A DNA stretch of 64,000 nt from Pseudomonas sp. GM78 (GTDB lineage Bacteria; Pseudomonadota; Gammaproteobacteria; Pseudomonadales; Pseudomonadaceae), in assembly GCF_000282475.1 (NCBI RefSeq), contig NZ_AKJF01000056.1, positions 62,001 through 126,000 of the forward strand, written 5' to 3'. Shown here one piece after another: positions 1 through 64,000 of this stretch (the first letter of the stretch is position 1; each line of letters starts with the position of its first letter). Below the pieces are notes generated by a model that had not been told where the DNA came from, searched no databases, and saw nothing but the letters and a program-made list of their open reading frames with translations. The position numbers and the translations under genes are program-made.

Positions 1-791
1 GGCAGAATCTGCCGCACGGTGCTTTTCCAGCGTCGGGTGCCGCCGCTGAGGGTGGTGAACCAGGCGTTCATGCCGGGTTTGACGTGGCCGATGTCGGCTT
101 CGGAGACTTCGGCCCACACGGTCATCGGCGACAGCTTGGCGATGCGCAGAATCAGCGGAGTCTGTTGCTGGGCGTTGAGGGTCTGGCCTTCCCGGGCATC
201 CAGTGCGACCACGGTGCCGGACATCGGCGCATAGATCCGGGTGTAGCCGAGCTCGGCCTGATCGCTGCGCAGGCTGGCCTGGGCCTGGCGAATCTGCGCC
301 TGGAACATGTCGATGCGCGCCTGGGTCGCACGCAGTTCGGCCCGGGCGGTCTGCACGTCTTCTTCGCGGGTGGCGTTGCCGGCCTTGAGGTTTTGCTGAC
401 GCTGGTATTTCTGTTGGGCGAGGTCGTGTTGCGCGCGTTGCTCCTGGAGCTGCGCCTTGAGGTTTTCGATGGAGAAACGCCCGGCATCGAGTTTGGCCTG
501 CTGCGTGGAGGGATCGATTTCCACCAGCAATTGACCTTCCTTGACCACGTCCCCGACTTCCACATGGATCTTCTGAATCTGCCCGGACGCCTGGGCGCCG
601 ACATCGACATAACGCCTCGGTTGCAGGGTACCCAAGGCCGTGACGCTGCTTTCGATGTCGGCGCGGGTGACCTGCACGGTGGCGAACTGGTCGCGCCCGG
701 GCGGGATGAACTGCCAAGCCGCGACGGCGACAACGGGGATCAGGCTGAGTGCTACAAGCAGGGCGCGTCGGGTGTGACGGGGACGATTCAT
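1..791 (-). CDS. pvdR: PvdR/MacA-type periplasmic adaptor of a tripartite efflux pump (3' end beyond window)
   Basis: Membrane-fusion protein linking an inner-membrane ABC exporter to an outer-membrane channel; in Pseudomonas the PvdRT-OpmQ pump exports and recycles pyoverdine. Read from the ATG at 791, the protein begins with a short positively charged stretch and one signal-anchor segment (about residues 9-25). A biotinyl-lipoyl-like half (ASGQIQKIHVEVGDVVKEGQ), a long helical hairpin rich in Gln, Arg and Ala (about 95-175) and the second lipoyl half (YTRIYAPMSGTVVALDA) follow. About 263 residues are present; MacA proteins run to roughly 390, so the C-terminus and the pvdT/opmQ partners should lie left of base 1. 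The name rests on synteny with pvdA and an fpvI-like sigma gene, as in P. aeruginosa, where fpvR separates pvdR and fpvI; no fpvR is present here. A generic MacA is the alternative. Confidence 0.8.
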   Translation of the reverse strand, partial: MNRPRHTRRALLVALSLIPVVAVAAWQFIPPGRDQFATVQVTRADIESSVTALGTLQPRRYVDVGAQASGQIQKIHVEVGDVVKEGQLLVEIDPSTQQAKLDAGRFSIENLKAQLQEQRAQHDLAQQKYQRQQNLKAGNATREEDVQTARAELRATQARIDMFQAQIRQAQASLRSDQAELGYTRIYAPMSGTVVALDAREGQTLNAQQQTPLILRIAKLSPMTVWAEVSEADIGHVKPGMNAWFTTLSGGTRRWKSTVRQIL

Positions 792-917
792 GCAGGGTTC
801 CGGCCAAAGGATTTCGGCCCGTCGTTCAGCGCGCAAGGTTCGGGCAAAGACGGGGAGCTGTCCTGTAAACGATGGAAGAACCGGGGAATTTAGCCCCGGA
901 CATATGGCGTTACACGT

Positions 918-1029
918 GTAGGAGCTGCCGCAGGCTGCGATCTTTTGATCTTTGGCGCATCCAGATTTGCCGAAGAGCAAGCGCCTGAAAGCAGAAGATC
1001 AAAAGATCGCAGCCTGCGGCAGCTCCTAC
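918..1029. repeat. REP-type long inverted repeat, GTAGGAGCTGCCGCAGG family
   Basis: Two near-perfect arms of about 35 bp, each beginning GTAGGAGCTGCCGCAGGC and running into TGCGATCTTTTGATC, face each other around a roughly 40-bp centre. The same family recurs at 15661-15758, 26280-26366 and 56467-56551, with a single arm at 40687-40724. Confidence 0.85.
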
Positions 1030-1063
1030 TATTTGTCGGGCAAGACAAAGCAATACTTTAAAT

Positions 1064-1082
1064 CTATATGAGAATTACTATA
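1064..1082. promoter_or_regulatory. Possible Fur box upstream of the fpvI-like sigma gene
   Basis: CTATATGAGAATTACTATA matches 12 of 19 positions of the GATAATGATAATCATTATC Fur consensus and lies about 100 bp before the sigma gene. Fur control of such sigma genes is established in Pseudomonas; the assignment here is inference from a moderate match. Confidence 0.4.
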
Positions 1083-1179
1083 AATTACGCACTTCAAATT
1101 GCCACTATCGTGCCACTGCCTGTTTTTGTGGTCGAGAGCGGGCTCAAGGACAGGAACCGCACCCGTGCGGACGGGAGTC

Positions 1180-1662
1180 ATGTTGGAAAACTACTATCGA
1201 GAGCTGGTGTGTTTCCTCAACGCCAAGCTCGGCAACCGCCAGGTGGCCGAAGATGTGGTGCATGACGCTTATCTGCGAGTCCTGGAACGCTCCAGCGACA
1301 CGCCGATCGAGCAGCCCCGGGCGTTCCTTTATCGCACGGCCTTGAACCTGGTGATCGACGATCACCGACGCAATGCATTGCGCCAGGTCGAGTCGCTGGA
1401 GGTGCTCGACAACGAAGAGCGCTATTTCAGCCCATCGCCCCTCAGCAGCCTCGATCACGGCCAGCGCCTGGACATGCTCCAGCGCGCCCTGGCGGAATTG
1501 CCCCGGCTGTGCCGCGAGAGTTTCCTGCTGCGCAAGATCGAAGGCCTGTCACACCCGCAGATCGCCGAACACCTGGGCATCTCCAAGGCCCTGGTGGAAA
1601 AGCACATCGTCAATGCCATGAAGCATTGCCGGGTGCGGATGCGCCAATGGGATGCGCATTGA
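1180..1662 (+). CDS. fpvI: FpvI-like ECF sigma factor (iron-starvation group)
   Basis: A 160-residue sigma-70 factor of the FecI-like extracytoplasmic-function group. Region 2 is visible at about residues 6-60 (YYRELVCFLNAKLG, AEDVVHDAYLRVL, QPRAFLYRTALNLVIDDHRR) and region 4 at about 105-150 (LPRLCRESFLLRKIEGLS, then the helix-turn-helix IAEHLGISKALVEKHI). The ATG at 1180 is preceded by a GGGAG ribosome site; an upstream in-frame start at 1099 adds residues unlike the family. FpvI directs RNA polymerase to the fpvA pyoverdine-receptor gene after a FpvA-FpvR signal. Here it lies between pvdR and pvdA as in P. aeruginosa but without adjacent fpvR. It could be another iron-starvation sigma factor; PvdS itself is usually longer and located elsewhere. 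Confidence 0.65.
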   Translation: MLENYYRELVCFLNAKLGNRQVAEDVVHDAYLRVLERSSDTPIEQPRAFLYRTALNLVIDDHRRNALRQVESLEVLDNEERYFSPSPLSSLDHGQRLDMLQRALAELPRLCRESFLLRKIEGLSHPQIAEHLGISKALVEKHIVNAMKHCRVRMRQWDAH

Positions 1663-1685
1663 TTCTCGCGTTGACCTGTTCTTGT

Positions 1686-1709
1686 TAAATTTTATTTCAC
1701 TGTCCTCGT
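1686..1709 (+). promoter_or_regulatory. Iron-starvation (IS) box, PvdS-type promoter of pvdA
   Basis: TAAAT at 1686-1690 and CGT at 1707-1709 are separated by exactly 16 bases, matching the TAAAT-N16/17-CGT IS box recognised by PvdS-type sigma factors. It ends about 98 bp before the pvdA start codon, so pvdA can be transcribed independently of the sigma gene upstream. Confidence 0.75.
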
Positions 1710-1807
1710 TCCTAATCAACAGACGACCTGCTGTCCTGCTCAAGGCCGGCCAGGTCACTTAGGCTTATCTCCCCGCCGCTCGGGGGTTCATCCAGAGGAC
1801 ACTGGAA

Positions 1808-3142
1808 ATGACACAGGCAATTGCATCGCCCATCGTTCACGACCTGATCGGCGTCGGTTTCGGCCCTTCGAACCTGGCACTGGCCATCGCCCTGCAAGAG
1901 CGCGGGCCGACCCAGGGCGAACTGGATGTACTGTTTCTCGACAAGCAAGCCAACTACAGCTGGCATGGCAACACGCTGTCGACCCAGAGCGAGCTACAGA
2001 TTTCCTTCCTCAAGGACCTGGTGACCCTGCGCAACCCGACCAGCCCTTACTCGTTCGTCAATTACCTCAAGGCCCACGGTCGCCTGGTGGACTTCATCAA
2101 CCTGGGCACGTTCTATCCGTGCCGCATGGAGTACAACGACTACCTGCGCTGGGTGGCCGCGCAGTTCGAGAAGCAGAGCCGTTATGGCGAAGAAGTGCTG
2201 ACCATCGAGCCGGTGCTGCACAACCAGCAGGTCGAAGCGCTGCGGGTGATTTCTCGCGATAGCACCGGGCATCAACATGTGCGGACCACGCGTTCGGTGG
2301 TGGTCAGCGCGGGCGGCACGCCGCGGATCCCCGAGGCGTTCAAGGCGCTCAAGGGCGACAATCGGGTGTTCCACCATTCGCAGTACCTGGCGCAGATGGC
2401 CAAGCAGCCGTGCGTGAACAACCAGCCGATGAGCATCGCGATCATCGGTGGCGGGCAGAGCGCGGCGGAAGCCTTCATCGACCTCAACGACAGCTTCCCG
2501 TCGGTGCAGGTGGACATGATCCTGCGCGGTTCTGCCCTGAAACCGGCGGACGACAGCCCGTTCGTCAATGAAGTGTTCTCGCCGGAGTTCACCGACCTGG
2601 TGTTCCAGCAGGAAAGCAGCGAGCGCGAGCGCCTGGTCAACGAATACCACAACACCAACTATTCGGTGGTGGACATCGACCTGATCGAGCGCATCTACGG
2701 CATTTTCTACCGGCAGAAAGTCTCGGGCATTGCCCGCCATGCATTCCGTACCCTGACCACCATTGAAAGCGCCAGCGCCACCGAGCGCGGCATCGAACTG
2801 GCGGTGCGCAACAACGCCACCGGCGAAGTCACGGTCCGTCACTACGACGCCGTGGTGCTGGCCACCGGGTACGAGCGGCAGATGCACCGCAAGCTGCTGG
2901 CTCCGCTGGAGCAGTACCTGGGTGATTTCGAGGTGGATCGCAACTACAAATTGATCACCGATGAGCGCTGCAAGGCCGGCATCTATATGCAGGGCTTCTG
3001 CCAGGCCAGCCATGGCTTGAGCGACACGCTGCTGTCGATCCTGCCGATTCGCGCGGACGAGATCGCCGGGTCGCTGTATGACCATGGCAAGAAGCGCGGG
3101 CATCGCTTGATGGCGGATTTGCTCCTAGCGGCAGCCAGCTAA
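1808..3142 (+). CDS. pvdA: L-ornithine N5-monooxygenase (pyoverdine biosynthesis)
   Basis: FAD- and NADPH-dependent hydroxylase converting L-ornithine to N5-hydroxyornithine, the precursor of the hydroxamate iron ligand in the pyoverdine peptide. The 444-residue length is normal for PvdA. Visible parts are the N-terminal FAD-binding motif with the family's modified GVGFGPSNLALAIAL (about residues 16-30), a substrate-contact region (WHGNTLSTQSELQISFLKD), the NADPH-binding IIGGGQSAAEAFIDL (about 214-228) and the C-terminal LATGYERQ motif. The start has AGAGGA 10 bases upstream. An IS box lies in the promoter, predicting iron-starvation control by PvdS. The rest of the pyoverdine cluster is not in the window. 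Confidence 0.95.
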   Translation: MTQAIASPIVHDLIGVGFGPSNLALAIALQERGPTQGELDVLFLDKQANYSWHGNTLSTQSELQISFLKDLVTLRNPTSPYSFVNYLKAHGRLVDFINLGTFYPCRMEYNDYLRWVAAQFEKQSRYGEEVLTIEPVLHNQQVEALRVISRDSTGHQHVRTTRSVVVSAGGTPRIPEAFKALKGDNRVFHHSQYLAQMAKQPCVNNQPMSIAIIGGGQSAAEAFIDLNDSFPSVQVDMILRGSALKPADDSPFVNEVFSPEFTDLVFQQESSERERLVNEYHNTNYSVVDIDLIERIYGIFYRQKVSGIARHAFRTLTTIESASATERGIELAVRNNATGEVTVRHYDAVVLATGYERQMHRKLLAPLEQYLGDFEVDRNYKLITDERCKAGIYMQGFCQASHGLSDTLLSILPIRADEIAGSLYDHGKKRGHRLMADLLLAAAS

Positions 3143-3164
3143 ATCCTCGGCGGCTGCCAGGCCG

Positions 3165-3256
3165 CCATCGCGGGCAAGCCCGCTCCCACAGGTATCGCAT
3201 TGACCACAAATCCATGGTTCAACTCGGTCCTGTGGGAGCTGGCTTGCCAGCGATGA
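3165..3256. repeat. REP palindrome pair, CGCGGGCAAGCCCGC family
   Basis: Two inverted units: CATCGCGGGCAAGCCCGC then CTCCCACAGG, and facing it CCTGTGGGAGCTGGC then TTGCCAGCGATG. Located between pvdA and mgtA, same family as the elements at 11565, 32114, 50091, 60125 and 62545. Confidence 0.8.
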
Positions 3257-3379
3257 GGCCCTGAAGAACACCACAAACTTTGATTCCTGAACCCTCCCTG
3301 AAGAACCCTGCGATTCCCCCAACGTTCCCCAACGGCGCGTTTACTCTCCAGAAACGAGGCTGACTCTGGGGGAGCTGCC

Positions 3380-6097
3380 ATGAACCTGACCCTGCTCAAG
3401 GAATTCTTCGCCGGATTCCTGCGCACCCGTCACATCGCCCGACATTTCCGTCGCCTGGCGCTGCTTGAAAATTTCACCGACACCACGGTCAGCCGTGAGG
3501 TGCCGCCGACCCTGGCGCACACCCTGGTCCGCGCCGCGTCCAGTGACAGTGGTCCGTTGCTGGACGCCCTGGGCAGTCACACCGACGGCTTGAGCGAACT
3601 TCAAGCCCAGGCATTGCGCGAGCAATGGGGGCTCAACGAAGTAGAGCATGAGCAGCCGTTGCCGTGGTGGACGCACCTGTGGCACTGCTACAGGAACCCG
3701 TTCAACCTGCTGCTGACATTGCTGGCGGTCATCTCCTGGCTGACCGAAGACATGAAGGCCGCCGCCGTGATTTTTTCCATGGTGGTGCTCTCGACCTTGT
3801 TGCGCTTCTGGCAGGAAAGCAAGGCCAACCAGGCCGCCGATGCGCTCCAGGCGATGGTCAGCAACACCGCGACGGTGCTGCGTCGAGACCCGGAAAACAA
3901 CAGCGCGCAGCGCTTCGAAGTGCCGATCAGGCAACTGGTGCCGGGGGACCTTATCCTGTTGTCGGCCGGCGACATGATTCCCGCCGATTGCCGGGTACTC
4001 AGTGCCAAGGACCTGTTTGTCAGTCAGGCGGCCATGACCGGCGAATCGATGCCGGTAGAAAAATTCCCGCGTCAGCGCAACAACGACACGATCAACCCAC
4101 TGGACCTGGACAACATTCTGTTCATGGGCACCAACGTGGTGTCCGGTACCGCCATGGCGCTGATCCTCACCACCGGCAACAGCACCTATTTCGGTGCGCT
4201 GGCGCAACGGGTTGGCGCTACCGACCGCGCACAGACCTCGTTCCAGGCCGGGGTCAACAAAGTCAGCTGGTTGTTGATCCGGTTCATGTTCGTCATGGCG
4301 CCGCTGGTGTTGTTCATCAACGGCTTCACCAAGGGCGACTGGACGCAGGCGCTGCTGTTCGCGCTGTCGATTGCCGTCGGCCTGACCCCGGAAATGCTGC
4401 CGATGATCGTTACCTCGACCCTGGCCAAGGGAGCGGTATTCCTGTCGCGCAAAAAAGTCATCGTCAAACGCCTGGACGCCATCCAGAACTTCGGCGCGAT
4501 GGATGTGCTGTGCACCGACAAGACCGGTACCCTGACCCAGGACAAGATCTTCCTGGCACGTAGCATCGACGTGTGGGGCAATGATTGCGACAACGTACTG
4601 GAAATGGCTTACCTCAACAGCTACTACCAGACCGGCCTGAAAAACCTGCTGGATGTGGCGGTGCTCGAGCACGTGGAAATTCACCGGCAACTGAAGGTCG
4701 GCACGGCGTATCGCAAGGTCGACGAGATCCCGTTCGACTTCACGCGACGGCGCATGTCGGTGGTGGTCGGCGTGGGTGATCAACCACCTCTGCTGATCTG
4801 CAAAGGCGCCGTAGAGGAAGTCCTGGCGGTCTGCACCCGGGTGCGCCACGGCGTGGTGGATGAAGGGCTGGACGAAGCGCTGCTGGCGCGAATTCGTCAG
4901 GTCACCGCAGCGTTCAATGGCGAAGGTTTGCGGGTTGTTGCGGTGGCGGCACGGCCGATGCCCGAGGGACGCGACAGCTACAGCCTCGCTGATGAACAGG
5001 CGCTGACGCTGATTGGCTACGTGGCGTTCCTCGATCCGCCAAAAGACAGTACGGCACCCGCGCTCCGGGCGCTGGCGGCCCATGGCGTGGCGGTGAAAGT
5101 GCTCACCGGCGATAACGAACTGGTGACGGCGAAGATCTGCCGCGAAGTCGGCCTGGAGCAACAGAGCCTGCTGCTGGGCAACGACGTCGAACGCATGAGT
5201 GACGCCGAACTGGCGGTAGCCGTGGAGGGCGCGAACGTCTTCGCCAGGCTGACGCCGTCGCACAAGGAACGCATCGTGCGCCTGCTCAAGGGCAATGGCC
5301 ATGTGGTCGGGTTCATGGGCGACGGCATCAACGACGCTGCGGCCCTGCGCACCGCCGATATCGGGATTTCCGTGGACAGCGCCGTCGACATCGCCAAGGA
5401 AGCGGCCGATATCATTCTCCTGGAAAAAAGCCTGATGGTGCTGGAGGAGGGTGTTCTGGAAGGGCGGCGGACCTTCGCCAACATGCTCAAGTACATCAAG
5501 ATGACCGCCAGTTCCAACTTCGGCAATGTGTTCTCGGTGCTGGTGGCCAGCGCGTTCATTCCATTCCTGCCGATGCTGCCGATGCACCTGCTGGTGCAGA
5601 ACCTGCTCTACGACATTTCGCAGACCGCCATTGCGTTCGATAACGTCGACGAGCAAATGCTCAGGCAGCCGCAGCGCTGGCAGCCGGCGGATGTCGGTCG
5701 GTTCATGCTGTTTTTCGGGCCGATCAGCTCGATCTTCGACATCACCACGTTCGCGCTGATGTGGTACGTGTTCGACGCCAATACCCCGGATCGCCAGACC
5801 CTGTTCCAGTCCGGCTGGTTTGTGGTCGGGTTGCTGACCCAGACACTGATCGTGCACCTGATCCGTACGCCGAAGATTCCGTTCCTTCAGAGCCGTGCGG
5901 CGATGCCGCTGATGGTGATGACCGGGGTGATCATGGCCGTGGGGATTTTCCTGCCGATGGGGCCGTTGGCGCACTACTTCAAGCTGCAGGCGTTGCCGTC
6001 GCTGTATTTCCTGTTCCTGCCGGTCATCCTGCTGGCTTACATGGGCCTGACCCAGGCGGTGAAAGGGTTCTACATTCGTCGGTTTGGCTGGCAATAG
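3380..6097 (+). CDS. mgtA: Magnesium-translocating P-type ATPase
   Basis: P3-type ATPase of the MgtA/MgtB family importing Mg2+ across the inner membrane; 905 residues, the usual size. Motifs in order: actuator-domain MTGES near residue 219, phosphorylation loop DKTGTLT with Asp380, nucleotide-domain KGAVEEVL, and hinge MGDGINDAAALRTADIG. Membrane helices cluster around residues 105-150, 300-355 and in six C-terminal segments. The start at 3380 is preceded by GGGGAG. The gene stands alone: a REP region lies upstream and a hairpin downstream. In enterobacteria it is induced by low Mg2+ via PhoPQ; no such site or leader riboswitch could be recognised here. Confidence 0.95.
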   Translation: MNLTLLKEFFAGFLRTRHIARHFRRLALLENFTDTTVSREVPPTLAHTLVRAASSDSGPLLDALGSHTDGLSELQAQALREQWGLNEVEHEQPLPWWTHLWHCYRNPFNLLLTLLAVISWLTEDMKAAAVIFSMVVLSTLLRFWQESKANQAADALQAMVSNTATVLRRDPENNSAQRFEVPIRQLVPGDLILLSAGDMIPADCRVLSAKDLFVSQAAMTGESMPVEKFPRQRNNDTINPLDLDNILFMGTNVVSGTAMALILTTGNSTYFGALAQRVGATDRAQTSFQAGVNKVSWLLIRFMFVMAPLVLFINGFTKGDWTQALLFALSIAVGLTPEMLPMIVTSTLAKGAVFLSRKKVIVKRLDAIQNFGAMDVLCTDKTGTLTQDKIFLARSIDVWGNDCDNVLEMAYLNSYYQTGLKNLLDVAVLEHVEIHRQLKVGTAYRKVDEIPFDFTRRRMSVVVGVGDQPPLLICKGAVEEVLAVCTRVRHGVVDEGLDEALLARIRQVTAAFNGEGLRVVAVAARPMPEGRDSYSLADEQALTLIGYVAFLDPPKDSTAPALRALAAHGVAVKVLTGDNELVTAKICREVGLEQQSLLLGNDVERMSDAELAVAVEGANVFARLTPSHKERIVRLLKGNGHVVGFMGDGINDAAALRTADIGISVDSAVDIAKEAADIILLEKSLMVLEEGVLEGRRTFANMLKYIKMTASSNFGNVFSVLVASAFIPFLPMLPMHLLVQNLLYDISQTAIAFDNVDEQMLRQPQRWQPADVGRFMLFFGPISSIFDITTFALMWYVFDANTPDRQTLFQSGWFVVGLLTQTLIVHLIRTPKIPFLQSRAAMPLMVMTGVIMAVGIFLPMGPLAHYFKLQALPSLYFLFLPVILLAYMGLTQAVKGFYIRRFGWQ

Positions 6098-6104
6098 CAG
6101 GTAG

Positions 6105-6138
6105 GGATCATTTCTCACGCAGGCGTGGGAAATGATCC
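6105..6138 (+). terminator. Hairpin downstream of mgtA
   Basis: GGATCATTTC at 6105-6114 pairs with GAAATGATCC at 6129-6138, with CACGC-AGG-CGTG continuing inside, starting 8 bases after the mgtA stop. No run of T follows, so it may be an mRNA-stabilising end or a weak terminator. Confidence 0.55.
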
Positions 6139-6238
6139 GCGTCAGACTTAGCCGGCGGTATTTCGGATTTTTCCTACAGAATGCGCTGTAGGTCTTCCGT
6201 AGCCTTGCCCCCTCATCAATTTGACCCGGGGGGCCACG

Positions 6239-6652
6239 TTGCCCAGCAAGTCCTTACGCATCCTGATCGCTGACAATCAACACTTCAACCGGATGAAAAT
6301 CGAGCGGTTGTTCAACCAGCTCGATTACTTCCGGGTGGCTCCGGTGCAAAGCCTCGAGGAGCTTCTGAACCTGGTCGAATATGGCTGCGAGCCATTCGAT
6401 CTGCTGGTCATCAATGCTGGCCTGGCTCAAGGCAAGCTGAACCTTCTGGATTTCTGTCTCGACAACGAACAGCTGGCGCACGCCCTGATCTTCGACGGCC
6501 AGCGCGCGCAGCTCCCCATCATTGCAGCCTCTGAGCGGCACAAGGTGCAGGTGAGCCACGCCTTGCTGCCCGACCTGGCGACGATCCAGCGGCTGATGGC
6601 GATCATCGATCGGCCTCAACCGTTCGTCGGCACTGTCATTTCTGTCAGGTAG
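6239..6652 (+). CDS. Degenerate receiver-domain protein lacking the phospho-acceptor Asp
   Basis: A 137-residue stand-alone receiver-like protein, read from the TTG at 6239 because GGGGGG at 6228-6233 sits 5 bases before it; TTG at 6221 is the alternative. It starts with the receiver-like strand LRILIADNQHFNRMKIERLF, keeping one acidic-pocket residue (Asp12). The strand that normally carries the phosphorylated Asp reads DLLVINAGL: Asn59 is at that position. The conserved Lys near the end is not recognisable either. It lacks an output domain. It precedes a BvgA-like regulator and a BvgS-like kinase. In P. aeruginosa RocSAR loci a receiver protein with an EAL domain sits beside such a pair; this protein has no EAL. 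A phosphorylation-independent modulator is an inference. Confidence 0.65.
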   Translation: MPSKSLRILIADNQHFNRMKIERLFNQLDYFRVAPVQSLEELLNLVEYGCEPFDLLVINAGLAQGKLNLLDFCLDNEQLAHALIFDGQRAQLPIIAASERHKVQVSHALLPDLATIQRLMAIIDRPQPFVGTVISVR

Positions 6653-6755
6653 TTCAATCGGGTTTTACGTGCAAGAGTCTATGCGCAGCCATGTGCGGGT
6701 TCTTGCCCATGGGCCGTCAGTGTCCGAAGGTCGTGTTTATGCATAGGGAGTTGCC

Positions 6756-7382
6756 ATGAAGTGCGCGCTGGTTGTGGACGATCATCCGGTGATTCGCGGT
6801 GCAGTCAAAATCGTACTCAAGCTGGAGGGATACAAACGTATCTTTGAGGCGGCCTGCGGTAATGAAGTCCTGTCGATGATCCGCGAGCATGAACCTGAAC
6901 TGGTGGTGCTGGACCTCAACATCCCGAAGCTTGACGGCCTGGATGTACTGGCACGGATCCAGATGGAAGAGGCGCAATGTCGGGTGGTGGTGTTCACGGC
7001 CCAGGAACCAGCATTTTTCCAGGATCGTTGCATGCGTGCTGGTGCGGTGGCCTACGTCGCCAAGACCAACGATCTGCAGCATTTGCATAAAGCCGTGCAC
7101 GCCGTGATGGCCGGTTACACCTACTTCACCCGGTTGCCCTCGAGCTCGGTGTCGGTGAGCCAGGTACTACGCAGTGAAAAGCAGTTGATCAACAGCCTTT
7201 CGGACCGCGAGTTGTCCATTTTCCTGCATCTGGCCCGGGGCACGAGCAACAAGGAAATCGCCGAAATCCTGCACGTGAGCCACAAGACCGTCAGTACCTA
7301 CAAAACCCGCCTGACTGAAAAGCTCAACGTGAAGTCGTCGGTGCATCTGCGCGATCTTGCCCAGCGTCATCACTTGATCTGA
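6756..7382 (+). CDS. LuxR/NarL-type response regulator (BvgA/EvgA/RocA-like)
   Basis: Two-domain transcription factor of 208 residues. The receiver (about 1-120) has the acidic pair at VVDDH, phospho-acceptor Asp53 in VVLDLNIPKLDG, the Thr/Ala site VVFTAQ and Lys in YVAKTND. The C-terminal LuxR helix-turn-helix (about 145-205) reads LSDRELSIFLHLARGTSNKEIA then VSHKTVSTYKTRL. Its stop codon ends one base before the start codon of the sensor kinase gene, so the two are certainly co-transcribed and probably translationally coupled. The kinase should phosphorylate Asp53 through its His-Asp-His relay. Target genes cannot be read from the sequence. Confidence 0.9.
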   Translation: MKCALVVDDHPVIRGAVKIVLKLEGYKRIFEAACGNEVLSMIREHEPELVVLDLNIPKLDGLDVLARIQMEEAQCRVVVFTAQEPAFFQDRCMRAGAVAYVAKTNDLQHLHKAVHAVMAGYTYFTRLPSSSVSVSQVLRSEKQLINSLSDRELSIFLHLARGTSNKEIAEILHVSHKTVSTYKTRLTEKLNVKSSVHLRDLAQRHHLI

Positions 7383-10300
7383 ATGAACACTATCCGATAC
7401 CTGCTGTTGGCGCTTTGCCTGGGGGCATCGAGTGTCTTTGCGCAGCCACAAAATTTGGCGTTGTTGGGCCGTTCAAGCGTGGAAGGCCAGGTGCTGCCTT
7501 TGTCGGCGGCCGATTCGCGCTGGCTGCAACAAAAAGCCCGTTTGGTGCTCGCCGTTTCAGCGCCGGATTATCCACCTTTCGACATCACCACCGATCACGT
7601 GCTGGAAGGGGTGACGGCTGACTACGCTGATTTGCTGCGGCAACTGCTGCGGGTGGAGATCGAAGTCCGGCGCTACTCATCCCGCGAAGAGGCCGTCCGA
7701 GCCGTCAAGCAAGGGGCGGCGGACCTGCTGGGAACATCAAATAGCTTCGAGTCCCAGGACCGCCAACTAAAAATGTCCCACGCCTATGCGGTGGATCAGC
7801 CGGTACTGGTGACCCGCATTGATTCGCCACAGGTACTGGACCCGACACTGGCCGGTAAGCGCCTGGCAACGCTCTATCACTACTTGCCTGAACAAAACGT
7901 GCAGCAGTTCTATCCCCAGGCCCGGGTCCAGCTTTTCCCCTCGACACTGGCAGCGGTCGGCGCAGTCGCCTTCGGCCAGGCGGATGTCTACCTGGGCGAT
8001 GCGATCAGCGCCCATTACCTGATCAGCAAAAACTACCTGAACAACGTCCAGCTGGCGGATTTCTCGCCCATGGAATCGGGGCGCTTCGCCTTTGCCATGG
8101 CCCGCGACAACCCGGCGCTGCTGCGCATCGTCAACAAGGCCCTGGCGGCGATAACGGCCAATGAACAGATGAACATCCTGCGCCGCTGGGGGGCGAGCGG
8201 GGTGTCCATGCCGGGCACGCAGTCACTGCAATTGAGCGTGGCCGAGCAACGTTGGCTCGACCGGCACCCGCGCGTGAGTGTAGCGATCAACGAGAACATC
8301 CCGCCGATCACCTTCATGGACAGTGAAGGCAGGTTTCGCGGCATCGGTGTCGATGTGTTGGCGAAAATCAGCCTGCGCACCGGCTTGCAATTCGACATCC
8401 GGGGCATGCGCTCAGTGGCCGAGATGCTGCAGGCGATCAAGAGCGGCCAGGTCGATGTGCTGGCCGGCATCGGCCTGAGTTCCCGGCGAGAGGAAGACTT
8501 GTTGTTTACCCGGCCATTCCTGACCAGCCCTTCGGTGCTCGTAACGCGCCTGGCGCCGGACAGCCCCAGGACCCTGGATGATCTGGCCGGAAAAAACCTG
8601 GCGCTGACCGAGGGCAATATCGCTGGCGAGTTCATTCGCCAACATTTCCCGGCGATCGGTTTTGTAAATGCGCCACTGTCGGCAGACGCCATGGAAATGG
8701 TCGCCCAAGGCAAGGCGCAAGGCGGCATCAACTCGTTGATCAGCGCCCGCTACCTGATATCCAGGCAGTACCGTGATCGCCTCCAGGTCACCAGCACGGT
8801 GGGCATCGATCCCGCGCGCAGTACCCTTGCTACCGGTCGCGACGACACCGAGTTGCATTCGATCCTGGACAAGGCTTTGCTCAGTATCCCTCCCGAAGAA
8901 ATCGACGACCTGATACAGCCTTGGCGCAATGACCTGATGGTGGAGCAGAGTTATTGGCTGCGTCATCGACAGACGATTTTCCAGGCGTTCGCCGCCGCTG
9001 GCACCTCGCTTCTCCTTGCCCTGGCGTGGATCGCCTGGCAGCGCCGGCAGATCCGCCAGCGCCAGCAATGGCTTGCCCGATTGCAGGAGGCCAAGGACGC
9101 TGCCGACGATGCCAACCGCGCGAAGACCACGTTCCTGGCGACCATGAGCCATGAGATCCGCACGCCGATGAATGCCCTGATCGGCATGCTTGAACTGGCG
9201 CTGAAAAGCGCCGATGAGGGCGTTACCGACCGTGCGGCGATCGAGGTGGCGTCAAATGCCGGGCAACAGTTGCTGGCCTTGATCGGTGACATCCTGGACA
9301 TTGCCCGTATCGAGTCCGGGCATTTGTCGCTGACGCCGGAGCGGGCCAATCTGCAGGCGTTGGTGGTGTCGGTGTGCCGGGTCTTCGAAGGCCTGGCCCG
9401 GCAGAAGAACCTGCACTGGCGCATCGACCTGGACGAACACAGTGACCGTGATGTGTTGATCGACCCCACGCGTTTCAAGCAGGTGCTGTCCAATCTGCTG
9501 AGCAATGCCATCAAGTTCACCCATAAAGGCGAGGTCAGCCTGAGGTTGCGGGTTGTGCCCGTGTCGCCGGATCGTTTCGCGGTCAGTGTGCGTATCGAGG
9601 ACAGCGGCAGCGGTATCAGCACCTTTGACCAGCAACGCCTGTTCAGCCCGTTCGTGCAGGCCGGCAACCGTCAGGCCTCAGGCCGACAGGGCTCCGGCCT
9701 GGGGCTGGTGATCAGCCGCACGCTGTGCGAAATGATGGGGGGGCGGTTGCAACTCGCCAGCGTCCTGGGGCGTGGCACCCGCTTGGACATCAGCCTTGAA
9801 CTGCTGGCATTGCCGGCGTTGCCCGCTACTGAAAAAGTGCCGAGTGAGTCGCTGGCAAGGACTCGGCCGCTGACAATCCTGGTGGTGGACGATTACTCGG
9901 CCAATCGGTTGCTTCTGTCGCGGCAATTGAGTTACCTCGGGCATCAAGTGCTGCTCGCCGAGGATGGCCAGCAAGGTTTCGAGCAATGGCGCGAACACGT
10001 GTGCGATCTGGTCGTCACCGACTGCAACATGCCGGTGGTCAGCGGTTATGAACTGGCGGGTGCGATCCGCGATGAGGAGCGTTTCCAGGCGGGGCCGCCG
10101 ACCTTGATCGTGGGCTTCACGGCCAGCGCGCAACCCGAGGAGAAACTTCGTTGTATTGAAGCAGGCATGGACGATTGTCTGTTCAAACCCATTCGATTGG
10201 TCGACCTTAGCGCATGGTTGGCCAGCAGATTTCCCGGCGAATCGGCAGGTGTACACGAAGCGCCGCCCAACACAGAAATCGATCTGAGCGGGTTGCAACG

Positions 10301-10598
10301 CTACACGGGGGCCGACGGTGAACTGATCGTGCAACTGCTGCAGGATCTGGCGGTGACCAACCGCGAAGATCGCGACCGTCTGTTGCAAGAACATGCCAGC
10401 GGTAATCGCGACGGCTTGAAAGACCTGGCGCACCGTATCAGGGGAGGGGCGCAAATGGTCCGGGCACAGGCGCTGGTGACGTGTTGCGAACAACTGGAGC
10501 GTGCCTGCGCCGAGGGCGATACCGCACTGATCGACGCCGCCGTCGATCAGTTGCACCAGGCCATGACGCGCCTGGAAAAAACGCTTGAACAGGGCTGA
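7383..10598 (+). CDS. Unorthodox hybrid sensor histidine kinase, BvgS/EvgS/RocS-like
   Basis: A 1071-residue membrane phosphorelay protein. Order: signal peptide (about 1-20); two periplasmic solute-binding (SBP_bac_3/Venus-flytrap) domains at about 50-270 and 290-510; one membrane segment at about 533-552; histidine kinase dimerisation domain with His590 ([15 protein letters not shown]); HATPase domain ([38 protein letters not shown]); a receiver with Asp880 ([14 protein letters not shown]); and a C-terminal Hpt domain with His1017 ([14 protein letters not shown]). No PAS domain is evident between membrane segment and kinase, as in RocS1 and unlike BvgS. It follows the response regulator gene directly. 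The ligand bound by the flytrap domains is unknown. Confidence 0.93.
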
Positions 10599-10614
10599 GG
10601 TTGAACCCGGCTGT

Positions 10615-11418
10615 TTAGTCCCAGGCTGGCGCAAGGCCCTTGGGGCTGGTCAGGCGATGGCCGCGATCCAGGCTGGCGATCGATGCCATGTCGGCATCGC
10701 TCAAGGTGATGGCGCTGGCCTTGAGGTTGCCGGCGAGGTTGGCGCGTTTGGTCGACGAAGGAATCACGCCATGGCCCAGTTGCAGGGCCCAGGCCAGGGT
10801 GACTTGTGCCGGGGTCGCTTGAAGACGGTCGGCGATCTGCGCAATCACCGGGTCCTTGAGCACTTCACCGTAGGCCAGGGTCATGTACGAGGTGATATGG
10901 ATGCCCTGGCTTTGCGCGAACTCGACGACCTGGCGGTTTTGCAGGTAGGGGTGAAGTTCGATCTGGTTGGTGGCAATGTTCTCGGCGCCGACGGCGGCAA
11001 TCGCCTGTTTCATCAGGTCGACGGTGAAGTTGGAAACACCGATCTGCCGGGTCAGGCCCAGCTGTTTGGCTTCGAGCAAGACCCCCATGAATTCTTCGAC
11101 CGGCACCTGGTCTTCCGGCGACGGCCAGTGGATCAGGGTCAGGTCCAGGTAGTCGGTCTGCAGTTTTTGCAGGCTCTCCTTGAGGCTGTCGATCAGGCGA
11201 TCCTTGGCGAAGTTGGCGACCCAGATCTTGCTGGTGATGAACAGGTCTTCACGGGCAACCCCGCTGGCGGCGATGGCCTGGCCGACGTCGGCTTCGTTTT
11301 CGTAGATCTGCGCAGTGTCGATGACCCGGTAACCCAGTTCCAGGGCGGTGCTCACCGAATCGATGACCACCTGGCCTTGCAAGCGAAACGTACCCAGGCC
11401 GAAAGCGGGGATAGACAT
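10615..11418 (-). CDS. dkgB: Aldo/keto reductase, DkgB (2,5-diketo-D-gluconate reductase B) type
   Basis: NADPH-dependent carbonyl reductase of the AKR family, 267 residues, the same length as E. coli DkgB. Read from the ATG at 11418 ([15 protein letters not shown]); a longer reading to 11502 adds an unrelated tail. Family signatures are present: [18 protein letters not shown] with the catalytic Asp and Tyr, the catalytic Lys in LFITSKIW, the catalytic His in LTLIHWPSP, and the cofactor-binding [15 protein letters not shown] near the C-terminus. Members reduce 2,5-diketogluconate, methylglyoxal and other aldehydes. It converges on the sensor kinase gene with 16 bases between the stops and has no operon partner. 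Confidence 0.88.
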
Positions 11419-11564
11419 GAATGACTCCAGAGGTTGCAGTGGGAATGGCCGCGAGTATCCGCGCCTGCATCCGTGAGAAAAACCGCTGGATGGGCAAAGC
11501 AATGTTTACCGCAGATCAAAAATCGATGGGCAGTCTGGGGATTGAAGGTGTCTGGGCAGACGCC

Positions 11565-11628
11565 TTCGCGAGCAGGCTCGCTCCCACATTGGATCGCTGT
11601 CCCCTGTGGGAGCGAGCCTGCTCGCGAA
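11565..11628. repeat. REP palindrome, TTCGCGAGCAGGCTCGC family
   Basis: Perfect 24-bp arms beginning TTCGCGAGCAGGCTCGC and ending CCTGCTCGCGAA, around a 16-bp centre. Located between the aldo/keto reductase and thioesterase genes. The same variant occurs at 60125-60217. Confidence 0.85.
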
Positions 11629-11650
11629 GAATGCGACTCGGTTTACAGAC

Positions 11651-12190
11651 TTACCCCAGCGCCTCAAGAATCATGCAAGTCGTCGTCCCCGTCGCATACA
11701 ACCGCCCATCCACATCATAAATCCGCCCCTCGGCCAACGCCGTCGAACGCCCCAGATGCACGATCTTGCCCTCGGCCCGCACCGGTCCGCTGGCGTTGTT
11801 CAGGGCCCGGACATAACTGATACGCAGATCCAGCGTCGTATAACCCTGGCCTTTTTTCAGTTGCGTATGGACCGCGCAGCCCATGCACGAATCCAGCAAG
11901 GTCGCGGCATAACCGCCATGCACGGTGCCCAGCGGATTGTAATGCCGCGCATCCGGCGTGCCCTGAAAGACGAACAGCCCGGCGGACCATTCAATAGGGA
12001 TGAAATCCATCAGGGCCCCAATGGGCGGCGAGGGCAGTTCACCATTGCCGATGCCCTCGAAAAACTCGGCGGGCGACAGGGCGCTGACTTCGGCCAGGGA
12101 CAAACTGCCAGGCCCGGCCAGGCGGGCGCGCATGGCCTGTTCCTGGGCGATCCATTGAGCGAGCGTGGCCTCACGGTTTGGGCTTTGCAT
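11651..12190 (-). CDS. PaaI-family hotdog-fold acyl-CoA thioesterase
   Basis: A 179-residue single-domain hotdog thioesterase expected to hydrolyse an acyl-CoA in the cytoplasm. The N-terminal 60 residues are helical; the hotdog core starts near residue 70 with NPLGTVHGGYAATLLDSCMG, containing the HGG signature and the acidic residue on the central helix, and continues to VRAEGKIVHLGRSTALAEG. The start at 12190 has AGAGGA 8 bases upstream. It is distinct from the paaI of the phenylacetate cluster (43495-43944). A 25-bp operator-like sequence at 12210-12234, nearly identical to one upstream of emrA, lies just before its start, suggesting shared control by an unlinked repressor. Confidence 0.82.
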   Translation of the reverse strand: MQSPNREATLAQWIAQEQAMRARLAGPGSLSLAEVSALSPAEFFEGIGNGELPSPPIGALMDFIPIEWSAGLFVFQGTPDARHYNPLGTVHGGYAATLLDSCMGCAVHTQLKKGQGYTTLDLRISYVRALNNASGPVRAEGKIVHLGRSTALAEGRIYDVDGRLYATGTTTCMILEALG

Positions 12191-12209
12191 GTACAGGTCC
12201 TCTGGTAAT

Positions 12210-12234
12210 CAAATATTATGCTTGTAATATTTAT
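12210..12234. promoter_or_regulatory. Operator-like inverted repeat upstream of the thioesterase gene, shared with emrA
   Basis: Contains AATATTA-N6-TAATATT (12212-12218 and 12225-12231). Compared with 20574-20598 it matches at 19 of 25 positions, including TGTAATATTTA without mismatch. Its centre lies about 30 bp before the ATG, a position suited to repression by a MarR-type dimer. Confidence 0.6.
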
Positions 12235-12311
12235 GCATATTATGCCCAAACCAAAATCTGCGCTACCCCTCAATCAGCTTGCCGCTTGTAGCTAAAAGCT
12301 TGCAGCTGCTC

Positions 12312-13220
12312 TCAGTCAATATCGCTAAGGCTGAACTCCTCGCCAAGAAAGTCGATCAAGGTCCGCACCGAGGGCAGCAGGCCACGGCGTGACGGGAAGA
12401 TCGCATGGATCACGCCACTTTTGGGCGCCCAGCCCGGCACCAGTTCGACCAGCTGGCCGGCGGCGATCTCATCGCGCACCACCACGCTGGGCAGGTGGAC
12501 AATTCCGATGCCGGCTACCGCCGCGTGGCGCAAGGCCAACAGGTCGTCGGTGACCATCCGCGGAGCGTGCCTGATCATCGCACTGCTGCCATCGGAGCCG
12601 AACAATTCCCACTGGTATTCGCGTTGTACCGTCCCCCAGTGCAGGCTCGGCAAGCCGCTGAGGTCAGCCGGGGAGGCGGGTGTCGACAGGCGCGGCAAAA
12701 AGGCCGGGCTGCCCACCACGCTCTGGGTGCTGTTACCCAGCACCTTCATCACCATGTCGGTGTTTTCCAGCGGCGGAAAACGCACCCGCAGCGCGATGTC
12801 GAAACCCTCATGGATCAAGTCGACCCGGCGGTTGGTGCTCTCGATGAACAACTCCACCAGCGGATATTTGAGCAGGTAGCGGGTCAGCATCGGCCCGACC
12901 CAGGAGTTGAGCAACGCCGTCGGACAACTGATGCGCACCACGCCCTGGGGCTCGGAGCGGTTGCGTTCGATCAGTTCGGCGGCGCTTTCCGCCTCCACCC
13001 GCATCGCCAGGCAACGCTGGTAGTAAGCCTGGCCGATTTCAGTCAGCGAACAATGCCGACTGCTGCGATGCAGCAACCGTACGCCAAGGCGTTCTTCGAG
13101 TTCGGCAATACGACGGCTGAGCTTGGACTTGGGCATGTCCAGGGCCCGTCCGGCCGCGGCGAAACCCTGATGTTCCACCACTTGGGTGAAGTAGTAGAGG
13201 GTGTTGAGGTCTTCCAACAT
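12312..13220 (-). CDS. LysR-family transcriptional regulator
   Basis: A 302-residue LysR regulator. The winged helix-turn-helix is at about residues 1-62 (LNTLYYFTQVVEHQGFAAAGRALDMPKSKLSRRIAELEERLG) and the effector-binding domain runs from about 90 to 295. It is divergent from the pirin gene at 13325 with about 104 bases between, the usual layout for a LysR protein controlling its neighbour. Likely targets are therefore the pirin and two isochorismatase-fold hydrolase genes. Regulators of this subgroup sit beside pirin genes in many proteobacteria; the inducer is unknown. Confidence 0.88.
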   Translation of the reverse strand: MLEDLNTLYYFTQVVEHQGFAAAGRALDMPKSKLSRRIAELEERLGVRLLHRSSRHCSLTEIGQAYYQRCLAMRVEAESAAELIERNRSEPQGVVRISCPTALLNSWVGPMLTRYLLKYPLVELFIESTNRRVDLIHEGFDIALRVRFPPLENTDMVMKVLGNSTQSVVGSPAFLPRLSTPASPADLSGLPSLHWGTVQREYQWELFGSDGSSAMIRHAPRMVTDDLLALRHAAVAGIGIVHLPSVVVRDEIAAGQLVELVPGWAPKSGVIHAIFPSRRGLLPSVRTLIDFLGEEFSLSDID

Positions 13221-13324
13221 CGTTCTCCAGATAGAACGCTAAAGCTGATTTTTGCAGTCTAGCGCAGCAAAAGTCACGGTTTTAAGCTCTGTCCATGGCT
13301 TAACTCACCTCATCAGGAGACACC

Positions 13325-14191
13325 ATGAAAAACATCATCGGTATCTACACCAGCCCGCGGGCCCATTGGGTCGGCGACGGTTTTCCGGTTCGCACGCTGT
13401 TTTCCTACGACAACCTGGGCAAGCACATCAGCCCGTTCCTGCTGCTGGATCACGCCGGCCCCGCTGAATTCACTCCGACCACCGCGCGACGTGGCGTTGG
13501 TCAGCATCCGCACCGGGGGTTCGAAACCGTGACTATCGTTTACAAGGGTGAACTGGAACACCGCGACTCCACCGGCAGTGGCGGCAAGATCGGCCCCGGC
13601 GACGTGCAATGGATGACCGCCGCCTCGGGGATTCTCCATGAAGAGTTTCACTCCGAAGGTTTCGCCAGGAGCGGCGGCACCCTGGAAATGGTGCAGTTGT
13701 GGGTCAACCTGCCCGCCAAGGACAAAATGGCCGACGCCGGTTACCAGACCATTCTCGATGGCGACATCCCGAGCATTGCCCTGAAGAACAACGCCGGCAG
13801 CTTGCGCTTGATCGCCGGTGAATTTGAAGGCCACAAAGGGCCGTCGCGCACCTTTACCCCAATCGACGTCTGGGACCTGCGCCTGAATGCCGGCAAGTTG
13901 CTCACGCTGGATCTGCATGAAGGACGCAACACCGCACTGGTGGTGTTGCGCGGCACGATTGAGGTCAACGGCCTGGAGTCGGTGCGTCAAGGGCAGTTGG
14001 CCTTGTTCGACCGCAAGGGCGATCAGATGACCCTCCAGGCCAGCGAGGACGCCGTAGTGCTGCTGCTCAGCGGCGAACCGATCGACGAGCCGATCGTCGG
14101 CCACGGTCCGTTCGTGATGAACACCGAGCAGGAAATCCACCAGGCGTTCGCCGACTTCCAGTCCGGTCGCTTCGGCCGGATGCACGGTTAA
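13325..14191 (+). CDS. Pirin family protein (bicupin)
   Basis: A 288-residue pirin homologue with two cupin domains. The N-terminal metal-binding cupin shows HPHRGFETVTIVYKGELEHRDS, where the His pair and later His and Glu residues bind the metal (usually Fe or Ni); GDVQWMTAASGILHEE follows. The C-terminal cupin begins near residue 175. Pirins have quercetin 2,3-dioxygenase activity in vitro (E. coli YhhW) and some act as redox-sensitive regulators. The start has AGGAG 7 bases upstream. It is first in a probable operon with two hydrolase genes (14284 and 15021) and divergent from a LysR regulator. The physiological substrate cannot be inferred. Confidence 0.9.
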   Translation: MKNIIGIYTSPRAHWVGDGFPVRTLFSYDNLGKHISPFLLLDHAGPAEFTPTTARRGVGQHPHRGFETVTIVYKGELEHRDSTGSGGKIGPGDVQWMTAASGILHEEFHSEGFARSGGTLEMVQLWVNLPAKDKMADAGYQTILDGDIPSIALKNNAGSLRLIAGEFEGHKGPSRTFTPIDVWDLRLNAGKLLTLDLHEGRNTALVVLRGTIEVNGLESVRQGQLALFDRKGDQMTLQASEDAVVLLLSGEPIDEPIVGHGPFVMNTEQEIHQAFADFQSGRFGRMHG

Positions 14192-14283
14192 TCCGCTTCG
14201 CTCCAATAACCCGCTCTACCCAGGATGAGTAGGCCGGTTCCCAGGCCAGGGATGGCTGTTGCCTGTCAAAAGAGGAAACACTG

Positions 14284-14967
14284 ATGAACACCGTCAATGC
14301 GGCCAACTTCAATGGCCAGAAACCGACGATCGACCCCAATGACAGCGCCATGCTGTTGATCGATCACCAAAGTGGGCTGTTCCAGATCGTCAAGGACATG
14401 GATGTACCGCAACTGCGCGCCAACGCCATCGCCCTGGCCAAGGCGGCCTCCTTGCTGAAGATGCCGGTGATCACCACCGCTTCCGTGCCGCAAGGGCCGA
14501 ACGGGCCGCTGATTCCGGAAATCCACGAGGCTGCACAGCATGCCCAATACGTGGCGCGCAAGGGCGAAATCAACGCCTGGGATAACCCCGAGTTTCACGC
14601 GGCGGTGAAAGCCACCGGCAAGAAAACCCTGGTGATCGCCGGCACCCTGACCAGCGTATGCCTGGCGTTTCCGTCCATTGCGGCGGTGCATGAAGGCTAC
14701 AAGGTGTTCGCCGTGGTCGATGCCTCGGGCAACCACTCCCGGTTGGCCACTGATCTGACAGTTGCCCGCCTGGCCCAGGCCGGGGTGGTGCCGATCGACA
14801 TCATGGCTACGCTCTCAGAGCTGCAAGGCTCGTGGAACCGTCCGGACGCCGAGCAGTGGGCCGCTGTCTATGCCCAGGCCATGCCGCATTATCAATTGTT
14901 GATCGAGAGCTACCTCAAGGCTCAACAAGTGGCGAACGAACATGAAGTGCTGGATTCGCAGCGCTAA
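14284..14967 (+). CDS. Isochorismatase-family cysteine hydrolase, first of a tandem pair
   Basis: A 227-residue alpha/beta hydrolase of the isochorismatase/nicotinamidase superfamily, YcaC-like. The catalytic Asp is in [10 protein letters not shown] (about residue 22) and the nucleophilic Cys in TLTSVCLAF (about residue 127); the segment [15 protein letters not shown] between them carries the Lys region. GAGGAAA precedes the ATG. It is paralogous to the next gene ([20 protein letters not shown] aligns with LPTILTTSFETGPNGPLVPE) but has a longer C-terminus. It lies between the pirin gene and its paralogue. The substrate is unknown; YcaC itself was crystallised without a confirmed physiological reaction. 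Confidence 0.85.
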
Positions 14968-15020
14968 CGGGACACCCACGCCGACTTTTTCGGCATCGAT
15001 AACACGCGAGGACTACTGCC

Positions 15021-15641
15021 ATGACAACTTCCTACAAGCGTCTCGACAAGGACAACGCCGCCGTTCTGTTGGTGGATCATCAGACAGGCCTGCTGTCGCT
15101 GGTGCGCGACATCGACCCGGATCGTTTCAAGAACAACGTGCTGGCCCTGGCCGATCTGGCCAAGTACTTCAAGCTGCCGACGATCCTCACCACCAGTTTC
15201 GAAACCGGCCCCAACGGCCCGCTGGTGCCCGAGCTCAAGGCGTTATTTCCGGATGCCCCGTACGTTGCGCGCCCTGGCCAGATCAACGCCTGGGACAACG
15301 AGGACTTCGTCAAGGCGATCAAGGCCACCGGCAAGAAGCAATTGATCATCGCCGGCGTGGTCACCGAAGTCTGTGTAGCGTTTCCGGCACTCTCGGCGCT
15401 GGCCGAAGGCTTCGATGTCTTTGTCGTCACCGATGCTTCCGGTACGTTCAACGAGCTGACCCGTGAATCGGCGTGGAATCGCATGTCCTCCGCGGGCGCG
15501 CAGCTGATGACCTGGTTCGGCCTGGCCTGTGAGCTGCACCGCGACTGGCGCAACGACGTCGAAGGCCTGGGCACGCTGTTCTCCAACCACATCCCGGACT
15601 ACCGCAACCTGATGACCAGCTACAGCACCCTGACCAAGTAA
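15021..15641 (+). CDS. ycaC: Isochorismatase-family hydrolase, YcaC-like, second of a tandem pair
   Basis: A 206-residue cysteine hydrolase close in length and sequence style to YcaC (208 residues in E. coli). The catalytic Asp is in LLVDHQTGLLSLV, the middle motif reads VARPGQINAWDNEDF, and the Cys is in GVVTEVCVAF. It lacks the C-terminal tail of the preceding paralogue. GAGGA lies 10 bases before the ATG, and only 53 bases separate it from the upstream gene, so the two are probably co-transcribed with the pirin gene. A long REP inverted repeat follows. The biochemical role is not established. Confidence 0.85.
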   Translation: MTTSYKRLDKDNAAVLLVDHQTGLLSLVRDIDPDRFKNNVLALADLAKYFKLPTILTTSFETGPNGPLVPELKALFPDAPYVARPGQINAWDNEDFVKAIKATGKKQLIIAGVVTEVCVAFPALSALAEGFDVFVVTDASGTFNELTRESAWNRMSSAGAQLMTWFGLACELHRDWRNDVEGLGTLFSNHIPDYRNLMTSYSTLTK

Positions 15642-15660
15642 CCCGGCACGCATCGCCCCT

Positions 15661-15758
15661 TGTAGGAGCTGCCGCAGGCTGCGATCTTTTGATCTTGATT
15701 TTGCATGATTTGCAAATTGCCGAAGATCAAAAGATCGCAGCCTGCGGCAGCTCCTACA
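15661..15758. repeat. REP-type long inverted repeat, GTAGGAGCTGCCGCAGG family
   Basis: Arms beginning TGTAGGAGCTGCCGCAGGC and ending GCGGCAGCTCCTACA, each about 36 bp, flank an AT-rich centre. It lies between ycaC and the mechanosensitive channel gene and could act as a transcript end. Confidence 0.85.
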
Positions 15759-15802
15759 ATGTGTGCGATATTTGCGTTAATCACCCGTGCCGGAGCTGCT
15801 TG

Positions 15803-17245
15803 ATGCTGTCGTTACTGACCGAACACCCATTGGTTTGCGCCTTGGTCCTGATCCTCACCGATCTGGTGTTGTGGCGCTTGATCGGCACCCGTGGCCACAA
15901 CGTGAAACTGCTGGTGCGGGTGGTGATTTTCTCGCTGTTCAGCCTGGTGCTGTTCAACGAAGGCATGAACCCGCTGGAGCCCGCGCCCTGGGTCGACAAC
16001 GTGCCGTTGCATCTGGCGGCCACCGGGTTGCAGATCGGCTGGTGGCTGTTCGCTGCGCGCACCCTGACCGTACTGATCGGTGCGGGCATGATGCAGCGGG
16101 TAGGGCACACCGGGCGACTGCTGCAGGACTTGCTCGGCGCCGTGATTTTCCTGGTCGCGGTCATCGCAGCCCTGGCTTACGTGCTCAATCTGCCGGTCAA
16201 AGGCGTACTGGCTACCTCCGGCGCCTTGGCGATCATCGTCGGCCTGGCCTTGCAAAGCACCCTGAGCGACGTGTTTTCCGGGATCGTGCTGAACACCACC
16301 AAGCCCTATCAACTGGATGACTGGATCGCCATCGACGGCACCGAAGGCCGGGTCATCGATATCGATTGGCGGGCCACGCGCTTGCAGACCTCCCAGGGCA
16401 GCATGATCGTGATTCCCAACTCGCTGGCGGCCAAGGCCAAGATCACTAACTTCAGCCGGCCCAGCGATATGTTCGGCCTTTCGATCAGCTTGCAGGTCAG
16501 CCCCCATGTCCGTCCGCAAATCGTGATCGATGCCCTTGAGCGGGCAATGCAGGGCTGCCGGACCTTGTTGACTTCACCCGGCGGCAAAGTCGCGCTCAAA
16601 AGCTCCAGCGCTGCCGGCAACGAATACGAAATCAGCGGGTTTGTCGCCTCGATGAGCGAAAAGCGCTCGGTACGCAATCAACTGTTCGATCTGGCCTACC
16701 GGCATTTGCGCGCATCCGGGATCCACTTGCTGTCGAGCGTAGAACCCAACCCATCGAGTGACCTCACACGGCCGCGGGCGCTGCTCGACAGCTCGCCGCT
16801 GTTCTCCACCCTACGCCACGAAGAAAAAGAAACCTTCAGCCAGAACATGTCCCTGCAATCCTTCCGCACCGACGAGACGATACTGGAGGCGGGGGAGGTC
16901 AGCGATCACTTGTTCATCATCGAGTCCGGGGTGGTCTCGGTCACGCTCAACCGTCACGGCACGCCCATCGAATCCGGGCGCATGGGGCCGGGAGAGGTGA
17001 TCGGCGAGGCCGGTATCCTGACCGACAGCGCGCTGCCCGCCCAGTTCACCGCGAAAACCCCGTGCACGCTTTATCGCATCGAAAAACAGTACCTCAAGCC
17101 CTGCCTGGATGCCCGCCAGGACATCAACGATGCGATGAAGACCTTGCTGGATTTCCGCCTGAACAAGGCAAAGTCGCTGATCGCCGATGTGCCCGTCATT
17201 GTGCCGAAGAAAGGGTTCTTGCACTGGCTGCGCAGTCGGGTGTGA
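15803..17245 (+). CDS. MscS-type channel fused to a cyclic nucleotide-binding domain (bCNG-like)
   Basis: A 480-residue inner-membrane protein. Three or four membrane segments occupy about residues 8-175; the pore-lining helix follows near GVLATSGALAIIVGLALQS, then the MscS beta domain with WIAIDGTEGRVIDIDWRATR and VIPNSLAAKAKITNFSRP. A cytoplasmic cyclic nucleotide-binding domain covers about 330-455 (FRTDETILEAGEVSDHLFII, GPGEVIGEAG). The ATG at 15803 is chosen because GGAG sits 7 bases before it; the upstream extension reads through a REP repeat. Bacterial cyclic-nucleotide-gated MscS homologues generally respond weakly to tension, and ligand gating is proposed for some. It stands alone. 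Confidence 0.88.
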   Translation: MLSLLTEHPLVCALVLILTDLVLWRLIGTRGHNVKLLVRVVIFSLFSLVLFNEGMNPLEPAPWVDNVPLHLAATGLQIGWWLFAARTLTVLIGAGMMQRVGHTGRLLQDLLGAVIFLVAVIAALAYVLNLPVKGVLATSGALAIIVGLALQSTLSDVFSGIVLNTTKPYQLDDWIAIDGTEGRVIDIDWRATRLQTSQGSMIVIPNSLAAKAKITNFSRPSDMFGLSISLQVSPHVRPQIVIDALERAMQGCRTLLTSPGGKVALKSSSAAGNEYEISGFVASMSEKRSVRNQLFDLAYRHLRASGIHLLSSVEPNPSSDLTRPRALLDSSPLFSTLRHEEKETFSQNMSLQSFRTDETILEAGEVSDHLFIIESGVVSVTLNRHGTPIESGRMGPGEVIGEAGILTDSALPAQFTAKTPCTLYRIEKQYLKPCLDARQDINDAMKTLLDFRLNKAKSLIADVPVIVPKKGFLHWLRSRV

Positions 17246-17362
17246 AGGGGGAATAATCACTACGCGGGCCATTGGCCTCCTCGACTTCGGCCGGATTGGC
17301 TATTTGTGCGCGCAGGCCTTGGGGCTAACTTAGTGGCACACCCACTTGCCCAGGAGCATGCC

Positions 17363-17803
17363 ATGCAACCGCGTATCGATTTCTACACCGCTTCCCCAGA
17401 CGCCCTCAAAGCCATGATCGCCCTGGAAACCGCCGTTTCCAAACTGCCGCTGGAAAAGTCCCTGATCGAACTGGTCAAGTTGCGCTCTTCGCAAATCAAC
17501 GGCTGCGCCTTCTGCATCGACATGCACACCGCGGACGCAATCAAGGCTGGCGAAACCCCGCGTCGCCTGTTCGCCGTGACAGCCTGGCGCGAGGCGCCAT
17601 TCTTCACCGAGCGCGAACGCGCCGCACTGCTCTGGACCGAATCGCTGACCCAGCTCAGCCTGACCCATGCGCCAGACGAAGACTACGAAGTGGTCGCCGC
17701 CCAGTTCACACCCAAGGAATTGGTCGACCTGACCGTTGCGATCAACACCATCAACGGCTGGAACCGCCTGGCGGTGGGCTTCCGCAAGACGCCTCAGGCC
17801 TGA
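17363..17803 (+). CDS. AhpD-like carboxymuconolactone decarboxylase-family protein
   Basis: A 146-residue alkylhydroperoxidase-like protein. The core helix carries the AhpD-type redox motif CAFC in NGCAFCIDMHTADAIKAGE (about residues 48-66), with the acidic and His residues of the proton relay nearby. The start at 17363 is preceded by AGGAG; a longer reading from 17306 is untranslated leader. Such proteins are usually small thiol-dependent peroxidases or relatives with unknown substrates. It converges on the emrB gene with 27 bases between the stops. Confidence 0.85.
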   Translation: MQPRIDFYTASPDALKAMIALETAVSKLPLEKSLIELVKLRSSQINGCAFCIDMHTADAIKAGETPRRLFAVTAWREAPFFTERERAALLWTESLTQLSLTHAPDEDYEVVAAQFTPKELVDLTVAINTINGWNRLAVGFRKTPQA

Positions 17804-17830
17804 TTTTTCCTCTATGACGAGTGCCGAGCC

Positions 17831-19423
17831 TCAATGCGCATCGGCACTCGGCGCAGCCGGTGGTTGCACCTTGCGCATCAAGGGCACCATCGCCGTGGCG
17901 AGGATGAAGCACACCATGATCATCAGAAAGGCATCGCCGTAGGTTTGTGTCTGCGCCTCGCGGTAGGTCAGCAGCCAGAGCTGGCGCAGGCTGGCGGTGA
18001 CGCCCAGGTCGCCGCTCTGGCCGAGGGCGGCGAAGTTGTGGCCGACCTGGGACAGCCATTGGTTGAGTGCTTCGTTGGTGCTGTTGAGGTTCTCCGCCAA
18101 CCGGGTGAAATGCAGGTTGGTGCGGTCATTGAGGATGGTCGCGCAGGCGGCGATGCCGATGGCGCCGCCCAGGTTGCGCATCAGGTTGAACAACCCCGAA
18201 GCGTGTTTCAGTCGTGCTGGCGCCAGGCCGCCGAGGGTCAATGTCACCGCGGGCGGTACCGCCAGTTGCTGGGCGATGCCGCGCAGCGCTTGCGGCAGCA
18301 TCAATTCCCTGGCCCCCCAGTCATGGGTGATCGGGCTGAAATCCCACATCGACAAGGCGAACAAGCCGAGGCCGGTCATCATGATCCAGCGCAGGTCGAC
18401 GCGGTTGGCCAGAAAGGCGTACAGCGGAATCGCCATGATCTGGAACACCCCGGTGGAGAAAACCGCCAGACCAATGTCCAGTGCGCCATAGCCACGTACC
18501 CGACCGAGGAACAGCGGTGTCAGGTAGATGGTTGCGAACAGGCCGATACCGGTGACGAAGGAGAAGAAACAGCCGAGGGCGAAGTTGCGGTCTTTCAAGG
18601 CGCGCAGGTCGACGATCGGGTTGGCCACGTGCAGGGTGCGGCCAATGAATGCGAGGCCCGCCAGACCGCTGATCCACGCCGTGGTCAGGATCGTGCGGTC
18701 GCTGAACCAGTTCCAGCGCGGGCCCTCTTCGAGGGTGTATTCCAGGCAGCCGAGGAACAGCGCCAGGAACACCATGCTCAGATAGTCGGCACCTTTGAGC
18801 AGCGACAGTTCAGGCTGGTCGATTTTCACCAGCATCGGCACGGCCACGGCCACGAAAATCCCCGGCACCAGATTGATGTAGAACAGCCAGTGCCAGGACG
18901 ATATATCGGTGATCCAGCCGCCGATCACCGGCCCCAGGGTAGGGGCCAGGGACGCCACCGCACCGATGGTTGCAGCGGCGATCACCCGTTGCTTGCCGGT
19001 GAAGAAAACGAATGCCGTGGTGAACACCATCGGGATCATCGAGCCGCCGAGAAAGCCTTGCAGGGCGCGGAAGGCGATCATGCTCTGGATGTTCCAGGCC
19101 ACGCCGCACAACAGGCTGGTCAGGGTAAAACCCACCGCTGAGGCGCAGAACAACCAGCGTGTGGAAAACACCCGGGACAGCCAGCCGGAGAGGGGGATCA
19201 CGATGATTTCAGCAATCAGGTAACTGGTCTGCACCCAGGCGGTTTCATCGGTGCCGGCGGAGAGCCCGCCGCCGATGTCACGCAGCGACGCCGAGACGAT
19301 CTGGATATCCAGCAACGCAATGAACATGCCGATGCACATGCTGGCGAAGGCGAAAACCTTGGTCGCCGTCGCCATGCTCGCGGCATTGAACGGTTGTGCC
19401 GGGGTGGCGAGGGCGCGGCTCAT
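17831..19423 (-). CDS. emrB: EmrB-type multidrug efflux MFS transporter (DHA2, 14 TMS)
   Basis: A 530-residue proton antiporter of the major facilitator superfamily, DHA2 group, with about 14 hydrophobic segments. Motif C-like and antiporter signatures are visible (LQGFLGGSMIPMVFTTAF, APTLGPVIGGWI). Its start codon overlaps the stop of emrA by 4 bases (ATGA), so translation is coupled. With the EmrA adaptor it should drive export of hydrophobic compounds through a TolC-like channel encoded elsewhere. Upstream on the same strand lie emrA and an AraC-type regulator. Substrates cannot be inferred. Confidence 0.92.
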   Translation of the reverse strand: MSRALATPAQPFNAASMATATKVFAFASMCIGMFIALLDIQIVSASLRDIGGGLSAGTDETAWVQTSYLIAEIIVIPLSGWLSRVFSTRWLFCASAVGFTLTSLLCGVAWNIQSMIAFRALQGFLGGSMIPMVFTTAFVFFTGKQRVIAAATIGAVASLAPTLGPVIGGWITDISSWHWLFYINLVPGIFVAVAVPMLVKIDQPELSLLKGADYLSMVFLALFLGCLEYTLEEGPRWNWFSDRTILTTAWISGLAGLAFIGRTLHVANPIVDLRALKDRNFALGCFFSFVTGIGLFATIYLTPLFLGRVRGYGALDIGLAVFSTGVFQIMAIPLYAFLANRVDLRWIMMTGLGLFALSMWDFSPITHDWGARELMLPQALRGIAQQLAVPPAVTLTLGGLAPARLKHASGLFNLMRNLGGAIGIAACATILNDRTNLHFTRLAENLNSTNEALNQWLSQVGHNFAALGQSGDLGVTASLRQLWLLTYREAQTQTYGDAFLMIMVCFILATAMVPLMRKVQPPAAPSADAH

Positions 19424-20538
19424 GGCGCGCTGGCCACGGCGGGTGTTTCAGGCTCCTTGCGGGTGTCCACTTCGGCGGTGACCGACAGGCCCGGGCGCAG
19501 GTGGCCGAGCACGCTGTCGGCCGGGTCGAGGTGGATGCGCACCGGTACCCGCTGGACGATCTTGGTGAAGTTGCCGGTGGCATTTTCCGGTGGCAGCACG
19601 CTGAATTGTGAACCGCTGGCCGGTGCCAGGCTGTCCAGATGACCATGGAATTCCTGGCCCGAAAGCACGTCGGCGTGAATGATCACCCGCTGCCCCGGCA
19701 CCATGCGCGCCAGTTGATCCTCCTTGAAATTGGCATCGACCCACAGGCCGCTCGATGGTACGACCGACAGCAGCTGCGAACCGGCCTGGGCATACGCGCC
19801 AACCCGTGCCCGTCGATTACCGATCACCCCATCCACCGGCGCGCGAAGTTCGGTGTAGCCGACGTTCAACTGCGCCAGATCGCGCTCGGCTTTGGCTTGG
19901 ATCAAAGCGGCGCGGGCTTGCTGTTTCTGGGTGGCAATCACGTTCAATTGCCGCTGTGCCGCCAGTAGTTCAGCCTGGGCGCGGTTGCTTTGGGCTTGGG
20001 CGGTCTTGAATGTGGCGTTGGCCCGTTGCGCGCTTTCCACCGAGACGGCGTTGGTACTGACCAGCTTTTTATAGCGTGCATCGTCATCGCGCGAACGGGC
20101 GGTTTCGGCACCGGCGGCATCGATGCCGGCGCGGGCCTGGCCAATCACGGCCTGTTGCAGTTGTTCGGTGGCGTCGAGGTTGGCGAGCAGGGCTTCTTCC
20201 GCCGCCACCGCACCCTCGGCCTTGGCCAGGTTGGCGCGGTAGTCGCGCGAATCGAGGCGGACAAGCACATCGCCGGCCTTGACCTTCTGGTTATCGGTCA
20301 CCAGCACTTCATCGATGTAACCCGCCACCTTCGGCCCGATCACCGTCACGTCGCCACCGATGTAGGCGTCGTCGGTTTCCTCGATGAACCGGCCGGCGGT
20401 CCACCAGTGCGCGGCGTACACACCGGCCAGTACCAGTGCGGCGATGCCCAGTGTCGGCAGGAGCAGGCGTTTGAGCAGAGTCTTGCGAGTGTTCACCGGG
20501 ACAGCAACGTCGGGCTCTACGGAGGGCATGCTGGTCAT
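19420..20538 (-). CDS. emrA: EmrA-type HlyD-family adaptor of an efflux pump
   Basis: A 372-residue membrane-fusion protein. One N-terminal anchor (about residues 24-47, LLLPTLGIAALVLAGVYAAH) is followed by the first lipoyl half (VAGYIDEVLVTDNQKVKAGD), an alpha-helical hairpin (about 110-215), the second lipoyl half (YTELRAPVDGVIGNRRARVG) and a beta-barrel domain with VWVDANFKEDQL-like sequence typical of EmrA. The start at 20538 is supported by AGGTAA upstream; a second ATG nine bases in is possible. It is first of a two-gene operon with emrB. An operator-like sequence at 20574-20598 lies about 36 bp before the start codon. Confidence 0.92.
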   Translation of the reverse strand: MTSMPSVEPDVAVPVNTRKTLLKRLLLPTLGIAALVLAGVYAAHWWTAGRFIEETDDAYIGGDVTVIGPKVAGYIDEVLVTDNQKVKAGDVLVRLDSRDYRANLAKAEGAVAAEEALLANLDATEQLQQAVIGQARAGIDAAGAETARSRDDDARYKKLVSTNAVSVESAQRANATFKTAQAQSNRAQAELLAAQRQLNVIATQKQQARAALIQAKAERDLAQLNVGYTELRAPVDGVIGNRRARVGAYAQAGSQLLSVVPSSGLWVDANFKEDQLARMVPGQRVIIHADVLSGQEFHGHLDSLAPASGSQFSVLPPENATGNFTKIVQRVPVRIHLDPADSVLGHLRPGLSVTAEVDTRKEPETPAVASAP

Positions 20539-20573
20539 GGAGGATTACCTGTTGGAAGCGTTTAATTACGAGC

Positions 20574-20598
20574 GTAATATGACGCATGTAATATTTAG
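20574..20598. promoter_or_regulatory. Operator-like sequence upstream of emrA, shared with the thioesterase gene
   Basis: Two copies of GTAATAT (20574-20580 and 20588-20594) spaced 14 bp, forming an imperfect palindrome with arms AATAT and ATATT. It matches 12210-12234 at 19 of 25 positions. The location just before emrA fits a repressor of the efflux operon; MarR-type repressors commonly control emrAB. Confidence 0.6.
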
Positions 20599-20631
20599 TC
20601 GCAAATTATTTTTGCTGCCGGCTGTCAGGTC

Positions 20632-21396
20632 CTATTTCAACCAGTCGCCCGGGGTGGTTCCGGTCATGTCCTTGAAGAACGCGATGAAGGCGCTGTCACT
20701 GGCAAAGCCGAGTTCGAAAGTGCTGTAGCCGATGTTGCGCCCGGTTGCGAGCAGTTCGATGGCGCGCATCAGGCGCCACTGTTGCCGCCATTGCTGGTAA
20801 CTCATGCCGGTTTCACGCTGGAAGATTCGTCCGATGGTGCGGCCGCTGGCACCTAGCTGGTGCTGTAGAACCTGAAGCCTGGGTGGCAGTTTCTCGGGAG
20901 TGGCCAGTAGCGGTGCCAGGCGTTTATCCGACGGCAGTGGCAGCAGCATCGGTTGGCGGACGGCGTCGCGTATTTCGCTCAAGCACAGGGCCAGCAGATG
21001 CAGGTGTTTTCCCTGTTGCCAGTCGGTGGCGAAGTCGGCGTTGGCGATCGACTCCAACACCACCCGCAGCAACGGGCTGACTTCGATGACGCAAACCATT
21101 TGTGGCAGCTCTGCACAAAGCGTGGGCGTGAGGTAGATGGAGCGGTAATCGACGCTTTTTTGCATAACCGCGCGATGGGCAACGCCGGACGGTATCCAGG
21201 CCGCGCGGGAGGGCGGTAACAGGCACAGCTGCTGCGCCAGGGTAATGCGCATGCAGCCCTGACGGGTAAACAGCAACTGCCCGCGTCGATGCTGATGCAT
21301 GCCCGAATCGTGATCGCCGAGTGTCGCGGCGATGCCGATGACGGGCGCGTCATGGCGATCGGGATCGAAGGGAGTGTGGGCTTGCAGCCAGGCCAT
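20632..21396 (-). CDS. AraC-family transcriptional regulator
   Basis: A 254-residue regulator with an N-terminal cupin-type sensor region (about 30-120, MHQHRRGQLLFTRQGCMRI) and a C-terminal pair of helix-turn-helix motifs (about 155-250: SGRTIGRIFQRETGMSYQQWRQ, IGYSTFELGFASDSAFIAFFKDMTG). The ATG at 21396 is preferred; a TTG at 21435 would add 13 residues. It lies upstream of emrAB on the same strand and is divergent from a Bcr/CflA-type exporter gene with about 100 bases between. Proteins of this sub-family (NimR-like) typically regulate the adjacent transporter gene, so the exporter at 21496 is the likely target. Confidence 0.85.
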   Translation of the reverse strand: MAWLQAHTPFDPDRHDAPVIGIAATLGDHDSGMHQHRRGQLLFTRQGCMRITLAQQLCLLPPSRAAWIPSGVAHRAVMQKSVDYRSIYLTPTLCAELPQMVCVIEVSPLLRVVLESIANADFATDWQQGKHLHLLALCLSEIRDAVRQPMLLPLPSDKRLAPLLATPEKLPPRLQVLQHQLGASGRTIGRIFQRETGMSYQQWRQQWRLMRAIELLATGRNIGYSTFELGFASDSAFIAFFKDMTGTTPGDWLK

Positions 21397-21495
21397 GTTT
21401 TGTCCGATTTCATTGATAATTTGGCAGGGTTTCAATAGTACGCCACTCGCGACTGCTCAAGCTGTTCAGAGGATTTCTTTGAGAGTGACGTTGCG

Positions 21496-22674
21496 ATGAA
21501 CGAAAAAAAGCTCCTGCTGTTGGCCGTTGCCCTGCTGATGTTTCCGCAGATCGCCCAAACCCTCTACAGCCCGGCGTTGGCGGATATCGGCCAGGCCTTT
21601 TCTGTCGGCCCACAACAAGCGGCGCAAACCTTGTCGGTGTTTTTCCTGGCGTTTGCGTTCGGTGTAGTGGTGTGGGGACGGCTGTGTGACCGCATTGGGC
21701 GTCGACCATCGATGCTCGCCGGCCTGGTGTTGTACGCCGTTGCGTCGACGATGGGGCTCAGTGTCAGCACCTTCGATGCGCTGTTGGTCGCGCAAGGCCT
21801 GGCCGCGTTCGGTGCGGCGGTGGGTTCGGTTGTTACGCAAACCGTGCTGCGCGATCGCTTCCAGGGTGCGCAACTGGCCCAGGTTTTTTCGGTGATGGGC
21901 ATCGCGTTGGCGGCCAGCCCGGCAATTGGCTTGTTTACCGGGGCGAGCCTGGTGCAGGCCTTTGGTTATCGGGGTGTACTGGCCTGTCTTTTAGCGCTGT
22001 CGCTGGGGCTGTGGCTCTGGTGCCTGCGAGATCTGCCGGAAACCCGACCACAGGTCGTGAAAACCCCGGCACTGCTCGAAACGCTGCGCGCAATGCTGCG
22101 TGACCGTGACATTTGGCGTTCGACGCTGTTGGTCGCGGCATTCAACATTGCCTTGTTCAGCTACTACAGCCTCGGCCCCTTCGTGTTCCAGCGCCTGGAC
22201 TTGGGCGCGCAATGGTTCGGCTATAGCGGCGTTGTCCTGGCCCTGGGTTCCGGTCTTGGCGCCTGGCTCAACAAACGGCTGTTGCAGCGTGGACTGAACG
22301 GCCATCAACTGATCCAGGTGGCCGCCGCGATGATGGTGCTGGGCGCGAGCGGCGTGTTGCTGCTGGAGCACAGCGTTCTGTTTGTCCTGCCGATGCTGTT
22401 GGTGGTACTGGCGTTCGGCATGGCGATCCCCAATATCCTCGGCGCGGCCCTGATCCACTATGGTGATCGACTGGGCACGGCGGGGGCGTTGTTTGGATTG
22501 CTGTATTACCTGTTGATCGGTGGCGGGCTGATGCTTGCAGCCTGGGGGCAGGCCTTGGGGCAGACACTGTTGCTGTGTGCTGTATTGGCGCTGATGTTGT
22601 CCGTGATCAAGCAGCAGGGTGCGCGCGCGACTAGCCGCAAGGGTGGGGGATCGGTCGGAAAGGATGTTGCCTGA
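21496..22674 (+). CDS. MFS drug-resistance transporter, Bcr/CflA type (12 TMS)
   Basis: A 392-residue, 12-segment exporter of the DHA1 group. The loop 2-3 motif A reads GVVVWGRLCDRIGRRPSML, followed by motif C features in the fifth segment (ASPAIGLFTGASLVQAFGYRG). It is divergent from an AraC regulator gene and followed by a good terminator. E. coli NimT/YeaN and Bcr-like proteins with AraC neighbours are the nearest functional analogues I can name; the substrate remains open. The ribosome site (GAGAG at 21481) is distant, so the exact start is slightly uncertain. Confidence 0.85.
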   Translation: MNEKKLLLLAVALLMFPQIAQTLYSPALADIGQAFSVGPQQAAQTLSVFFLAFAFGVVVWGRLCDRIGRRPSMLAGLVLYAVASTMGLSVSTFDALLVAQGLAAFGAAVGSVVTQTVLRDRFQGAQLAQVFSVMGIALAASPAIGLFTGASLVQAFGYRGVLACLLALSLGLWLWCLRDLPETRPQVVKTPALLETLRAMLRDRDIWRSTLLVAAFNIALFSYYSLGPFVFQRLDLGAQWFGYSGVVLALGSGLGAWLNKRLLQRGLNGHQLIQVAAAMMVLGASGVLLLEHSVLFVLPMLLVVLAFGMAIPNILGAALIHYGDRLGTAGALFGLLYYLLIGGGLMLAAWGQALGQTLLLCAVLALMLSVIKQQGARATSRKGGGSVGKDVA

Positions 22675-22702
22675 CACAGCGCTTTTTCGTGCTTGCTTAT
22701 TA

Positions 22703-22725
22703 AAGGGCGCCCGAAAGGCGCCCTT
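22703..22725 (+). terminator. Rho-independent terminator after the MFS gene
   Basis: AAGGGCGCC (22703-22711) pairs perfectly with GGCGCCCTT (22717-22725) around a 5-base loop and is followed by the T-rich CGTTGGTTTT, 29 bases after the MFS stop. Confidence 0.85.
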
Positions 22726-22751
22726 CGTTGGTTTTGGCTGCACCGGTGTTC

Positions 22752-23006
22752 CTAAGTCGATCGCTGCATCTGCAATCGTCGCCCAACGACATCCAACAAA
22801 TCGCAGCCGTCGCGCAGCGAGGTCACCAGTACCCGCGCTAAATCGCTGTAAACGCCTTCGCTGAGCGCAAAGCTTTCCAGCAGTTGAGTCGCGGTGCGGA
22901 TGCGGTAGGCCGCAATTTCGTGCAGCACGTCCAGTGGTGCTTCGGTATCGATCAGCAACGATGGGACAGCACAGTCGATGCCGGTGACAGGCATGTATCG
23001 ATCCAT
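22752..23006 (-). CDS. Small Pseudomonas protein, DUF3077-like
   Basis: An 84-residue soluble protein read from the ATG at 23006, which has a strong AAAGGAGG site. It contains a predicted amphipathic helix pair (PLDVLHEIAAYRIRTATQLL, then a second helix ending LLDVVGRRLQ). The arrangement resembles the small DUF3077 proteins common in Pseudomonas, which I recognise only by pattern and length. It lies 41 bases downstream of the DUF6124 gene on the same strand and is probably co-transcribed with it. No function is established for either family. Confidence 0.6.
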   Translation of the reverse strand: MDRYMPVTGIDCAVPSLLIDTEAPLDVLHEIAAYRIRTATQLLESFALSEGVYSDLARVLVTSLRDGCDLLDVVGRRLQMQRST

Positions 23007-23047
23007 GACAAAAAACCTCCTTTAGGTAATAGAGCGTAACCACTCAG

Positions 23048-23425
23048 CTAGTTGTTGGACGGTGTCTCAGGAAAACCGCCCGGTGGGTCAAGGTTGTCCA
23101 GTGCTCGATTGACCAGCAGCTCGCCCAGCACGGCCAATTGCTGAATGGCCAGCATGACATTGCGGCGTGAGCCTTCCAGTTCACACGCGAGGTCGGTGGC
23201 CATGACATTCAGGGACGCGAGCGTTTCACAGGCGTGACAGAGCAAGGACTCGGTGTCGATGTTCGGCATGATGGTGAAGACATGGCTGACAGGGTCGGGT
23301 CGATTTGGATTGCGCAGGCGCGCGCTGACAAGGGGCTCGGTGATATCGGAGAGTTTGGAGATATCGATAGGCTCGAAGGTCGACCGGTCGGGCGATTGCG
23401 GGGAATTGGGGGCGGTCTTTTTCAT
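23048..23425 (-). CDS. DUF6124-family small protein
   Basis: A 125-residue protein read from the ATG at 23425, with AAGGAG upstream. The N-terminal 50 residues are polar and Pro-rich. The C-terminal half carries the family pattern VFTIMPNIDTESLLCHACET, then a helical region with LEGSRRNVMLAIQQLAVLGELLVNRALDNL. These proteins are abundant and often in several copies in Pseudomonas genomes; no activity has been assigned. It heads a two-gene unit with the smaller protein downstream and is divergent from the AT-rich island that begins around 23500. Confidence 0.8.
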   Translation of the reverse strand: MKKTAPNSPQSPDRSTFEPIDISKLSDITEPLVSARLRNPNRPDPVSHVFTIMPNIDTESLLCHACETLASLNVMATDLACELEGSRRNVMLAIQQLAVLGELLVNRALDNLDPPGGFPETPSNN

Positions 23426-23826
23426 GTCGGAGCTCCTTGCAGAGTTGAAATGCCATACCCATGCCGTCAATCAGGATTGATAAGCGGCACTGCATGAGTT
23501 GGCGGGCCGCTAAAGTTATTACCAGAAAATACCATTTAATTAATCAAAAAAATGAACATCTATGTAATTAAATGATTCATGTTTAGTTGCGCTGCTAATT
23601 GTTTTCGTTTTTCTGTAGGTTTATTCGCCAGAAGATTTCCGGTTTTGTAAGAAATATCCTCAATGTAAGTAGGGTAGGGCTGTAGGAATTGACGCTGAAT
23701 GTGGTGCCGTGAAACATTGTTTGACGGCTGTTAGGTGTGGTTGCAGTATTGTTTTTTTTGCTCGGAGGGCAGGGTGCAGGAAACCGGGGCTGATCAAAAA
23801 AACATCAGGGTAGATTAGATCTTTTG
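23426..23826. other. AT-rich intergenic region at the left edge of the XRE-VUT-QueC island
   Basis: About 400 bases with no convincing gene. From about 23510 the base composition changes abruptly from GC-rich to AT-rich (runs such as TTTAATTAATC and GTTTTTTTTGC), which continues to about 26070. It presumably carries the promoters of the DUF6124 gene and the XRE gene. I saw no tRNA fragment or paired direct repeats marking an integration site. Confidence 0.6.
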
Positions 23827-24450
23827 ATGGATAATTTAAGTGGTAGATATTTAATGTATAAAAAAGAGAAGACAGAAAAACTGAAGAGCAATATTAAATA
23901 TCTAATAAAGAGTCGCGGAGAAACTCGGCTGTCGTTGTGCAATTCAAGTGGTTTGACCAGAACAACAATCTATAACATTCTTGAAGGAAAAGTCGTCAAC
24001 GTTCAGCAATCCACTATTCGTAAGATTTCTGACTTTTTCGGGGTGTCTTACAAGGAAATAGAGACGGTTGATTTTGAAGAGAAGGAGATTATAGAAAGTA
24101 GTGTTTCTTTGCAGGGGAACATGAATCCAGCTGCGGTACCTATCATCAAAGAAAGCTTGCTTTTTCAGAGCCTTGACAAGCGAATCGGCGAACTGGCTGC
24201 AACTCATCCTCTTACTTATTATTTTGGTGCCGCTTGCAATCTCATCGCTGTGCTGCTGGAGAATGAAATTGTTGGCATGAACGAGCCTGGAGATCTATTG
24301 ATAGTGAAAAAAGGATCATCGAGTGGTGAAAAAGAAAAACTCATCTATGACAAAGTAACGAAAAAACTGCTTGTGACGTGTGAGTCTGTTCTTGATCTGG
24401 ATGCTGTTAGTGTTGTGGGGGAAATAATAGAGGAAAGATTTAATGGGTAG
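23827..24450 (+). CDS. XRE-type helix-turn-helix regulator of the queC-linked island
   Basis: A 207-residue DNA-binding protein. The Cro/CI-type helix-turn-helix spans about residues 17-75 (LSLCNSSGLTRTTIYNILEG, then STIRKISDFFGVSYKEIE). The C-terminal part (about 140-207) has GDLLIVKKGSSSGEKEKL and ends VSVVGEIIEERF, faintly like the end of S24/LexA-fold repressors, but no Ser-Lys dyad is recognisable. The start is uncertain: ATG 23827 is given, ATG 23854 is possible. Its coding region is AT-rich, unlike its neighbours, suggesting transfer. The 3' end overlaps the next gene by 8 bases, so the regulator and the transporter form one operon. Confidence 0.75.
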   Translation: MDNLSGRYLMYKKEKTEKLKSNIKYLIKSRGETRLSLCNSSGLTRTTIYNILEGKVVNVQQSTIRKISDFFGVSYKEIETVDFEEKEIIESSVSLQGNMNPAAVPIIKESLLFQSLDKRIGELAATHPLTYYFGAACNLIAVLLENEIVGMNEPGDLLIVKKGSSSGEKEKLIYDKVTKKLLVTCESVLDLDAVSVVGEIIEERFNG

Positions 24451-25315
24451 AAGTCAGGAAAACAGTAGCTACCGGCTGCTTGGGTTTGAAAAGAGCAATA
24501 GTCTTGCTTTGGTTATGGTTGTCTCCACAGGAAGAATTATCAAGATCAAACTTGCTGAGTTGATGAAAAGTGAGGTGATGGATAACTTTAATAAGGTTGA
24601 AATAAAAGACGTATACAGAAAGTTTTACTCTGGCGGCTCGGCCTTGACGGCTTATGAATTCGCTGATCGCCATGAAAGGTCGTGGATGACCTATGTCGCT
24701 CTAAATCTAATGCTGTTCGCTCTTTATATTTTTACGAATGTTGCAGCAGCTAAATTTGTATATTTAGAGTATTTCGATATTGTTGTTACTCCTGGCGTTT
24801 TCCTCTATCCATTGACCTTTTTAATAGTTGATCTTTTGAATGAGTCTTATGGGCTTAGGCTTGCAAGGAGGGCGATATTTTTTGCTTTCGCAAGCAATGC
24901 CTTTATTCTGGTGTTACTCAGTGTCACTGGTTTTCTTCCTGGGTTGCCTACTTGGGAGCTTGATGGATCATATAATAAGGTTATTGGTCATGTCTCGTCT
25001 GCATTAGTAGCCTCATCGGTATCGTTTCTTTTTTCTGAGTACGTAAACTCATATTTACTGTGTAAAATCAAGGAGCTTACGAGCTCAAGGTTTCTTTTTT
25101 TAAGGGTTTTCTTTAGTACCTTTTTTGCAGTAATAATAGATAGTTTTATTTTTTGCTTTATTGCATTTTATGGTTCCATGGAAAATGACGAAATCCTGAA
25201 TATAGTATATGTTCAGATAGCCATCAAAATGTGCTTTGCCGTGTTCAACGTGTTGCCCGCTTATGGTGCGAGGTCGCTGTTCAAGAAATATGTGGCTGGA
25301 GCTCAGGCGGCATAA
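24443..25315 (+). CDS. VUT-family (YhhQ-like) queuosine-precursor transporter with N-terminal extension
   Basis: A 290-residue protein. Residues about 1-72 form a soluble extension not found in E. coli YhhQ (about 221 residues); from about 73 it is a six-segment membrane protein with family patterns ALYIFTNVAAAKFVYL, FLYPLTFLIVDLLNESYG and FRVFF-like helices. YhhQ imports the queuosine precursors preQ0 and preQ1. AGAGGAAAG precedes the ATG, which lies inside the end of the XRE gene (8-base overlap). The neighbouring convergent gene encodes QueC, which makes preQ0, supporting a deazapurine role. The region is AT-rich. The extension's function is unknown; a shorter internal start is possible. 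Confidence 0.78.
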   Translation: MGRSQENSSYRLLGFEKSNSLALVMVVSTGRIIKIKLAELMKSEVMDNFNKVEIKDVYRKFYSGGSALTAYEFADRHERSWMTYVALNLMLFALYIFTNVAAAKFVYLEYFDIVVTPGVFLYPLTFLIVDLLNESYGLRLARRAIFFAFASNAFILVLLSVTGFLPGLPTWELDGSYNKVIGHVSSALVASSVSFLFSEYVNSYLLCKIKELTSSRFLFLRVFFSTFFAVIIDSFIFCFIAFYGSMENDEILNIVYVQIAIKMCFAVFNVLPAYGARSLFKKYVAGAQAA

Positions 25316-25320
25316 GTTGT

Positions 25321-25359
25321 GGGGGAGTATAAATTAATAATCTGGAATTTATACCGCCC
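25321..25359. terminator. Bidirectional hairpin between the convergent VUT and queC genes
   Basis: GTATAAATT (25327-25335) pairs perfectly with AATTTATAC (25346-25354). Outer GGGGG and CGCCC tracts extend the stem with a bulge. It sits a few bases after the VUT stop and before the queC stop, consistent with a shared transcription end. Confidence 0.55.
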
Positions 25360-25372
25360 GATAACGTGCTAG

Positions 25373-26071
25373 CTATTTCAGGCTTATTTTGCTCTTCAGG
25401 GTTTTCATGGTTTTCTCCTTGTCTTCCAGAAAATCATTCAGCCCTTTCGCACGAAGATTGCAGGCGTCGCAATTGCCACAGCCGCTGCCTTTTATCCCGT
25501 TATAACAAGTCAAGGTATGGTCGCGGATCAAGTCCAGGCTATTATGGTGGTCAGCCAATGCCCACGTTTCCGCTTTGTTTAACCACATTAACGGAGTTTC
25601 AAGGTGTAGTTTGTAATTCATTCCCAGCGCGATGGCGTTGTTCAGCACCTCGACGAATTCATGCCGGCAATCAGGATAGCCAGAGTAATCGGTTTCACAA
25701 ACACCGGTGATGATGGTGTCCGCTTGCACTTGATAGGCGTAAATAGACGCCAAGGTTAAAAACAGAATATTTCTACCGGGTACGAAGGTGCTCGGTAGAC
25801 TGTGTCCTGCGTTGCTTGTGCTTGGTACGGGAATGTTGTCGCGCGTCAAGCTGCTAATGGCCAGCTCATTAAGCAATGAAGTATCTAATACCTTATGCAC
25901 TTTTATGCCAAGCTTTTTGGAAAGTTGTTGCGCGACTTCAATTTCCGCGCGATGGCGTTGTCCATAGTCGAAGGTAATACAGTGAATTTCATCAAACAGC
26001 GGTAGCGCATGGATCAAGCAGGTTGTTGAGTCTTGTCCGCCACTGAAAACGATAACTGCCTTTTTAGTCAT
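25373..26071 (-). CDS. queC: 7-cyano-7-deazaguanine synthase, enterobacterial type
   Basis: A 232-residue PP-loop ATPase converting 7-carboxy-7-deazaguanine, ammonia and ATP to preQ0, an intermediate of queuosine biosynthesis. The PP-loop SGGQDSTTC is at residues 10-18; [25 protein letters not shown] and [15 protein letters not shown] follow; the zinc site is the C-x7-C-x2-C-x2-C cluster in [16 protein letters not shown] (about 190-205). Length and motifs follow E. coli QueC closely. The housekeeping Pseudomonas QueC, as I recall it, has SGGLDSAT instead, so this looks like an additional, horizontally acquired copy. The start has AAGGAAG upstream. queD and queE are absent; a VUT transporter gene converges on it. 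Confidence 0.92.
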
Positions 26072-26384
26072 GCTTTTTTCTTCCTTGGAGGGAATCCAAC
26101 GTGTGTTGGGCGCATTGACCGTACCGGGAGGATTGGATTCTGGCTGTGGGACGTTTCCGAGATGGCTGTCGGCGCTTTCCGAATCTGTCAGTTGTTGGCA
26201 GATATTGGGGAATTCCGAAGGGTAGCGGTGCGACGGGAATGGTCGTCGGGTGCGAGACTCACTTGAAAAGACACAGCCCTGTAGGCGCTGGCGCAGGCTG
26301 CGATCTTTTGACCTAGATTGTTCAGATCAAAAGATCGCAGCCTCGTTTCTCTCGACAGCTCCTACAGGTCCTACGGGGTAGGGA
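26072..26384. other. Intergenic region between queC and the thiolase gene
   Basis: 313 bases. The queC promoter should be in the left part (26072-26200); I looked for a preQ1 riboswitch on the minus strand and did not recognise one. The right part holds a degenerate REP inverted repeat (26280-26366). No credible gene. Confidence 0.6.
26280..26366. repeat. Diverged REP-type inverted repeat, GTAGGAGCTGCCGCAGG family
   Basis: Left arm TGTAGGCGCTGGCGCAGGC and right arm ending CGACAGCTCCTACA; the inner halves around GATCTTTTGA and GATCAAAAGATC match the family, but the outer part of the right arm has diverged. Confidence 0.75.
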
Positions 26385-27566
26385 TCAGGCGCGCTCGAAA
26401 ATCGCCGCAATCCCTTGGCCACCACCAATGCACATGGTCACCAGCGCGTAACGTCCATTGACGCGGTGCAGTTCGTGGATGGCCTTGGTGGCGATGATGG
26501 CGCCGGTAGCGCCCACCGGGTGACCCAGGGCGATGCCCGAGCCGTTCGGGTTGACCTTGGCCGGGTCCAGATCCAGTTCCTGGCTGACCGCGCAGGCTTG
26601 TGCGGCGAAAGCGATGTTGGCTTCGATCACGTCCATGTCGGCGACGGTCAGGCCGGCGCGCTTGAGCGCCAGGCGGGTGGCCGGGATTGGGCCCAGGCCC
26701 ATCAGTTCCGGTTCGAGGCCGGCGTGGGCGTAGCTGACCAGGCGGGCGAGTGGGCGCAGGTTGTTGACCTGTACCGCGGCGCCGGTGGCCATGACCAGTG
26801 CGGCGGCACCGTCGTTGAGGCCCGAGGCGTTGCCGGCGGTGACCGAGCCATCCTTCTTGAACGCCGGCTTCATCGCAGCCAACTGCTCCAGGGACGTGGC
26901 GCGTGGATGCTCGTCGACGTTGAACAGCTTGGTGCCCTTGCGATCCTGGATTTCCACGGTCGCGATCTGATCAACGAAGTAGCCGTTGGCAATCGCGTGG
27001 GCTGCGCGTTTCTGGTCTTCCAGGGCCAGGGCATCCTGCATTTCACGGGTGATGCCGTTGCGCGCGGCGACGTTTTCCGCGGTGATGCCCATGTGGATGT
27101 TCTGGAACGGGTCATGCAGGATGCCGAGCATGTAGTCGACTGCCTGGACATTGCCCATGCGCGCGCCCCAACGGGCGGATGGCAGCAGGTACGGGCCGCG
27201 GCTCATGGATTCGGCACCGGCGCCGATGGCGATGTCGGCATCGCCCAGCAGCAGGGTCTGCGCTGCGCTGATGATCGCTTGCAGGCCCGAACCGCACAGG
27301 CGGTTGACGTTGTAGGCCGGGGTTTCCTTGGGGATGCCGGCATTCATCGCGGCAACCCGGGAGATGTAGGCGTCGCGGGTTTCGGTCGGGATCACGTGGC
27401 CCATCACCAGGTGACCGACCTGCGCCGGCTCTACACCGGCACGTTGCAGGGCGGCTTTCACGGCGGTGGTCGCAAGCTCCGACGGTGGCACATCCTTGAG
27501 TGAACCACCGAAGGTGCCAATGGCGGTACGGGCGGCGCTGACGACGTAAATTTCCGGGGTGTTCAT
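26385..27566 (-). CDS. Acetyl-CoA acetyltransferase / beta-ketothiolase
   Basis: A 393-residue thiolase II-type enzyme catalysing reversible cleavage or condensation of 3-ketoacyl-CoA with CoA. Conserved residues are visible: nucleophilic Cys in [11 protein letters not shown] (about residue 90), His in IALGHPVGATGA (about 348) and the second Cys in VTMCIGGGQG (about 378). The start overlaps the stop of the upstream crotonase gene by 4 bases (ATGA), so the pair is translationally coupled. It resembles BktB and PhaA-type thiolases; it is not the paaJ of the phenylacetate cluster, which lies at 42291. Substrate chain length cannot be judged from sequence alone. Confidence 0.9.
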   Translation of the reverse strand: MNTPEIYVVSAARTAIGTFGGSLKDVPPSELATTAVKAALQRAGVEPAQVGHLVMGHVIPTETRDAYISRVAAMNAGIPKETPAYNVNRLCGSGLQAIISAAQTLLLGDADIAIGAGAESMSRGPYLLPSARWGARMGNVQAVDYMLGILHDPFQNIHMGITAENVAARNGITREMQDALALEDQKRAAHAIANGYFVDQIATVEIQDRKGTKLFNVDEHPRATSLEQLAAMKPAFKKDGSVTAGNASGLNDGAAALVMATGAAVQVNNLRPLARLVSYAHAGLEPELMGLGPIPATRLALKRAGLTVADMDVIEANIAFAAQACAVSQELDLDPAKVNPNGSGIALGHPVGATGAIIATKAIHELHRVNGRYALVTMCIGGGQGIAAIFERA

Positions 27567-28345
27567 GGTTGTGTTCCTTTCGCTGGATTCTTATCTGTAC
27601 TGCGATTGAGCAGGGCGTTCAAGGCCGTTTTCGCCTCGACGGTGTTGAGGCGCTGGATGAACAGCAGGTTTTCTTCGCGCAGGGTGGCTTGCAGTTCGGC
27701 CATGCCGGCCTGCGTCATCAGTTGCCGGGATTGGCGCAGGGCCTGCTGGGGCAGCGCCAGAAAGCGTTGGGCAATTTTGTTTGCCGCAGCCAGGCACTGT
27801 TCGCCGTCATCAAAGGCTTCGTTGGCCAGGCCCCAGGCCACCGCCTCGCTGCCATCGAGGCTGTCGCCCAACAGCAGCAGGCGCGCCGCGCGAGCCTGGC
27901 CCAGCCGGCGAGGCAACAGCAGGCTGGCACCGAACTCGGGGCACAGGCCCAGGTTCACGAACGGCGTACGCAGCTTGGCATTACGGGTGACCAGCACCTG
28001 GTCGCAATGCAGCAGCAGGGTGGTACCGATGCCGATGGCGGCCCCGCACACCGCCGCGATCAACGGTTTTTGCAGGTGGGTCACGGCGCGCATCAGGCGG
28101 AATGCCGGGCTGTCCAGGTGCGTCGGCGGCTCTTGCAGGAAGTCCACCAGGTCGTTGCCACTGGTAAAGCAGTTCGGGCCACCGGTGACGATGACCACCC
28201 GGACTTCGTCGTTTTCGTCGGCCGCAAACAGCAGGTCGGCCAAGCGCGTGTACATGCCGTTGGTCAGTGCGTTGAGCTTGTCGGGGCGATCGATGGTCAG
28301 TGTCAGCACGCCATCGCGCAGTTCTTGTTTGATCAGGTCGGTCAT
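27563..28345 (-). CDS. Enoyl-CoA hydratase/isomerase (crotonase family)
   Basis: A 260-residue crotonase-fold enzyme, read from ATG 28345 (MTDLIKQELRDGVLTL); a longer reading upstream adds an unrelated tail. The oxyanion-hole regions are IDRPDKLNALTNGMY (about 20-34) and AAVCGAAIGIGTTLLLHCD (about 100-118). At the position of the catalytic Glu pair of classical hydratases the sequence reads LGLCPEFGASLLLPRRLG, which suits an isomerase as much as a hydratase. It is co-transcribed with the downstream thiolase gene (4-base overlap). Together they form a small beta-oxidation module separate from paaFGHJ. Confidence 0.87.
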   Translation of the reverse strand: MTDLIKQELRDGVLTLTIDRPDKLNALTNGMYTRLADLLFAADENDEVRVVIVTGGPNCFTSGNDLVDFLQEPPTHLDSPAFRLMRAVTHLQKPLIAAVCGAAIGIGTTLLLHCDQVLVTRNAKLRTPFVNLGLCPEFGASLLLPRRLGQARAARLLLLGDSLDGSEAVAWGLANEAFDDGEQCLAAANKIAQRFLALPQQALRQSRQLMTQAGMAELQATLREENLLFIQRLNTVEAKTALNALLNRSTDKNPAKGTQP

Positions 28346-28563
28346 GGATGGCTCTGGCAGAGTCGGTTCAACGGACACTTTAAGCGTCAGGCAATCCCCG
28401 CAGCTATGACAAAACGGGTCAACCGACCTGATGCTTTTTGCCATATCGCGCCTTGAAAACGACCCACACACCCATTCGGGGTATGGTGCGGTCCGGCGAA
28501 TCCACCAATAGTAGGGTCATCCGCTCATCCAGAGCCGAACTCGCTTGATAAGGTGCATTTGCT

Positions 28564-29670
28564 ATGGGCAAGACACTGCTTAAGGTGATTTCCAGTCTGT
28601 TTGTTGTACCGCTGACCCTGAGTGCCCACGCCGGTGAGGTGAACGACAGCAATACGCTGCGGCTGTACAACTGGGCGGACTACATCGGTGAGAAAACCCT
28701 GGCCGATTTCGAAAAGGCCACCGGGATCAAGGTGATCTACGACACCTTCGACGCCTATGAAACGGTGCAGGCCAAGTTGCTCACCGGCCACTCCGGTTAC
28801 GACCTGATCGTGCTGAATGCCTCCCTCGCACCGCCGCTGATCCAGGCCAAGGTGTTCCAGCCACTGGACAAGAAACTGCTGCCGGGCTGGAGCAACCTGG
28901 ACCCGAAAGTCTTGCACGACCTGCAAGGGTTCGATCCGGGCCCGACCTACTCGGCGCCTTATACCTGGGGCAGCAACGGCATCACCTACAACGTCGACAA
29001 GATCAAGGAGCGCATGCCGGATGCGCCGATCGGCTCGCTAGCGATGATTTTCGATCCGAAGATTGTCTCGCGCTTCGCCGATTGTGGTGTGACCCTGGTC
29101 GATGCGCCCACGGAAGTGATCCCCCTGGCGCTCAAGTACCTGGGCCGCGATCCGCGTAGCGCCAAGCCGGAGGACCTGAAGGCGGCGCAGGAACTGCTGC
29201 TGTCGGTGCGGCCGTACATCCGCAAATTCGACTCGGTCAATTACCTGACCAGCCTGCCCAATGGCGATGTGTGCATGGCCATGACCTGGTCCGGCGACTA
29301 CGCGACGGCCATGGCCCGCGCCGAAGAAGCCAAGTTGAACATCAACCTGTCCTATTTCATTCCCAAGGAAGGCTCGCTGATCTGGTTCGACAACATGTAC
29401 ATCCCGGCCGACGCGCCCCATGTTGCCAACGCGCACAAATTCCTTGAATACCTGATGCAGCCGCAGGTGATGGCGGACGTCACCGATTACATCCATTACG
29501 CCAACAGCAACGCGGCGGCCACGCCTTTGTTGAATGCCGATGTGCGCAACAACCCGGCGATCTACCCCGATGACGTCACCCGCGAGCGCCTGTTCCCGCA
29601 GAAGACCCAGGACGCCAAGGACATGCGCGCCATGACCCGGGTCTGGAGCACGGTGAAAAGCGGCATCTGA
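28564..29670 (+). CDS. PotF/SpuD-like periplasmic polyamine-binding protein
   Basis: A 368-residue solute-binding protein of an ABC importer. A signal peptide (about 1-23, ending AHA-GE) precedes the polyamine-type start LRLYNWADYIGEKTLADFEK. Ligand-box residues of the PotF/PotD family are recognisable in YDLIVLNAS, YTWGSNGITYNVDKI and MAMTWSGDYATAM. The length matches PotF (370). No permease or ATPase gene is adjacent, so it must work with a transporter encoded elsewhere or have another role. An aminotransferase gene follows 39 bases downstream, suggesting uptake and transamination of putrescine or a related amine. AAGGTG precedes the ATG. Confidence 0.87.
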   Translation: MGKTLLKVISSLFVVPLTLSAHAGEVNDSNTLRLYNWADYIGEKTLADFEKATGIKVIYDTFDAYETVQAKLLTGHSGYDLIVLNASLAPPLIQAKVFQPLDKKLLPGWSNLDPKVLHDLQGFDPGPTYSAPYTWGSNGITYNVDKIKERMPDAPIGSLAMIFDPKIVSRFADCGVTLVDAPTEVIPLALKYLGRDPRSAKPEDLKAAQELLLSVRPYIRKFDSVNYLTSLPNGDVCMAMTWSGDYATAMARAEEAKLNINLSYFIPKEGSLIWFDNMYIPADAPHVANAHKFLEYLMQPQVMADVTDYIHYANSNAAATPLLNADVRNNPAIYPDDVTRERLFPQKTQDAKDMRAMTRVWSTVKSGI

Positions 29671-29709
29671 TTCGTTCGATCGTTAGTCAATCCGGTTAGA
29701 GGTTTATTT

Positions 29710-31128
29710 ATGGCGACGCCAACACGCACCGTTTTTTCCCCAGCGGACGAGTCCCGGCTGGTCAAGGCCGACAAGGCTCACCATATGCACGGCTATCACG
29801 TGTTCGACGAGCACGCCGAGCAAGGCTCTCTGAACATCGTCGCAGGCGACGGCGCCTACATCTATGACACCCAGGGCAACCGCTTTCTCGATGCCGTGGG
29901 CGGCATGTGGTGCACCAACATCGGCCTGGGCCGTGAGGAAATGGCCCAGGCCATCGCCGATCAGGTGCGGCAACTGGCCTATTCCAATCCGTTTTCCGAC
30001 ATGTCCAACAACGTGGCCATCGAGCTGTGCGAAAAGCTCGCCAACCTGGCGCCCGGCGACCTCGACCATGTGTTCCTCACCACTGGTGGCTCAACGGCCG
30101 TGGACACCGCGTACCGGCTGATCCAGTACTACCAGAATTGCCGCGGCCTGCCTGAAAAGAAGCACGTCATCGCCCGTTTCAACGCGTACCACGGCTCCAC
30201 CACCCTGACCATGTCGATCGGCAACAAGGCCGCCGACCGGGTGCCGGAGTTCGATTACGCCAACCCGCTGATTCACCACGTGTCCAACCCCAACCCCTAC
30301 CGCGCGCCGGAAGGCATGGACGAGGCGCAGTTCCTCGAATTCCTGGTCAAGGAGTTCGAAGACAAGATCCTGTCGATCGGCGCGGACAAGGTCGCCGGTT
30401 TCTTCGCCGAACCGGTGATGGGCTCAGGCGGGGTGATCATTCCGCCCAAGGGCTACCTCAAGCGCATGTGGGAAGTCTGCCAGCGCTACGACATCCTGTT
30501 CGTCGCCGACGAGGTGGTCACTTCGTTCGGTCGCCTGGGCAAGTTCTTCGCGTCGAAGGATGTGTTCGACGTACAGCCCGACATCATCACCACCGCCAAG
30601 GGCCTGACTTCGGCGTACCTGCCGCTGGGGGCGTGCATCTTTTCCGACCGCATCTGGAAGGTCATCGCCGAGCCGGGACAGGGCCGTTGCTTCACCCACG
30701 GTTTTACCTACAGCGGCCATCCGGTGTGCTGCACGGCGGCGCTGAAGAACATCGAAATCATCGAGCGGGAAAACCTGCTGGCCCACGTCGACGATGTCGG
30801 CGGCTACCTGGAGCAGCGCCTGGCCACGTTGCGCGATCTGCCCCTGGTGGGTGATGTGCGTTGCCTGAAGCTGATGGCGTGCGTGGAGTTCGTCGCCGAC
30901 AAACGCACCAAGGCGTTGTTTGCCGACGAGATCAACATCGGCGAGAAGATCCATGTGCGGGCCCAGGCCAGGGGCTTGCTGGTGCGGCCGATCATGCATC
31001 TGAACGTGATGTCGCCGCCGCTGATCCTCACTTATGCCCAGGTCGATGAAATCGTCGAGATCCTGCGCGACTGTATCCTCGAAGTGGCTGCCGAACTTGA
31101 GGCGAGCGGACAGTACGCCGGCCAATGA
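29710..31128 (+). CDS. Class III PLP-dependent aminotransferase (SpuC-like, putrescine/amine:pyruvate type)
   Basis: A 472-residue fold-type I omega-transaminase. Family landmarks: DAVGGMWCTNIGLGREEMAQA near the N-terminus, phosphate-binding LTTGGSTAVDTAYRL, LFVADEVVTSFGRLGKFFAS with the cofactor-contacting Asp, and IITTAKGLTSAYLPLGA where the Lys forms the Schiff base. AGAGG precedes the ATG. It follows the PotF-like gene and is followed by a LuxR-type regulator. Enzymes of this group transfer amino groups from putrescine, cadaverine or other omega-amines to pyruvate. The exact donor is inferred only from the neighbouring binding protein. Confidence 0.88.
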   Translation: MATPTRTVFSPADESRLVKADKAHHMHGYHVFDEHAEQGSLNIVAGDGAYIYDTQGNRFLDAVGGMWCTNIGLGREEMAQAIADQVRQLAYSNPFSDMSNNVAIELCEKLANLAPGDLDHVFLTTGGSTAVDTAYRLIQYYQNCRGLPEKKHVIARFNAYHGSTTLTMSIGNKAADRVPEFDYANPLIHHVSNPNPYRAPEGMDEAQFLEFLVKEFEDKILSIGADKVAGFFAEPVMGSGGVIIPPKGYLKRMWEVCQRYDILFVADEVVTSFGRLGKFFASKDVFDVQPDIITTAKGLTSAYLPLGACIFSDRIWKVIAEPGQGRCFTHGFTYSGHPVCCTAALKNIEIIERENLLAHVDDVGGYLEQRLATLRDLPLVGDVRCLKLMACVEFVADKRTKALFADEINIGEKIHVRAQARGLLVRPIMHLNVMSPPLILTYAQVDEIVEILRDCILEVAAELEASGQYAGQ

Positions 31129-31181
31129 TTTCGTCAGCCGGGCTGTTACCAAGGGCGTGTGCAGCCGCTAGACTGCGGGGC

Positions 31182-32033
31182 ATGAGCAAACCAGACGACG
31201 AAACGCTGATCGCGATGCCCTTCGGGGCATTGCACAAATGGCATGGGGGAATGCGCGAGGCATTCGCCCTTATCGATGAGCCCGACGCCCTGCAATACCT
31301 GGCGTCGGCGTTGGCGCAGCTGGTGTCCATCGAATCCATGATGATCAGCCTGGAGCGCAAGGACCGCGCGCCACAGCTGCTGTATCAGCACGGGATTGCC
31401 CAGGAGTATCAGGTCTCGATACTCGAACGCTATTTTGCCGGGGGCTACTTGCTCGACCCGTTCTGCCTGGCGGTGGAGCAGGGGTTGGCGCAGGGCTTTT
31501 ATCACCTGGAAGAAATCGCGCCGGACAACTTCTTCGACAGTGACTATTACAAGGCTTATTACCTCAATGCGGGCTGCTCGGAAGACAGCTACTACATCGT
31601 CGACACCGGCAATGACACCAAGATCTCGGTGAGCCTCTATCAAGGTTTCGGCGGAGCATGCCTGCGGGCCGACCAATTGAACCTGCTGCGCGCCGTCGAA
31701 CCGCTGGTGCGTGAATTCATCAGCGAATTCAGCCAGCGTGGCCTGCAGCGCAGTAGCGAGATCCAGGGCAATAACGATCAAGGCCTGCGCGATGACCTCA
31801 AGCATCGGGTGCAATCGGCGTTCGAGCAATTCGGTTGTAACGTACTGACCGACCGCGAGCGCGAAGTGGCGCACATGGTGCTGCGCGGGCACTCGGTGAA
31901 ATCCACGGCCAGCCAGATGAACATCTCACCGGAAACCGTGCGCATGCACCGCAAGAATCTGTATTTGAAGCTGGAGGTGGGGTCGCAGTCGGAGTTGTTT
32001 GCGTTGTTTATCGAGTGGTTGCGCGGGCATTGA
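31182..32033 (+). CDS. LuxR-family transcriptional regulator (no receiver domain)
   Basis: A 283-residue regulator read from the ATG at 31182 (GCGGGG upstream); an in-frame start at 31125 would overlap the aminotransferase gene. The N-terminal 200 residues form an unrecognised sensor region rich in acidic and aromatic residues (LDPFCLAVEQGLAQGFYHLE, NFFDSDYYKAYY), without the acyl-homoserine-lactone signature or an Asp receiver. The C-terminal helix-turn-helix (about 215-280) reads LTDREREVAHMVLRGHSVKS then ISPETVRMHRKNLYLKL. It lies 53 bases after the aminotransferase gene and probably controls this amine-use cluster in response to a small molecule. Confidence 0.82.
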   Translation: MSKPDDETLIAMPFGALHKWHGGMREAFALIDEPDALQYLASALAQLVSIESMMISLERKDRAPQLLYQHGIAQEYQVSILERYFAGGYLLDPFCLAVEQGLAQGFYHLEEIAPDNFFDSDYYKAYYLNAGCSEDSYYIVDTGNDTKISVSLYQGFGGACLRADQLNLLRAVEPLVREFISEFSQRGLQRSSEIQGNNDQGLRDDLKHRVQSAFEQFGCNVLTDREREVAHMVLRGHSVKSTASQMNISPETVRMHRKNLYLKLEVGSQSELFALFIEWLRGH

Positions 32034-32055
32034 TTGCCTGACACAACCGATAAAC

Positions 32056-32217
32056 TGTAGGAGCGAGCCTGCTCGCGATGGCTGCAGCACATTCAACATT
32101 TTTTATGAATGTTAAGGCCCCATCGCGGGCAAGCCCGCTCCCACAGGTTAATTGGTCGGACACACCATCTGTGACCGCCGAGAAACCTGTGGGAGCGGGC
32201 TTGCCCGCGATGAGGCC
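32056..32217. repeat. Cluster of three REP units between convergent genes
   Basis: A single unit TGTAGGAGCGAGCCTGC at 32056-32080, then an inverted pair at 32114-32217 (CATCGCGGGCAAGCCCGC facing GCGGGCTTGCCCGCGATG). It lies between the LuxR gene and the 3' end of paaZ and probably serves as their common transcript boundary. Confidence 0.85.
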
Positions 32218-32247
32218 ATTGTATCCGACAGCGATGCCGGATGAGGA

Positions 32248-34302
32248 TCAGTCTTCGCGCTTCACTACCAGGGTCAGAATGTCATAGCTCGCCACCAGCT
32301 CACCGAGCTGGTTGGTCACTTCCACATCCCACGCCACCACCCCTTGCGGGATGCCTTGCGGGCTCTTCTTGCCCTGGTCAATCTTGCGTTTGCAGGTCAG
32401 GCGCGCCTGGATGGTGTCGCCGATGCCCACCGGGTTGATGAAACGCAGAGTGTCGAGGCCGTAGTTGGCCAGGACCGGGCCGACGCCAGGGGATACGAAC
32501 AGGCCGGCGGCAGCCGACAGCACGAAGTAGCCGTGGGCGATGCGCTTGCCGAATTGCGATTCCTTGGCTGCGATGTCGTCGAAGTGCATGTAGAAATGGT
32601 CGCCCGACAGACAGCCGAAGTTCACCAGGTCGGCTTCGGTGACGGTGCGGCGGTGAGTCAGCAGCGACTCGCCGATCTGCAGGTCCTGGAAGAAGCGACG
32701 GAACGGGTGCACTTCGGTTTCGATGACCTTGGCACCGCGTACGTATTCGCCGGTGACCGCTGCCAGCATGGTCGGCGAACCTTGTACCGCCGCGCGTTGC
32801 AGGTAGTGTTTCACCGCACGCAGGCCGCCGAGTTCTTCACCGCCACCGGCACGACCCGGGCCGCCGTGCTTGAGTTGTGGCAGAGGCGAGCCGTGACCGG
32901 TGGATTCACCGGCGCAGTTGCGGTCCAGCACCAGCAGACGGCCGTGCAAGGCAGCGGCTACCGGAATCGCTTTGGCCGCGATTTGTGGGTCCTTGGTTAC
33001 CAGGCTGGCCACCAGGCTGCCTTTGCCGCGTGCGGCCAGGGCCAGTGCTTCGTCCAGATCGTCGTAGGCCATCAGAGTGCTGACCGGGCCGAACGCTTCG
33101 ATGTCGTGAGCGCCGCCTTCGGCATGCGGGTCGCGGGCCTGCAACAGGGTCGGGGCGAAGAATGCGCCCTTGTCGACGTTCTCGCCGCGCGGTTCGAAGC
33201 CGTCGCGGGCGCCGAACAGCAGGTCGCTGCTCTGCAACAGCATTTCCAGGCGCTCGGCCACATCTTTCTGTTGATCGTGGGACGCCAGCGCACCCATGCG
33301 CACACCTTCCACCGATGGATCGCCGACCACCACTTTGGCCAGGCGATCACGCAGGCGAGTAGCGACTGCATCGATGTGCTTGGCTGGGACGATGGCGCGG
33401 CGGATGGCGGTGCATTTCTGCCCGGCCTTGGTGGTCATTTCCCGGGCGACTTCCTTGATGAACAGCTCGAACTCTTCGTCGTCCGGGGTGACGTCCGGGG
33501 CGAGGATCGCGCAGTTCAGCGAATCGGCTTCGGCGGTGAACGGCACCGAGTTGCGGATCAGGTTCGGGTTGACCCGCAGCTTGGCGGCGGTGTCGGCGGA
33601 ACCGGTAAAGGTCACCACGTCCTGGCCTTGCAGGCGGTCGAGCAGGTCACCGGTGCCACCGATGATCAGCTGCAGGCTGCCCGCTGGCAACAGGCCGGAT
33701 TCGTCCATCAGGCGTACCACGGCTTCGGTCAGGTAGCTGGTGGCGCTGGCTGGCTTGACGATGCACGGCATGCCGGCGAGGAAGCTCGGCGCGAATTTTT
33801 CCAGCATGCCCCAGATCGGGAAGTTGAAGGCGTTGATGTGGACCGCCACGCCACCGCGCGGCACCAGGATGTGGGTGCCGGCGAAGGTGCCCATCTTGCT
33901 CAGTTGCAGCGCCGGGCCTTCGTGGACCACGTTGCCCGACGGCAACTCGCGGGCACCGAGGCTGGCGTAGGTGAACAGCGTGCTGTTGCCGCCTTCGATG
34001 TCGATCCAGCTGTCGGCACGGGTCGCGCCGCTGTGGTGGGAAATCGCGTAGAGCTGTTCCTTGCGCTCGGCGAGGTACAGGGCCAGGGCCTTCAGGCGCT
34101 GGGCACGTTGCTGGAAGTCCAGCGCCATCAGGCCGCTGACGCCTTGGCGGCGACCGTGTTCGATGGCTTCGGCGAAGTCCGGACGCTCTTCATGAGTGCA
34201 TGCAATGTCATGGCCGTCGATGGCGCTGCGCAGGATTTGCGCGCCTTGCTGGCCGATCCAGCGACCGGCGATGAAGCTTTGCAGGGTAGGTGTATGAGAC
34301 AT
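32248..34302 (-). CDS. paaZ: PaaZ: oxepin-CoA hydrolase / 3-oxo-5,6-dehydrosuberyl-CoA semialdehyde dehydrogenase
   Basis: Bifunctional enzyme that opens the oxepin-CoA ring and oxidises the resulting aldehyde to 3-oxo-5,6-dehydrosuberyl-CoA with NADP+. 684 residues from ATG 34302, as in other PaaZ proteins (E. coli 681). The N-terminal aldehyde dehydrogenase (about 1-515) shows FTGSADTAAKL, the general-base Glu in FTAEADSLN and the nucleophile region KAGQKCTAIRRAIVP. The C-terminal MaoC-type hydratase (about 540-684) has the Asp-His pair in GDHFYMHFDD and GKRIAHGYFVLSAAAG. It is the last gene of a permease unit (DUF485-paaL-paaZ) on the minus strand, 63 bases after paaL. Confidence 0.95.
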   Translation of the reverse strand: MSHTPTLQSFIAGRWIGQQGAQILRSAIDGHDIACTHEERPDFAEAIEHGRRQGVSGLMALDFQQRAQRLKALALYLAERKEQLYAISHHSGATRADSWIDIEGGNSTLFTYASLGARELPSGNVVHEGPALQLSKMGTFAGTHILVPRGGVAVHINAFNFPIWGMLEKFAPSFLAGMPCIVKPASATSYLTEAVVRLMDESGLLPAGSLQLIIGGTGDLLDRLQGQDVVTFTGSADTAAKLRVNPNLIRNSVPFTAEADSLNCAILAPDVTPDDEEFELFIKEVAREMTTKAGQKCTAIRRAIVPAKHIDAVATRLRDRLAKVVVGDPSVEGVRMGALASHDQQKDVAERLEMLLQSSDLLFGARDGFEPRGENVDKGAFFAPTLLQARDPHAEGGAHDIEAFGPVSTLMAYDDLDEALALAARGKGSLVASLVTKDPQIAAKAIPVAAALHGRLLVLDRNCAGESTGHGSPLPQLKHGGPGRAGGGEELGGLRAVKHYLQRAAVQGSPTMLAAVTGEYVRGAKVIETEVHPFRRFFQDLQIGESLLTHRRTVTEADLVNFGCLSGDHFYMHFDDIAAKESQFGKRIAHGYFVLSAAAGLFVSPGVGPVLANYGLDTLRFINPVGIGDTIQARLTCKRKIDQGKKSPQGIPQGVVAWDVEVTNQLGELVASYDILTLVVKRED

Positions 34303-34365
34303 CAGGATTGCTCCGGGTTTGGTCAGTGTGTCTGGCGCGGTGTCAGCCGCGCCGGTCATAAAGGA

Positions 34366-36012
34366 TTAGTGTTGGCTGGCGCCCGAAGCGCCGATGCCGG
34401 TCATGGAACGAATGAACTGCGCCAGGTAACGGCCGCGCTCAAGGGCGGCACGTGGCGAACGGTCGGTGACGGAAAACAGCCAGGCGCTGAGAAAGGCCAG
34501 GCTCATGGAAAACAACGCCGGGTTGGAATACGGGAACAGCGCCTTGTCGTGATGCAGCACGTTGACCCACACCGCCGGGCTCAACATCAGCAAGACGATG
34601 GCCGACACCAGGCCCATCAGGCTGCCGATGACTGCGCCACGGGTGGTCAGGCCTTTCCAGTACATCGAAAGGAACAGCACCGGGAAATTCACCGACGCCG
34701 CGATGGCCAGTACCAGGCCGGACAGGAAGGCGATGTTCTGCGATTCGAACAACAGGCCGAGGATGATCGCCAGCACACCGATGCACAGCGTGGCGATTCG
34801 CGATACGCGCATTTCCTGCTGCTCGCTGGCCTGGCCCTTGCGCATCACGCAGGCATACAGGTCGTGGGACACCGCCGAGGCGCCGGACAGCGCCAGCCCG
34901 GCCACCACCGCGAGAATGGTGGCGAAGGCCACCGCCGAGATGAACCCGAGGAACAGGTTGCCGCCGACGGCCTGGGCCAAATGCACGGCGACCATGTTGC
35001 CGCCGCCGATGATCGCGCCAGCCGCATCGCGGTACGCCGGATCGGTGCCGACCATGACGATCGCGCCGAAGCCGACGATGATCAGCAACAGGTAGAAGTA
35101 GCCGATGAAACCGGTGGCGTAGAACACGCTTTTACGCGCTTCCCTGGCGTCGCTGACGGTGAAGAAACGCATCAGGATGTGTGGCAGTCCGGCGGTGCCG
35201 AATATCATGCCCAGCCCCAGGGAAATCGCATCGATCGGATTCGACAGCAAGGCGCCGGGCGCCATGATCGCGCTGCCCTTGGCGTGTACGGCAGTGGCGC
35301 CGGCGAACATCGCTTCGGTGCTGAAACCGAAATGCTTGAGCACCATGAACGCCATGAAACTGGTGCCGAACAGCAGCATCACCGCCTTGATGATTTGCAC
35401 CCAGGTGGTGGCGAGCATGCCGCCGAAGGTCACGTAGAACACCATCAACACGCCGACCAGCATCACCGCATAGAGGTAGTCGATGCCGAACAGCAATTCG
35501 ATCAGCTTGCCGGCGCCGACCATCTGCGCCACCAGGTACATCAGTGCGACGGTCAGGGTGCCGAAGGCCGAGGTCAGGCGCACCGGCGTTTGCTCCAGGC
35601 GATAGGAGACCACATCGGCGAAGGTGTACTTACCGAGGTTGCGCAGGCGTTCGGCGATCAGGAACAGGATGATCGGCCAGCCAGCCAGCACGCCCAAGGC
35701 GTAGAGCAAGCCGTCGTAGCCGTTGAGGAACATCATCGCGGAAATGCCGAGGAAGGACGCTGCCGAGATCATGTCGCCGGCAATCGCCAGGCCGTTCTGG
35801 AAACCGGTCATGCCGCCGCCGGCGGTGTAGAAGTCACTGGCCGAGCGCGTGCGCAAGGCGGCCCAGCGGGTTACGCCAAGGGTGAACAGGACGAACAGCA
35901 TGAACATGCCGATGGCGTTCCAGTTCAGCGGACGGGAGGCGCCGTCGGCAGCCACGGCCATGTCCGTCACCACTGCCAGCGGCAGCAGGAACAACGCGAG
36001 AAGGCGGCTCAT
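34366..36012 (-). CDS. paaL: Phenylacetate permease, sodium:solute symporter (ActP-like)
   Basis: A 548-residue transporter of the SSS family with about 13 membrane segments and an N-terminal signal-like helix. Recognisable stretches include [19 protein letters not shown] near the sodium site, [17 protein letters not shown] and [19 protein letters not shown], all typical of the acetate permease branch. Read from ATG 36012, which overlaps the DUF485 gene by 4 bases. Position between paaE and paaZ indicates phenylacetate uptake, the role shown for PaaL/PhaJ in P. putida. Acetate or other monocarboxylates could be alternative substrates, as the proteins are close relatives. Confidence 0.85.
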
Positions 36013-36317
36013 CGGATGCACTCCTGCTTGAGTTTTTCGTTCAGCGGGTCGATCACGTTGTTGGCGCGATAGACATAGAAACCGGTCAAGGCAAAGGCCA
36101 GCACCACGATCACCACACCCACCAGCATGCCCACGGTGGTCACGCCGCCGCTCAGGGACTGGCCGAGGGTGGAGGGGGAGAACGCCACCAGCAGGACAAA
36201 GCCGAAATAGATCACCAGCATGATCAGCGACAGCGACCAGTACAGCGCCTGCTTGCGGCGTACCAACTGGATGAAGTCGGGGTGCTGGTGGATGAGTTCT
36301 ATGTCTTTGGGGCTCAT
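36009..36317 (-). CDS. DUF485 small membrane protein, partner of the symporter
   Basis: A 102-residue protein with two membrane segments (about 25-47, [21 protein letters not shown], and about 60-85) and soluble ends. Proteins of this family (E. coli YjcH) are encoded directly before acetate/phenylacetate symporters and are presumed accessory subunits. The start at MSPKDIEL (36317) is chosen; a longer upstream reading runs into unrelated sequence. Its stop overlaps the permease start (ATGA), so the two are translationally coupled. The specific role is not known. Confidence 0.85.
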
Positions 36318-36375
36318 GGTGGTGTCCTTTGTTGTTTTTGTTGTGGGGGCCGCTATGGGATACAACACAGATCAT

Positions 36376-36453
36376 TGTGGGAGCGGGCTTGCCCGCGAAG
36401 ACGGAATATCAGGCGACATCAATGTTGAATCTGATGGCCTCATCGCGGGCAAG
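36376..36453. repeat. REP pair between the DUF485 and paaE genes, right arm incomplete
   Basis: TGTGGGAGCGGGCTTGCCCG starting at 36376 faces CATCGCGGGCAAG at 36441-36453, after which the match breaks off. It separates the paaABCDE and permease transcription units. Confidence 0.8.
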
Positions 36454-36498
36454 TCGAATCGTCGCACAGGGTTTTGTGTAAGTCCGGTAGATCGGATA

Positions 36499-37575
36499 TC
36501 AGAGCTGATCGAAATCCAGCACCACCTTGTCGCTGATAGGGAAGGCCTGGCACGACAGCACATAGCCGGCGGCCACTTCGTAGTCTTCCAGGGCGTGGTT
36601 GCTGTCCATTTCCACTTCGCCTTCGATGACCTTGCATTTGCACGTCGAGCACACGCCGGCCTTGCACGAATAGGGCAGTTCGGCGCCCTGGGCGTTGCCG
36701 GCATCGAGGATGCTCTGGCTGTTGCGCGGCAGGTCGAAAGCCAGGGCGCGGCCATCGCTGATCACGGTGATCTGGCTGACCGCCGCATCGACCTGGCGGG
36801 CGGCTTCGCGGGCTTCGCGTTTCTGCTGGCTGCCAGCGGCGGCGAACAGTTCGAAATGAATGCGTGTCGGCGCCATGCCCTTGGCCTTGAGGCTGTCGCG
36901 CACGGTCTCGGTCATTTCCTGCGGGCCGCAGATGAAGGCGGCGTCGAGGGTCTTGACGTCGAGCCAGCGGCTGAACAGCTGCTCGCATTTCTCGGCGTTG
37001 ATCCGGCCGTTGTACAGGTCGACGTCCTGCTGCTCGCGGCTGAACACGAAGATCAGGTTCAGGCGTTGCAGGTAGCGGTTCTTCAGGTCTTCCAGCTGTT
37101 CGCGAAACAGGGCGCCGGAGCTGGAGCGGTTGCCGTACAGCAGGGTGACGCGGCTGTTGGGCTCGGTTTCCAGGGTGGTCTTGATGATCGACAGGATCGG
37201 CGTGATGCCACTGCCGGCCGCGACCGCCAGGTAGTTGCCGTGGCGAGCAGGGTCAAGTTCCACGCTGAAATGCCCGGCGGGCGGCATCACTTCCAGGCTG
37301 TGCCCGGCCTTGAGCTGCTCGTTGGCAAACGCGGAAAAGCGTCCGCCGGCCACGCGCTTGATCGCCACGCGCAGTTCACCGTCATTGACCCCGGTGCAGA
37401 TCGAGTAGGAGCGGCGCACTTCTTCGCCGTCCAGCTGGGTGCGCATCACCAGGTGCTGGCCCTGGGTGTAATGAAAGCTGTCTTGCAGGTGCTGCGGAAT
37501 CTCGAAGGCGATGGACACCGCGTCACGGGTCTCGGTGCGCACATCCTTGATGGTCAGGCTGTGAAATTTGCTCAT
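36499..37575 (-). CDS. paaE: 1,2-phenylacetyl-CoA epoxidase, reductase subunit PaaE
   Basis: Electron-transfer subunit passing electrons from NADPH via FAD and a 2Fe-2S cluster to the di-iron oxygenase PaaAC. 358 residues from ATG 37575 (E. coli 356). Order: FAD-binding barrel with RRSYSICTG (about 52-60), NAD(P)-binding domain with VAAGSGITPILSII and FICGPQEMTETV, and a C-terminal plant-type ferredoxin domain (about 265-358) with Cys ligands in SCKAGVCSTCKCKV and the last Cys in YVLSCQ. Last of the paaABCDE operon. Confidence 0.95.
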   Translation of the reverse strand: MSKFHSLTIKDVRTETRDAVSIAFEIPQHLQDSFHYTQGQHLVMRTQLDGEEVRRSYSICTGVNDGELRVAIKRVAGGRFSAFANEQLKAGHSLEVMPPAGHFSVELDPARHGNYLAVAAGSGITPILSIIKTTLETEPNSRVTLLYGNRSSSGALFREQLEDLKNRYLQRLNLIFVFSREQQDVDLYNGRINAEKCEQLFSRWLDVKTLDAAFICGPQEMTETVRDSLKAKGMAPTRIHFELFAAAGSQQKREAREAARQVDAAVSQITVISDGRALAFDLPRNSQSILDAGNAQGAELPYSCKAGVCSTCKCKVIEGEVEMDSNHALEDYEVAAGYVLSCQAFPISDKVVLDFDQL

Positions 37576-37606
37576 TGTTGTTCTCCAGCTGGACGGCCGA
37601 TGCCGC

Positions 37607-38140
37607 TCAGATGCACTTGAAATAGTCGAACGGTTCCCGGCAATCGACGCAGCGATACAGCGCCTTGCACGCGGTGGAGCCAAACTCGCTGAGCACCTCG
37701 GTGTGGACGCTGCCACATTGCGGGCAGGCGATCACCGGGCTCTCACCGAGCAGGCTGCGTTTGCTGGTGCTGCCCTCGGGCGGCGCAATGCCGTAGGCGC
37801 GCAGGCGTTCGCGGCCGCCGTCAGTGATCCAGTCGGTGGTCCAGGCCGGGGTCAATCGGCGCTCCAGGTTCGGCGCCTGGAAGCCGGCCTGCTCCAGCGC
37901 CTCACGGATATCGCCCTCGATCACTTCGGTGGCGGGGCAGCCGGAGTAGGTCGGGGTGACCACCACGTGCAAGTGCCCGGCCTGCCAATCGAGATCGCGG
38001 ACAATCCCTAAGTCAACCACGCTGACCACCGGCACTTCCGGGTCCATGACTTCGGACAGAATCGCCCAGGCAGCCGCCAGGTCGGTCGGTTGAGCCGGCC
38101 GGGCGCCGAGGTCGCTGGCGATCAGCTCACCAGGTTGCAT
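37607..38140 (-). CDS. paaD: 1,2-phenylacetyl-CoA epoxidase assembly subunit PaaD
   Basis: Member of the MIP18/DUF59 family, thought to help insert or maintain iron or Fe-S centres of the epoxidase. 177 residues from ATG 38140; the typical PaaD is about 165-180. The MIP18 core (about 28-110) reads MDPEVPVVSVVDLGIVRDL and VTPTYSGCPATEVI; the C-terminal extension carries a zinc-ribbon-like CPQCGS and CVDCREPF. The start overlaps the end of paaC by 14 bases. Essential for growth on phenylacetate in E. coli, though its reaction is not fully defined. Confidence 0.94.
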   Translation of the reverse strand: MQPGELIASDLGARPAQPTDLAAAWAILSEVMDPEVPVVSVVDLGIVRDLDWQAGHLHVVVTPTYSGCPATEVIEGDIREALEQAGFQAPNLERRLTPAWTTDWITDGGRERLRAYGIAPPEGSTSKRSLLGESPVIACPQCGSVHTEVLSEFGSTACKALYRCVDCREPFDYFKCI

Positions 38141-38888
38141 CGGGGTACGCTCGTGGCAGGAACTGCATTTCGGCCAGCAGGATGCCCAAGTGCTCGGTGT
38201 GCAGGCCCTTGCGCGCATTCAGGTAGAAATAGCTTGGCGCGGCCGGCACGGGCAGGGTGGCGCTGGCGAAGATCTGGTTGACCTTGGCTTGCCATTGCGC
38301 CGCTACGCTGGCGATGTCCGGGGTGATGCCGGCTGCGCACAGGCGCTGCTCGCTGTCATCGGCGGCGATCAGTTCAACGGTGAAGCGCCAGACCTCGGGG
38401 ATGGCCGCGAGCATGCGTTTGTGGCTTTCCTCGGTGCCGTCTCCCAGGCGCTCGACCCACTCGCCGGAGCGGCGCAGGTGATAGGTGACTTCCTTCACTG
38501 CTTTGGCGGCGATCCCGGCGATGCGCTCATCGCTGGACTGGCTCAGGCCCTGGAGGACCGGCAGGTGCCAGGCGTCATACAGGAACTGCTTGAGGATGGT
38601 TACCGCGTAATCGCCGTTGGGTTGTTCCACCAGCAGCAGGTTGCGGTAGGCACGTTCGTCGCGGCGGAACGCCAGGTCATCGGCGTCGCGGCCGTCGTCC
38701 AGCAGCTCGGCGGCATAATCCAGCCAGTTGCGCGCCTGGCCCACCAGGTCGAGGCCGACGTTCATCAGTGCCAGCTCTTCTTCCAGTGCCGGGGCCTTGC
38801 CGCACCACTGGCACAGGCGCTGGCCCTGGATCAGGGCGCTGTCGCCCAGGCGCAGCAGGTATTCGATCAGATCGGTCTTGTTATTCAT
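38127..38888 (-). CDS. paaC: 1,2-phenylacetyl-CoA epoxidase structural subunit PaaC
   Basis: Ferritin-like subunit that pairs with PaaA but does not hold the catalytic di-iron site. 253 residues from ATG 38888 (E. coli 248). Helical throughout; characteristic stretches are LALMNVGLDLVGQARNWLDY, DDLAFRRDERAYRNLLLVEQ and KAVKEVTYHLRRSGEWVERLGDG-like helices. It follows paaB by 8 bases and overlaps paaD, in the order paaABCDE conserved across proteobacteria. Confidence 0.95.
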   Translation of the reverse strand: MNNKTDLIEYLLRLGDSALIQGQRLCQWCGKAPALEEELALMNVGLDLVGQARNWLDYAAELLDDGRDADDLAFRRDERAYRNLLLVEQPNGDYAVTILKQFLYDAWHLPVLQGLSQSSDERIAGIAAKAVKEVTYHLRRSGEWVERLGDGTEESHKRMLAAIPEVWRFTVELIAADDSEQRLCAAGITPDIASVAAQWQAKVNQIFASATLPVPAAPSYFYLNARKGLHTEHLGILLAEMQFLPRAYPDATW

Positions 38889-38896
38889 GGTCGACC

Positions 38897-39178
38897 TCAC
38901 ATGTGCCCGACTTCGGCCGGCAGCTCGTAGAAGCTGGCATGGCGGTAGACCTTGTCGTCCGACGGGTCGAACAGCGGGTCTTTTTCATCCGGCGACGAAG
39001 CGGTGATCAGCGCCGACGGCACTACCCACAGGCTCACGCCTTCGCTGCGACGGGTGTACAGCTCGCGCGCGTTCTCGATGGCCATGGTGGTGTCGGCGGC
39101 ATGCACGCTGCCGACGTGTTTGTGGTTGAGGCCGTGCTTGCTGCGCACGAAGACTTCGAAGAGGGTCCACTCGGACAT
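38897..39178 (-). CDS. paaB: 1,2-phenylacetyl-CoA epoxidase subunit PaaB
   Basis: Small bridging subunit of the epoxidase, 93 residues (E. coli 95). Recognised by WTLFEVFVRSKHGLNHKHVG near the N-terminus, then ARELYTRRSEGVSLWVVPS and FDPSDDKVYRHASFY. In the structure of the complex, PaaB links PaaAC modules and is required for activity. It lies 28 bases after paaA and 8 before paaC. There are no cofactor-binding residues. Confidence 0.95.
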   Translation of the reverse strand: MSEWTLFEVFVRSKHGLNHKHVGSVHAADTTMAIENARELYTRRSEGVSLWVVPSALITASSPDEKDPLFDPSDDKVYRHASFYELPAEVGHM

Positions 39179-39206
39179 TTCAATTACTCCACATCAGGTG
39201 GCCGAA

Positions 39207-40196
39207 TCAGGCGGCGTTCTTGTTTTGTTTTTTGCGGGCGTGGGCGACGGCGGCTTCACGCACCCAGGCGCCGTCTTCAATCGCCTTACGGCGGGTGGCG
39301 ACGCGTTCCTGGTTGCACGGGCCGTTGCCCTTGAGCACTTCGTAGAATTCGTCCCACTGGATCTGGCCGAAGTCGTAGTGGCCGGTTTCGGCGTTCCACT
39401 TCAGGTCCGGGTCAGGGCAGGTGCAGCCCAGCAGTTCCAGCTGCGGGATGGTCTGGTCGATGAAGCGCTGGCGCAGTTCGTCGTTGCTCTGGCGCTTGAT
39501 TTTCCAGGCCATGGATTGCGCGCTGTTCGGCGAATGTTCATCGCTAGGGCCGAACATCATCAGCGACGGCCACCACAGGCGGTTGATCGCGTCCTGGACC
39601 ATGTCTTTTTGCGCCTGGGTACCGTGACGCATCATGGTCAGGAGGATTTCGTAGCCCTGGCGCTGGTGGAAGCTCTCTTCCTTGCAGATGCGGATCATCG
39701 CCCGCGAGTACGGACCGTAGGAGGTGCGCTGCAGCACCACCTGGTTGACGATCGCCGCGCCATCCACCAGCCAGCCCACCGCGCCCATGTCGGCCCAGTT
39801 CAGCGTCGGGTAATTGAAGATGCTCGAATACTTGGCCTTGCCGCTGTGCAGCTTGGCGATCTCTTCATCGCGGTCGGCACCCAGGGTTTCCATGGCGCTG
39901 TACAGGTACAGGCCGTGACCGGCTTCGTCCTGGATCTTGGCCATCAATTGCAGTTTGCGTTTGAGGCTCGGCGCACGGGTGACCCAGTTGCCTTCCGGGA
40001 GCATGCCGACGATTTCCGAGTGGGCGTGCTGGGAAATCTGCCGGATCAGGGTTTGCCGATAGGCATCTGGCATCCAGTTCTTGGCTTCGATCTTGATTTC
40101 TGAATCGATTTTTTCCTGGAAGGCGCGCTCCTCATCGGACATCTCCGAGAGGTCTTTGATGCGCTTTACGCCTGTTTCTACGAGCTGTGCGTACAT
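39207..40196 (-). CDS. paaA: 1,2-phenylacetyl-CoA epoxidase catalytic subunit PaaA
   Basis: Di-iron monooxygenase subunit that converts phenylacetyl-CoA to its ring-1,2-epoxide. 329 residues from ATG 40196 (GGGAGA upstream), matching the usual length of about 309-330. Ferritin-like helices supply the iron ligands: [20 protein letters not shown] contains one Glu/His pair, [18 protein letters not shown] the second. First gene of paaABCDE; its promoter region carries two facing GCGATACA sites (40245-40304), probably PaaX operators. It is separated from the paaK terminator by about 630 bases. Confidence 0.95.
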
Positions 40197-40244
40197 GGGG
40201 GGTCTCCCGCCGTGAATCTGTTCGAGGGCATGGAGAACTTTATA

Positions 40245-40304
40245 AGCGATACAGAAATTAATATCAAACAGAAAATGACGTGTCGTATTTGTTTTTGTAT
40301 CGCT
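40245..40304. promoter_or_regulatory. Inverted AGCGATACA repeat in the paaA promoter, candidate PaaX operator
   Basis: AGCGATACA at 40245-40253 and its exact reverse complement TGTATCGCT at 40296-40304, separated by 42 bases, lie 49-108 bases before the paaA start codon. Related sites occur near paaF (47147) and paaY (47350). PaaX is the known repressor of this pathway; the assignment is inference. Confidence 0.55.
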
Positions 40305-40439
40305 TTGGGATGAGTGGTGGTTTTGGGGGGGGTAGGGAGGTCGGCGTACATATCCATTTCTTCGGTAACGGCCGCCTATGGTTTCGCCCTTACGGCGACT
40401 CACTTTTTTTTCAAGCGCCAAAAAAAAGTAAGCAAAAAA

Positions 40440-40660
40440 AGGCTCGCCCCGAGCGTCCGGCCCCTCGCTGGGGCTCGGCGTTCCTTCGCTCCGGCATTCA
40501 TCCGGGGGCATCGCCCTCCGGTTGGCTTCGCTGGCACCTACATGCGATGTGTTCGACTGCGTCGAACGGCGCTGCGCGCCAATCCCCGGATGAACACCTC
40601 CACTCAGCCTCCCGAAGGGGCGGGTGGATCAAAATCAAAAGCAGCCGAGGCGAGCTGACA
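40440..40660. repeat. Structured intergenic repeat of Pseudomonas type with nested inverted repeats
   Basis: Between paaA and paaK. Outer arms TTCATCCGGGG (40497-40507) and CCCCGGATGAA (40584-40594) enclose two perfect hairpins: GTTCGAC-tgc-GTCGAAC (40551-40567) and GGCGC-tgc-GCGCC (40568-40580). The left flank is A-rich. Open frames run through it but lack ribosome sites and family features. I recall similar sequence between genes in other Pseudomonas genomes; copy number could not be checked. Confidence 0.55.
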
Positions 40661-40686
40661 CTCGACCTCATTGTTGGCGCGGTCCC

Positions 40687-40796
40687 TGTAGGAGCTGCCG
40701 GAGGCTGCGATCTTTTGATCTTGGTGGCCTGACAGGCCGACCTGATTTGCGCGGATGTACCCAATCCAATTGTGGGAGCGAGCCTGCTCGCGATGG
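40687..40796. repeat. Two single REP units downstream of paaK
   Basis: TGTAGGAGCTGCCGGAGGC running into TGCGATCTTTTGATC at 40687-40724 is one arm of the long-repeat family. TGTGGGAGCGAGCCTGC running to CGCGATGG at 40771-40796 is one arm of the short family. Neither has its partner. Confidence 0.75.
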
Positions 40797-40822
40797 ACCT
40801 GAGGTCGCCGCGCAGAAAAGGC

Positions 40823-40849
40823 AAAAAAAAGCCCCGCATCAGCGGGGCT
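40823..40849 (-). terminator. Rho-independent terminator of the paaFGHIJK operon
   Basis: On the minus strand GCGGGGC (40848-40842) pairs with GCCCCGC (40837-40831) over a 4-base loop, followed by eight T. It begins 17 bases after the paaK stop, ending the transcript before the paaA promoter. Confidence 0.9.
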
Positions 40850-40865
40850 CAAAGGGGTGCAGCAG

Positions 40866-42191
40866 TCATGCTTTAGGGCGTTTATCCACCACGTGGCAGG
40901 CCTTGCCCTCGGAACGCTTGATCGAGTGGAAAGGCTGCAGGACGATCCGCGAGCTGATCCCGATGTAGGTCTTGATGTGCTTGCTCAGCTCGCCACACAC
41001 AGCCTTCTGCTGTTCGTCGCTCAGGTGCTGATGCTCGGCCTTGAGTTCCACGTGCACATCAACGCTGTCCAGGTTGCCATTGCGATACAGATGGATCTCG
41101 TAGCACTCGGAAAGCTGTTTGATTTTCAGCACCTGCTCCTCGATCTGCGTCGGGAACACGTTTACCCCGCGGATGATCAGCATGTCATCGCTGCGCCCGG
41201 TGATCTTGTCGATGCGCCGCATCGGCCGCGCGGTGCCCGGCAGCAGGCGCGTCAGGTCGCGGGTGCGGTAGCGGATCATCGGCAGGGCTTCTTTGCTCAG
41301 GGAGGTGAACACCAGTTCGCCCATCTGACCGTCCGGCAGCACTTCGCCGGTGACCGGGTCGATGATTTCCGGGTAGAAGTGGTCTTCCCAGATGGTCGGG
41401 CCGTCCTTGGTCTCGGCGCATTCCATGGCGACACCCGGGCCCATGATTTCCGAGAGGCCGTAGATGTCCAGGGCGGTGATGCCCATGCGCGCTTCGATGG
41501 CGCTGCGCAGCTCGGCGGTCCACGGCTCGGCGCCGAAGATGCCCAGGCGCAGGGCCAGTTTGTGCGGGTCGATGCCCTGGCGCTCGATCTCGTCGGCGAT
41601 GTTGAGCATGTAGGACGGCGTGACCATGATGATGTCCGGCTGGAAATCCTTGATCAGCTGCACTTGTTTTTCGGTCTGGCCGCCGGACATCGGGATCACT
41701 GTGCAACCCAGGCGCTCGGCGCCGTAGTGCGCGCCCAGGCCGCCGGTGAACAGGCCGTAGCCGTAGGAGATGTGCACCTTGTCGCCACGTCGGCCACCCG
41801 CCGCGCGGATCGAGCGCGCAACCACGTTGGCCCAGGTGTCGATGTCGTTCTGGGTGTAGCCGACGACGGTCGGTTTGCCGGTGGTGCCGCTGGACGCGTG
41901 CAGGCGCACCACGTCGTGCATTGGCACGGCAAACATGCCGTAGGGGTAGTTGTCGCGCAGGTCGGACTTGGTGGTGAAGGGGAATTTCGCCAGGTCGTCG
42001 AGGGACTTGATGTCGTCCGGGTGCACGCCCAGCGCATCGAAGCGCTGACGGTACAGCGGCACATTCTTGTAGGCGTGGTTCAGGCTCCAGCGCAGGCGCT
42101 CCAGCTGATGCTGGCGCAGCTCGTCGATGCTGGCGGTTTCCAGCGGGTCCAGCACGGGATCTAGCACGGCTTGGGCAATTGGCATGTTCAT
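40866..42191 (-). CDS. paaK: Phenylacetate-CoA ligase
   Basis: AMP-forming ligase producing phenylacetyl-CoA, the first intracellular intermediate and the inducer that releases PaaX. 441 residues from ATG 42191 (E. coli 437). The P-loop-like HASSGTTGKPTVVGYT is near residue 100, MSGGQTEKQVQLI and DIYGLSEIMGPGVAMEC follow, and the C-terminal lid has GRSDDMLIIRGVNVFPTQIE. Last gene of paaFGHIJK, 99 bases after paaJ, with a strong terminator behind it. Confidence 0.96.
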   Translation of the reverse strand: MNMPIAQAVLDPVLDPLETASIDELRQHQLERLRWSLNHAYKNVPLYRQRFDALGVHPDDIKSLDDLAKFPFTTKSDLRDNYPYGMFAVPMHDVVRLHASSGTTGKPTVVGYTQNDIDTWANVVARSIRAAGGRRGDKVHISYGYGLFTGGLGAHYGAERLGCTVIPMSGGQTEKQVQLIKDFQPDIIMVTPSYMLNIADEIERQGIDPHKLALRLGIFGAEPWTAELRSAIEARMGITALDIYGLSEIMGPGVAMECAETKDGPTIWEDHFYPEIIDPVTGEVLPDGQMGELVFTSLSKEALPMIRYRTRDLTRLLPGTARPMRRIDKITGRSDDMLIIRGVNVFPTQIEEQVLKIKQLSECYEIHLYRNGNLDSVDVHVELKAEHQHLSDEQQKAVCGELSKHIKTYIGISSRIVLQPFHSIKRSEGKACHVVDKRPKA

Positions 42192-42290
42192 GTGTTCACT
42201 CGAATTGTTTTTGTGTTCCGGCCCCTGCATGCAGGGGCTTTGAGTGCATGCCCCAAGGATACCTCTCGGCTCCCCGGGAATCGCGATTCT

Positions 42291-43502
42291 TTAGTGGGAT
42301 AGACGCTCGATGATCAGCGCGATCCCTTGGCCGACACCGATGCACATGGTGCACAGGGCATAGCGGCCATTGCGTTCCTCAAGTTCGTGCAGGGCGGTGG
42401 TGACCAGGCGAGCGCCGCTCATGCCCAGCGGGTGGCCCAGGGCGATGGCGCCGCCGTTGGGGTTGACCCGTGGGTCGGTGTCGCTCAAGCCCAGTTCGCG
42501 CAATACCGCCAGGCCCTGCGCGGCAAAGGCTTCGTTGAGCTCGATCACGTCCATGTCCGCCAGGCTCAGGTTTGCAACCTCCAGCACCTTGCGGGTGGCC
42601 GGCACCGGGCCGATGCCCATGATGCGCGGCTCGACGCCAGCGGTCGCCATCGCCACCACCCGACCGCGGGCGGTCAGGCCGTGGCGTTTGGCGGCTTCGG
42701 GGCTTGCCAGCAGCAGGGCGCAGGCACCGTCGTTGACGCCCGAGGCGTTGCCGGCGGTGATGCTGCCGCCTTCACGGAACGGCGTGCCCAGTTTGGCCAG
42801 TTGCTCAAGGGTGGTGTCGCCGCGTGGGTGCTCGTCGTGCTCGACCACTTTGGCCGGGCCTTTGCGCTGGGGAATTTCCACCGCGACGATTTCTTTCGCC
42901 AGGCGTCCGTTGGCCTGGGCAGCGGCAGCGCGTTGCTGGCTGCGCAGGGCGAAGGCGTCCTGGTCGGCCCGGGAGATGTTGAACTGTTCGGCGACGTTCT
43001 CTGCCGTTTCCGGCATGGAGTCGATGCCGTAGGCCTTTTTCATCAGCGGATTGACGAAACGCCAGCCGATGGTGGTGTCGAAAATCTCGGCGGCACGGGA
43101 AAACGCCTGTTCGGCCTTGCCCATCACCAGGGGTGCGCGGGACATGGATTCCACGCCACCGACCAGCATCAGCCCGGTTTCGCCACTGCGAATCGCCCGC
43201 GCCGCCGTGCCGACCGCGTCCAGCCCTGAGCCGCACAGGCGATTGAGGGTGGTGCCGGGCACGCTGACCGGCAACCCGGCCAGCAGCGCCGACATGCGTG
43301 CGACGTTGCGGTTGTCTTCGCCGGCCTGGTTGGCACAGCCGTAGATCACATCGTCCACGCTGTTCCAGTCGACTTGCGGGTGGCGGCGCAGCAGTTCGCG
43401 CAGCGGCACCGCGCCGAGGTCGTCGGCGCGCACGCTGCTCAGCACTCCGGCGTAGCGGCCGATCGGGGTGCGTACGGCGTCGATGATCAGGGCGTCATTC
43501 AT
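42291..43502 (-). CDS. paaJ: 3-oxoadipyl-CoA / 3-oxo-5,6-dehydrosuberyl-CoA thiolase
   Basis: Thiolase acting twice in the pathway: on 3-oxo-5,6-dehydrosuberyl-CoA and finally on 3-oxoadipyl-CoA to give acetyl-CoA and succinyl-CoA. 403 residues (E. coli 401). Active-site Cys in [18 protein letters not shown] (about 90), His in [16 protein letters not shown] (about 355) and the second Cys in [11 protein letters not shown] (about 388). It overlaps the 3' end of paaI by 8 bases. Nearly identical enzymes (PcaF) serve the protocatechuate pathway; cluster position fixes the name. Confidence 0.94.
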
Positions 43503-43944
43503 TTGGGGTCTCCTGTGCCAGCACCGAGCCGCGCACTTTGTAGGACTTGCCGTGGAACAGGGCGATCAACTGGCCCTGCTGGTTTTCAATGCGTACGTCG
43601 TAGTTGCCGGTGCGGCCGGAGCGGCTTTGCTCGATGCAATCGGCATTCAACGTGTCGCCCAGGCGCGCCGGGGCGATGTAGTCGATGCTGCAGCCGATGG
43701 CCACGGTGGCTTCGTTGTAGCTGTTGCAGGCAAAGGCGAACGCCGAGTCGGCGAGGGCGAACAGGTAGCCGCCGTGACAGGTGCCGTGGCCCTGGACCAT
43801 GTCCGCGCGCACGGTCATGCCCACGCGAGCAGTACCGGGGCCGGCGGACAGCAGGCGCATGCCCATGGCCTGGCTGGCGTTGTCGCGCTGGAACAAGGCT
43901 TGGGCGCAGTCGCTGGCCAGGTTCATCGCTTCATGGTTAGTCAT
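43495..43944 (-). CDS. paaI: Hydroxyphenylacetyl-CoA thioesterase PaaI
   Basis: Hotdog-fold thioesterase that hydrolyses dead-end aryl-CoA esters and recycles CoA. 149 residues from ATG 43944, typical of PaaI (about 140-150). Signature [20 protein letters not shown] carries the HGG loop and catalytic acidic residue (about 50-70), followed by [15 protein letters not shown]. Overlaps 8 bases with both paaH upstream and paaJ downstream, so translation is tightly coupled. A second, less related PaaI-like protein is encoded at 11651-12190. Confidence 0.94.
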
Positions 43945-45454
43945 GGAAGTTTCTCCCTTCGGCCACGCGACGGCGCAGCAGCAGCGATGGCCGGTAGCGT
44001 TCTTCGCCGTACGCGGCTTGCAGGTTGTCCAGCGTGTCGAGGATGTGCGGCAGACCCACGGCATCGGCCCAGGCCAGCGGGCCTTGGGGATAATTGACCC
44101 CGGCGCGCATCGCCAGGTCGATGTCGGCAGCCGAAGCCACGCCTTGCAGCAGGGCGTCGGCGGCCTCGTTGGCGAGCATTGACACGGTGCGCAGGACGGC
44201 CAGAGCCGGGCTGTCGCTGAGCAGGCTGACCTTGAGCCCGGCCCGTTGCAGCAGGGCGACGCCTTGCTGCAGTGCCTGCGGATCAATACCGGCCGCGTAG
44301 CTGATCGCGATGCGCTGGGCCTTGGCGTAATCGTGGGCCAGATCCAACAGAATCAGGTTACGCAGGCCGTCTTCCCGGGCGCGCTGGCAGGCCATGCGCC
44401 CGTCACTCAGGGCCAGCACTGCATCACCGACCCGCAGCAAGCCGCGGCCATCGCGTTGCAGGACTTCGATACCTTGTTCGCGCAGGCGCTCAAGCAGGCC
44501 TTGGGCGATCCCCAGGTCACCTTCGGCAACGCAAACATCGACGGTCGCCGCACTGCTGATTTCAGCCGCTGGCGGACGTTCGGCGCCTTGGGCGTAGCTA
44601 TAGAAACCCTGTCCGCTCTTGCGCCCCAGTCGTCCACCGTCCACCAGTTCTTGCTGGATCAACGATGGCTGGAAGCGGGTGTCCTGGTAATAGGCGTCGA
44701 ACACCGAGCAAGTCACGGCATAGTTGACGTCATGGCCGATCAGGTCGGTCAGCTCGAAGGCGCCCATGGCAAAACCACCGGCCTCGCGCATCAGCGCATC
44801 CAGGGTCGGGCAATCGGCGGCGCCTTCCTGCAACAGGCGCAGGCTTTCGGCGTAGAACGGCCGGGCCACACGGTTGACGATGAAACCCGGCGTGGAGCGG
44901 GTGTGCACCGGTTTCTTGCCCCAGGCCTTGGCGGTGTCGTACAGGCACTCGGCCAAAGCGGGATCGCTGGCCAGGCCCGAGACGATTTCCACCAGCGCCA
45001 TGACCGGCGCCGGGTTGAAGAAGTGCAGGCCGAGCAGGCGTTGCGGGTGTTGCAACTGCGCAGCGATGCTGGTGATCGACAGCGACGAAGTGTTGCTCGC
45101 CAGGATGCACTGCGTGCTGCAGATGCCTTCCAGCTGGCGGAACAGCGCGCGCTTGACCTCGAGGTTCTCGACGATGGCTTCAATGATCAGGTCGCAATCG
45201 GCCAGGGCTTCGATGGCCTCCACGGCCTGCAGGCGGGCGATGGTTGCGCTGCGCGACTCGGCGGACAGCTTGCCGTTCTCGACCCGTTTGCCCAGTTGCC
45301 GATCGATGCCTTCAATGGCCTGGGCGGCAGCGCCGGGGCGATTGTCCAGCAGCAGTACCGGATGCCCGGCCTGCGCCGCGACCTGGGCAATGCCGGCGCC
45401 CATGGCACCGGCGCCGATCACGGCGATGCGTGCGGAAGTGTTCAATGCGCTCAT
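43937..45454 (-). CDS. paaH: 3-hydroxyadipyl-CoA dehydrogenase
   Basis: NAD+-dependent oxidation of 3-hydroxyadipyl-CoA to 3-oxoadipyl-CoA. 505 residues, longer than fatty-acid HADH but normal for PaaH. The N-terminal Rossmann fold reads VIGAGAMGAGIAQVAAQAG (about 12-30). Catalytic Ser/His/Glu region is in LGLHFFNPAPVMALVEIV (about 140) and TPGFIVNRVARPFYAESLRL. Two C-terminal dehydrogenase-type helical domains follow. It starts 3 bases after the paaG stop and overlaps paaI. Confidence 0.94.
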   Translation of the reverse strand: MSALNTSARIAVIGAGAMGAGIAQVAAQAGHPVLLLDNRPGAAAQAIEGIDRQLGKRVENGKLSAESRSATIARLQAVEAIEALADCDLIIEAIVENLEVKRALFRQLEGICSTQCILASNTSSLSITSIAAQLQHPQRLLGLHFFNPAPVMALVEIVSGLASDPALAECLYDTAKAWGKKPVHTRSTPGFIVNRVARPFYAESLRLLQEGAADCPTLDALMREAGGFAMGAFELTDLIGHDVNYAVTCSVFDAYYQDTRFQPSLIQQELVDGGRLGRKSGQGFYSYAQGAERPPAAEISSAATVDVCVAEGDLGIAQGLLERLREQGIEVLQRDGRGLLRVGDAVLALSDGRMACQRAREDGLRNLILLDLAHDYAKAQRIAISYAAGIDPQALQQGVALLQRAGLKVSLLSDSPALAVLRTVSMLANEAADALLQGVASAADIDLAMRAGVNYPQGPLAWADAVGLPHILDTLDNLQAAYGEERYRPSLLLRRRVAEGRNFHD

Positions 45455-45457
45455 GAC

Positions 45458-46249
45458 TCAGCGTCCCTTGAAGCTTGGGGTGCGTTTTTCCATGAAGGCG
45501 CCAACGCCTTCGCGGTAATCCTCGCTGCGCCCGGCCAGGCGTTGCAGGTCACGCTCCAGTTCCAGCTGTTCATCAAAGCTGTTGCTCATGCTGGCGTTCA
45601 GGCTGCGTTTGATCAGCGCCAGGCCGTAGGTCGGCTGGGTGGCCAGGTGTTGTGCCAGCTTCAACGCTTCATCGCGCAGTTCGGCGTCTTCCACGCAGCG
45701 GTAGATCAACCCCCATTGCTCGGCCTGTTCGGCGCTCAGGCGATTGCCGAGCAGAGCCAGTGCCTTGGCGCGGGCCATGCCGACCAGGCGCGGCAGGGTC
45801 CAGGTACCGCCGGAGTCCGGAATCAGGCCGATCTTGCAGAAAGCCTGGATGAAGTTGGCCGAACGCGCGGCCAGTACCAGGTCGCAGGCCAGCGGAATGT
45901 TCGCGCCGGCACCGGCGGCCACGCCGTTGACCGCGCAAATCACCGGCATCGGCAGGTCACGCAGCTGGCGGATCAGCGGGTTGTAGAACTTCTCGATGGA
46001 CTCGCCCAGGTCTGGCACGGCACTGCCCGGCGCGACATTGCGGTCGCTCAGATCCTGGCCGGCGCAGAAGCCACGGCCTTCACCGGTCAGCAGCAGCACG
46101 CGCACATCGGGGTTCTGCCGTACCTGTTTCAGCGCTTCCTTCACTTCGCCATGCATCTGGGTGTTGAAGCTGTTGAGCTGATCCGGACGATTGAGGCTGA
46201 GCAGGGCGACGCCGGCCTCGATGGAAAACAGAATGTGTTCGAAGTTCAT
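45458..46249 (-). CDS. paaG: 1,2-epoxyphenylacetyl-CoA isomerase
   Basis: Crotonase-fold isomerase converting ring-1,2-epoxyphenylacetyl-CoA to oxepin-CoA, and also shifting the double bond of the C8 intermediate. 263 residues from ATG 46249 (E. coli 262). Oxyanion motifs: GRGFCAGQDLSDRNVAPG (about 59-76) and NGVAAGAGANIPLACDLV (about 105-122). The isomerase-specific acidic residue lies in CKIGLIPDSGGTWTLPRLVG, Asp rather than the hydratase Glu. Second gene of the operon, 34 bases after paaF. Confidence 0.94.
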   Translation of the reverse strand: MNFEHILFSIEAGVALLSLNRPDQLNSFNTQMHGEVKEALKQVRQNPDVRVLLLTGEGRGFCAGQDLSDRNVAPGSAVPDLGESIEKFYNPLIRQLRDLPMPVICAVNGVAAGAGANIPLACDLVLAARSANFIQAFCKIGLIPDSGGTWTLPRLVGMARAKALALLGNRLSAEQAEQWGLIYRCVEDAELRDEALKLAQHLATQPTYGLALIKRSLNASMSNSFDEQLELERDLQRLAGRSEDYREGVGAFMEKRTPSFKGR

Positions 46250-46283
46250 GGTCTTGGCGCTCTCTTGGAATTCGTTAGGCGGG

Positions 46284-47057
46284 TTACTGGCCGGTGAAAG
46301 TCGGCGTGCGTTTTTCCTGGAAGGCGGCAATGCCTTCATCGCGGTCGCGGGTGCCGGCCAGCACGGTGAAGGCGTGGCGCTCGAAGCGCAGGCCGCTGGC
46401 CAGGTCGGTGTCCATGGCCTTGAGCAGCGCTTCCTTGGCCAGGCGTACCGCCAGCGGTGCCTTGGTGGCGATCTGGCGGGCGACCTGCAGGGCGCGGTCG
46501 ACGGTGAATTCAGGCTGGGTGACTTCGCTGACCAGGCCGGCGCGCTGGGCCTGGCGGGCGTCAATCGGCTCGCCGGTGAGCACCATTTGCATGGCCATGG
46601 ATTTGCCGACGGCGCGCAGCAGGCGTTGGGTGCCACCGGCACCGGGCATGATCCCGAGGTTGATTTCCGGCTGGCCGAAACGCGCGTCTTCACCGGCGAT
46701 GATGATGTCGGCATGCATCGCCAGTTCGCAGCCACCGCCCAGGGCGAAGCCGTTGACGGCGGCGATCAGCGGTTTGTTGAAGCGGGTGATGGCCTGCCAT
46801 GAGGCCTGGCGCGGGTCGTCGAGGATGCCGATCAGGTCGCGCTCGGCCATTTCCTTGATGTCGGCACCGGCGGCGAAGGCCTTGCGGCTGCCGGTCATGA
46901 CCACGGCACGGGTCTCTGGGTCGGCTTGGGCGATGCTCAATTGGTCAGCCAGTTCGCCCAGCAGCTGGGTGTTCAGGGCGTTCAGCGCTTGTGGGCGCTG
47001 CAGGGTAATCAGGCGTACGCCAGGCTCGATGAATTCGACGTCAAGGGTTTGAGGCAT
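46284..47057 (-). CDS. paaF: 2,3-dehydroadipyl-CoA hydratase
   Basis: Crotonase-type hydratase adding water to 2,3-dehydroadipyl-CoA. 257 residues from ATG 47057 (E. coli 255). It carries oxyanion motif KAFAAGADIKEMAERDL (about 62-78), the first catalytic Glu in ALGGGCELAMHADI and the second in FGQPEINLGIMPGAGGTQRL, so both hydratase glutamates are present, unlike PaaG. First gene of paaFGHIJK; a GCGATAC-type site lies upstream at 47147-47160. Confidence 0.94.
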   Translation of the reverse strand: MPQTLDVEFIEPGVRLITLQRPQALNALNTQLLGELADQLSIAQADPETRAVVMTGSRKAFAAGADIKEMAERDLIGILDDPRQASWQAITRFNKPLIAAVNGFALGGGCELAMHADIIIAGEDARFGQPEINLGIMPGAGGTQRLLRAVGKSMAMQMVLTGEPIDARQAQRAGLVSEVTQPEFTVDRALQVARQIATKAPLAVRLAKEALLKAMDTDLASGLRFERHAFTVLAGTRDRDEGIAAFQEKRTPTFTGQ

Positions 47058-47146
47058 GGCGGATGCCCTCACGGTGAACGCTCGGCGGTGATGCCGGCTT
47101 GTTATTGGATCGGCAGCAGGGGCCGGTTTTGCCGGAGTATACCTAC

Positions 47147-47160
47147 AATGCGATACGCAA
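47147..47160. promoter_or_regulatory. GCGATAC-type site upstream of paaF, candidate PaaX operator
   Basis: AATGCGATACGCAA, about 90 bases before the paaF start codon, shares GCGATAC with both arms at paaA. It is a single half-site. Confidence 0.4.
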
Positions 47161-47349
47161 AATCAACAGCAAAGTTTGTTTAATGTGTCCTATCGAGGGT
47201 GGTGTTGCTTGTTATCCGTAATATGCAGTCGCTGCGAATTGCGGGTTTTATCCCGGTTTTATTGGGTTTTCTGGCTGTCTACACGGCAAAAAGCAGGTCG
47301 TCGGAAAAGCGCTTTTCAAGTGATACGGTTTTTTGTCTTTGTGAATGTA

Positions 47350-47391
47350 AAAGCGATGTGATACAAAATAAGTCAATATTTGCATCGCTTT
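47350..47391. promoter_or_regulatory. Inverted AAAGCGATG repeat upstream of paaY, candidate PaaX operator
   Basis: AAAGCGATG (47350-47358) and its exact reverse complement CATCGCTTT (47383-47391) flank 24 bases that include GTGATACAAAA. The right arm ends 14 bases before the paaY ATG, so a bound protein would block transcription of paaY and, through read-through, paaX. Confidence 0.55.
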
Positions 47392-47405
47392 CGAAGGAAG
47401 CTGCC

Positions 47406-48008
47406 ATGACCTGCTACAGCCTTGATGGCCTGACCCCGGTGGTTGACCCGAGCGCCTACGTGCATCCGTCCGCCGTGTTGATCGGTGACGTGATCATCGG
47501 CCCCCACTGCTATGTAGGGCCGCTGGCCAGCCTGCGCGGTGATTTCGGGCGGATCGTGCTGGAGGAGGGCGCCAACATTCAGGACACCTGCGTGATGCAC
47601 GGCTTTCCCGACAGCGACACCGTGGTCGAACGCAACGGCCATATCGGCCACGGCGCCGTGCTGCACGGGTGCCGGATCGGCGCCGACGCGCTGGTGGGGA
47701 TGAATGCCGTGGTGATGGATAACGCACGCATCGGCCCGCGGTCTTTCGTGTCGGCGGCAGCGTTCGTCAAGGCCGGGTTCGAATGCCCGGAGCAGTCGCT
47801 GGTGATGGGCGCGCCGGCCAGTGTCAAGCGCACCCTCAGCGATCAGGAAGTGGCGTGGAAACAGGCGGGTACTCGTGAGTATCAAGAGCTGGCCAAGCGT
47901 TGCCTCACGCAGATGCAGGTTTGCGAGCCGTTGAGCGAGCCTGAATCGGATCGGCCGCGGATCAGCGACAGCAGCCATCGACCGAAAGGCAACACGAACC
48001 CCTTGTAG
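47406..48008 (+). CDS. paaY: PaaY hexapeptide-repeat thioesterase
   Basis: Left-handed beta-helix protein of the gamma-carbonic-anhydrase type; PaaY of E. coli and P. putida hydrolyses dead-end ring-CoA products and restores CoA. 200 residues (E. coli 196) from ATG 47406, preceded by GAAGGAAG. The hexapeptide region spans about 10-150, with metal-site His in [20 protein letters not shown]. The stop codon TAG lies inside the left arm of a REP repeat. Divergent from paaF; paaX follows on the same strand. Confidence 0.93.
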
Positions 48009-48091
48009 GAGCAAAGCTTGCTCGCGATGGTGTGTCAGCTGCATTGCTATCGACTGACACGACGCCATCGCAAGCAAGCTTTGCTCCTACA
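48004..48091. repeat. REP inverted repeat overlapping the paaY stop codon
   Basis: TGTAGGAGCAAAGCTTGC running to CGCGATGG faces CCATCGCAAGCAAGC running to TTTGCTCCTACA. The first TAG of the left arm is the paaY stop codon. A T-rich stretch follows before paaX. Confidence 0.85.
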
Positions 48092-48142
48092 GGGGGCTGT
48101 GCTTCGGTATATTCCTTTTCTTTTTTTTAGCCCGGTACGCCC

Positions 48143-49066
48143 ATGTCGTCCCTGACACCCTTGAACCATCTGATTACACGCTTTCAAGAGCAGACGCCGA
48201 TCCGCGCCAGTTCCTTGATCATCACCCTGTACGGTGATGCCATCGAACCCCATGGCGGGACCGTCTGGCTGGGCAGCCTGATCCAGTTGCTCGAACCGAT
48301 CGGCATCAACGAGCGGCTGATCCGCACCTCGATTTTCCGCCTGACCAAGGAAGGCTGGCTGACTGCCGAGAAGGTCGGTCGTCGCAGTTACTACAGCCTG
48401 ACCGGCACCGGTCGCCGGCGTTTCGACAAGGCGTTCAAGCGGGTCTACAGCACCAGCATGCCGGCCTGGGATGGTTCCTGGTGCCTGGTGATGTTGTCGC
48501 AACTGACCCAGGACAAGCGCAAACAAGTGCGCGAAGAGCTGGAATGGCAAGGTTTTGGTGCGATTTCGCCGGTGGTGCTGGCCTGTCCGCGCAGCGACCG
48601 CACCGATGTCAACGCGACGCTGCTCGACCTCGGTGCCCAGGAAGAAACCATCGTCTTCGAAACCACGGCCCAGGACGTACTGGCCTCCAAGGCCCTGCGC
48701 CTGCAGGTGCGCGAGAGCTGGAACATCGAGGAACTGGCGACCCACTACAGCGAGTTCATCCAACTGTTCCGCCCGCTCTGGCAAGCACTGCGCGAGCAGG
48801 AAAACCTGCAGCCGGCTGACTGCTTCCTGGCGCGGATCCTGCTTATTCACGAATACCGCAAACTGCTGCTGCGCGACCCGCAACTGCCGGACGAGTTGTT
48901 GCCCGGCGACTGGGAAGGGCGGGCAGCCCGACAGTTGTGCCGCAACATTTACCGCTTGATCTACGCCAAGGCCGAGGAATGGCTGAACAGTGCACTGGAA
49001 ACCGCCGACGGACCGTTGCCGGATGTGGGCGAGAGTTTTTATCGACGCTTTGGCGGGTTGAAATAA
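48143..49066 (+). CDS. paaX: Phenylacetic acid degradation repressor PaaX
   Basis: Transcriptional repressor of the paa genes, released by phenylacetyl-CoA. 307 residues (E. coli 316). The N-terminal winged helix (about 18-90) includes SLIITLYGDAIEPHGGTVWL and LIRTSIFRLTKEGWLTAEKV; the remainder is the PaaX-specific effector and dimer domain (WDGSWCLVML, FLARILLIHEYRKLLLRDP). It lies 134 bases after paaY, past a REP element, and is not overlapped by other genes. Probable binding sites are the GCGATAC repeats at paaA, paaF and paaY. Confidence 0.95.
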   Translation: MSSLTPLNHLITRFQEQTPIRASSLIITLYGDAIEPHGGTVWLGSLIQLLEPIGINERLIRTSIFRLTKEGWLTAEKVGRRSYYSLTGTGRRRFDKAFKRVYSTSMPAWDGSWCLVMLSQLTQDKRKQVREELEWQGFGAISPVVLACPRSDRTDVNATLLDLGAQEETIVFETTAQDVLASKALRLQVRESWNIEELATHYSEFIQLFRPLWQALREQENLQPADCFLARILLIHEYRKLLLRDPQLPDELLPGDWEGRAARQLCRNIYRLIYAKAEEWLNSALETADGPLPDVGESFYRRFGGLK

Positions 49067-49150
49067 CCCGTCGACGGTAGGGAGAGTCGCTGTTCAGGAG
49101 AACCTGTTGATTGACGTAGACAATAAAAATAAGCCTGCGTGAGGCCTGAC

Positions 49151-50065
49151 ATGATTTCTACAACCGCACAGCGCCAGGATGGGTTCGATCAGTGGATCCA
49201 CCAGATCAACCAGATCTGTGGCGCCTTCAACGCCCAACCCCTGGGCACCGGCTTTGCCGGGCAGATTCGTGAATACCGCAGCGATGCCCTCAAGCTCAGC
49301 TTCGTCGATGCCTGCCAGGCGCGGCTGTATCGCACGCCGCAGGAAGTCGCGGCGGGCGAGGGGGGCAAGTATTTTGCCGTGTTCCAGCTCGATGGCACCG
49401 CGGGCATGGCCCAGGGCGACGACAGGGTCCTGTTGTCCGCCGGGGACATCACGTTGATCGATGCTGCGCGGCCCAGCGACTTCACCTACAGCGAAAACTC
49501 CCGGCAGTTGTCGCTGATCCTGCCGTATCAACTGGTCGAGCAGACCCTGCGCTTCAACCAGGTCAAGTGCGGCCACCGGATTGCCGCGACATCGCCCATT
49601 GCCATGCTCTCGCACCGCTTGATCCTCGATGCCACGCGCCAGCAGAACCTCAGCCGTCAGGAAAGCGAAGCGACCCTGGAGGCGATTGTCAGCCTGCTGC
49701 GCCCGGCCATCAGCCAAAGCGACGATTGCACGGATCTGCACGAGCGCACCTTCCGCAAGACCCTGAGCGTCATCGATCAGCACATCCGCAGCGAAGAACT
49801 GTGCCCGGAATGGCTGGCGCGGGAAGTCGGCATGTCGACCCGTGGCCTGTACCGGATGTTCGCCAAGAAAGGCCTGGTGGTGGCGCGCTACATCAAGAAC
49901 CGCCGGCTGGACCTGTGCGCCGAGTCCTTGCGTCAATCGGGCAAGGAACAGAAGTTGTCGGTGCTGGGGTATTCGTGGGGTTTTTCCGATTCGAGCTACT
50001 TTTCCACGGCGTTCAAAACCCGTTTCGGCATTGCGCCGGGCGAGTATCGCAAGCGGCATGCCTGA
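49151..50065 (+). CDS. feaR: FeaR-type AraC regulator of aromatic amine catabolism
   Basis: A 304-residue AraC/XylS regulator (E. coli FeaR 301). The N-terminal sensing half (about 1-180) reads FDQWIHQINQICGAFNAQPL and ends with a helical linker. The C-terminal DNA-binding half (about 200-300) has LAREVGMSTRGLYRMFAKKG and YSWGFSDSSYFSTAFKTRFG. FeaR activates tynA and feaB in response to phenylethylamine, tyramine or dopamine in E. coli. Here it sits between paaX and the convergent tynA gene, joining amine oxidation to the phenylacetate pathway. The ATG at 49151 is preferred to a GTG 12 bases upstream. Confidence 0.88.
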   Translation: MISTTAQRQDGFDQWIHQINQICGAFNAQPLGTGFAGQIREYRSDALKLSFVDACQARLYRTPQEVAAGEGGKYFAVFQLDGTAGMAQGDDRVLLSAGDITLIDAARPSDFTYSENSRQLSLILPYQLVEQTLRFNQVKCGHRIAATSPIAMLSHRLILDATRQQNLSRQESEATLEAIVSLLRPAISQSDDCTDLHERTFRKTLSVIDQHIRSEELCPEWLAREVGMSTRGLYRMFAKKGLVVARYIKNRRLDLCAESLRQSGKEQKLSVLGYSWGFSDSSYFSTAFKTRFGIAPGEYRKRHA

Positions 50066-50090
50066 TCGCTTGTCTGAACACCAAATGACC

Positions 50091-50183
50091 CTGTGGGAGC
50101 TGGCTTGCCAGCGATGGCGGTGTGTCAGATGGCAAAGATGTTGACTGACACTCCGTCATCGCGGGCAAGCCCGCTCCCACAGG
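50091..50183. repeat. REP inverted pair between convergent feaR and tynA
   Basis: CTGTGGGAGCTGGCTTGCC running to CAGCGATGG faces CATCGCGGGCAAGCCCGC running to CCCACAGG. It probably acts as the common 3' boundary of feaR and tynA. Confidence 0.85.
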
Positions 50184-50201
50184 TTTTTGTGCATTGCCTG
50201 G

Positions 50202-52490
50202 TTATTTTGGAGAATTGAGGTTCAACGTCGGCGTTTCATCGAAGAAGTTCCACGGCTTCAACAGCACATGCACCCACTCGGTCGGCATGATCGGCCATTC
50301 CTCGGCCCGGGCGATGTGGGTGGTGCCGGTGGTCAGCCAGACCACGTCGTCGGTGTTCTCGATGGAATGGTTGTCCTGGGTGAATTGTCCCAGCCCCGAG
50401 TCTTTGTCCGAGCGGTTCGGGTACTTGCCTTCCGGGTACTTCTCTTCCGGGTTGTACTGCGTCACCCACAGCTGCTTGTCCATGAAGCTCAGGCGGTGGT
50501 ACAGCCATTCGTCCGTGCCGAAGTTGGCGCCCTTGGCCACCGGGTGCGTGCCACCGGCATAGGGAATCAACTGGTAGGACACCGGGTTGCCGACCTTGTT
50601 TTCCTTGCCGGGGTTGCTCAGCAGGCGCACGGTCGAGGGGTCGAATTTCTGCGCGGCCTGCTGCTCGGTGCTGACCACGCGGGTTTCGGTCTGCATGGTG
50701 CTGGTGCGCGGCCCGCCACGGTCGTTGGGCAGCACCACCGGGTTTACTTCCACCAGCGAGTTGCTTTCGCCGTCCACGTCCATGTCGAGGCGGAAGTTGT
50801 AGATGTGCTGGTGCGTGGTGCCGACGATGTTGTGGTCGAGCAGGGTGCCGTAGCGCGTGTCTTCCTTGGCGGTTTCTTCGTGCATGGTTTTCGATTTCAC
50901 GCCCTTGACCGCTTCAATGCCGGTGGCGCCGGCGTCGATGCCGATGGTGCCGTTCTGCTGGAAGACCCAGTCGAAGATGTAGTCATAGTTGCCGACGGTG
51001 CTGATCCAGCGCACTACCAGTTCACGCCGCTCGGTGCTGAGGTTGGGCTGGCCCATTTCCTGGTGTTTGTATTCCGGGCCGGCATAGCGCTCGAACACCG
51101 CCATGGCGCGCGGAATCGACGTTGGTGCGCCGGTGTAGTCGGCGATGGTGGCGTCCAGCAGCACGGCGTTTTCCGGGGCGTCTTTGCCACGGGCGATCGG
51201 CGAGGTCAGGGTACCCATGCCGTAGTCGCCGGAATCCAGGTAGGCCTTGAAGTACCAGCCCACATCCGGGTCGCCGTAAGGCACGATCATCCCGCCCAGG
51301 GAGCCTTCGTACATGATCTTGCGCTTCTTGCCCTTGTCGTCATAGGTGACGGTCGACAGGATCGGGCCGACCCGCGAATCGAGGCGAACGTGGAAGTCCC
51401 AGTTCTGCCAGTGAATGCTGTTGCCGGTGATGGTGTAGTTCTTGCCTTCGGGCTCGATGATTTCCAGCGGCTTGACCGCCACGCCCTTGCGCCCGCGGCC
51501 GTCGTAGGGCGTCGGCTTCATCGGTACCGGAACGAGCGCTTCGTCTTCGATCTTGATGAGTTTTTTCTGCTCCAGATCGACAATCGCCACCAGGCCCTCG
51601 ATCGGGTGCGCCCAATAGTTGCCGTCATCCACATTCAGGTAGCTGACGATCTTCAGCAGGCGCTTGTCCTGGGCCAGGCCGTCCTTGCCGTCGAAGTAAC
51701 CGACGGTCAGCGGCGTGGCGACGACCTTCTTCACATCGTTGATGCCGCGCTTGGCCAAGGCTTGCGCGTATTCGGGGCTGGTCTCGACAGCGGTTTGCAC
51801 CGTGGCGAAATCATCCAGCAGTACCATGCCGTGGGCGCCTTCGATCGGCTTCCAGGATTGCAGCGCCTTGCTGTCGAGATCCACCAGCGCTTCGATCACA
51901 TGCTTGCCGTCCAGCACCACGATATTGGCCTGGCGCGGCTGGGTCACGTTTTGCCCGGTGTAGACGAAGTTCCACACCTGATCCTTCGGTGGTTCCTTGA
52001 CCGATACTTCGGTGAAGCGGAAACCTGGCTTGTAGTGTTCCGATTTCTTGACGATGTCCACCGCCGTGGTGATTTCGTCCGCCGTCAGGGGGTTGAGCGG
52101 GTTAGGACGGGTCTCGACGACGAAGGTCGTGTCCAGGCCGGACTGGAAGACCTGGTTGATGAAGTCCTTGGACATGAACGCCGTCTTGCCCTTGAACACC
52201 ACCGGCACCGTCAGCTCCATGCGCTTGCCGTTGAGCATGGCCACTTTGCTGTCCGGCTTTACCTTGAGGTAGACCCCGTCCTTGGCAATGGTGAACAGGT
52301 TCGAGTAGTCGTCCCATTTGACGCTGGCACCAAACTCCTCGAGGCCCGCTTGCAAAGGAACCATTTCGGCATGACCGCCGTGGGCCTGGGCATTGCCCAT
52401 GCACAACGGCAGGCCGAGGGCGCTCAGGGAGATGGCCAGGGCGAGCCGGGCAAACGGTGATCTTTTGGGCGATGCTTTGGCGCTGGACAT
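50202..52490 (-). CDS. tynA: Primary-amine oxidase (copper/topaquinone, TynA)
   Basis: Periplasmic copper amine oxidase turning phenylethylamine or tyramine into the aldehyde, NH3 and H2O2. 762 residues from ATG 52490, preceded by AGGAA (E. coli precursor 757). Signal peptide about 1-38, ending before the His-rich AHGGHAEM. An N-terminal copper-amine-oxidase N1 domain and the two N2/N3 domains lead to the catalytic beta-sandwich: catalytic Asp in YLDSGDYGMG, the topaquinone precursor Tyr502 in VGNYDYIFDW, copper ligands in HQHIYNFRLD and a further His near the C-terminus. feaB for the aldehyde step is not present in the window. Confidence 0.95.
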   Translation of the reverse strand: MSSAKASPKRSPFARLALAISLSALGLPLCMGNAQAHGGHAEMVPLQAGLEEFGASVKWDDYSNLFTIAKDGVYLKVKPDSKVAMLNGKRMELTVPVVFKGKTAFMSKDFINQVFQSGLDTTFVVETRPNPLNPLTADEITTAVDIVKKSEHYKPGFRFTEVSVKEPPKDQVWNFVYTGQNVTQPRQANIVVLDGKHVIEALVDLDSKALQSWKPIEGAHGMVLLDDFATVQTAVETSPEYAQALAKRGINDVKKVVATPLTVGYFDGKDGLAQDKRLLKIVSYLNVDDGNYWAHPIEGLVAIVDLEQKKLIKIEDEALVPVPMKPTPYDGRGRKGVAVKPLEIIEPEGKNYTITGNSIHWQNWDFHVRLDSRVGPILSTVTYDDKGKKRKIMYEGSLGGMIVPYGDPDVGWYFKAYLDSGDYGMGTLTSPIARGKDAPENAVLLDATIADYTGAPTSIPRAMAVFERYAGPEYKHQEMGQPNLSTERRELVVRWISTVGNYDYIFDWVFQQNGTIGIDAGATGIEAVKGVKSKTMHEETAKEDTRYGTLLDHNIVGTTHQHIYNFRLDMDVDGESNSLVEVNPVVLPNDRGGPRTSTMQTETRVVSTEQQAAQKFDPSTVRLLSNPGKENKVGNPVSYQLIPYAGGTHPVAKGANFGTDEWLYHRLSFMDKQLWVTQYNPEEKYPEGKYPNRSDKDSGLGQFTQDNHSIENTDDVVWLTTGTTHIARAEEWPIMPTEWVHVLLKPWNFFDETPTLNLNSPK

Positions 52491-52638
52491 GTGTGCATTC
52501 CTGGGGGAAAAGCCGGTGACTGGCATGCTTGCACTTTGCTACAGCCAGTCGACGCCTGCATTTGGATTCCTGCCAGATTGCTTTGACTGCCTGCCTGAAT
52601 CAATTTTCCCCATTGGATCCGGATTGGCAAGCGGCCTT

Positions 52639-53310
52639 TTATTTACGCATCGCCACATACGACTTGCGCAGGTCGCTGGCCCAGCCGTCGAGCACGCCCT
52701 TGACGTCTGCAGTGGTGATGACCTGCTTGTCGTTTTCCAGCGATGCTCCCGTACCCTTGCGCACCACTTTGGCGACAAGGGTCCTGGTCCCGCCATCGAC
52801 AAATGCGACCTCGGTGGCAATCTCACTGTCCTGGTCACGGATCCCGGTGGCTGTGCTGACGCCCGCTGCAACCAGGGTGATCGGTAGCCATTCGTAAAAG
52901 CGCAGGCCCTGGGTGCTGGCCGTCACTCGGGTGATTGCCGGCCGCACGATCAGGGTTTTGGGGCCCGGGGTGGTGACCACGGTCAAGACCTTGCCCAGTT
53001 CGTGCTTGAGCGCCGCATCGTAGTACCAGGTCGTGTCGTCAAGCGTGGTCTGTGGCAGGCGCTCGCTGGGGGCGGGCTGCGGGTAGTACCGGCTCGGTTC
53101 GATGTAAACCTGCGTGTAGCGGTCGAGCTCAAGGGTCGGGTTCACCCAGCTCAGTACCGGCTCACCTGAGGGTGACTGGTGCTCCGTCAAGGCGCTGTAG
53201 TCTTTCAGAAAGCCTGAATAGGTGTCCGATGATGCGACTTTTTTGTTGCTGCACGCCGAGAGGACGAGGGTTGCAACGGCCAATAGCGGTAGCGAGAAGC
53301 GCTTTCTCAT
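52639..53310 (-). CDS. DUF3313-type outer-membrane lipoprotein
   Basis: A 223-residue exported lipoprotein: signal peptide with lipobox LSAC (Cys about residue 20), then the DUF3313 pattern SGFLKDYSALTE and LDRYTQVYIEPSRYY near the N-terminus and a beta-rich domain (IVRPAITRVTASTQGLRFYE, ATEVAFVDGGTRTLVAKVV). Function of the family is unknown; length is normal. Its start codon shares one base with the stop of the upstream hypothetical gene (TGATG), so the two are coupled. Divergent from the two-component system at 53795. Confidence 0.82.
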   Translation of the reverse strand: MRKRFSLPLLAVATLVLSACSNKKVASSDTYSGFLKDYSALTEHQSPSGEPVLSWVNPTLELDRYTQVYIEPSRYYPQPAPSERLPQTTLDDTTWYYDAALKHELGKVLTVVTTPGPKTLIVRPAITRVTASTQGLRFYEWLPITLVAAGVSTATGIRDQDSEIATEVAFVDGGTRTLVAKVVRKGTGASLENDKQVITTADVKGVLDGWASDLRKSYVAMRK

Positions 53311-53630
53311 CAAGGTGTTCCTGGTTGGAGGGTGGAGCCTGGAAGGTCTTCCGAGCATTCGATCCGCAGATCGCCATGGGCCATGATCCATTGGGTGAAC
53401 TCGGCGATCGGCACGCGGTGGATGTATTCCACCCAGGTGCCGGTGGTCGGGCTGTATTGCTCGAAATAGCGGCGCAGCACGACATGGGTCCGATCGTCGG
53501 TCAGTCCCAGGCACGACTGCTGGAATAGAATCGGCTCATCCTGCGCTGGCGCACTGGTGCGCTGGTTCAGGATCACCGAATGAGTGCTATCGGTTGTCTC
53601 GGTCGCGTAGGCGATGTTCGAACCCTGCAT
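53310..53630 (-). CDS. Hypothetical protein upstream of the DUF3313 gene
   Basis: A 106-residue soluble protein with no family I recognise, read from ATG 53630 because GAGGT lies just upstream; ATG 53642 would add four residues. No signal peptide or membrane segment. A central stretch (LTDDRTHVVLRRYFEQYSP, TWVEYIHRVPIAEFTQWIMA) looks like a small alpha-beta domain. It is translationally coupled to the lipoprotein gene and is transcribed divergently from the response regulator gene, so the pair may be a target of that two-component system; this is inference from position only. Confidence 0.6.
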   Translation of the reverse strand: MQGSNIAYATETTDSTHSVILNQRTSAPAQDEPILFQQSCLGLTDDRTHVVLRRYFEQYSPTTGTWVEYIHRVPIAEFTQWIMAHGDLRIECSEDLPGSTLQPGTP

Positions 53631-53794
53631 GGAAGACCTCATGAATTGGAATTCGCGCAGGGTGCCGCAGGTCGGTTGCGACCGTATGTCCGATTGATGT
53701 CAGGCGGGCAGGAATGTTGCTGGATTGAAATATATGACCCTGGCGCCGGAATGGTTTTAGATACGCTCTTTTTTTGGCCGTGGATCCCCTTAAC

Positions 53795-54502
53795 GTGAGC
53801 AGACTGCTGATCGTCGACGACGATGTGGAAATCCTGTCCCTGCTGAAGCAGTTTTTTGTTCAGCATGCCTACGAGGTGGACCTGGCCACCCATGGTGAGG
53901 CCATGTGGGCGATGATCGAAAAAAACCGCCCGGACATCATCATCCTTGACCTGATGCTACCCGGCGAAGGTGGCCTGAGCCTTTGCCAGAAGCTACGGGC
54001 GCAGACGGATATTGCGATCGTCATGTTGACCGCGATGGGTGAATTGAGCGACCGCATTGTCGGCCTGGAACTGGGCGCCGACGATTACCTGACAAAGCCT
54101 TTCGACCCCCGGGAACTGCTCGCCAGGCTGCGTGCGGTGCAGCGTCGCGCCGGCGAGAAAAGCCCGGGGCACGAGCCCACGCGTCCGGTCATCACCTTCG
54201 CTGACTGGCACCTGGACATCACCTGTCGCGAATTGCGTTCGCCCGAGGGTGTGATGATTCCGTTGTCCGCCGGCGAGTTCGATCTGCTGCGGGTGTTTCT
54301 CGAGCATCCACAGCGCATTCTCACCCGCGAACAGCTGATCGACCTGGCGCGTGGCCAGGGCCACGATGCCTATGACCGCAGCATCGATGTGCAGGTCAGT
54401 CGACTGCGACGCAAGATCGAGCCGGACAGCAAGCGCCCGGATCTCATTCGTACCGTGCGTAACGGCGGGTACATGTTCTGCGCCAAGGTGACCCGCTCGT
54501 GA
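53795..54502 (+). CDS. OmpR/PhoB-type response regulator
   Basis: A 235-residue response regulator with receiver (about 1-115) and winged-helix DNA-binding domain (about 135-232). Acidic pair in LIVDDD, phospho-acceptor Asp52 in IIILDLMLPGEGG, Thr in VMLTAMGE and Lys in YLTKPFDPREL; winged helix contains VFLEHPQRILTREQL and LIRTVRNGGYMFC. The start is uncertain: GTG 53795 gives a normal N-terminus, while TTG 53774 or GTG 53780 add a few residues. It overlaps the kinase gene by 4 bases. It looks like the OmpR/RstA branch; target and stimulus are unknown. Confidence 0.88.
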   Translation: MSRLLIVDDDVEILSLLKQFFVQHAYEVDLATHGEAMWAMIEKNRPDIIILDLMLPGEGGLSLCQKLRAQTDIAIVMLTAMGELSDRIVGLELGADDYLTKPFDPRELLARLRAVQRRAGEKSPGHEPTRPVITFADWHLDITCRELRSPEGVMIPLSAGEFDLLRVFLEHPQRILTREQLIDLARGQGHDAYDRSIDVQVSRLRRKIEPDSKRPDLIRTVRNGGYMFCAKVTRS

Positions 54503-55857
54503 TCCGTCGCATGGTCGCTCGAATAGTCCCGCGCGATACCCTCAGGTCGCGGATTGCGCTGACCATCGTCGCGGCGATGCTCGCTTCGCTGGTGCTCAAT
54601 GGATTGTTCGTGCAGCTTGCTGGCACCTGGGGCCGTCCGCCCATTGAGCGCACCGGCCTGCTGGAGCAAATCGCCGCGAATGTCCTGGTGATCGAGGCGG
54701 CGCCTGTGCCGTTGCGCCCGTCATTGGCCGCCGCCGCGAGCCAGCCGACGCTTGAGGTGGTCTGGCACGGCAATCGGGCCGACTTCCATCTGCCCCCGGG
54801 CGGTACGCAGGTGGGGGCCGAACATTCGCCGCTGCAGCAATTGCTGGGTGATGTTCCCCGTGACATTCAAGTCTTCAACCCCAGCGACTGGCCGGTTGAA
54901 AGCCCCCAGGCGCACTACGTGGCACTCGTTGAATTACGCGATGGCAGCTGGCTGTCGTTCACGCCACCGGAGCGCAGCTGGGGGCTCGATTCAAGCGTGC
55001 GGATCGCGATCGTCATCGCCCTCGGGCTGGTGGCCACCCTGCTGGTTGCCTGGATTGCCACGCGGCAACTGGCCAGCCCGCTGCAACGTTTTGCCAGCGC
55101 CGCGCGGCGCTTTGGTGATGACTTGCGCGCGCCGCCGATCAAGATCGAAGGCCCCGATGAGATACGCCAGGCGATCATCGCCTTCAACACCATGCAGGCC
55201 CAGATCCGGCACTTTCTCAGCGAGCGCACGCAGATGCTCGCGGCCATCTCCCACGACTTGCGCGCGCCCCTGACACGGATGCGTCTGCGCAGCGAATTCA
55301 TGGAAGACCTGGAGCAGCAGCGCAAAATGGTGCGCGACATCGAAGAAATGCAAACGATGATCAACGCGGCGCTGGGGTTTTTCCGTGATGAAAGCCACGG
55401 GGAGCACGCCACGGCATTCGACCTTTCGGAATTGCTGCAAACGATCGTCGACGATTTTCGCGACCAGGACATCGACGTCCACTTCACAGGTCCCGCTCAC
55501 CTGGTGTACGACGGCCGCCCGCTCGGGATCAAGCGCGTGATCGTCAACCTGCTGGAAAACGCCGTGAAGTATGGCCGCAAGCCAGGTATCGAGTTGAAGG
55601 GGGAAGGGCAAAGGGTCTGTATCGAAGTCAGTGACGAGGGCCCCGGCATCCCCGAATCCGCCCTCGAGCAGGTGTTCGATCCCTTCTACCGCCTGGAGAC
55701 CTCACGCAACCGTGACACCGGTGGTGTGGGGCTGGGACTGTCCGCCGCGCGGGCGATCGTTCGTGAGCAGGGTGGCGAACTGACCCTGCGCAATCGCGAC
55801 GGTGCAGGGCTGGTGGCGCGTGTGGAACTGCCCGGTACTCGCGGCGCCAAAGGCTAA
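54499..55857 (+). CDS. Sensor histidine kinase, partner of the OmpR-type regulator
   Basis: A 452-residue EnvZ-like kinase. First membrane segment about 19-41, periplasmic region about 42-165, second segment about 172-192 (IAIVIALGLVATLLVAWI), HAMP domain about 193-245, His252 in AAISHDLRAPLTRMRLRSEF, and HATPase with NLLENAVKYGRKPG, EVSDEGPGIPES and GGVGLGLSAARAIVREQGG. The start overlaps the response regulator stop (ATGA). A perfect 14-bp-stem hairpin covers the stop codon. The stimulus is unknown. Confidence 0.92.
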   Translation: MIRRMVARIVPRDTLRSRIALTIVAAMLASLVLNGLFVQLAGTWGRPPIERTGLLEQIAANVLVIEAAPVPLRPSLAAAASQPTLEVVWHGNRADFHLPPGGTQVGAEHSPLQQLLGDVPRDIQVFNPSDWPVESPQAHYVALVELRDGSWLSFTPPERSWGLDSSVRIAIVIALGLVATLLVAWIATRQLASPLQRFASAARRFGDDLRAPPIKIEGPDEIRQAIIAFNTMQAQIRHFLSERTQMLAAISHDLRAPLTRMRLRSEFMEDLEQQRKMVRDIEEMQTMINAALGFFRDESHGEHATAFDLSELLQTIVDDFRDQDIDVHFTGPAHLVYDGRPLGIKRVIVNLLENAVKYGRKPGIELKGEGQRVCIEVSDEGPGIPESALEQVFDPFYRLETSRNRDTGGVGLGLSAARAIVREQGGELTLRNRDGAGLVARVELPGTRGAKG

Positions 55858-55875
55858 CGAGCGTTAGCCTTTGGC
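55846..55875. terminator. Perfect hairpin spanning the kinase stop codon
   Basis: GCCAAAGGCTAACG (55846-55859) pairs with CGTTAGCCTTTGGC (55862-55875) with no mismatch; the TAA stop (55855-55857) is inside the left arm. No T tract follows, so it may be a terminator aided by Rho or an mRNA 3'-end stabiliser. Confidence 0.6.
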
Positions 55876-55904
55876 CGCTCGGCCGCAAACCGTTGCCTTG
55901 GGTT

Positions 55905-55923
55905 AATAGGAAGCATTACTATT
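55905..55923. promoter_or_regulatory. Possible Fur box upstream of fecI
   Basis: AATAGGAAGCATTACTATT, an imperfect palindrome with AATAG and CTATT ends, lies 29 bases before the fecI ATG. Fur repression of fecI is the rule in known fec systems; the match to consensus is only moderate. Confidence 0.4.
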
Positions 55924-55951
55924 CACGCCCTCGTCTCCACAGCACACCGCA

Positions 55952-56452
55952 ATGACCCCCAAGCTGCCCCGCAGACACGGCTTTTTCGAGCACTACGAAG
56001 AGTTGGTTGGCACCTGGACCCGTCGCCTGAGAAACCGTCAGCAGGCCGAGGACCTGGCCCACGACACCTTCGTGCGGGTGCTCGAGTCGGATTCGGCGAC
56101 GGTGCAGCAACCGCGAGCCTATCTGCACCAGACCGCGCGCAACATCGCGGTGGACGGTTATCGACGTGAGGATCGGCGGGGCGCCATGGAGTCGGAGGCG
56201 ATCGATGAAAGTGCGTCGTCATCCGGCGACCCGGAGCATTACATGCAAGCGATCCAGTTGGCTGATTCCATCGAACGGGCGCTCACCGAACTGCCGGTCA
56301 ACTGCCGCAAGGTGTTTGTCTGGCAGAAAATCGAAGGCCTGACCCAGGCGGAAATCGCCGAACGCCTGGGACTGTCCAAGAACATGGTGGAAAAGTATAT
56401 GATCCGCACGCTGCGGCATCTGCGCGACCGCCTGGATGGGTTGCAGTCATGA
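55952..56452 (+). CDS. fecI: FecI-type ECF sigma factor
   Basis: A 166-residue iron-responsive sigma factor. Region 2 (about 8-75) contains FFEHYEELVGTWTRRLRNRQ, AEDLAHDTFVRVLES and QPRAYLHQTARNIAVDGYRR; region 4 (about 105-160) has LPVNCRKVFVWQKIEGLTQA and IAERLGLSKNMVEKYMIRTL. FecI directs transcription of fecA when FecA senses ferric citrate and signals through FecR. A REP element separates it from fecR, so fecI and fecR may still be one transcript. The neighbouring receptor is clearly FecA-like, which supports the name. Confidence 0.9.
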   Translation: MTPKLPRRHGFFEHYEELVGTWTRRLRNRQQAEDLAHDTFVRVLESDSATVQQPRAYLHQTARNIAVDGYRREDRRGAMESEAIDESASSSGDPEHYMQAIQLADSIERALTELPVNCRKVFVWQKIEGLTQAEIAERLGLSKNMVEKYMIRTLRHLRDRLDGLQS

Positions 56453-56466
56453 TGCGTGCAATCACC

Positions 56467-56551
56467 TGTAGGAGCTGCCGCAGGCTGCGATCTTTTGATC
56501 TTGCCTTTAAAAGCCAAAGTCAAAAGATCGCAGCCTGCGGCAGCTCCTACA
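56467..56551. repeat. REP-type long inverted repeat between fecI and fecR
   Basis: TGTAGGAGCTGCCGCAGGC and its complement ending GCGGCAGCTCCTACA, with inner TGCGATCTTTTGATC and CAAAAGATCGCA. It sits inside the presumed fecIR unit and could reduce or tune read-through into fecR. Confidence 0.85.
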
Positions 56552-56597
56552 CCATGATGCGGTGTGAATTATCATCCCCAGCCAAACAGGAACTTCC

Positions 56598-57581
56598 ATG
56601 ATGGATACTCGTGATTGTGCGTGCGGGCAAACAACGGTTCGCGATGAAGCGGCGCGGTGGTTTGTGCGTTTGCAGGAACCCGCCGTCGATGTCGACGCGC
56701 AACGCCAATTCGAAAGCTGGCTGGACGAACACCCTCAACACCGCAGCGAATTCCAATTGCTCCAGGGCCTGTGGACAGCTGCCGACCTGGTGCCGGCGGC
56801 GCGTTTGCGGGCGTTGTGCGAAGAAGCGCCGTCGCGCAGAAAACGTCGACCGATGTTGCGTTATGCGGTGGCTGCCAGTGTGTTGGCGGTGGCAGTCGGC
56901 TTGGGCCTGTTCAACAGTCTGAAGCAACCGTCGCCTTACACGGCGGAGTTTTTCACAGCCCTGGGCGAGCGTCGCCAGGTGGCCTTGCCCGATGGTTCGG
57001 TGGTCGATCTGGACAGCCGCAGCCGGATTCAGGTGCGCTTCGAGAAGAATCGTCGCGCCATTGAGCTGAGCGAAGGCGAGGCGATGTTCAGCGTCCAGCA
57101 TGACAGCAATCGGCCGTTTGTGGTCGAAGCCGGAAGTGGCAAGGTCACGGTCACCGGTACCCGCTTCGATGTGCGCCGGGGCAGCACCGAAACCCGGGTC
57201 GTGGTGGAGCAGGGCACGGTCAAGGTGCAAGGGCGCTCGGCGGCCGACAATGATTTCGTCAGCCTCACCGCAGGGCTGGGCACCCAGGTCGATGCCCAGG
57301 GCAAGGTCGCGGCTGCCTACGCGGTCAACCCCGCTGAACTCACGGCCTGGCGCAACGGCAAGCTGGTGTTCAACAACGCCAGCCTGGCCGATGTCGCCGA
57401 GCAGGTTTCGCGTTATCGGGACAAGCCACTCAAGGTCGGCAACGCCGCGGTGGGCAATCTGCGCCTGACCAGCGTGTTCAAGTCCGACAACACCGACGCG
57501 TTGCTCAAGGCCTTGCCGAGTATCCTTCCGGTGGCCGTGCGCACGCTCGATGACGGCAGCCAGGAAATAATTTCAAAATAA
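56598..57581 (+). CDS. fecR: FecR-type anti-sigma factor / signal transducer
   Basis: A 327-residue inner-membrane protein relaying the FecA signal to FecI. N-terminal cytoplasmic sigma-binding domain (about 12-70: RDEAARWFVRLQEPAVDVDA and FESWLDEHPQHRSEFQLLQG), one membrane helix about 90-112 (YAVAASVLAVAVGLGLF) and a periplasmic FecR domain about 113-240 (YTAEFFTALGERRQVALPDG, VDLDSRSRIQVRFE) followed by an STN-type C-terminal end. The second ATG at 56601 is an equally possible start. Followed by fecA after 98 bases. Confidence 0.92.
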   Translation: MMDTRDCACGQTTVRDEAARWFVRLQEPAVDVDAQRQFESWLDEHPQHRSEFQLLQGLWTAADLVPAARLRALCEEAPSRRKRRPMLRYAVAASVLAVAVGLGLFNSLKQPSPYTAEFFTALGERRQVALPDGSVVDLDSRSRIQVRFEKNRRAIELSEGEAMFSVQHDSNRPFVVEAGSGKVTVTGTRFDVRRGSTETRVVVEQGTVKVQGRSAADNDFVSLTAGLGTQVDAQGKVAAAYAVNPAELTAWRNGKLVFNNASLADVAEQVSRYRDKPLKVGNAAVGNLRLTSVFKSDNTDALLKALPSILPVAVRTLDDGSQEIISK

Positions 57582-57590
57582 AATTCAGGT
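57563..57590 (+). promoter_or_regulatory. Possible FecI-dependent promoter of fecA
   Basis: GGAAAT (57563-57568), the -35 element of FecI promoters, is followed after 16 bases by TCAGGT (57585-57590), similar to the TC-starting -10 element. It overlaps the 3' end of fecR and lies about 90 bases before the fecA start. Spacing is one base shorter than the E. coli example, so this is tentative. Confidence 0.35.
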
Positions 57591-57679
57591 TTTTTTCGAG
57601 TTCATCGTCTTCCTGTTCAACTGCAACTGGTTTGCATTAACAAGCGCACACTCTTGCGATCTTCAGGACTACGTTCGAC

Positions 57680-60106
57680 GTGAAAAAAACCACCGCTAAA
57701 AACAACAATTCCCCTTGGTTGCCGCTGGCCCTTGCACTGGCGGTCAACCTGGCGCTGCCCCAGGCATTCGCTGCCGATGCTATTCACATCCCGGCGCAAC
57801 CTTTGGGGCAGGCCCTGAGCCAGTTGGGCCAGCAGACTTCGCTGCAGGTTTTTTTCAGTCCTGAACTGGTGGCCGGCAAACAGGCCCCTGCGGTGGATGG
57901 CAATATCTCGCCGGAAGAAGCGCTGCGCCAGTTGTTGCAAGGCAGCGGCCTGCAATACCAGATCGATGAAGGCTCGGTGACCCTGCTGCCGGCCCCGGCC
58001 TCTGCGGAAAACGGCCCGCTGGAGCTGGGCATGACCGACATCAAGGTGGTGGGCGACTGGCTCGGTGATGCCGATGCCGCGGTGGTGCAGAACCACCCCG
58101 GCGCCCGTACCGTGATTCACCGCGAGGCCATGGTCGAGCAAGGCGCGATGAACGTCGGCGACGTCTTGAAGCGCGTGCCGGGTGTGCAGGTGCAAGAGGC
58201 CAACGGTACCGGTGGTAGTGATATCTCGCTGAACGTCGGCGTTCGTGGGCTGACCTCGCGCCTGTCGCCACGCTCGACCGTATTGATCGATGGCGTGCCG
58301 GCGGCCTTCGCCCCCTATGGCCAGCCGCAGCTGTCCATGGCGCCGATTTCCTCCGGTAACCTCGACAGCATCGACGTGGTACGTGGCGCCGGCTCCGTGC
58401 GTTATGGGCCACAGAACGTCGGCGGGGTGATCAACTTCGTGACCCGGGCGATCCCGGAACAAGCCTCGGCTGAAATCGGCAGCACGCTGGAAACCTCCCA
58501 GCACGGTGGCTGGAAGCACATCGATACGCTGTTCGCCGGCGGCACCGCCGACAACGGCATGGGCGTGGCGCTGTTGTATTCCGGGGTGAACGGCAACGGT
58601 TATCGCAAAAGTAACAATGGCAATGACATCGACGACGTGATCCTCAAGACTCACTGGGCGCCGACCGATGTGGACGATTTCAGCCTCAACTTTCACTACT
58701 ACGACGCCAGCGCCGACATGCCCGGTGGCCTGACCCAGGCCCAGTACGACGCCGATCCGTTCCAGTCCGACCGTGACAACGACAACTTCAGCGGCCGCCG
58801 CAAGGACGTGTCGTTCAAGTGGATTCGGCAACTCGATGACCGCACCCAGGCCGAAGTGCTGACCTACTACTCCGACAGTTTCCGTGGCAGCAACATCGCC
58901 GCTCGCGACCAGAAGACCCTGGGCTCGTTTCCGCGCACCTACTACACCTATGGCATCGAACCGCGTGTGTCCCACGTGTTCGACGTCGGTCAGACGACCC
59001 AGGAAGTCAGCGTCGGTTATCGCTACCTGAAAGAAGGCATGCACGAGCAAGCGAGCCGTCTGGGGCTCAACAGCAGCAACGAACCTGTGGTGACCAAGAC
59101 GTCGGACGGTCATGTGTACCAGGACCGTACCGGTGGTACCGAAGCCCACGCGGTGTATGTCGACAACAAAATCGATGTCGGCAACTGGACCATCACCCCG
59201 GGTGTGCGTTTCGAACATATCCAGACCGAGTGGCATGACCGCCCGGTGCTCGACACCGCGGGCAAGCCGGTGCAGGAAAAACGCCGCAGCATCGAGAGTA
59301 ACGAGCCGCTGCCGGCGCTGAGCGTGATGTATCACATGTCCGATGCCTGGAAACTGTTCGCCAACTACGAAACCTCGTTCGGCTCCCTGCAATATTTCCA
59401 GCTCGGCCAGGGTGGCGTGGGTGACGAAACGGCCAACGGCCTTGAGCCGGAAAAAGCCAAGACCTACGAGATCGGCACGCGCTACAACGATGAAGTGTGG
59501 GGCGGTGAAGTGACGCTGTTCTATATCGACTTCGATAAAGAGCTGCAATACATCAGCAACGATGCGGGCTGGACCAACCTCGGCGCCACCACGCACCGCG
59601 GTATCGAGGCTTCGGTGCACTACGACATGGCGGCGCTGGACCCGCGCCTCGCCGGCCTGACCGCGAACGCCGGCTACACCTACACCCGTGCGGTGTATGA
59701 AGGTGAGATTCCGGACTTCAAGGGGCGGGACCTGCCGTTCTACTCGCGCCAGGTGGCGACCGCCGGCCTGCGCTACGACATCAATCGCTGGACCTACAAC
59801 CTGGATGCCTTCGCCCAGTCCAAGCAACGCTCCCCGGGCGTGGCGGTGAACGCCGACGGCAGCTTCAGCAACAACTACATCACCGAAGGCACGGCGGATG
59901 GGCAGTACGGCGACATTCCGGGCTACGTCACCTGGAACGTGCGCGCCGGCTATGATTTCGGTCCGCAGGTGTCGAACCTGAAGCTCGGGGCCGGGGTGAA
60001 AAACATCTTCGACAAGCAGTACTTCACCCGCTCCAGCGACAACAACGCGGGCATGTACGTCGGTACGCCGCGCACGTTCTTCGTGCAGGCCAGCGTCGGG
60101 TTCTGA
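57680..60106 (+). CDS. fecA: FecA-type TonB-dependent ferric citrate receptor
   Basis: An 808-residue outer-membrane receptor and signal transducer with a GTG start. Signal peptide about 1-33; signalling (STN) domain about 34-110; TonB-box region near 115-125 (MTDIKVVGDWLGDADA, where VVGDWLGDA is shared with E. coli FecA); plug domain about 140-265 with NVGVRGLTSRLSPRSTVLID, APYGQPQLSMAPIS and VVRGAGSVRYGPQNVGGVIN; then the 22-strand barrel to a C-terminal Phe (ASVGF). The plug follows FecA closely. The STN domain and the fecIR neighbours show that it activates its own expression. Ferric citrate is the likely ligand. Confidence 0.93.
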   Translation: MKKTTAKNNNSPWLPLALALAVNLALPQAFAADAIHIPAQPLGQALSQLGQQTSLQVFFSPELVAGKQAPAVDGNISPEEALRQLLQGSGLQYQIDEGSVTLLPAPASAENGPLELGMTDIKVVGDWLGDADAAVVQNHPGARTVIHREAMVEQGAMNVGDVLKRVPGVQVQEANGTGGSDISLNVGVRGLTSRLSPRSTVLIDGVPAAFAPYGQPQLSMAPISSGNLDSIDVVRGAGSVRYGPQNVGGVINFVTRAIPEQASAEIGSTLETSQHGGWKHIDTLFAGGTADNGMGVALLYSGVNGNGYRKSNNGNDIDDVILKTHWAPTDVDDFSLNFHYYDASADMPGGLTQAQYDADPFQSDRDNDNFSGRRKDVSFKWIRQLDDRTQAEVLTYYSDSFRGSNIAARDQKTLGSFPRTYYTYGIEPRVSHVFDVGQTTQEVSVGYRYLKEGMHEQASRLGLNSSNEPVVTKTSDGHVYQDRTGGTEAHAVYVDNKIDVGNWTITPGVRFEHIQTEWHDRPVLDTAGKPVQEKRRSIESNEPLPALSVMYHMSDAWKLFANYETSFGSLQYFQLGQGGVGDETANGLEPEKAKTYEIGTRYNDEVWGGEVTLFYIDFDKELQYISNDAGWTNLGATTHRGIEASVHYDMAALDPRLAGLTANAGYTYTRAVYEGEIPDFKGRDLPFYSRQVATAGLRYDINRWTYNLDAFAQSKQRSPGVAVNADGSFSNNYITEGTADGQYGDIPGYVTWNVRAGYDFGPQVSNLKLGAGVKNIFDKQYFTRSSDNNAGMYVGTPRTFFVQASVGF

Positions 60107-60124
60107 TCGACCGGGGTGAGTTCA

Positions 60125-60217
60125 TTCGCGAGCAGGCTCGCTCCCACAGGTTGGTCGGCATAGCACACAACTATCATGCTCACCGAGGATCCCTGTGGGA
60201 GCGAGCCTGCTCGCGAA
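60125..60217. repeat. REP inverted pair, TTCGCGAGCAGGCTCGC family
   Basis: TTCGCGAGCAGGCTCGC running to CCCACAGG faces TGTGGGAGCGAGCCTGC running to CGCGAA. It lies between the convergent fecA and MFS genes. Confidence 0.85.
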
Positions 60218-60221
60218 GCTT

Positions 60222-61373
60222 TTAAACCTTCAACACTTTCCCGCCAATCGCCACCGCCAGCAGCAACAGCGCCATCAACCCGAAGGCAAAACTCAAACTG
60301 GCGGCATGGGCGACAAATCCGATCACCGCAGGCCCTGCGAGTATCCCCGCGTAACCCAGGGTGGTGATGGCCGGCACGGCGATGCTTTCCGGCATCACGG
60401 TCTGCTTGCCCACTGCGGTGTACAGCACCGGCACAATGTTCGAGCATCCGGCGCCCAACAGTGCATAGCCCACCAGCGACGCTTCCCAGCTTGGGGCGAA
60501 GGTGGCCAGGAACAGGCCGGCCGCAGCCGTCACCCCACCAAAGACAATCACCCGGGTCGCGCCCAGGCGACGCACGATAGAATCACCGGTCAACCGACCC
60601 ACCGTCATGGTCAGGGCAAAGGCCGCGTAACCCAGCCCGGCATAGGCCTTGTCGATGCCGCGTTCCTGGGCCAGGAACACCGCGCTCCAGTCCAGGGCGG
60701 CACCTTCGGCGAGGAACACGATGAAACACATTCCGCCGATGAACAGCACGATGCCGTGGGGAACAGCGAACGCCGGCCCCGAGCTTTCGCTGCCATAGGG
60801 CAGCATGTGCGGGGCAGCCTTGAGCAGTGCGACCAGCAGCAACACAATGACCACCAGCATCGCCCCCAGCGGAGAAAACCCCAGGCCGAGCAGTGCACTG
60901 ACGCCCGCCGCGCCGACGATTCCGCCCAGGCTGAACAACCCGTGGAACCCCGACATCATGTTTTTGCCGCTGGCGCGTTCGACGATCACCGCTTGCAGGT
61001 TCACCGTCGAATCCACGGTGCCGAGGCCCGCGCCGAACATGAACAATGCACCGATCAAGGCCGGAATCGACGATACCGTGGCCAGCAGCGGCAGGGCCGC
61101 ACAGATCAGCAAGGTGCCACCGGCGGCCACCTTGCGGCAACCGAAGCGCGTGGCCAGGATACCAGCCATGGGCATCGCCAGTATCGAGCCCACGCCCAGG
61201 CACAACAGCAACAAACCCAGGGTGCCTTCATCCAGCCCGGCCCGAGCCTTGGCATAGGGCACCAGCGGCGCCCATGCGGCGATGCCGAACCCGGCGATGA
61301 AAAAGGCGATGCGCGTGGACATCTGTTCCAGGCGCCCTGGCACGAATGAGGTCTGAGTGTTGAGGTTTGTCAT
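60222..61373 (-). CDS. MFS transporter, YbjJ-like
   Basis: A 383-residue major facilitator with about 12 hydrophobic segments, read from ATG 61373 with AAGGA upstream. The N-terminal half shows FFIAGFGIAAWAPLVPYAKA and GSILAMPMAGILATRFGCRK (motif A region); the middle has FHGLFSLGGIVGAAGVSALL, typical of the YbjJ/FucP-like group. Direction of transport and substrate cannot be stated. It is divergent from a DapF-like gene (166 bases between) and converges on fecA. The base use is normal for the window. Confidence 0.82.
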   Translation of the reverse strand: MTNLNTQTSFVPGRLEQMSTRIAFFIAGFGIAAWAPLVPYAKARAGLDEGTLGLLLLCLGVGSILAMPMAGILATRFGCRKVAAGGTLLICAALPLLATVSSIPALIGALFMFGAGLGTVDSTVNLQAVIVERASGKNMMSGFHGLFSLGGIVGAAGVSALLGLGFSPLGAMLVVIVLLLVALLKAAPHMLPYGSESSGPAFAVPHGIVLFIGGMCFIVFLAEGAALDWSAVFLAQERGIDKAYAGLGYAAFALTMTVGRLTGDSIVRRLGATRVIVFGGVTAAAGLFLATFAPSWEASLVGYALLGAGCSNIVPVLYTAVGKQTVMPESIAVPAITTLGYAGILAGPAVIGFVAHAASLSFAFGLMALLLLAVAIGGKVLKV

Positions 61374-61539
61374 ATCAATCCTTGGAAAAAACGTCGCGTC
61401 TGCAAGGGACAGTGATCTGGCCCCGAGGGTTCGTTCAGCGTCCGCGATCTGGCACGCCCACAGGCTGACATCCTTGCACAGCCCGAGCGTGTTTCGCGAT
61501 ATGTTGTGCCAGAACCAGATGTCCAACAGGGAGAGCGCC

Positions 61540-62532
61540 ATGGCGCGGATGTACGATGCACGGGGCAATATCTACAAGGTGGTGGCGCCTGAGGCGCTGC
61601 GCCAGCAGGGCATCGACGTGCCCGATCAGGCCGACCGCGCCGCACAAGCCCGCGATGCCTGGGCGCCGGCGGCCATCGAAGCGTGCTGTGCCTGGGCACC
61701 CGGCACGCAACCGCCGGGCAGCAAGGAACATTGCAGTGATGGTTTGCTGGTCGGGCCCTTTCAGTCATCGCCGCCCTTTGACCTGTTGATCGTCAACACC
61801 GATGGCACCCTGGCCGAGCGCAGCGGCAATGGGCTGACGATTTTTTCCCAGGCGTTGAGCGATCAGGGACTATTTGCGAGCGACGAAGCCTGTGTACTCC
61901 GGGTGCATCACGACAAATCCGACACTCCCTCACCGGGGCAGACGTCGGTGAAAGCCGCGCAAGTCGAGGGTATGCAGGGTTTCTGGCTCGACCTGGGCCA
62001 ACCTGGCTTCGGGCCGTCGGCGGTCAGTGCCGTTGGCGTGGAAGCTGTCCAGTTGAACGGCCGTGAGCTCAGCCACGTGCGACAACTGTCGGCCATCAAT
62101 GGTGCCTGGTCGCGCAGTCAGTTCGCCCGGGTCGGCAATCCGCATTGCGTGACGCTGGTGGACAGTGTTGAGGCTTTGCCAAGCAATGAGCAGATGCGGC
62201 AATCGCCATTGGCCGAGGATCTGACGCGGATCGCCTATGCGATGCCTGCAGGTGCAGGTAAACCCTGTCCGGCAGGAATTAATCTGCAATGGGCGATGCG
62301 TGAGTCCGAAGGTCATGTCATCGCGCGGGTGTTCGAACGCGGCGAAGGTCCGACGGCGTCCTCGGGGACGAGTGCGTCGGCGGTGGCGTGTGCGGCGTGG
62401 CGGGTAGGTTGGGTGAGTGCCGGCGAGGTGAAGGTGACGATGCCCGGTGGCACGGCGCCGATTTTGCTGGAAGAAGAACAAGGGGAACTGAGCCGGGTCA
62501 GCCTGTTCGGTACGGCTCGGTCGATGGGTTGA
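61540..62532 (+). CDS. DapF-like protein with both catalytic Cys replaced by Ser
   Basis: A 330-residue member of the diaminopimelate epimerase/proline racemase superfamily, longer than DapF (about 276). Family signatures: VNTDGTLAERSGNGLTIF, where Ser95 takes the place of the first catalytic Cys (DapF CGNG), VGNPHCVTLVDSVE, and ERGEGPTASSGTSASA, where Ser275 takes the place of the second (DapF ACGTGA). The start has AGGGAGAG upstream. Classic two-base epimerase chemistry should be lost; an isomerase or lyase using other acids (as in PhzF) or a non-catalytic role is possible. It is probably not the housekeeping DapF. Convergent with codA. Confidence 0.75.
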   Translation: MARMYDARGNIYKVVAPEALRQQGIDVPDQADRAAQARDAWAPAAIEACCAWAPGTQPPGSKEHCSDGLLVGPFQSSPPFDLLIVNTDGTLAERSGNGLTIFSQALSDQGLFASDEACVLRVHHDKSDTPSPGQTSVKAAQVEGMQGFWLDLGQPGFGPSAVSAVGVEAVQLNGRELSHVRQLSAINGAWSRSQFARVGNPHCVTLVDSVEALPSNEQMRQSPLAEDLTRIAYAMPAGAGKPCPAGINLQWAMRESEGHVIARVFERGEGPTASSGTSASAVACAAWRVGWVSAGEVKVTMPGGTAPILLEEEQGELSRVSLFGTARSMG

Positions 62533-62544
62533 TTGTTGAATCGC

Positions 62545-62637
62545 TATCGCGGGCAAGCCCGCTCCCACAGTGATCGGCGATGTTTACAAAACTTTTGTAC
62601 ACATCCGAACCTGTGGGAGCGGGCTTGCCCGCGATGG
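62545..62637. repeat. REP inverted pair between the DapF-like gene and codA
   Basis: CTATCGCGGGCAAGCCCGC running to CCCACAG faces CCTGTGGGAGCGGGC running to TTGCCCGCGATGG. It is the common 3' boundary of two convergent genes. Confidence 0.85.
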
Positions 62638-62660
62638 GGCCGACCCAGTCAATGCAAAAC

Positions 62661-63905
62661 TCAGCTCAGATCAGCGAACTCCACCACCGGCATCGTCCGC
62701 TTCATCAACACCTTCCCACCGCGTACCGAATACAGCGGCAAGCCCTGGCTGCGGATCACCTCGTAATCGTTTTCCGCCGAGAGGATCAACAGGTTCGCCG
62801 GCCGTCCGGGTTCAAGCCCGTAGCGCTCACCCAATGCCAGGGCCTTGGCGCTGTTGACGGTGACCAGGTCGAGTGCGTTTTGCAGGTTGCGATAACCGAG
62901 CATGTGGCAGATATGCAGGCCAGCTTCGAGTACCCGCAGAATGTTGCCGTTGCCCAGCGGGTACCAGGGGTCGACGATCGAGTCCTGGCCGAAACACACG
63001 TTCATGCCGGCTTCCAGTAGTTCGTTGACCCGGGTCACGCCCCGTCGTTTCGGAAAGTTGTCGAAGCGCCCTTGCAGGTGAATGCTTTCGGTGGGGCAGG
63101 AGACAAAGCTGATCCCGGCGTGCCCGAGCAGGCGAAATAGCTTGGCGCAGTAGGCGTTGTCGTACGAGCCCATGGCCGTGGTATGGCTGGCGGTAACGCG
63201 CGAGCCCATGTCGCGGCTACGGGCTTCTTCGGCCAACACCTCCAGGAAGCGTGATTGCGGGTCGTCGGTTTCATCGCAATGTACGTCTACCAGGCAACCG
63301 GTGCGTTCGGCCAGGTCCATGAGGTATTTCACCGAGCTGACGCCCTGGTCGCGGGTGTACTCGAAATGCGGAATGCCACCCACCACATCGGCCCCCATAC
63401 GGATCGCTTCCTCCATCAGCTCGCGGCCATTGCGGTAGGACTCGATGCCTTCCTGGGGGAATGCGACGATCTGCATGTCGACCAGATGCCGGCTTTCTTC
63501 GCGCACCTCGAGCATGGCCTTGAGCGCGGTGAGCTGCGGGTCGGTGACGTCGACATGGGTGCGCACGTGCTGGATGCCATGGGCGGCGAGGGCCCGCAGG
63601 GTTTTCCTGGCGCGCACCCTGGTGTCTTCTTCGGTGATGGTGACCTTGCGCTCACCCCAGCATTCGATGCCTTCGAACAGCGTGCCGCTCATGTTCCAGC
63701 GCGGCTCGCCAGCGGTCAGGGTGGCATCGAGGTGGATGTGCGGCTCGACGAAGGGCGGCACCACCAGGTTGCCACCGGCGTCCAGATCGTCGGGGCCCAG
63801 GGTCGGCGCTTCGGTCTGCCGGGCGATGTTGCTGATCAGGCCGTTTTCAAGGTGCAGCTCATGCAGGCCTTCCTGGTTGCGCAGCCGGGCGTTGATGATG
63901 TGCAT
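62661..63905 (-). CDS. codA: CodA-family cytosine / 5-methylcytosine deaminase
   Basis: Amidohydrolase-fold deaminase, 414 residues (E. coli CodA 427). Metal and catalytic residues align with E. coli at a constant offset of five: His56 and His58 in PHIHLD, Gln151 in FPQEG, His209 and Glu212 in VDVHCDE, His241 in TASHTTAM, Asp308 in FGQDSIVDPW. The residue after the catalytic Asp is Ser309 (codon 62979-62981), where E. coli has Asp314. CodA homologues lacking that Asp are known 5-methylcytosine deaminases, so the substrate may be 5-methylcytosine rather than cytosine. No codB permease is in the window. Confidence 0.88.
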   Translation of the reverse strand: MHIINARLRNQEGLHELHLENGLISNIARQTEAPTLGPDDLDAGGNLVVPPFVEPHIHLDATLTAGEPRWNMSGTLFEGIECWGERKVTITEEDTRVRARKTLRALAAHGIQHVRTHVDVTDPQLTALKAMLEVREESRHLVDMQIVAFPQEGIESYRNGRELMEEAIRMGADVVGGIPHFEYTRDQGVSSVKYLMDLAERTGCLVDVHCDETDDPQSRFLEVLAEEARSRDMGSRVTASHTTAMGSYDNAYCAKLFRLLGHAGISFVSCPTESIHLQGRFDNFPKRRGVTRVNELLEAGMNVCFGQDSIVDPWYPLGNGNILRVLEAGLHICHMLGYRNLQNALDLVTVNSAKALALGERYGLEPGRPANLLILSAENDYEVIRSQGLPLYSVRGGKVLMKRTMPVVEFADLS

Positions 63906-64000
63906 CAGGAGAGTCCTTCAAGATTCTTGTGGGCATTGCCTTTACGTTAGCTCGGCAGTGGCAATCCCCGCCAGCGGAGTTGATCGCCACAGGCGAAAAT

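What the first reader, a model, noticed from the sequence alone, without database searches (positions are those of the whole stretch)
23510..26071. AT-rich island with XRE regulator, extended VUT transporter and a foreign-type QueC
Base composition shifts sharply for about 2.5 kb. Inside are an XRE-type regulator overlapping by 8 bases a VUT/YhhQ-like transporter that has an unexplained soluble extension of about 72 residues, and a convergent QueC of the enterobacterial SGGQDSTTC type rather than the SGGLDSAT type I recall for Pseudomonas. QueD and QueE are absent. QueC makes preQ0 and YhhQ moves preQ0/preQ1, so this is probably a self-regulated deazapurine module acquired by transfer. Possible roles are salvage, an additional preQ0 supply, or a defence or modification function.
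Basis: partly seen in the sequence, partly recalled or inferred. Interest (0 to 1): 0.72.

Follow-up and report, generated by a model that had tools for sequence, protein, structure and literature searches.

The report
Mobile queuosine-precursor import and supply cassette
A small, foreign, AT-rich gene cassette pairs a DNA-binding regulator with a transporter for the building blocks of a tRNA modification and with an interchangeable enzyme of the same pathway; relatives sit on plasmids, often right beside the genes for plasmid transfer, which makes it an untested candidate switch linking tRNA-precursor supply to mobile DNA.

Summary
At 23510-26071 of a Pseudomonas umsongensis-like genome lies an AT-rich island: an XRE regulator, a VUT/COG1738 transporter overlapping it by 8 bases, and a convergent Enterobacterales-type QueC with all canonical motifs. 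The genome has another queC beside queE, so this is a second copy. The trio is intact in 50 of 61 Pseudomonas loci examined, in at least four chromosomal contexts, absent from a same-species genome, and under purifying selection. The transporter's N-terminal extension, probably cytosolic, marks the XRE-linked subfamily. The near-constant core is XRE+VUT; the enzyme is QueC (convergent), QueF (co-directional) or missing, in Serratia, Vibrio, Arsenophonus, Cedecea and relatives. Both enzymes feed preQ1/queuosine, and the genome has one TGT-family match, which argues against DNA modification. Best reading: a mobile, self-regulated queuosine-precursor import/supply cassette with transport-coupled sensing (sensing and self-regulation inferred). 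In 6 of 8 plasmid or large-replicon contexts opened, the cassette lies at the start of a transfer, type IV secretion or pilus operon. A preQ0/preQ1-responsive transfer switch is the boldest reading not excluded, but I found no shared operator. New variant of a known kind.

The parts
22676..26279 (.). Block present here and absent from a same-species genome (G264), from just after the MFS stop codon to a REP-like element; holds two small genes plus the trio
   Evidence: window 21496-22675 and 26280-29670 match G264 with 14 bases between them there; a stricter alignment ends at 22638, leaving 36 bases
22752..23006 (-). Small 84-aa gene (U84), co-absent with the trio in G264; found near the trio in 20 of 60 fetched Pseudomonas loci; no Pfam or NCBIfam match
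23048..23470 (-). DUF6124 gene, co-absent with the trio in G264; found near the trio in 24 of 60 fetched Pseudomonas loci
23540..23578 (+). Conserved 40-bp dyad-like element upstream of XRE (TTAATCA...AACAT...AAATGATTC); candidate operator or cassette end; one place in the whole genome at up to 3 mismatches
23854..24450 (+). XRE/CI-like regulator, 198 aa, HTH plus a C-terminal domain likened to S24/CI domains
24443..25315 (+). VUT/COG1738 (TIGR00697) queuosine-precursor transporter, 290 aa, six hydrophobic segments after the extension
24443..24694 (+). N-terminal extension of the VUT (about residues 1-84), shared by XRE-linked VUTs, predicted cytosolic
25316..25365. Inverted repeat (20-nt arms, 80% complementary) between the convergent VUT and queC genes; possibly a terminator (the terminator scan did not list it)
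25373..26071 (-). Second QueC, Enterobacterales type, 232 aa, canonical motifs
26140..26166 (-). Conserved element upstream of queC (CTCGGAAACGTCCCACAG in the window; core TCCCACA in 26 of 40 dereplicated Pseudomonas upstream regions); candidate promoter or operator, unlike the XRE element

Best explanation
It is a horizontally moving queuosine-precursor cassette. VUT imports preQ0/preQ1 (inferred from family). The accessory QueC makes extra preQ0 from the host's 7-carboxy-7-deazaguanine (inferred from its complete catalytic signature). The host's own QueF and Tgt then carry the product into tRNA (a Tgt-family gene is present; QueF was not searched in this genome). The XRE protein, a CI-like regulator, controls its own operon, perhaps through the conserved 40-bp element upstream (inferred). 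Because XRE and VUT overlap, are nearly always found together, and XRE-linked VUTs carry an extra cytosolic domain, I infer that VUT reports precursor availability to XRE, as a transporter does for a repressor it sequesters (analogy recalled). Shown here: conservation of the trio, foreign-type QueC, swapping of QueC for QueF, the motifs, purifying selection. Inferred: substrate, direction of transport, autoregulation, the XRE-VUT contact.
For: Trio in the same arrangement intact in 50 of 61 Pseudomonas loci (46 full, plus 4 whose XRE alignment ran into a stop outside the gene; one search shows no stop inside those four) in at least four contexts. XRE family in 66 of 298 Pseudomonas genomes, 1 of 369 (own) class-wide and 6 of 375 in the order of Xenorhabdus khoisanae, the seed genome included. 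XRE and VUT searches of 72,556 plasmid records return the same 22 records. QueF over the cut-off in 8 of 8 partners tested. All six motif patterns checked in 22 of 22 cassette QueCs chosen for the tree. Median dN/dS 0.05-0.10. One TGT-family match in the genome. Empty site in a same-species genome. Charge pattern predicts a cytosolic N terminus for VUT.
Against: The host already has queE, queC and tgt, so the need for a second queC is unexplained. In four Pseudomonas loci (L070-L073) QueC is absent while XRE and VUT are intact, and in Vibrio p2-ED002 no Q enzyme is listed near the pair, so precursor synthesis is not the constant function. One locus (L186) has the XRE with no VUT found; the Cedecea VUT is in two pieces and not annotated. 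No word shared by XRE and queC upstream regions beyond chance (window p 0.08). The 40-bp element is missing in seven cyo-context loci (L099-L105) and in the four plasmid regions. The VUT model is poor (pLDDT 62.8) and no solved relative was found by sequence, so the XRE-VUT contact is a guess.
Confidence: 0.6

Rival explanations
1. The cassette is a regulator of neighbouring mobile-element functions: XRE, tuned by preQ0/preQ1 through VUT and the linked enzyme, switches conjugative transfer or surface-structure operons. On plasmids it is a transfer switch; on Pseudomonas chromosomes it is a domesticated or stranded copy.
For: In 6 of 8 plasmid or large-replicon contexts opened (6 of 9 if the two large Vibrio replicons, whose neighbours differ, are counted apart) it lies at the 5' side of a transfer or pilus operon: between traM and traA, divergent from traY-traA, divergent from trb, divergent from a VirB/TrbC operon, queC divergent from NusG-like, SLT, VirB3 and VirB4-like genes, and near pil genes with an HTH gene between. 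The systems are unlike each other. In two F-type backbones it lies in the traM-to-traY/A interval, where other F-like plasmid groups carry other regulators (PMC5102898, passages).
Against: No shared word beyond chance between XRE upstream and transfer- or pil-operon upstream regions in the three plasmids where they are separate (p 0.12, 0.64, 0.41). Cedecea and the large Vibrio replicons do not show the link. A weak TraJ-like frame remains in JSRIV006 (17 bits against a cut-off of 444). No formal permutation was run, and a slot near transfer genes may simply tolerate cargo.
Confidence: 0.2
2. Ordinary mobile metabolic cargo: redundant queuosine genes carried along with no special sensing; the regulator only controls itself or silences AT-rich foreign genes.
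For: The host has its own pathway genes. Incomplete copies occur: 11 of 61 loci are not intact trios, 3 of them cut by contig ends.
Against: Low dN/dS in all three genes, an extension shared by XRE-linked VUTs, near-constant XRE-VUT pairing, and the ordered swap of QueC and QueF.
Confidence: 0.15
3. A preQ0 supply for DNA modification, or a QueC-type defence protein that modifies a partner protein (Qat, type IV CBASS).
For: QueC-family proteins are used this way elsewhere (PMC13329287, parts 1-2 of 5 read).
Against: A single TGT-family match; canonical QueC motifs; the PADLOC QueC model matches with 61 bits, best stretch residues 97-208; no defence partner among the neighbours named; QueF, which consumes preQ0, replaces QueC in sister cassettes.
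Confidence: 0.05

Closest known systems
COG1738/QPTR (YhhQ) queuosine-precursor transporters
   Same: TIGR00697 over cut-off, Vut_1 domain, six hydrophobic segments; E. coli YhhQ is needed for preQ0 transport (PMC5372724, abstract and passages)
   Different: Extra conserved N-terminal domain; paired with its own XRE regulator, where other family members are under preQ1 riboswitches or, for yhhQ, reported in the PurR regulon (passage); no riboswitch found here; 36 bits against the YhhQ model's cut-off of 252
Canonical QueC (cluster 1 of PF06508, PMC13329287)
   Same: The published motifs and length; 67.8% identity to an E. coli QueC
   Different: Not linked to queD/queE; a second copy in a genome that has its own; tied to a regulator-transporter pair
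CI-like phage repressors (lambda, 186)
   Same: HTH plus C-terminal domain; best Foldseek matches 7jvt, 3bdn, 2fjr (E 5.9e-6 for the best)
   Different: TM-score only about 0.3; no invariant Ser or Lys in the C-terminal domain across 16 relatives, so self-cleavage is unlikely; no prophage genes named beside it
preQ0 gene clusters on mobile elements (queCDE on Mesorhizobium ICESyms)
   Same: Queuosine-pathway genes as mobile cargo (PMC8627217, passage)
   Different: There a queCDE set; here one interchangeable enzyme with a regulator-paired transporter

Membership tests
COG1738/TIGR00697 transporter | Match to the curated family model over its cut-off | tested here: met
   106.4 bits against 50.95
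COG1738/TIGR00697 transporter | Transports preQ0/preQ1 | not testable with these tools
   needs an uptake assay
E. coli-type YhhQ (NF008406) | Score over the equivalog cut-off | tested here: not met
   36.4 bits against 252
Canonical QueC | Catalytic and zinc motifs | tested here: met
   six of six checked patterns, motifs taken from PMC13329287
Canonical QueC | Curated model over cut-off | tested here: met
   NF008317 418 against 378; TIGR00364 269 against 150
Canonical QueC | Restores queuosine in a queC mutant | not testable with these tools
   bench assay
Qat / type IV CBASS | Partner genes (qatA, qatB, qatD or CD-NTase) next to it | tested here: not met
   named flanking proteins are MFS, DUF6124, thiolase, enoyl-CoA hydratase and others without such domains; two small or unnamed frames had no match
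Deazaguanine DNA modification (dpd) | A DpdA (TGT-like) enzyme in the genome | tested here: not met
   one PF01702 match in the whole genome, at 547 bits; a DpdA too divergent for this model would be missed
preQ1-riboswitch-controlled Q salvage operon | preQ1 riboswitch upstream | tested here: not met
   no Rfam match at E up to 1 in 22500-27000
Cleavable S24/LexA-type repressor | Conserved Ser-Lys dyad | tested here: not met
   no invariant Ser or Lys in the C-terminal domain across 16 sequences
Conjugation regulator | Binds and controls a transfer-operon promoter | tested here: inconclusive
   position at transfer or pilus operon starts in 6 of 8 contexts, no shared operator

The most novel reading that the evidence does not exclude
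A queuosine-precursor-responsive switch for mobile DNA: a VUT transporter with a signalling domain reports external or internal preQ0/preQ1 to a partner XRE regulator, with QueC or QueF setting the precursor level, and the regulator gates conjugation or pilus operons beside which the cassette repeatedly sits. That would make a tRNA-modification precursor a signal for plasmid transfer.
Probability: 0.2. Interest if true: 0.9.

Novelty: new variant of a known kind. Interest (0 to 1): 0.6.

Why it matters
Known control of COG1738 transporters is by preQ1 riboswitches and, for E. coli yhhQ, reportedly by PurR (PMC5372724, passage). A dedicated regulator nearly always paired with the transporter would be a new mode of deazapurine sensing, testable with two genes. 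The swap of QueC for QueF points to preQ1 and queuosine, not preQ0, as the common end. The repeated position at the start of unlike transfer operons raises the question of why plasmids place queuosine-precursor genes there.

Tried and rejected
Riboswitch upstream of XRE or queC: none in Rfam, and the 281-nt stretch 23580-23860 folds no better than shuffles (z 0.24). A TTTCTGTARGAAA operator suggested by eye: 3 matches at up to 2 mismatches in the window, and 5 of 100 shuffles have at least 3; dropped. The 40-bp element in non-Pseudomonas cassettes (9 regions, 3 versions of the motif): full motif p 0.005 in L040 and 0.01 in L036; 22-base core p 0.005 in L040 and 0.01 in L030; 10-base core p 0.01 in L040, 0.02 in L039, 0.05 in L030; the rest not. 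With 27 tests this is only suggestive, strongest for L040. A shared word between XRE and queC or transfer-operon upstream regions: p 0.08-0.96 over 7 comparisons. The idea that the cassette serves translation of NAU-rich transfer genes: NAU fraction of transfer genes is 0.40-0.42 in three plasmids and 0.70 in Arsenophonus, below the cassette's own in each; rejected as a main reason. Phage origin: no VUT relative in 50,697 phage records; PHROGs does hold a VUT-like family (phrog_4899, E 1.4e-20) and a QueC-like one (phrog_1550), so related domains exist in phages. DNA modification and defence: see rivals. The VUT model was too poor to search. Promoter and terminator scans of 23400-26400 gave no more sites than shuffles. 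Literature searches for the cassette listed no paper whose title or abstract start describes an XRE-VUT-QueC/QueF unit; for most papers only the listing was seen. In PMC11130926 the word XRE does not occur in the main text (passages); in PMC13329287 'transporter', 'PF02592' and 'HTH' do not occur as word starts, and I read parts 1 and 2 of 5. In PMC5372724, PMC8627217 and PMC5102898 I saw passages only.

Limits: of 66 Pseudomonas genomes with the XRE, 61 loci (window plus 60) were examined with wide flanks; five (G036, G055, G019, G297, G062) were not. Of 22 plasmid records, 12 neighbourhoods were opened. The tree used 17 of the Pseudomonas cassette QueCs, chosen by hand. dN/dS medians rest on 35, 31 and 77 usable pairs out of up to 150 sampled per gene (dS between 0 and 2.5). 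Another queC was shown only in the window's genome and in Xenorhabdus G666; QueF in the window's genome was not searched. Flanks of L186-L193 were read by eye as open frames, apart from the QueF scans and one integrase.
Full report
OBSERVATION. The composition drop is real: GC 0.36-0.49 within about 23500-26250 against 0.55-0.68 outside. It holds an XRE regulator (start matching relatives ATG 23854, end 24450), a VUT transporter (24443-25315) overlapping it by 8 bases, and a convergent QueC (25373-26071, minus). The genome has a second QueC on another contig, directly after a QueE (TIGR04349 over cut-off), of the SGGLDSAT type. The two QueCs are 38% identical.

ORIGIN. In a tree of 85 QueC proteins, the 17 Pseudomonas cassette QueCs chosen form one clade (100/98) inside an Enterobacterales-type clade (100/99) that excludes the genome's own QueC. 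Identity is 67.8% to an E. coli QueC. The sister group inside that clade is unresolved (88/86, drawn open). A same-species genome (G264, one contig, 100% complete) has no match to the XRE at E 1e-20, and there the sequences left of 22675 and right of 26280 lie 14 bases apart (36 by the stricter alignment). The absent block also contains DUF6124 and an 84-aa gene, and ends at a REP-like repeat. Insertion here or deletion there cannot be told apart from this alone.

CONSERVATION IN PSEUDOMONAS. The XRE is in 66 of 298 genomes of the genus but only in the own genome among 369 drawn across the class. Of 61 loci examined (window plus 60 fetched; five of the 66 not fetched), 50 have all three genes intact; this counts four whose XRE alignment ran into a stop outside the gene (one search lists no stop inside them). 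XRE and VUT are full without QueC in five (one at a contig end); six more have VUT, QueC or all genes partial, two of these cut by contig ends. The contexts differ: beside a cyoE-like UbiA-family gene (21 loci), with an AroP-like permease on the left (9, seven of them with an RF-1-domain, arfB-like gene on the right), beside beta-ketoacyl-synthase genes (13), and MFS-thiolase as here; families, 'cyoE', 'arfB' and 'aryl polyene' being recalled names. Median dN/dS is 0.098 (XRE), 0.053 (VUT) and 0.066 (QueC) over 35, 31 and 77 usable pairs, with dS of 1.2-1.5. The cassette is therefore maintained and found as a unit at different places.

OUTSIDE PSEUDOMONAS. The VUT finds 22 plasmid records and no phage. 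The XRE of a Serratia cassette finds the same 22 records: Serratia 12, Vibrio 5, Arsenophonus 4, Cedecea 1. In the order of Xenorhabdus khoisanae, 6 of 375 genomes have the XRE (the seed genome included), two of them with two copies. Two architectures emerge: XRE>VUT> <QueC (Pseudomonas, Serratia F-type plasmids, pE36_3, S. symbiotica, Cedecea, L187) and XRE>VUT>QueF> (Serratia JSRIV006, Arsenophonus, large Vibrio replicons, L188-L192); QueF is over its curated cut-off in 8 of 8 tested. In L040 and L030 no Q enzyme was seen beside the pair. One genome (G1035) carries one of each type (L187, L190). Exceptions: L186 has XRE without a detectable VUT, the Cedecea VUT is in two pieces and unannotated, and one Arsenophonus VUT is split by an insertion sequence. 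In five of five loci compared, the cassette is more AT-rich than nearby genes, for example 0.42 against 0.63 here, 0.36 against 0.59 and 0.31 against 0.53 on plasmids.

PROTEINS. QueC has the published canonical motifs, as do all 22 cassette QueCs checked (motifs from PMC13329287), so a preQ0 synthase is far more likely than a protein-modifying QatC/Cap9. VUT has six hydrophobic segments after the extension (one further weak peak lies inside it, residues 20-38) with a charge pattern that puts its N terminus in the cytosol. A profile of 16 cassette VUTs matches VUTs in 69 of 369 class genomes; of the matches listed, only the window's own starts in the first residues, four others start at 25-57 and the rest at 68 or later. 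The extension is thus a mark of the XRE-linked subfamily; it is predicted as three strands followed by helices (mean pLDDT 62-80 over residues 11-70; whole model poor at 62.8). The XRE model (pLDDT 77.7, pTM 0.52) matches lambda and 186 repressors best (7jvt, E 5.9e-6, but TM-score 0.33), so CI-like with an S24-like C-terminal domain is likely rather than certain; no Ser or Lys there is invariant in 16 relatives. No solved structure matches VUT by sequence; the XRE profile finds only an HTH protein at E 0.05.

REGULATORY DNA. A 40-bp element lies 224-414 bases upstream of XRE: 67 of 88 Pseudomonas upstream regions (several species represented twice) match it at 30 or more of 40 positions, in all four contexts, but seven cyo-context loci (L099-L105) lack it, and 0 of 4 plasmid regions reach 22. 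In the window's genome it occurs once, at 23540-23578, at up to 3 mismatches, so XRE either controls only its own cassette through it or the element is a cassette feature of another kind. In plasmid cassettes it is at best suggested, most in L040. QueC's upstream element is different, and no shared operator was found.

MECHANISM. QueC and QueF lie on successive steps (CDG to preQ0, preQ0 to preQ1). Since either can be the partner, and QueF consumes preQ0, the shared end is most simply preQ1 and queuosine in tRNA. The single TGT-family match and the lack of defence partners agree. The near-constant pair is XRE+VUT, which suggests that the transporter is also part of the sensing, comparable in logic to repressors sequestered by their transporter (recalled analogy). 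This contact is inferred, not shown.

LINK TO TRANSFER OPERONS. Twelve of 22 plasmid records were opened, representing eight contexts (nine if the two large Vibrio replicons are counted apart). Six have the cassette at the 5' side of a transfer or pilus operon: Serratia F-type (traM, a small HTH gene, cassette, traA; one search likewise before traA), JSRIV006 (XRE divergent from traY-traA), Vibrio p2-ED002 (divergent from trb with two small genes first), Arsenophonus (divergent from a VirB/TrbC operon with small genes first; the same arrangement is broken by insertion sequences), pE36_3 (queC divergent from NusG-like, SLT, VirB3 and VirB4-like genes) and S. symbiotica (queC, another HTH gene, then hypothetical and pil genes). 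Cedecea and the large Vibrio replicons do not. With 39 to 129 listed genes per representative record, landing at such a place six times looks unlikely by chance, but I ran no formal permutation, the plasmids may share history, and transfer regions may tolerate cargo. In F-like plasmids TraJ is the key tra activator, and other groups carry another DNA-binding protein in its locus (PMC5102898, passages); JSRIV006 still has a weak TraJ-like frame (E 0.003, far under cut-off). The transfer-switch reading stays at 0.2.

VERDICT. It is a new variant of a known kind: a mobile queuosine-precursor cassette with a dedicated regulator paired to the transporter and an interchangeable enzyme. My literature searches listed no description of it.

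Noticed in passing
L064, L067, L109, L111, L114, L117, L120 and L037: In 13 of 61 Pseudomonas loci and on the Cedecea neteri plasmid the cassette lies near beta-ketoacyl-synthase (and FabG-like) genes resembling an aryl polyene cluster (likeness recalled), in unrelated bacteria.
   Followed up: partly
L118:653-1297 and L118:4997-5695: A Pseudomonas locus holds a second cassette-type QueC (76% to the window's) about 2.8 kb upstream of XRE.
   Followed up: no
loci L063, L065, L068, L070, L076 and others (24 of 61): A serine-hydroxymethyltransferase-family gene (PF00464, one tested) lies left of the trio in two quite different chromosomal contexts, so it may travel with it.
   Followed up: partly
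window 26280-26370: REP-like repeat, with many relatives in G264, forms the right edge of the presence/absence block.
   Followed up: partly
L172:3279-7490: On an Arsenophonus plasmid the VUT is split by an IS91-family insertion while queF is still annotated.
   Followed up: no
L187 and L190 (G1035): One genome of the Xenorhabdus order carries both a QueC-type and a QueF-type cassette.
   Followed up: no
L168:5134-6696: Shewanella baltica plasmid pSbal01 carries queE and queC with neighbours such as uvrB and rrtA, looking like a piece of chromosome; not linked to XRE-VUT.
   Followed up: no
L186:5657-9034: An XRE of this family without a detectable VUT, near a phage-integrase-family gene (PF00589).
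   Followed up: no
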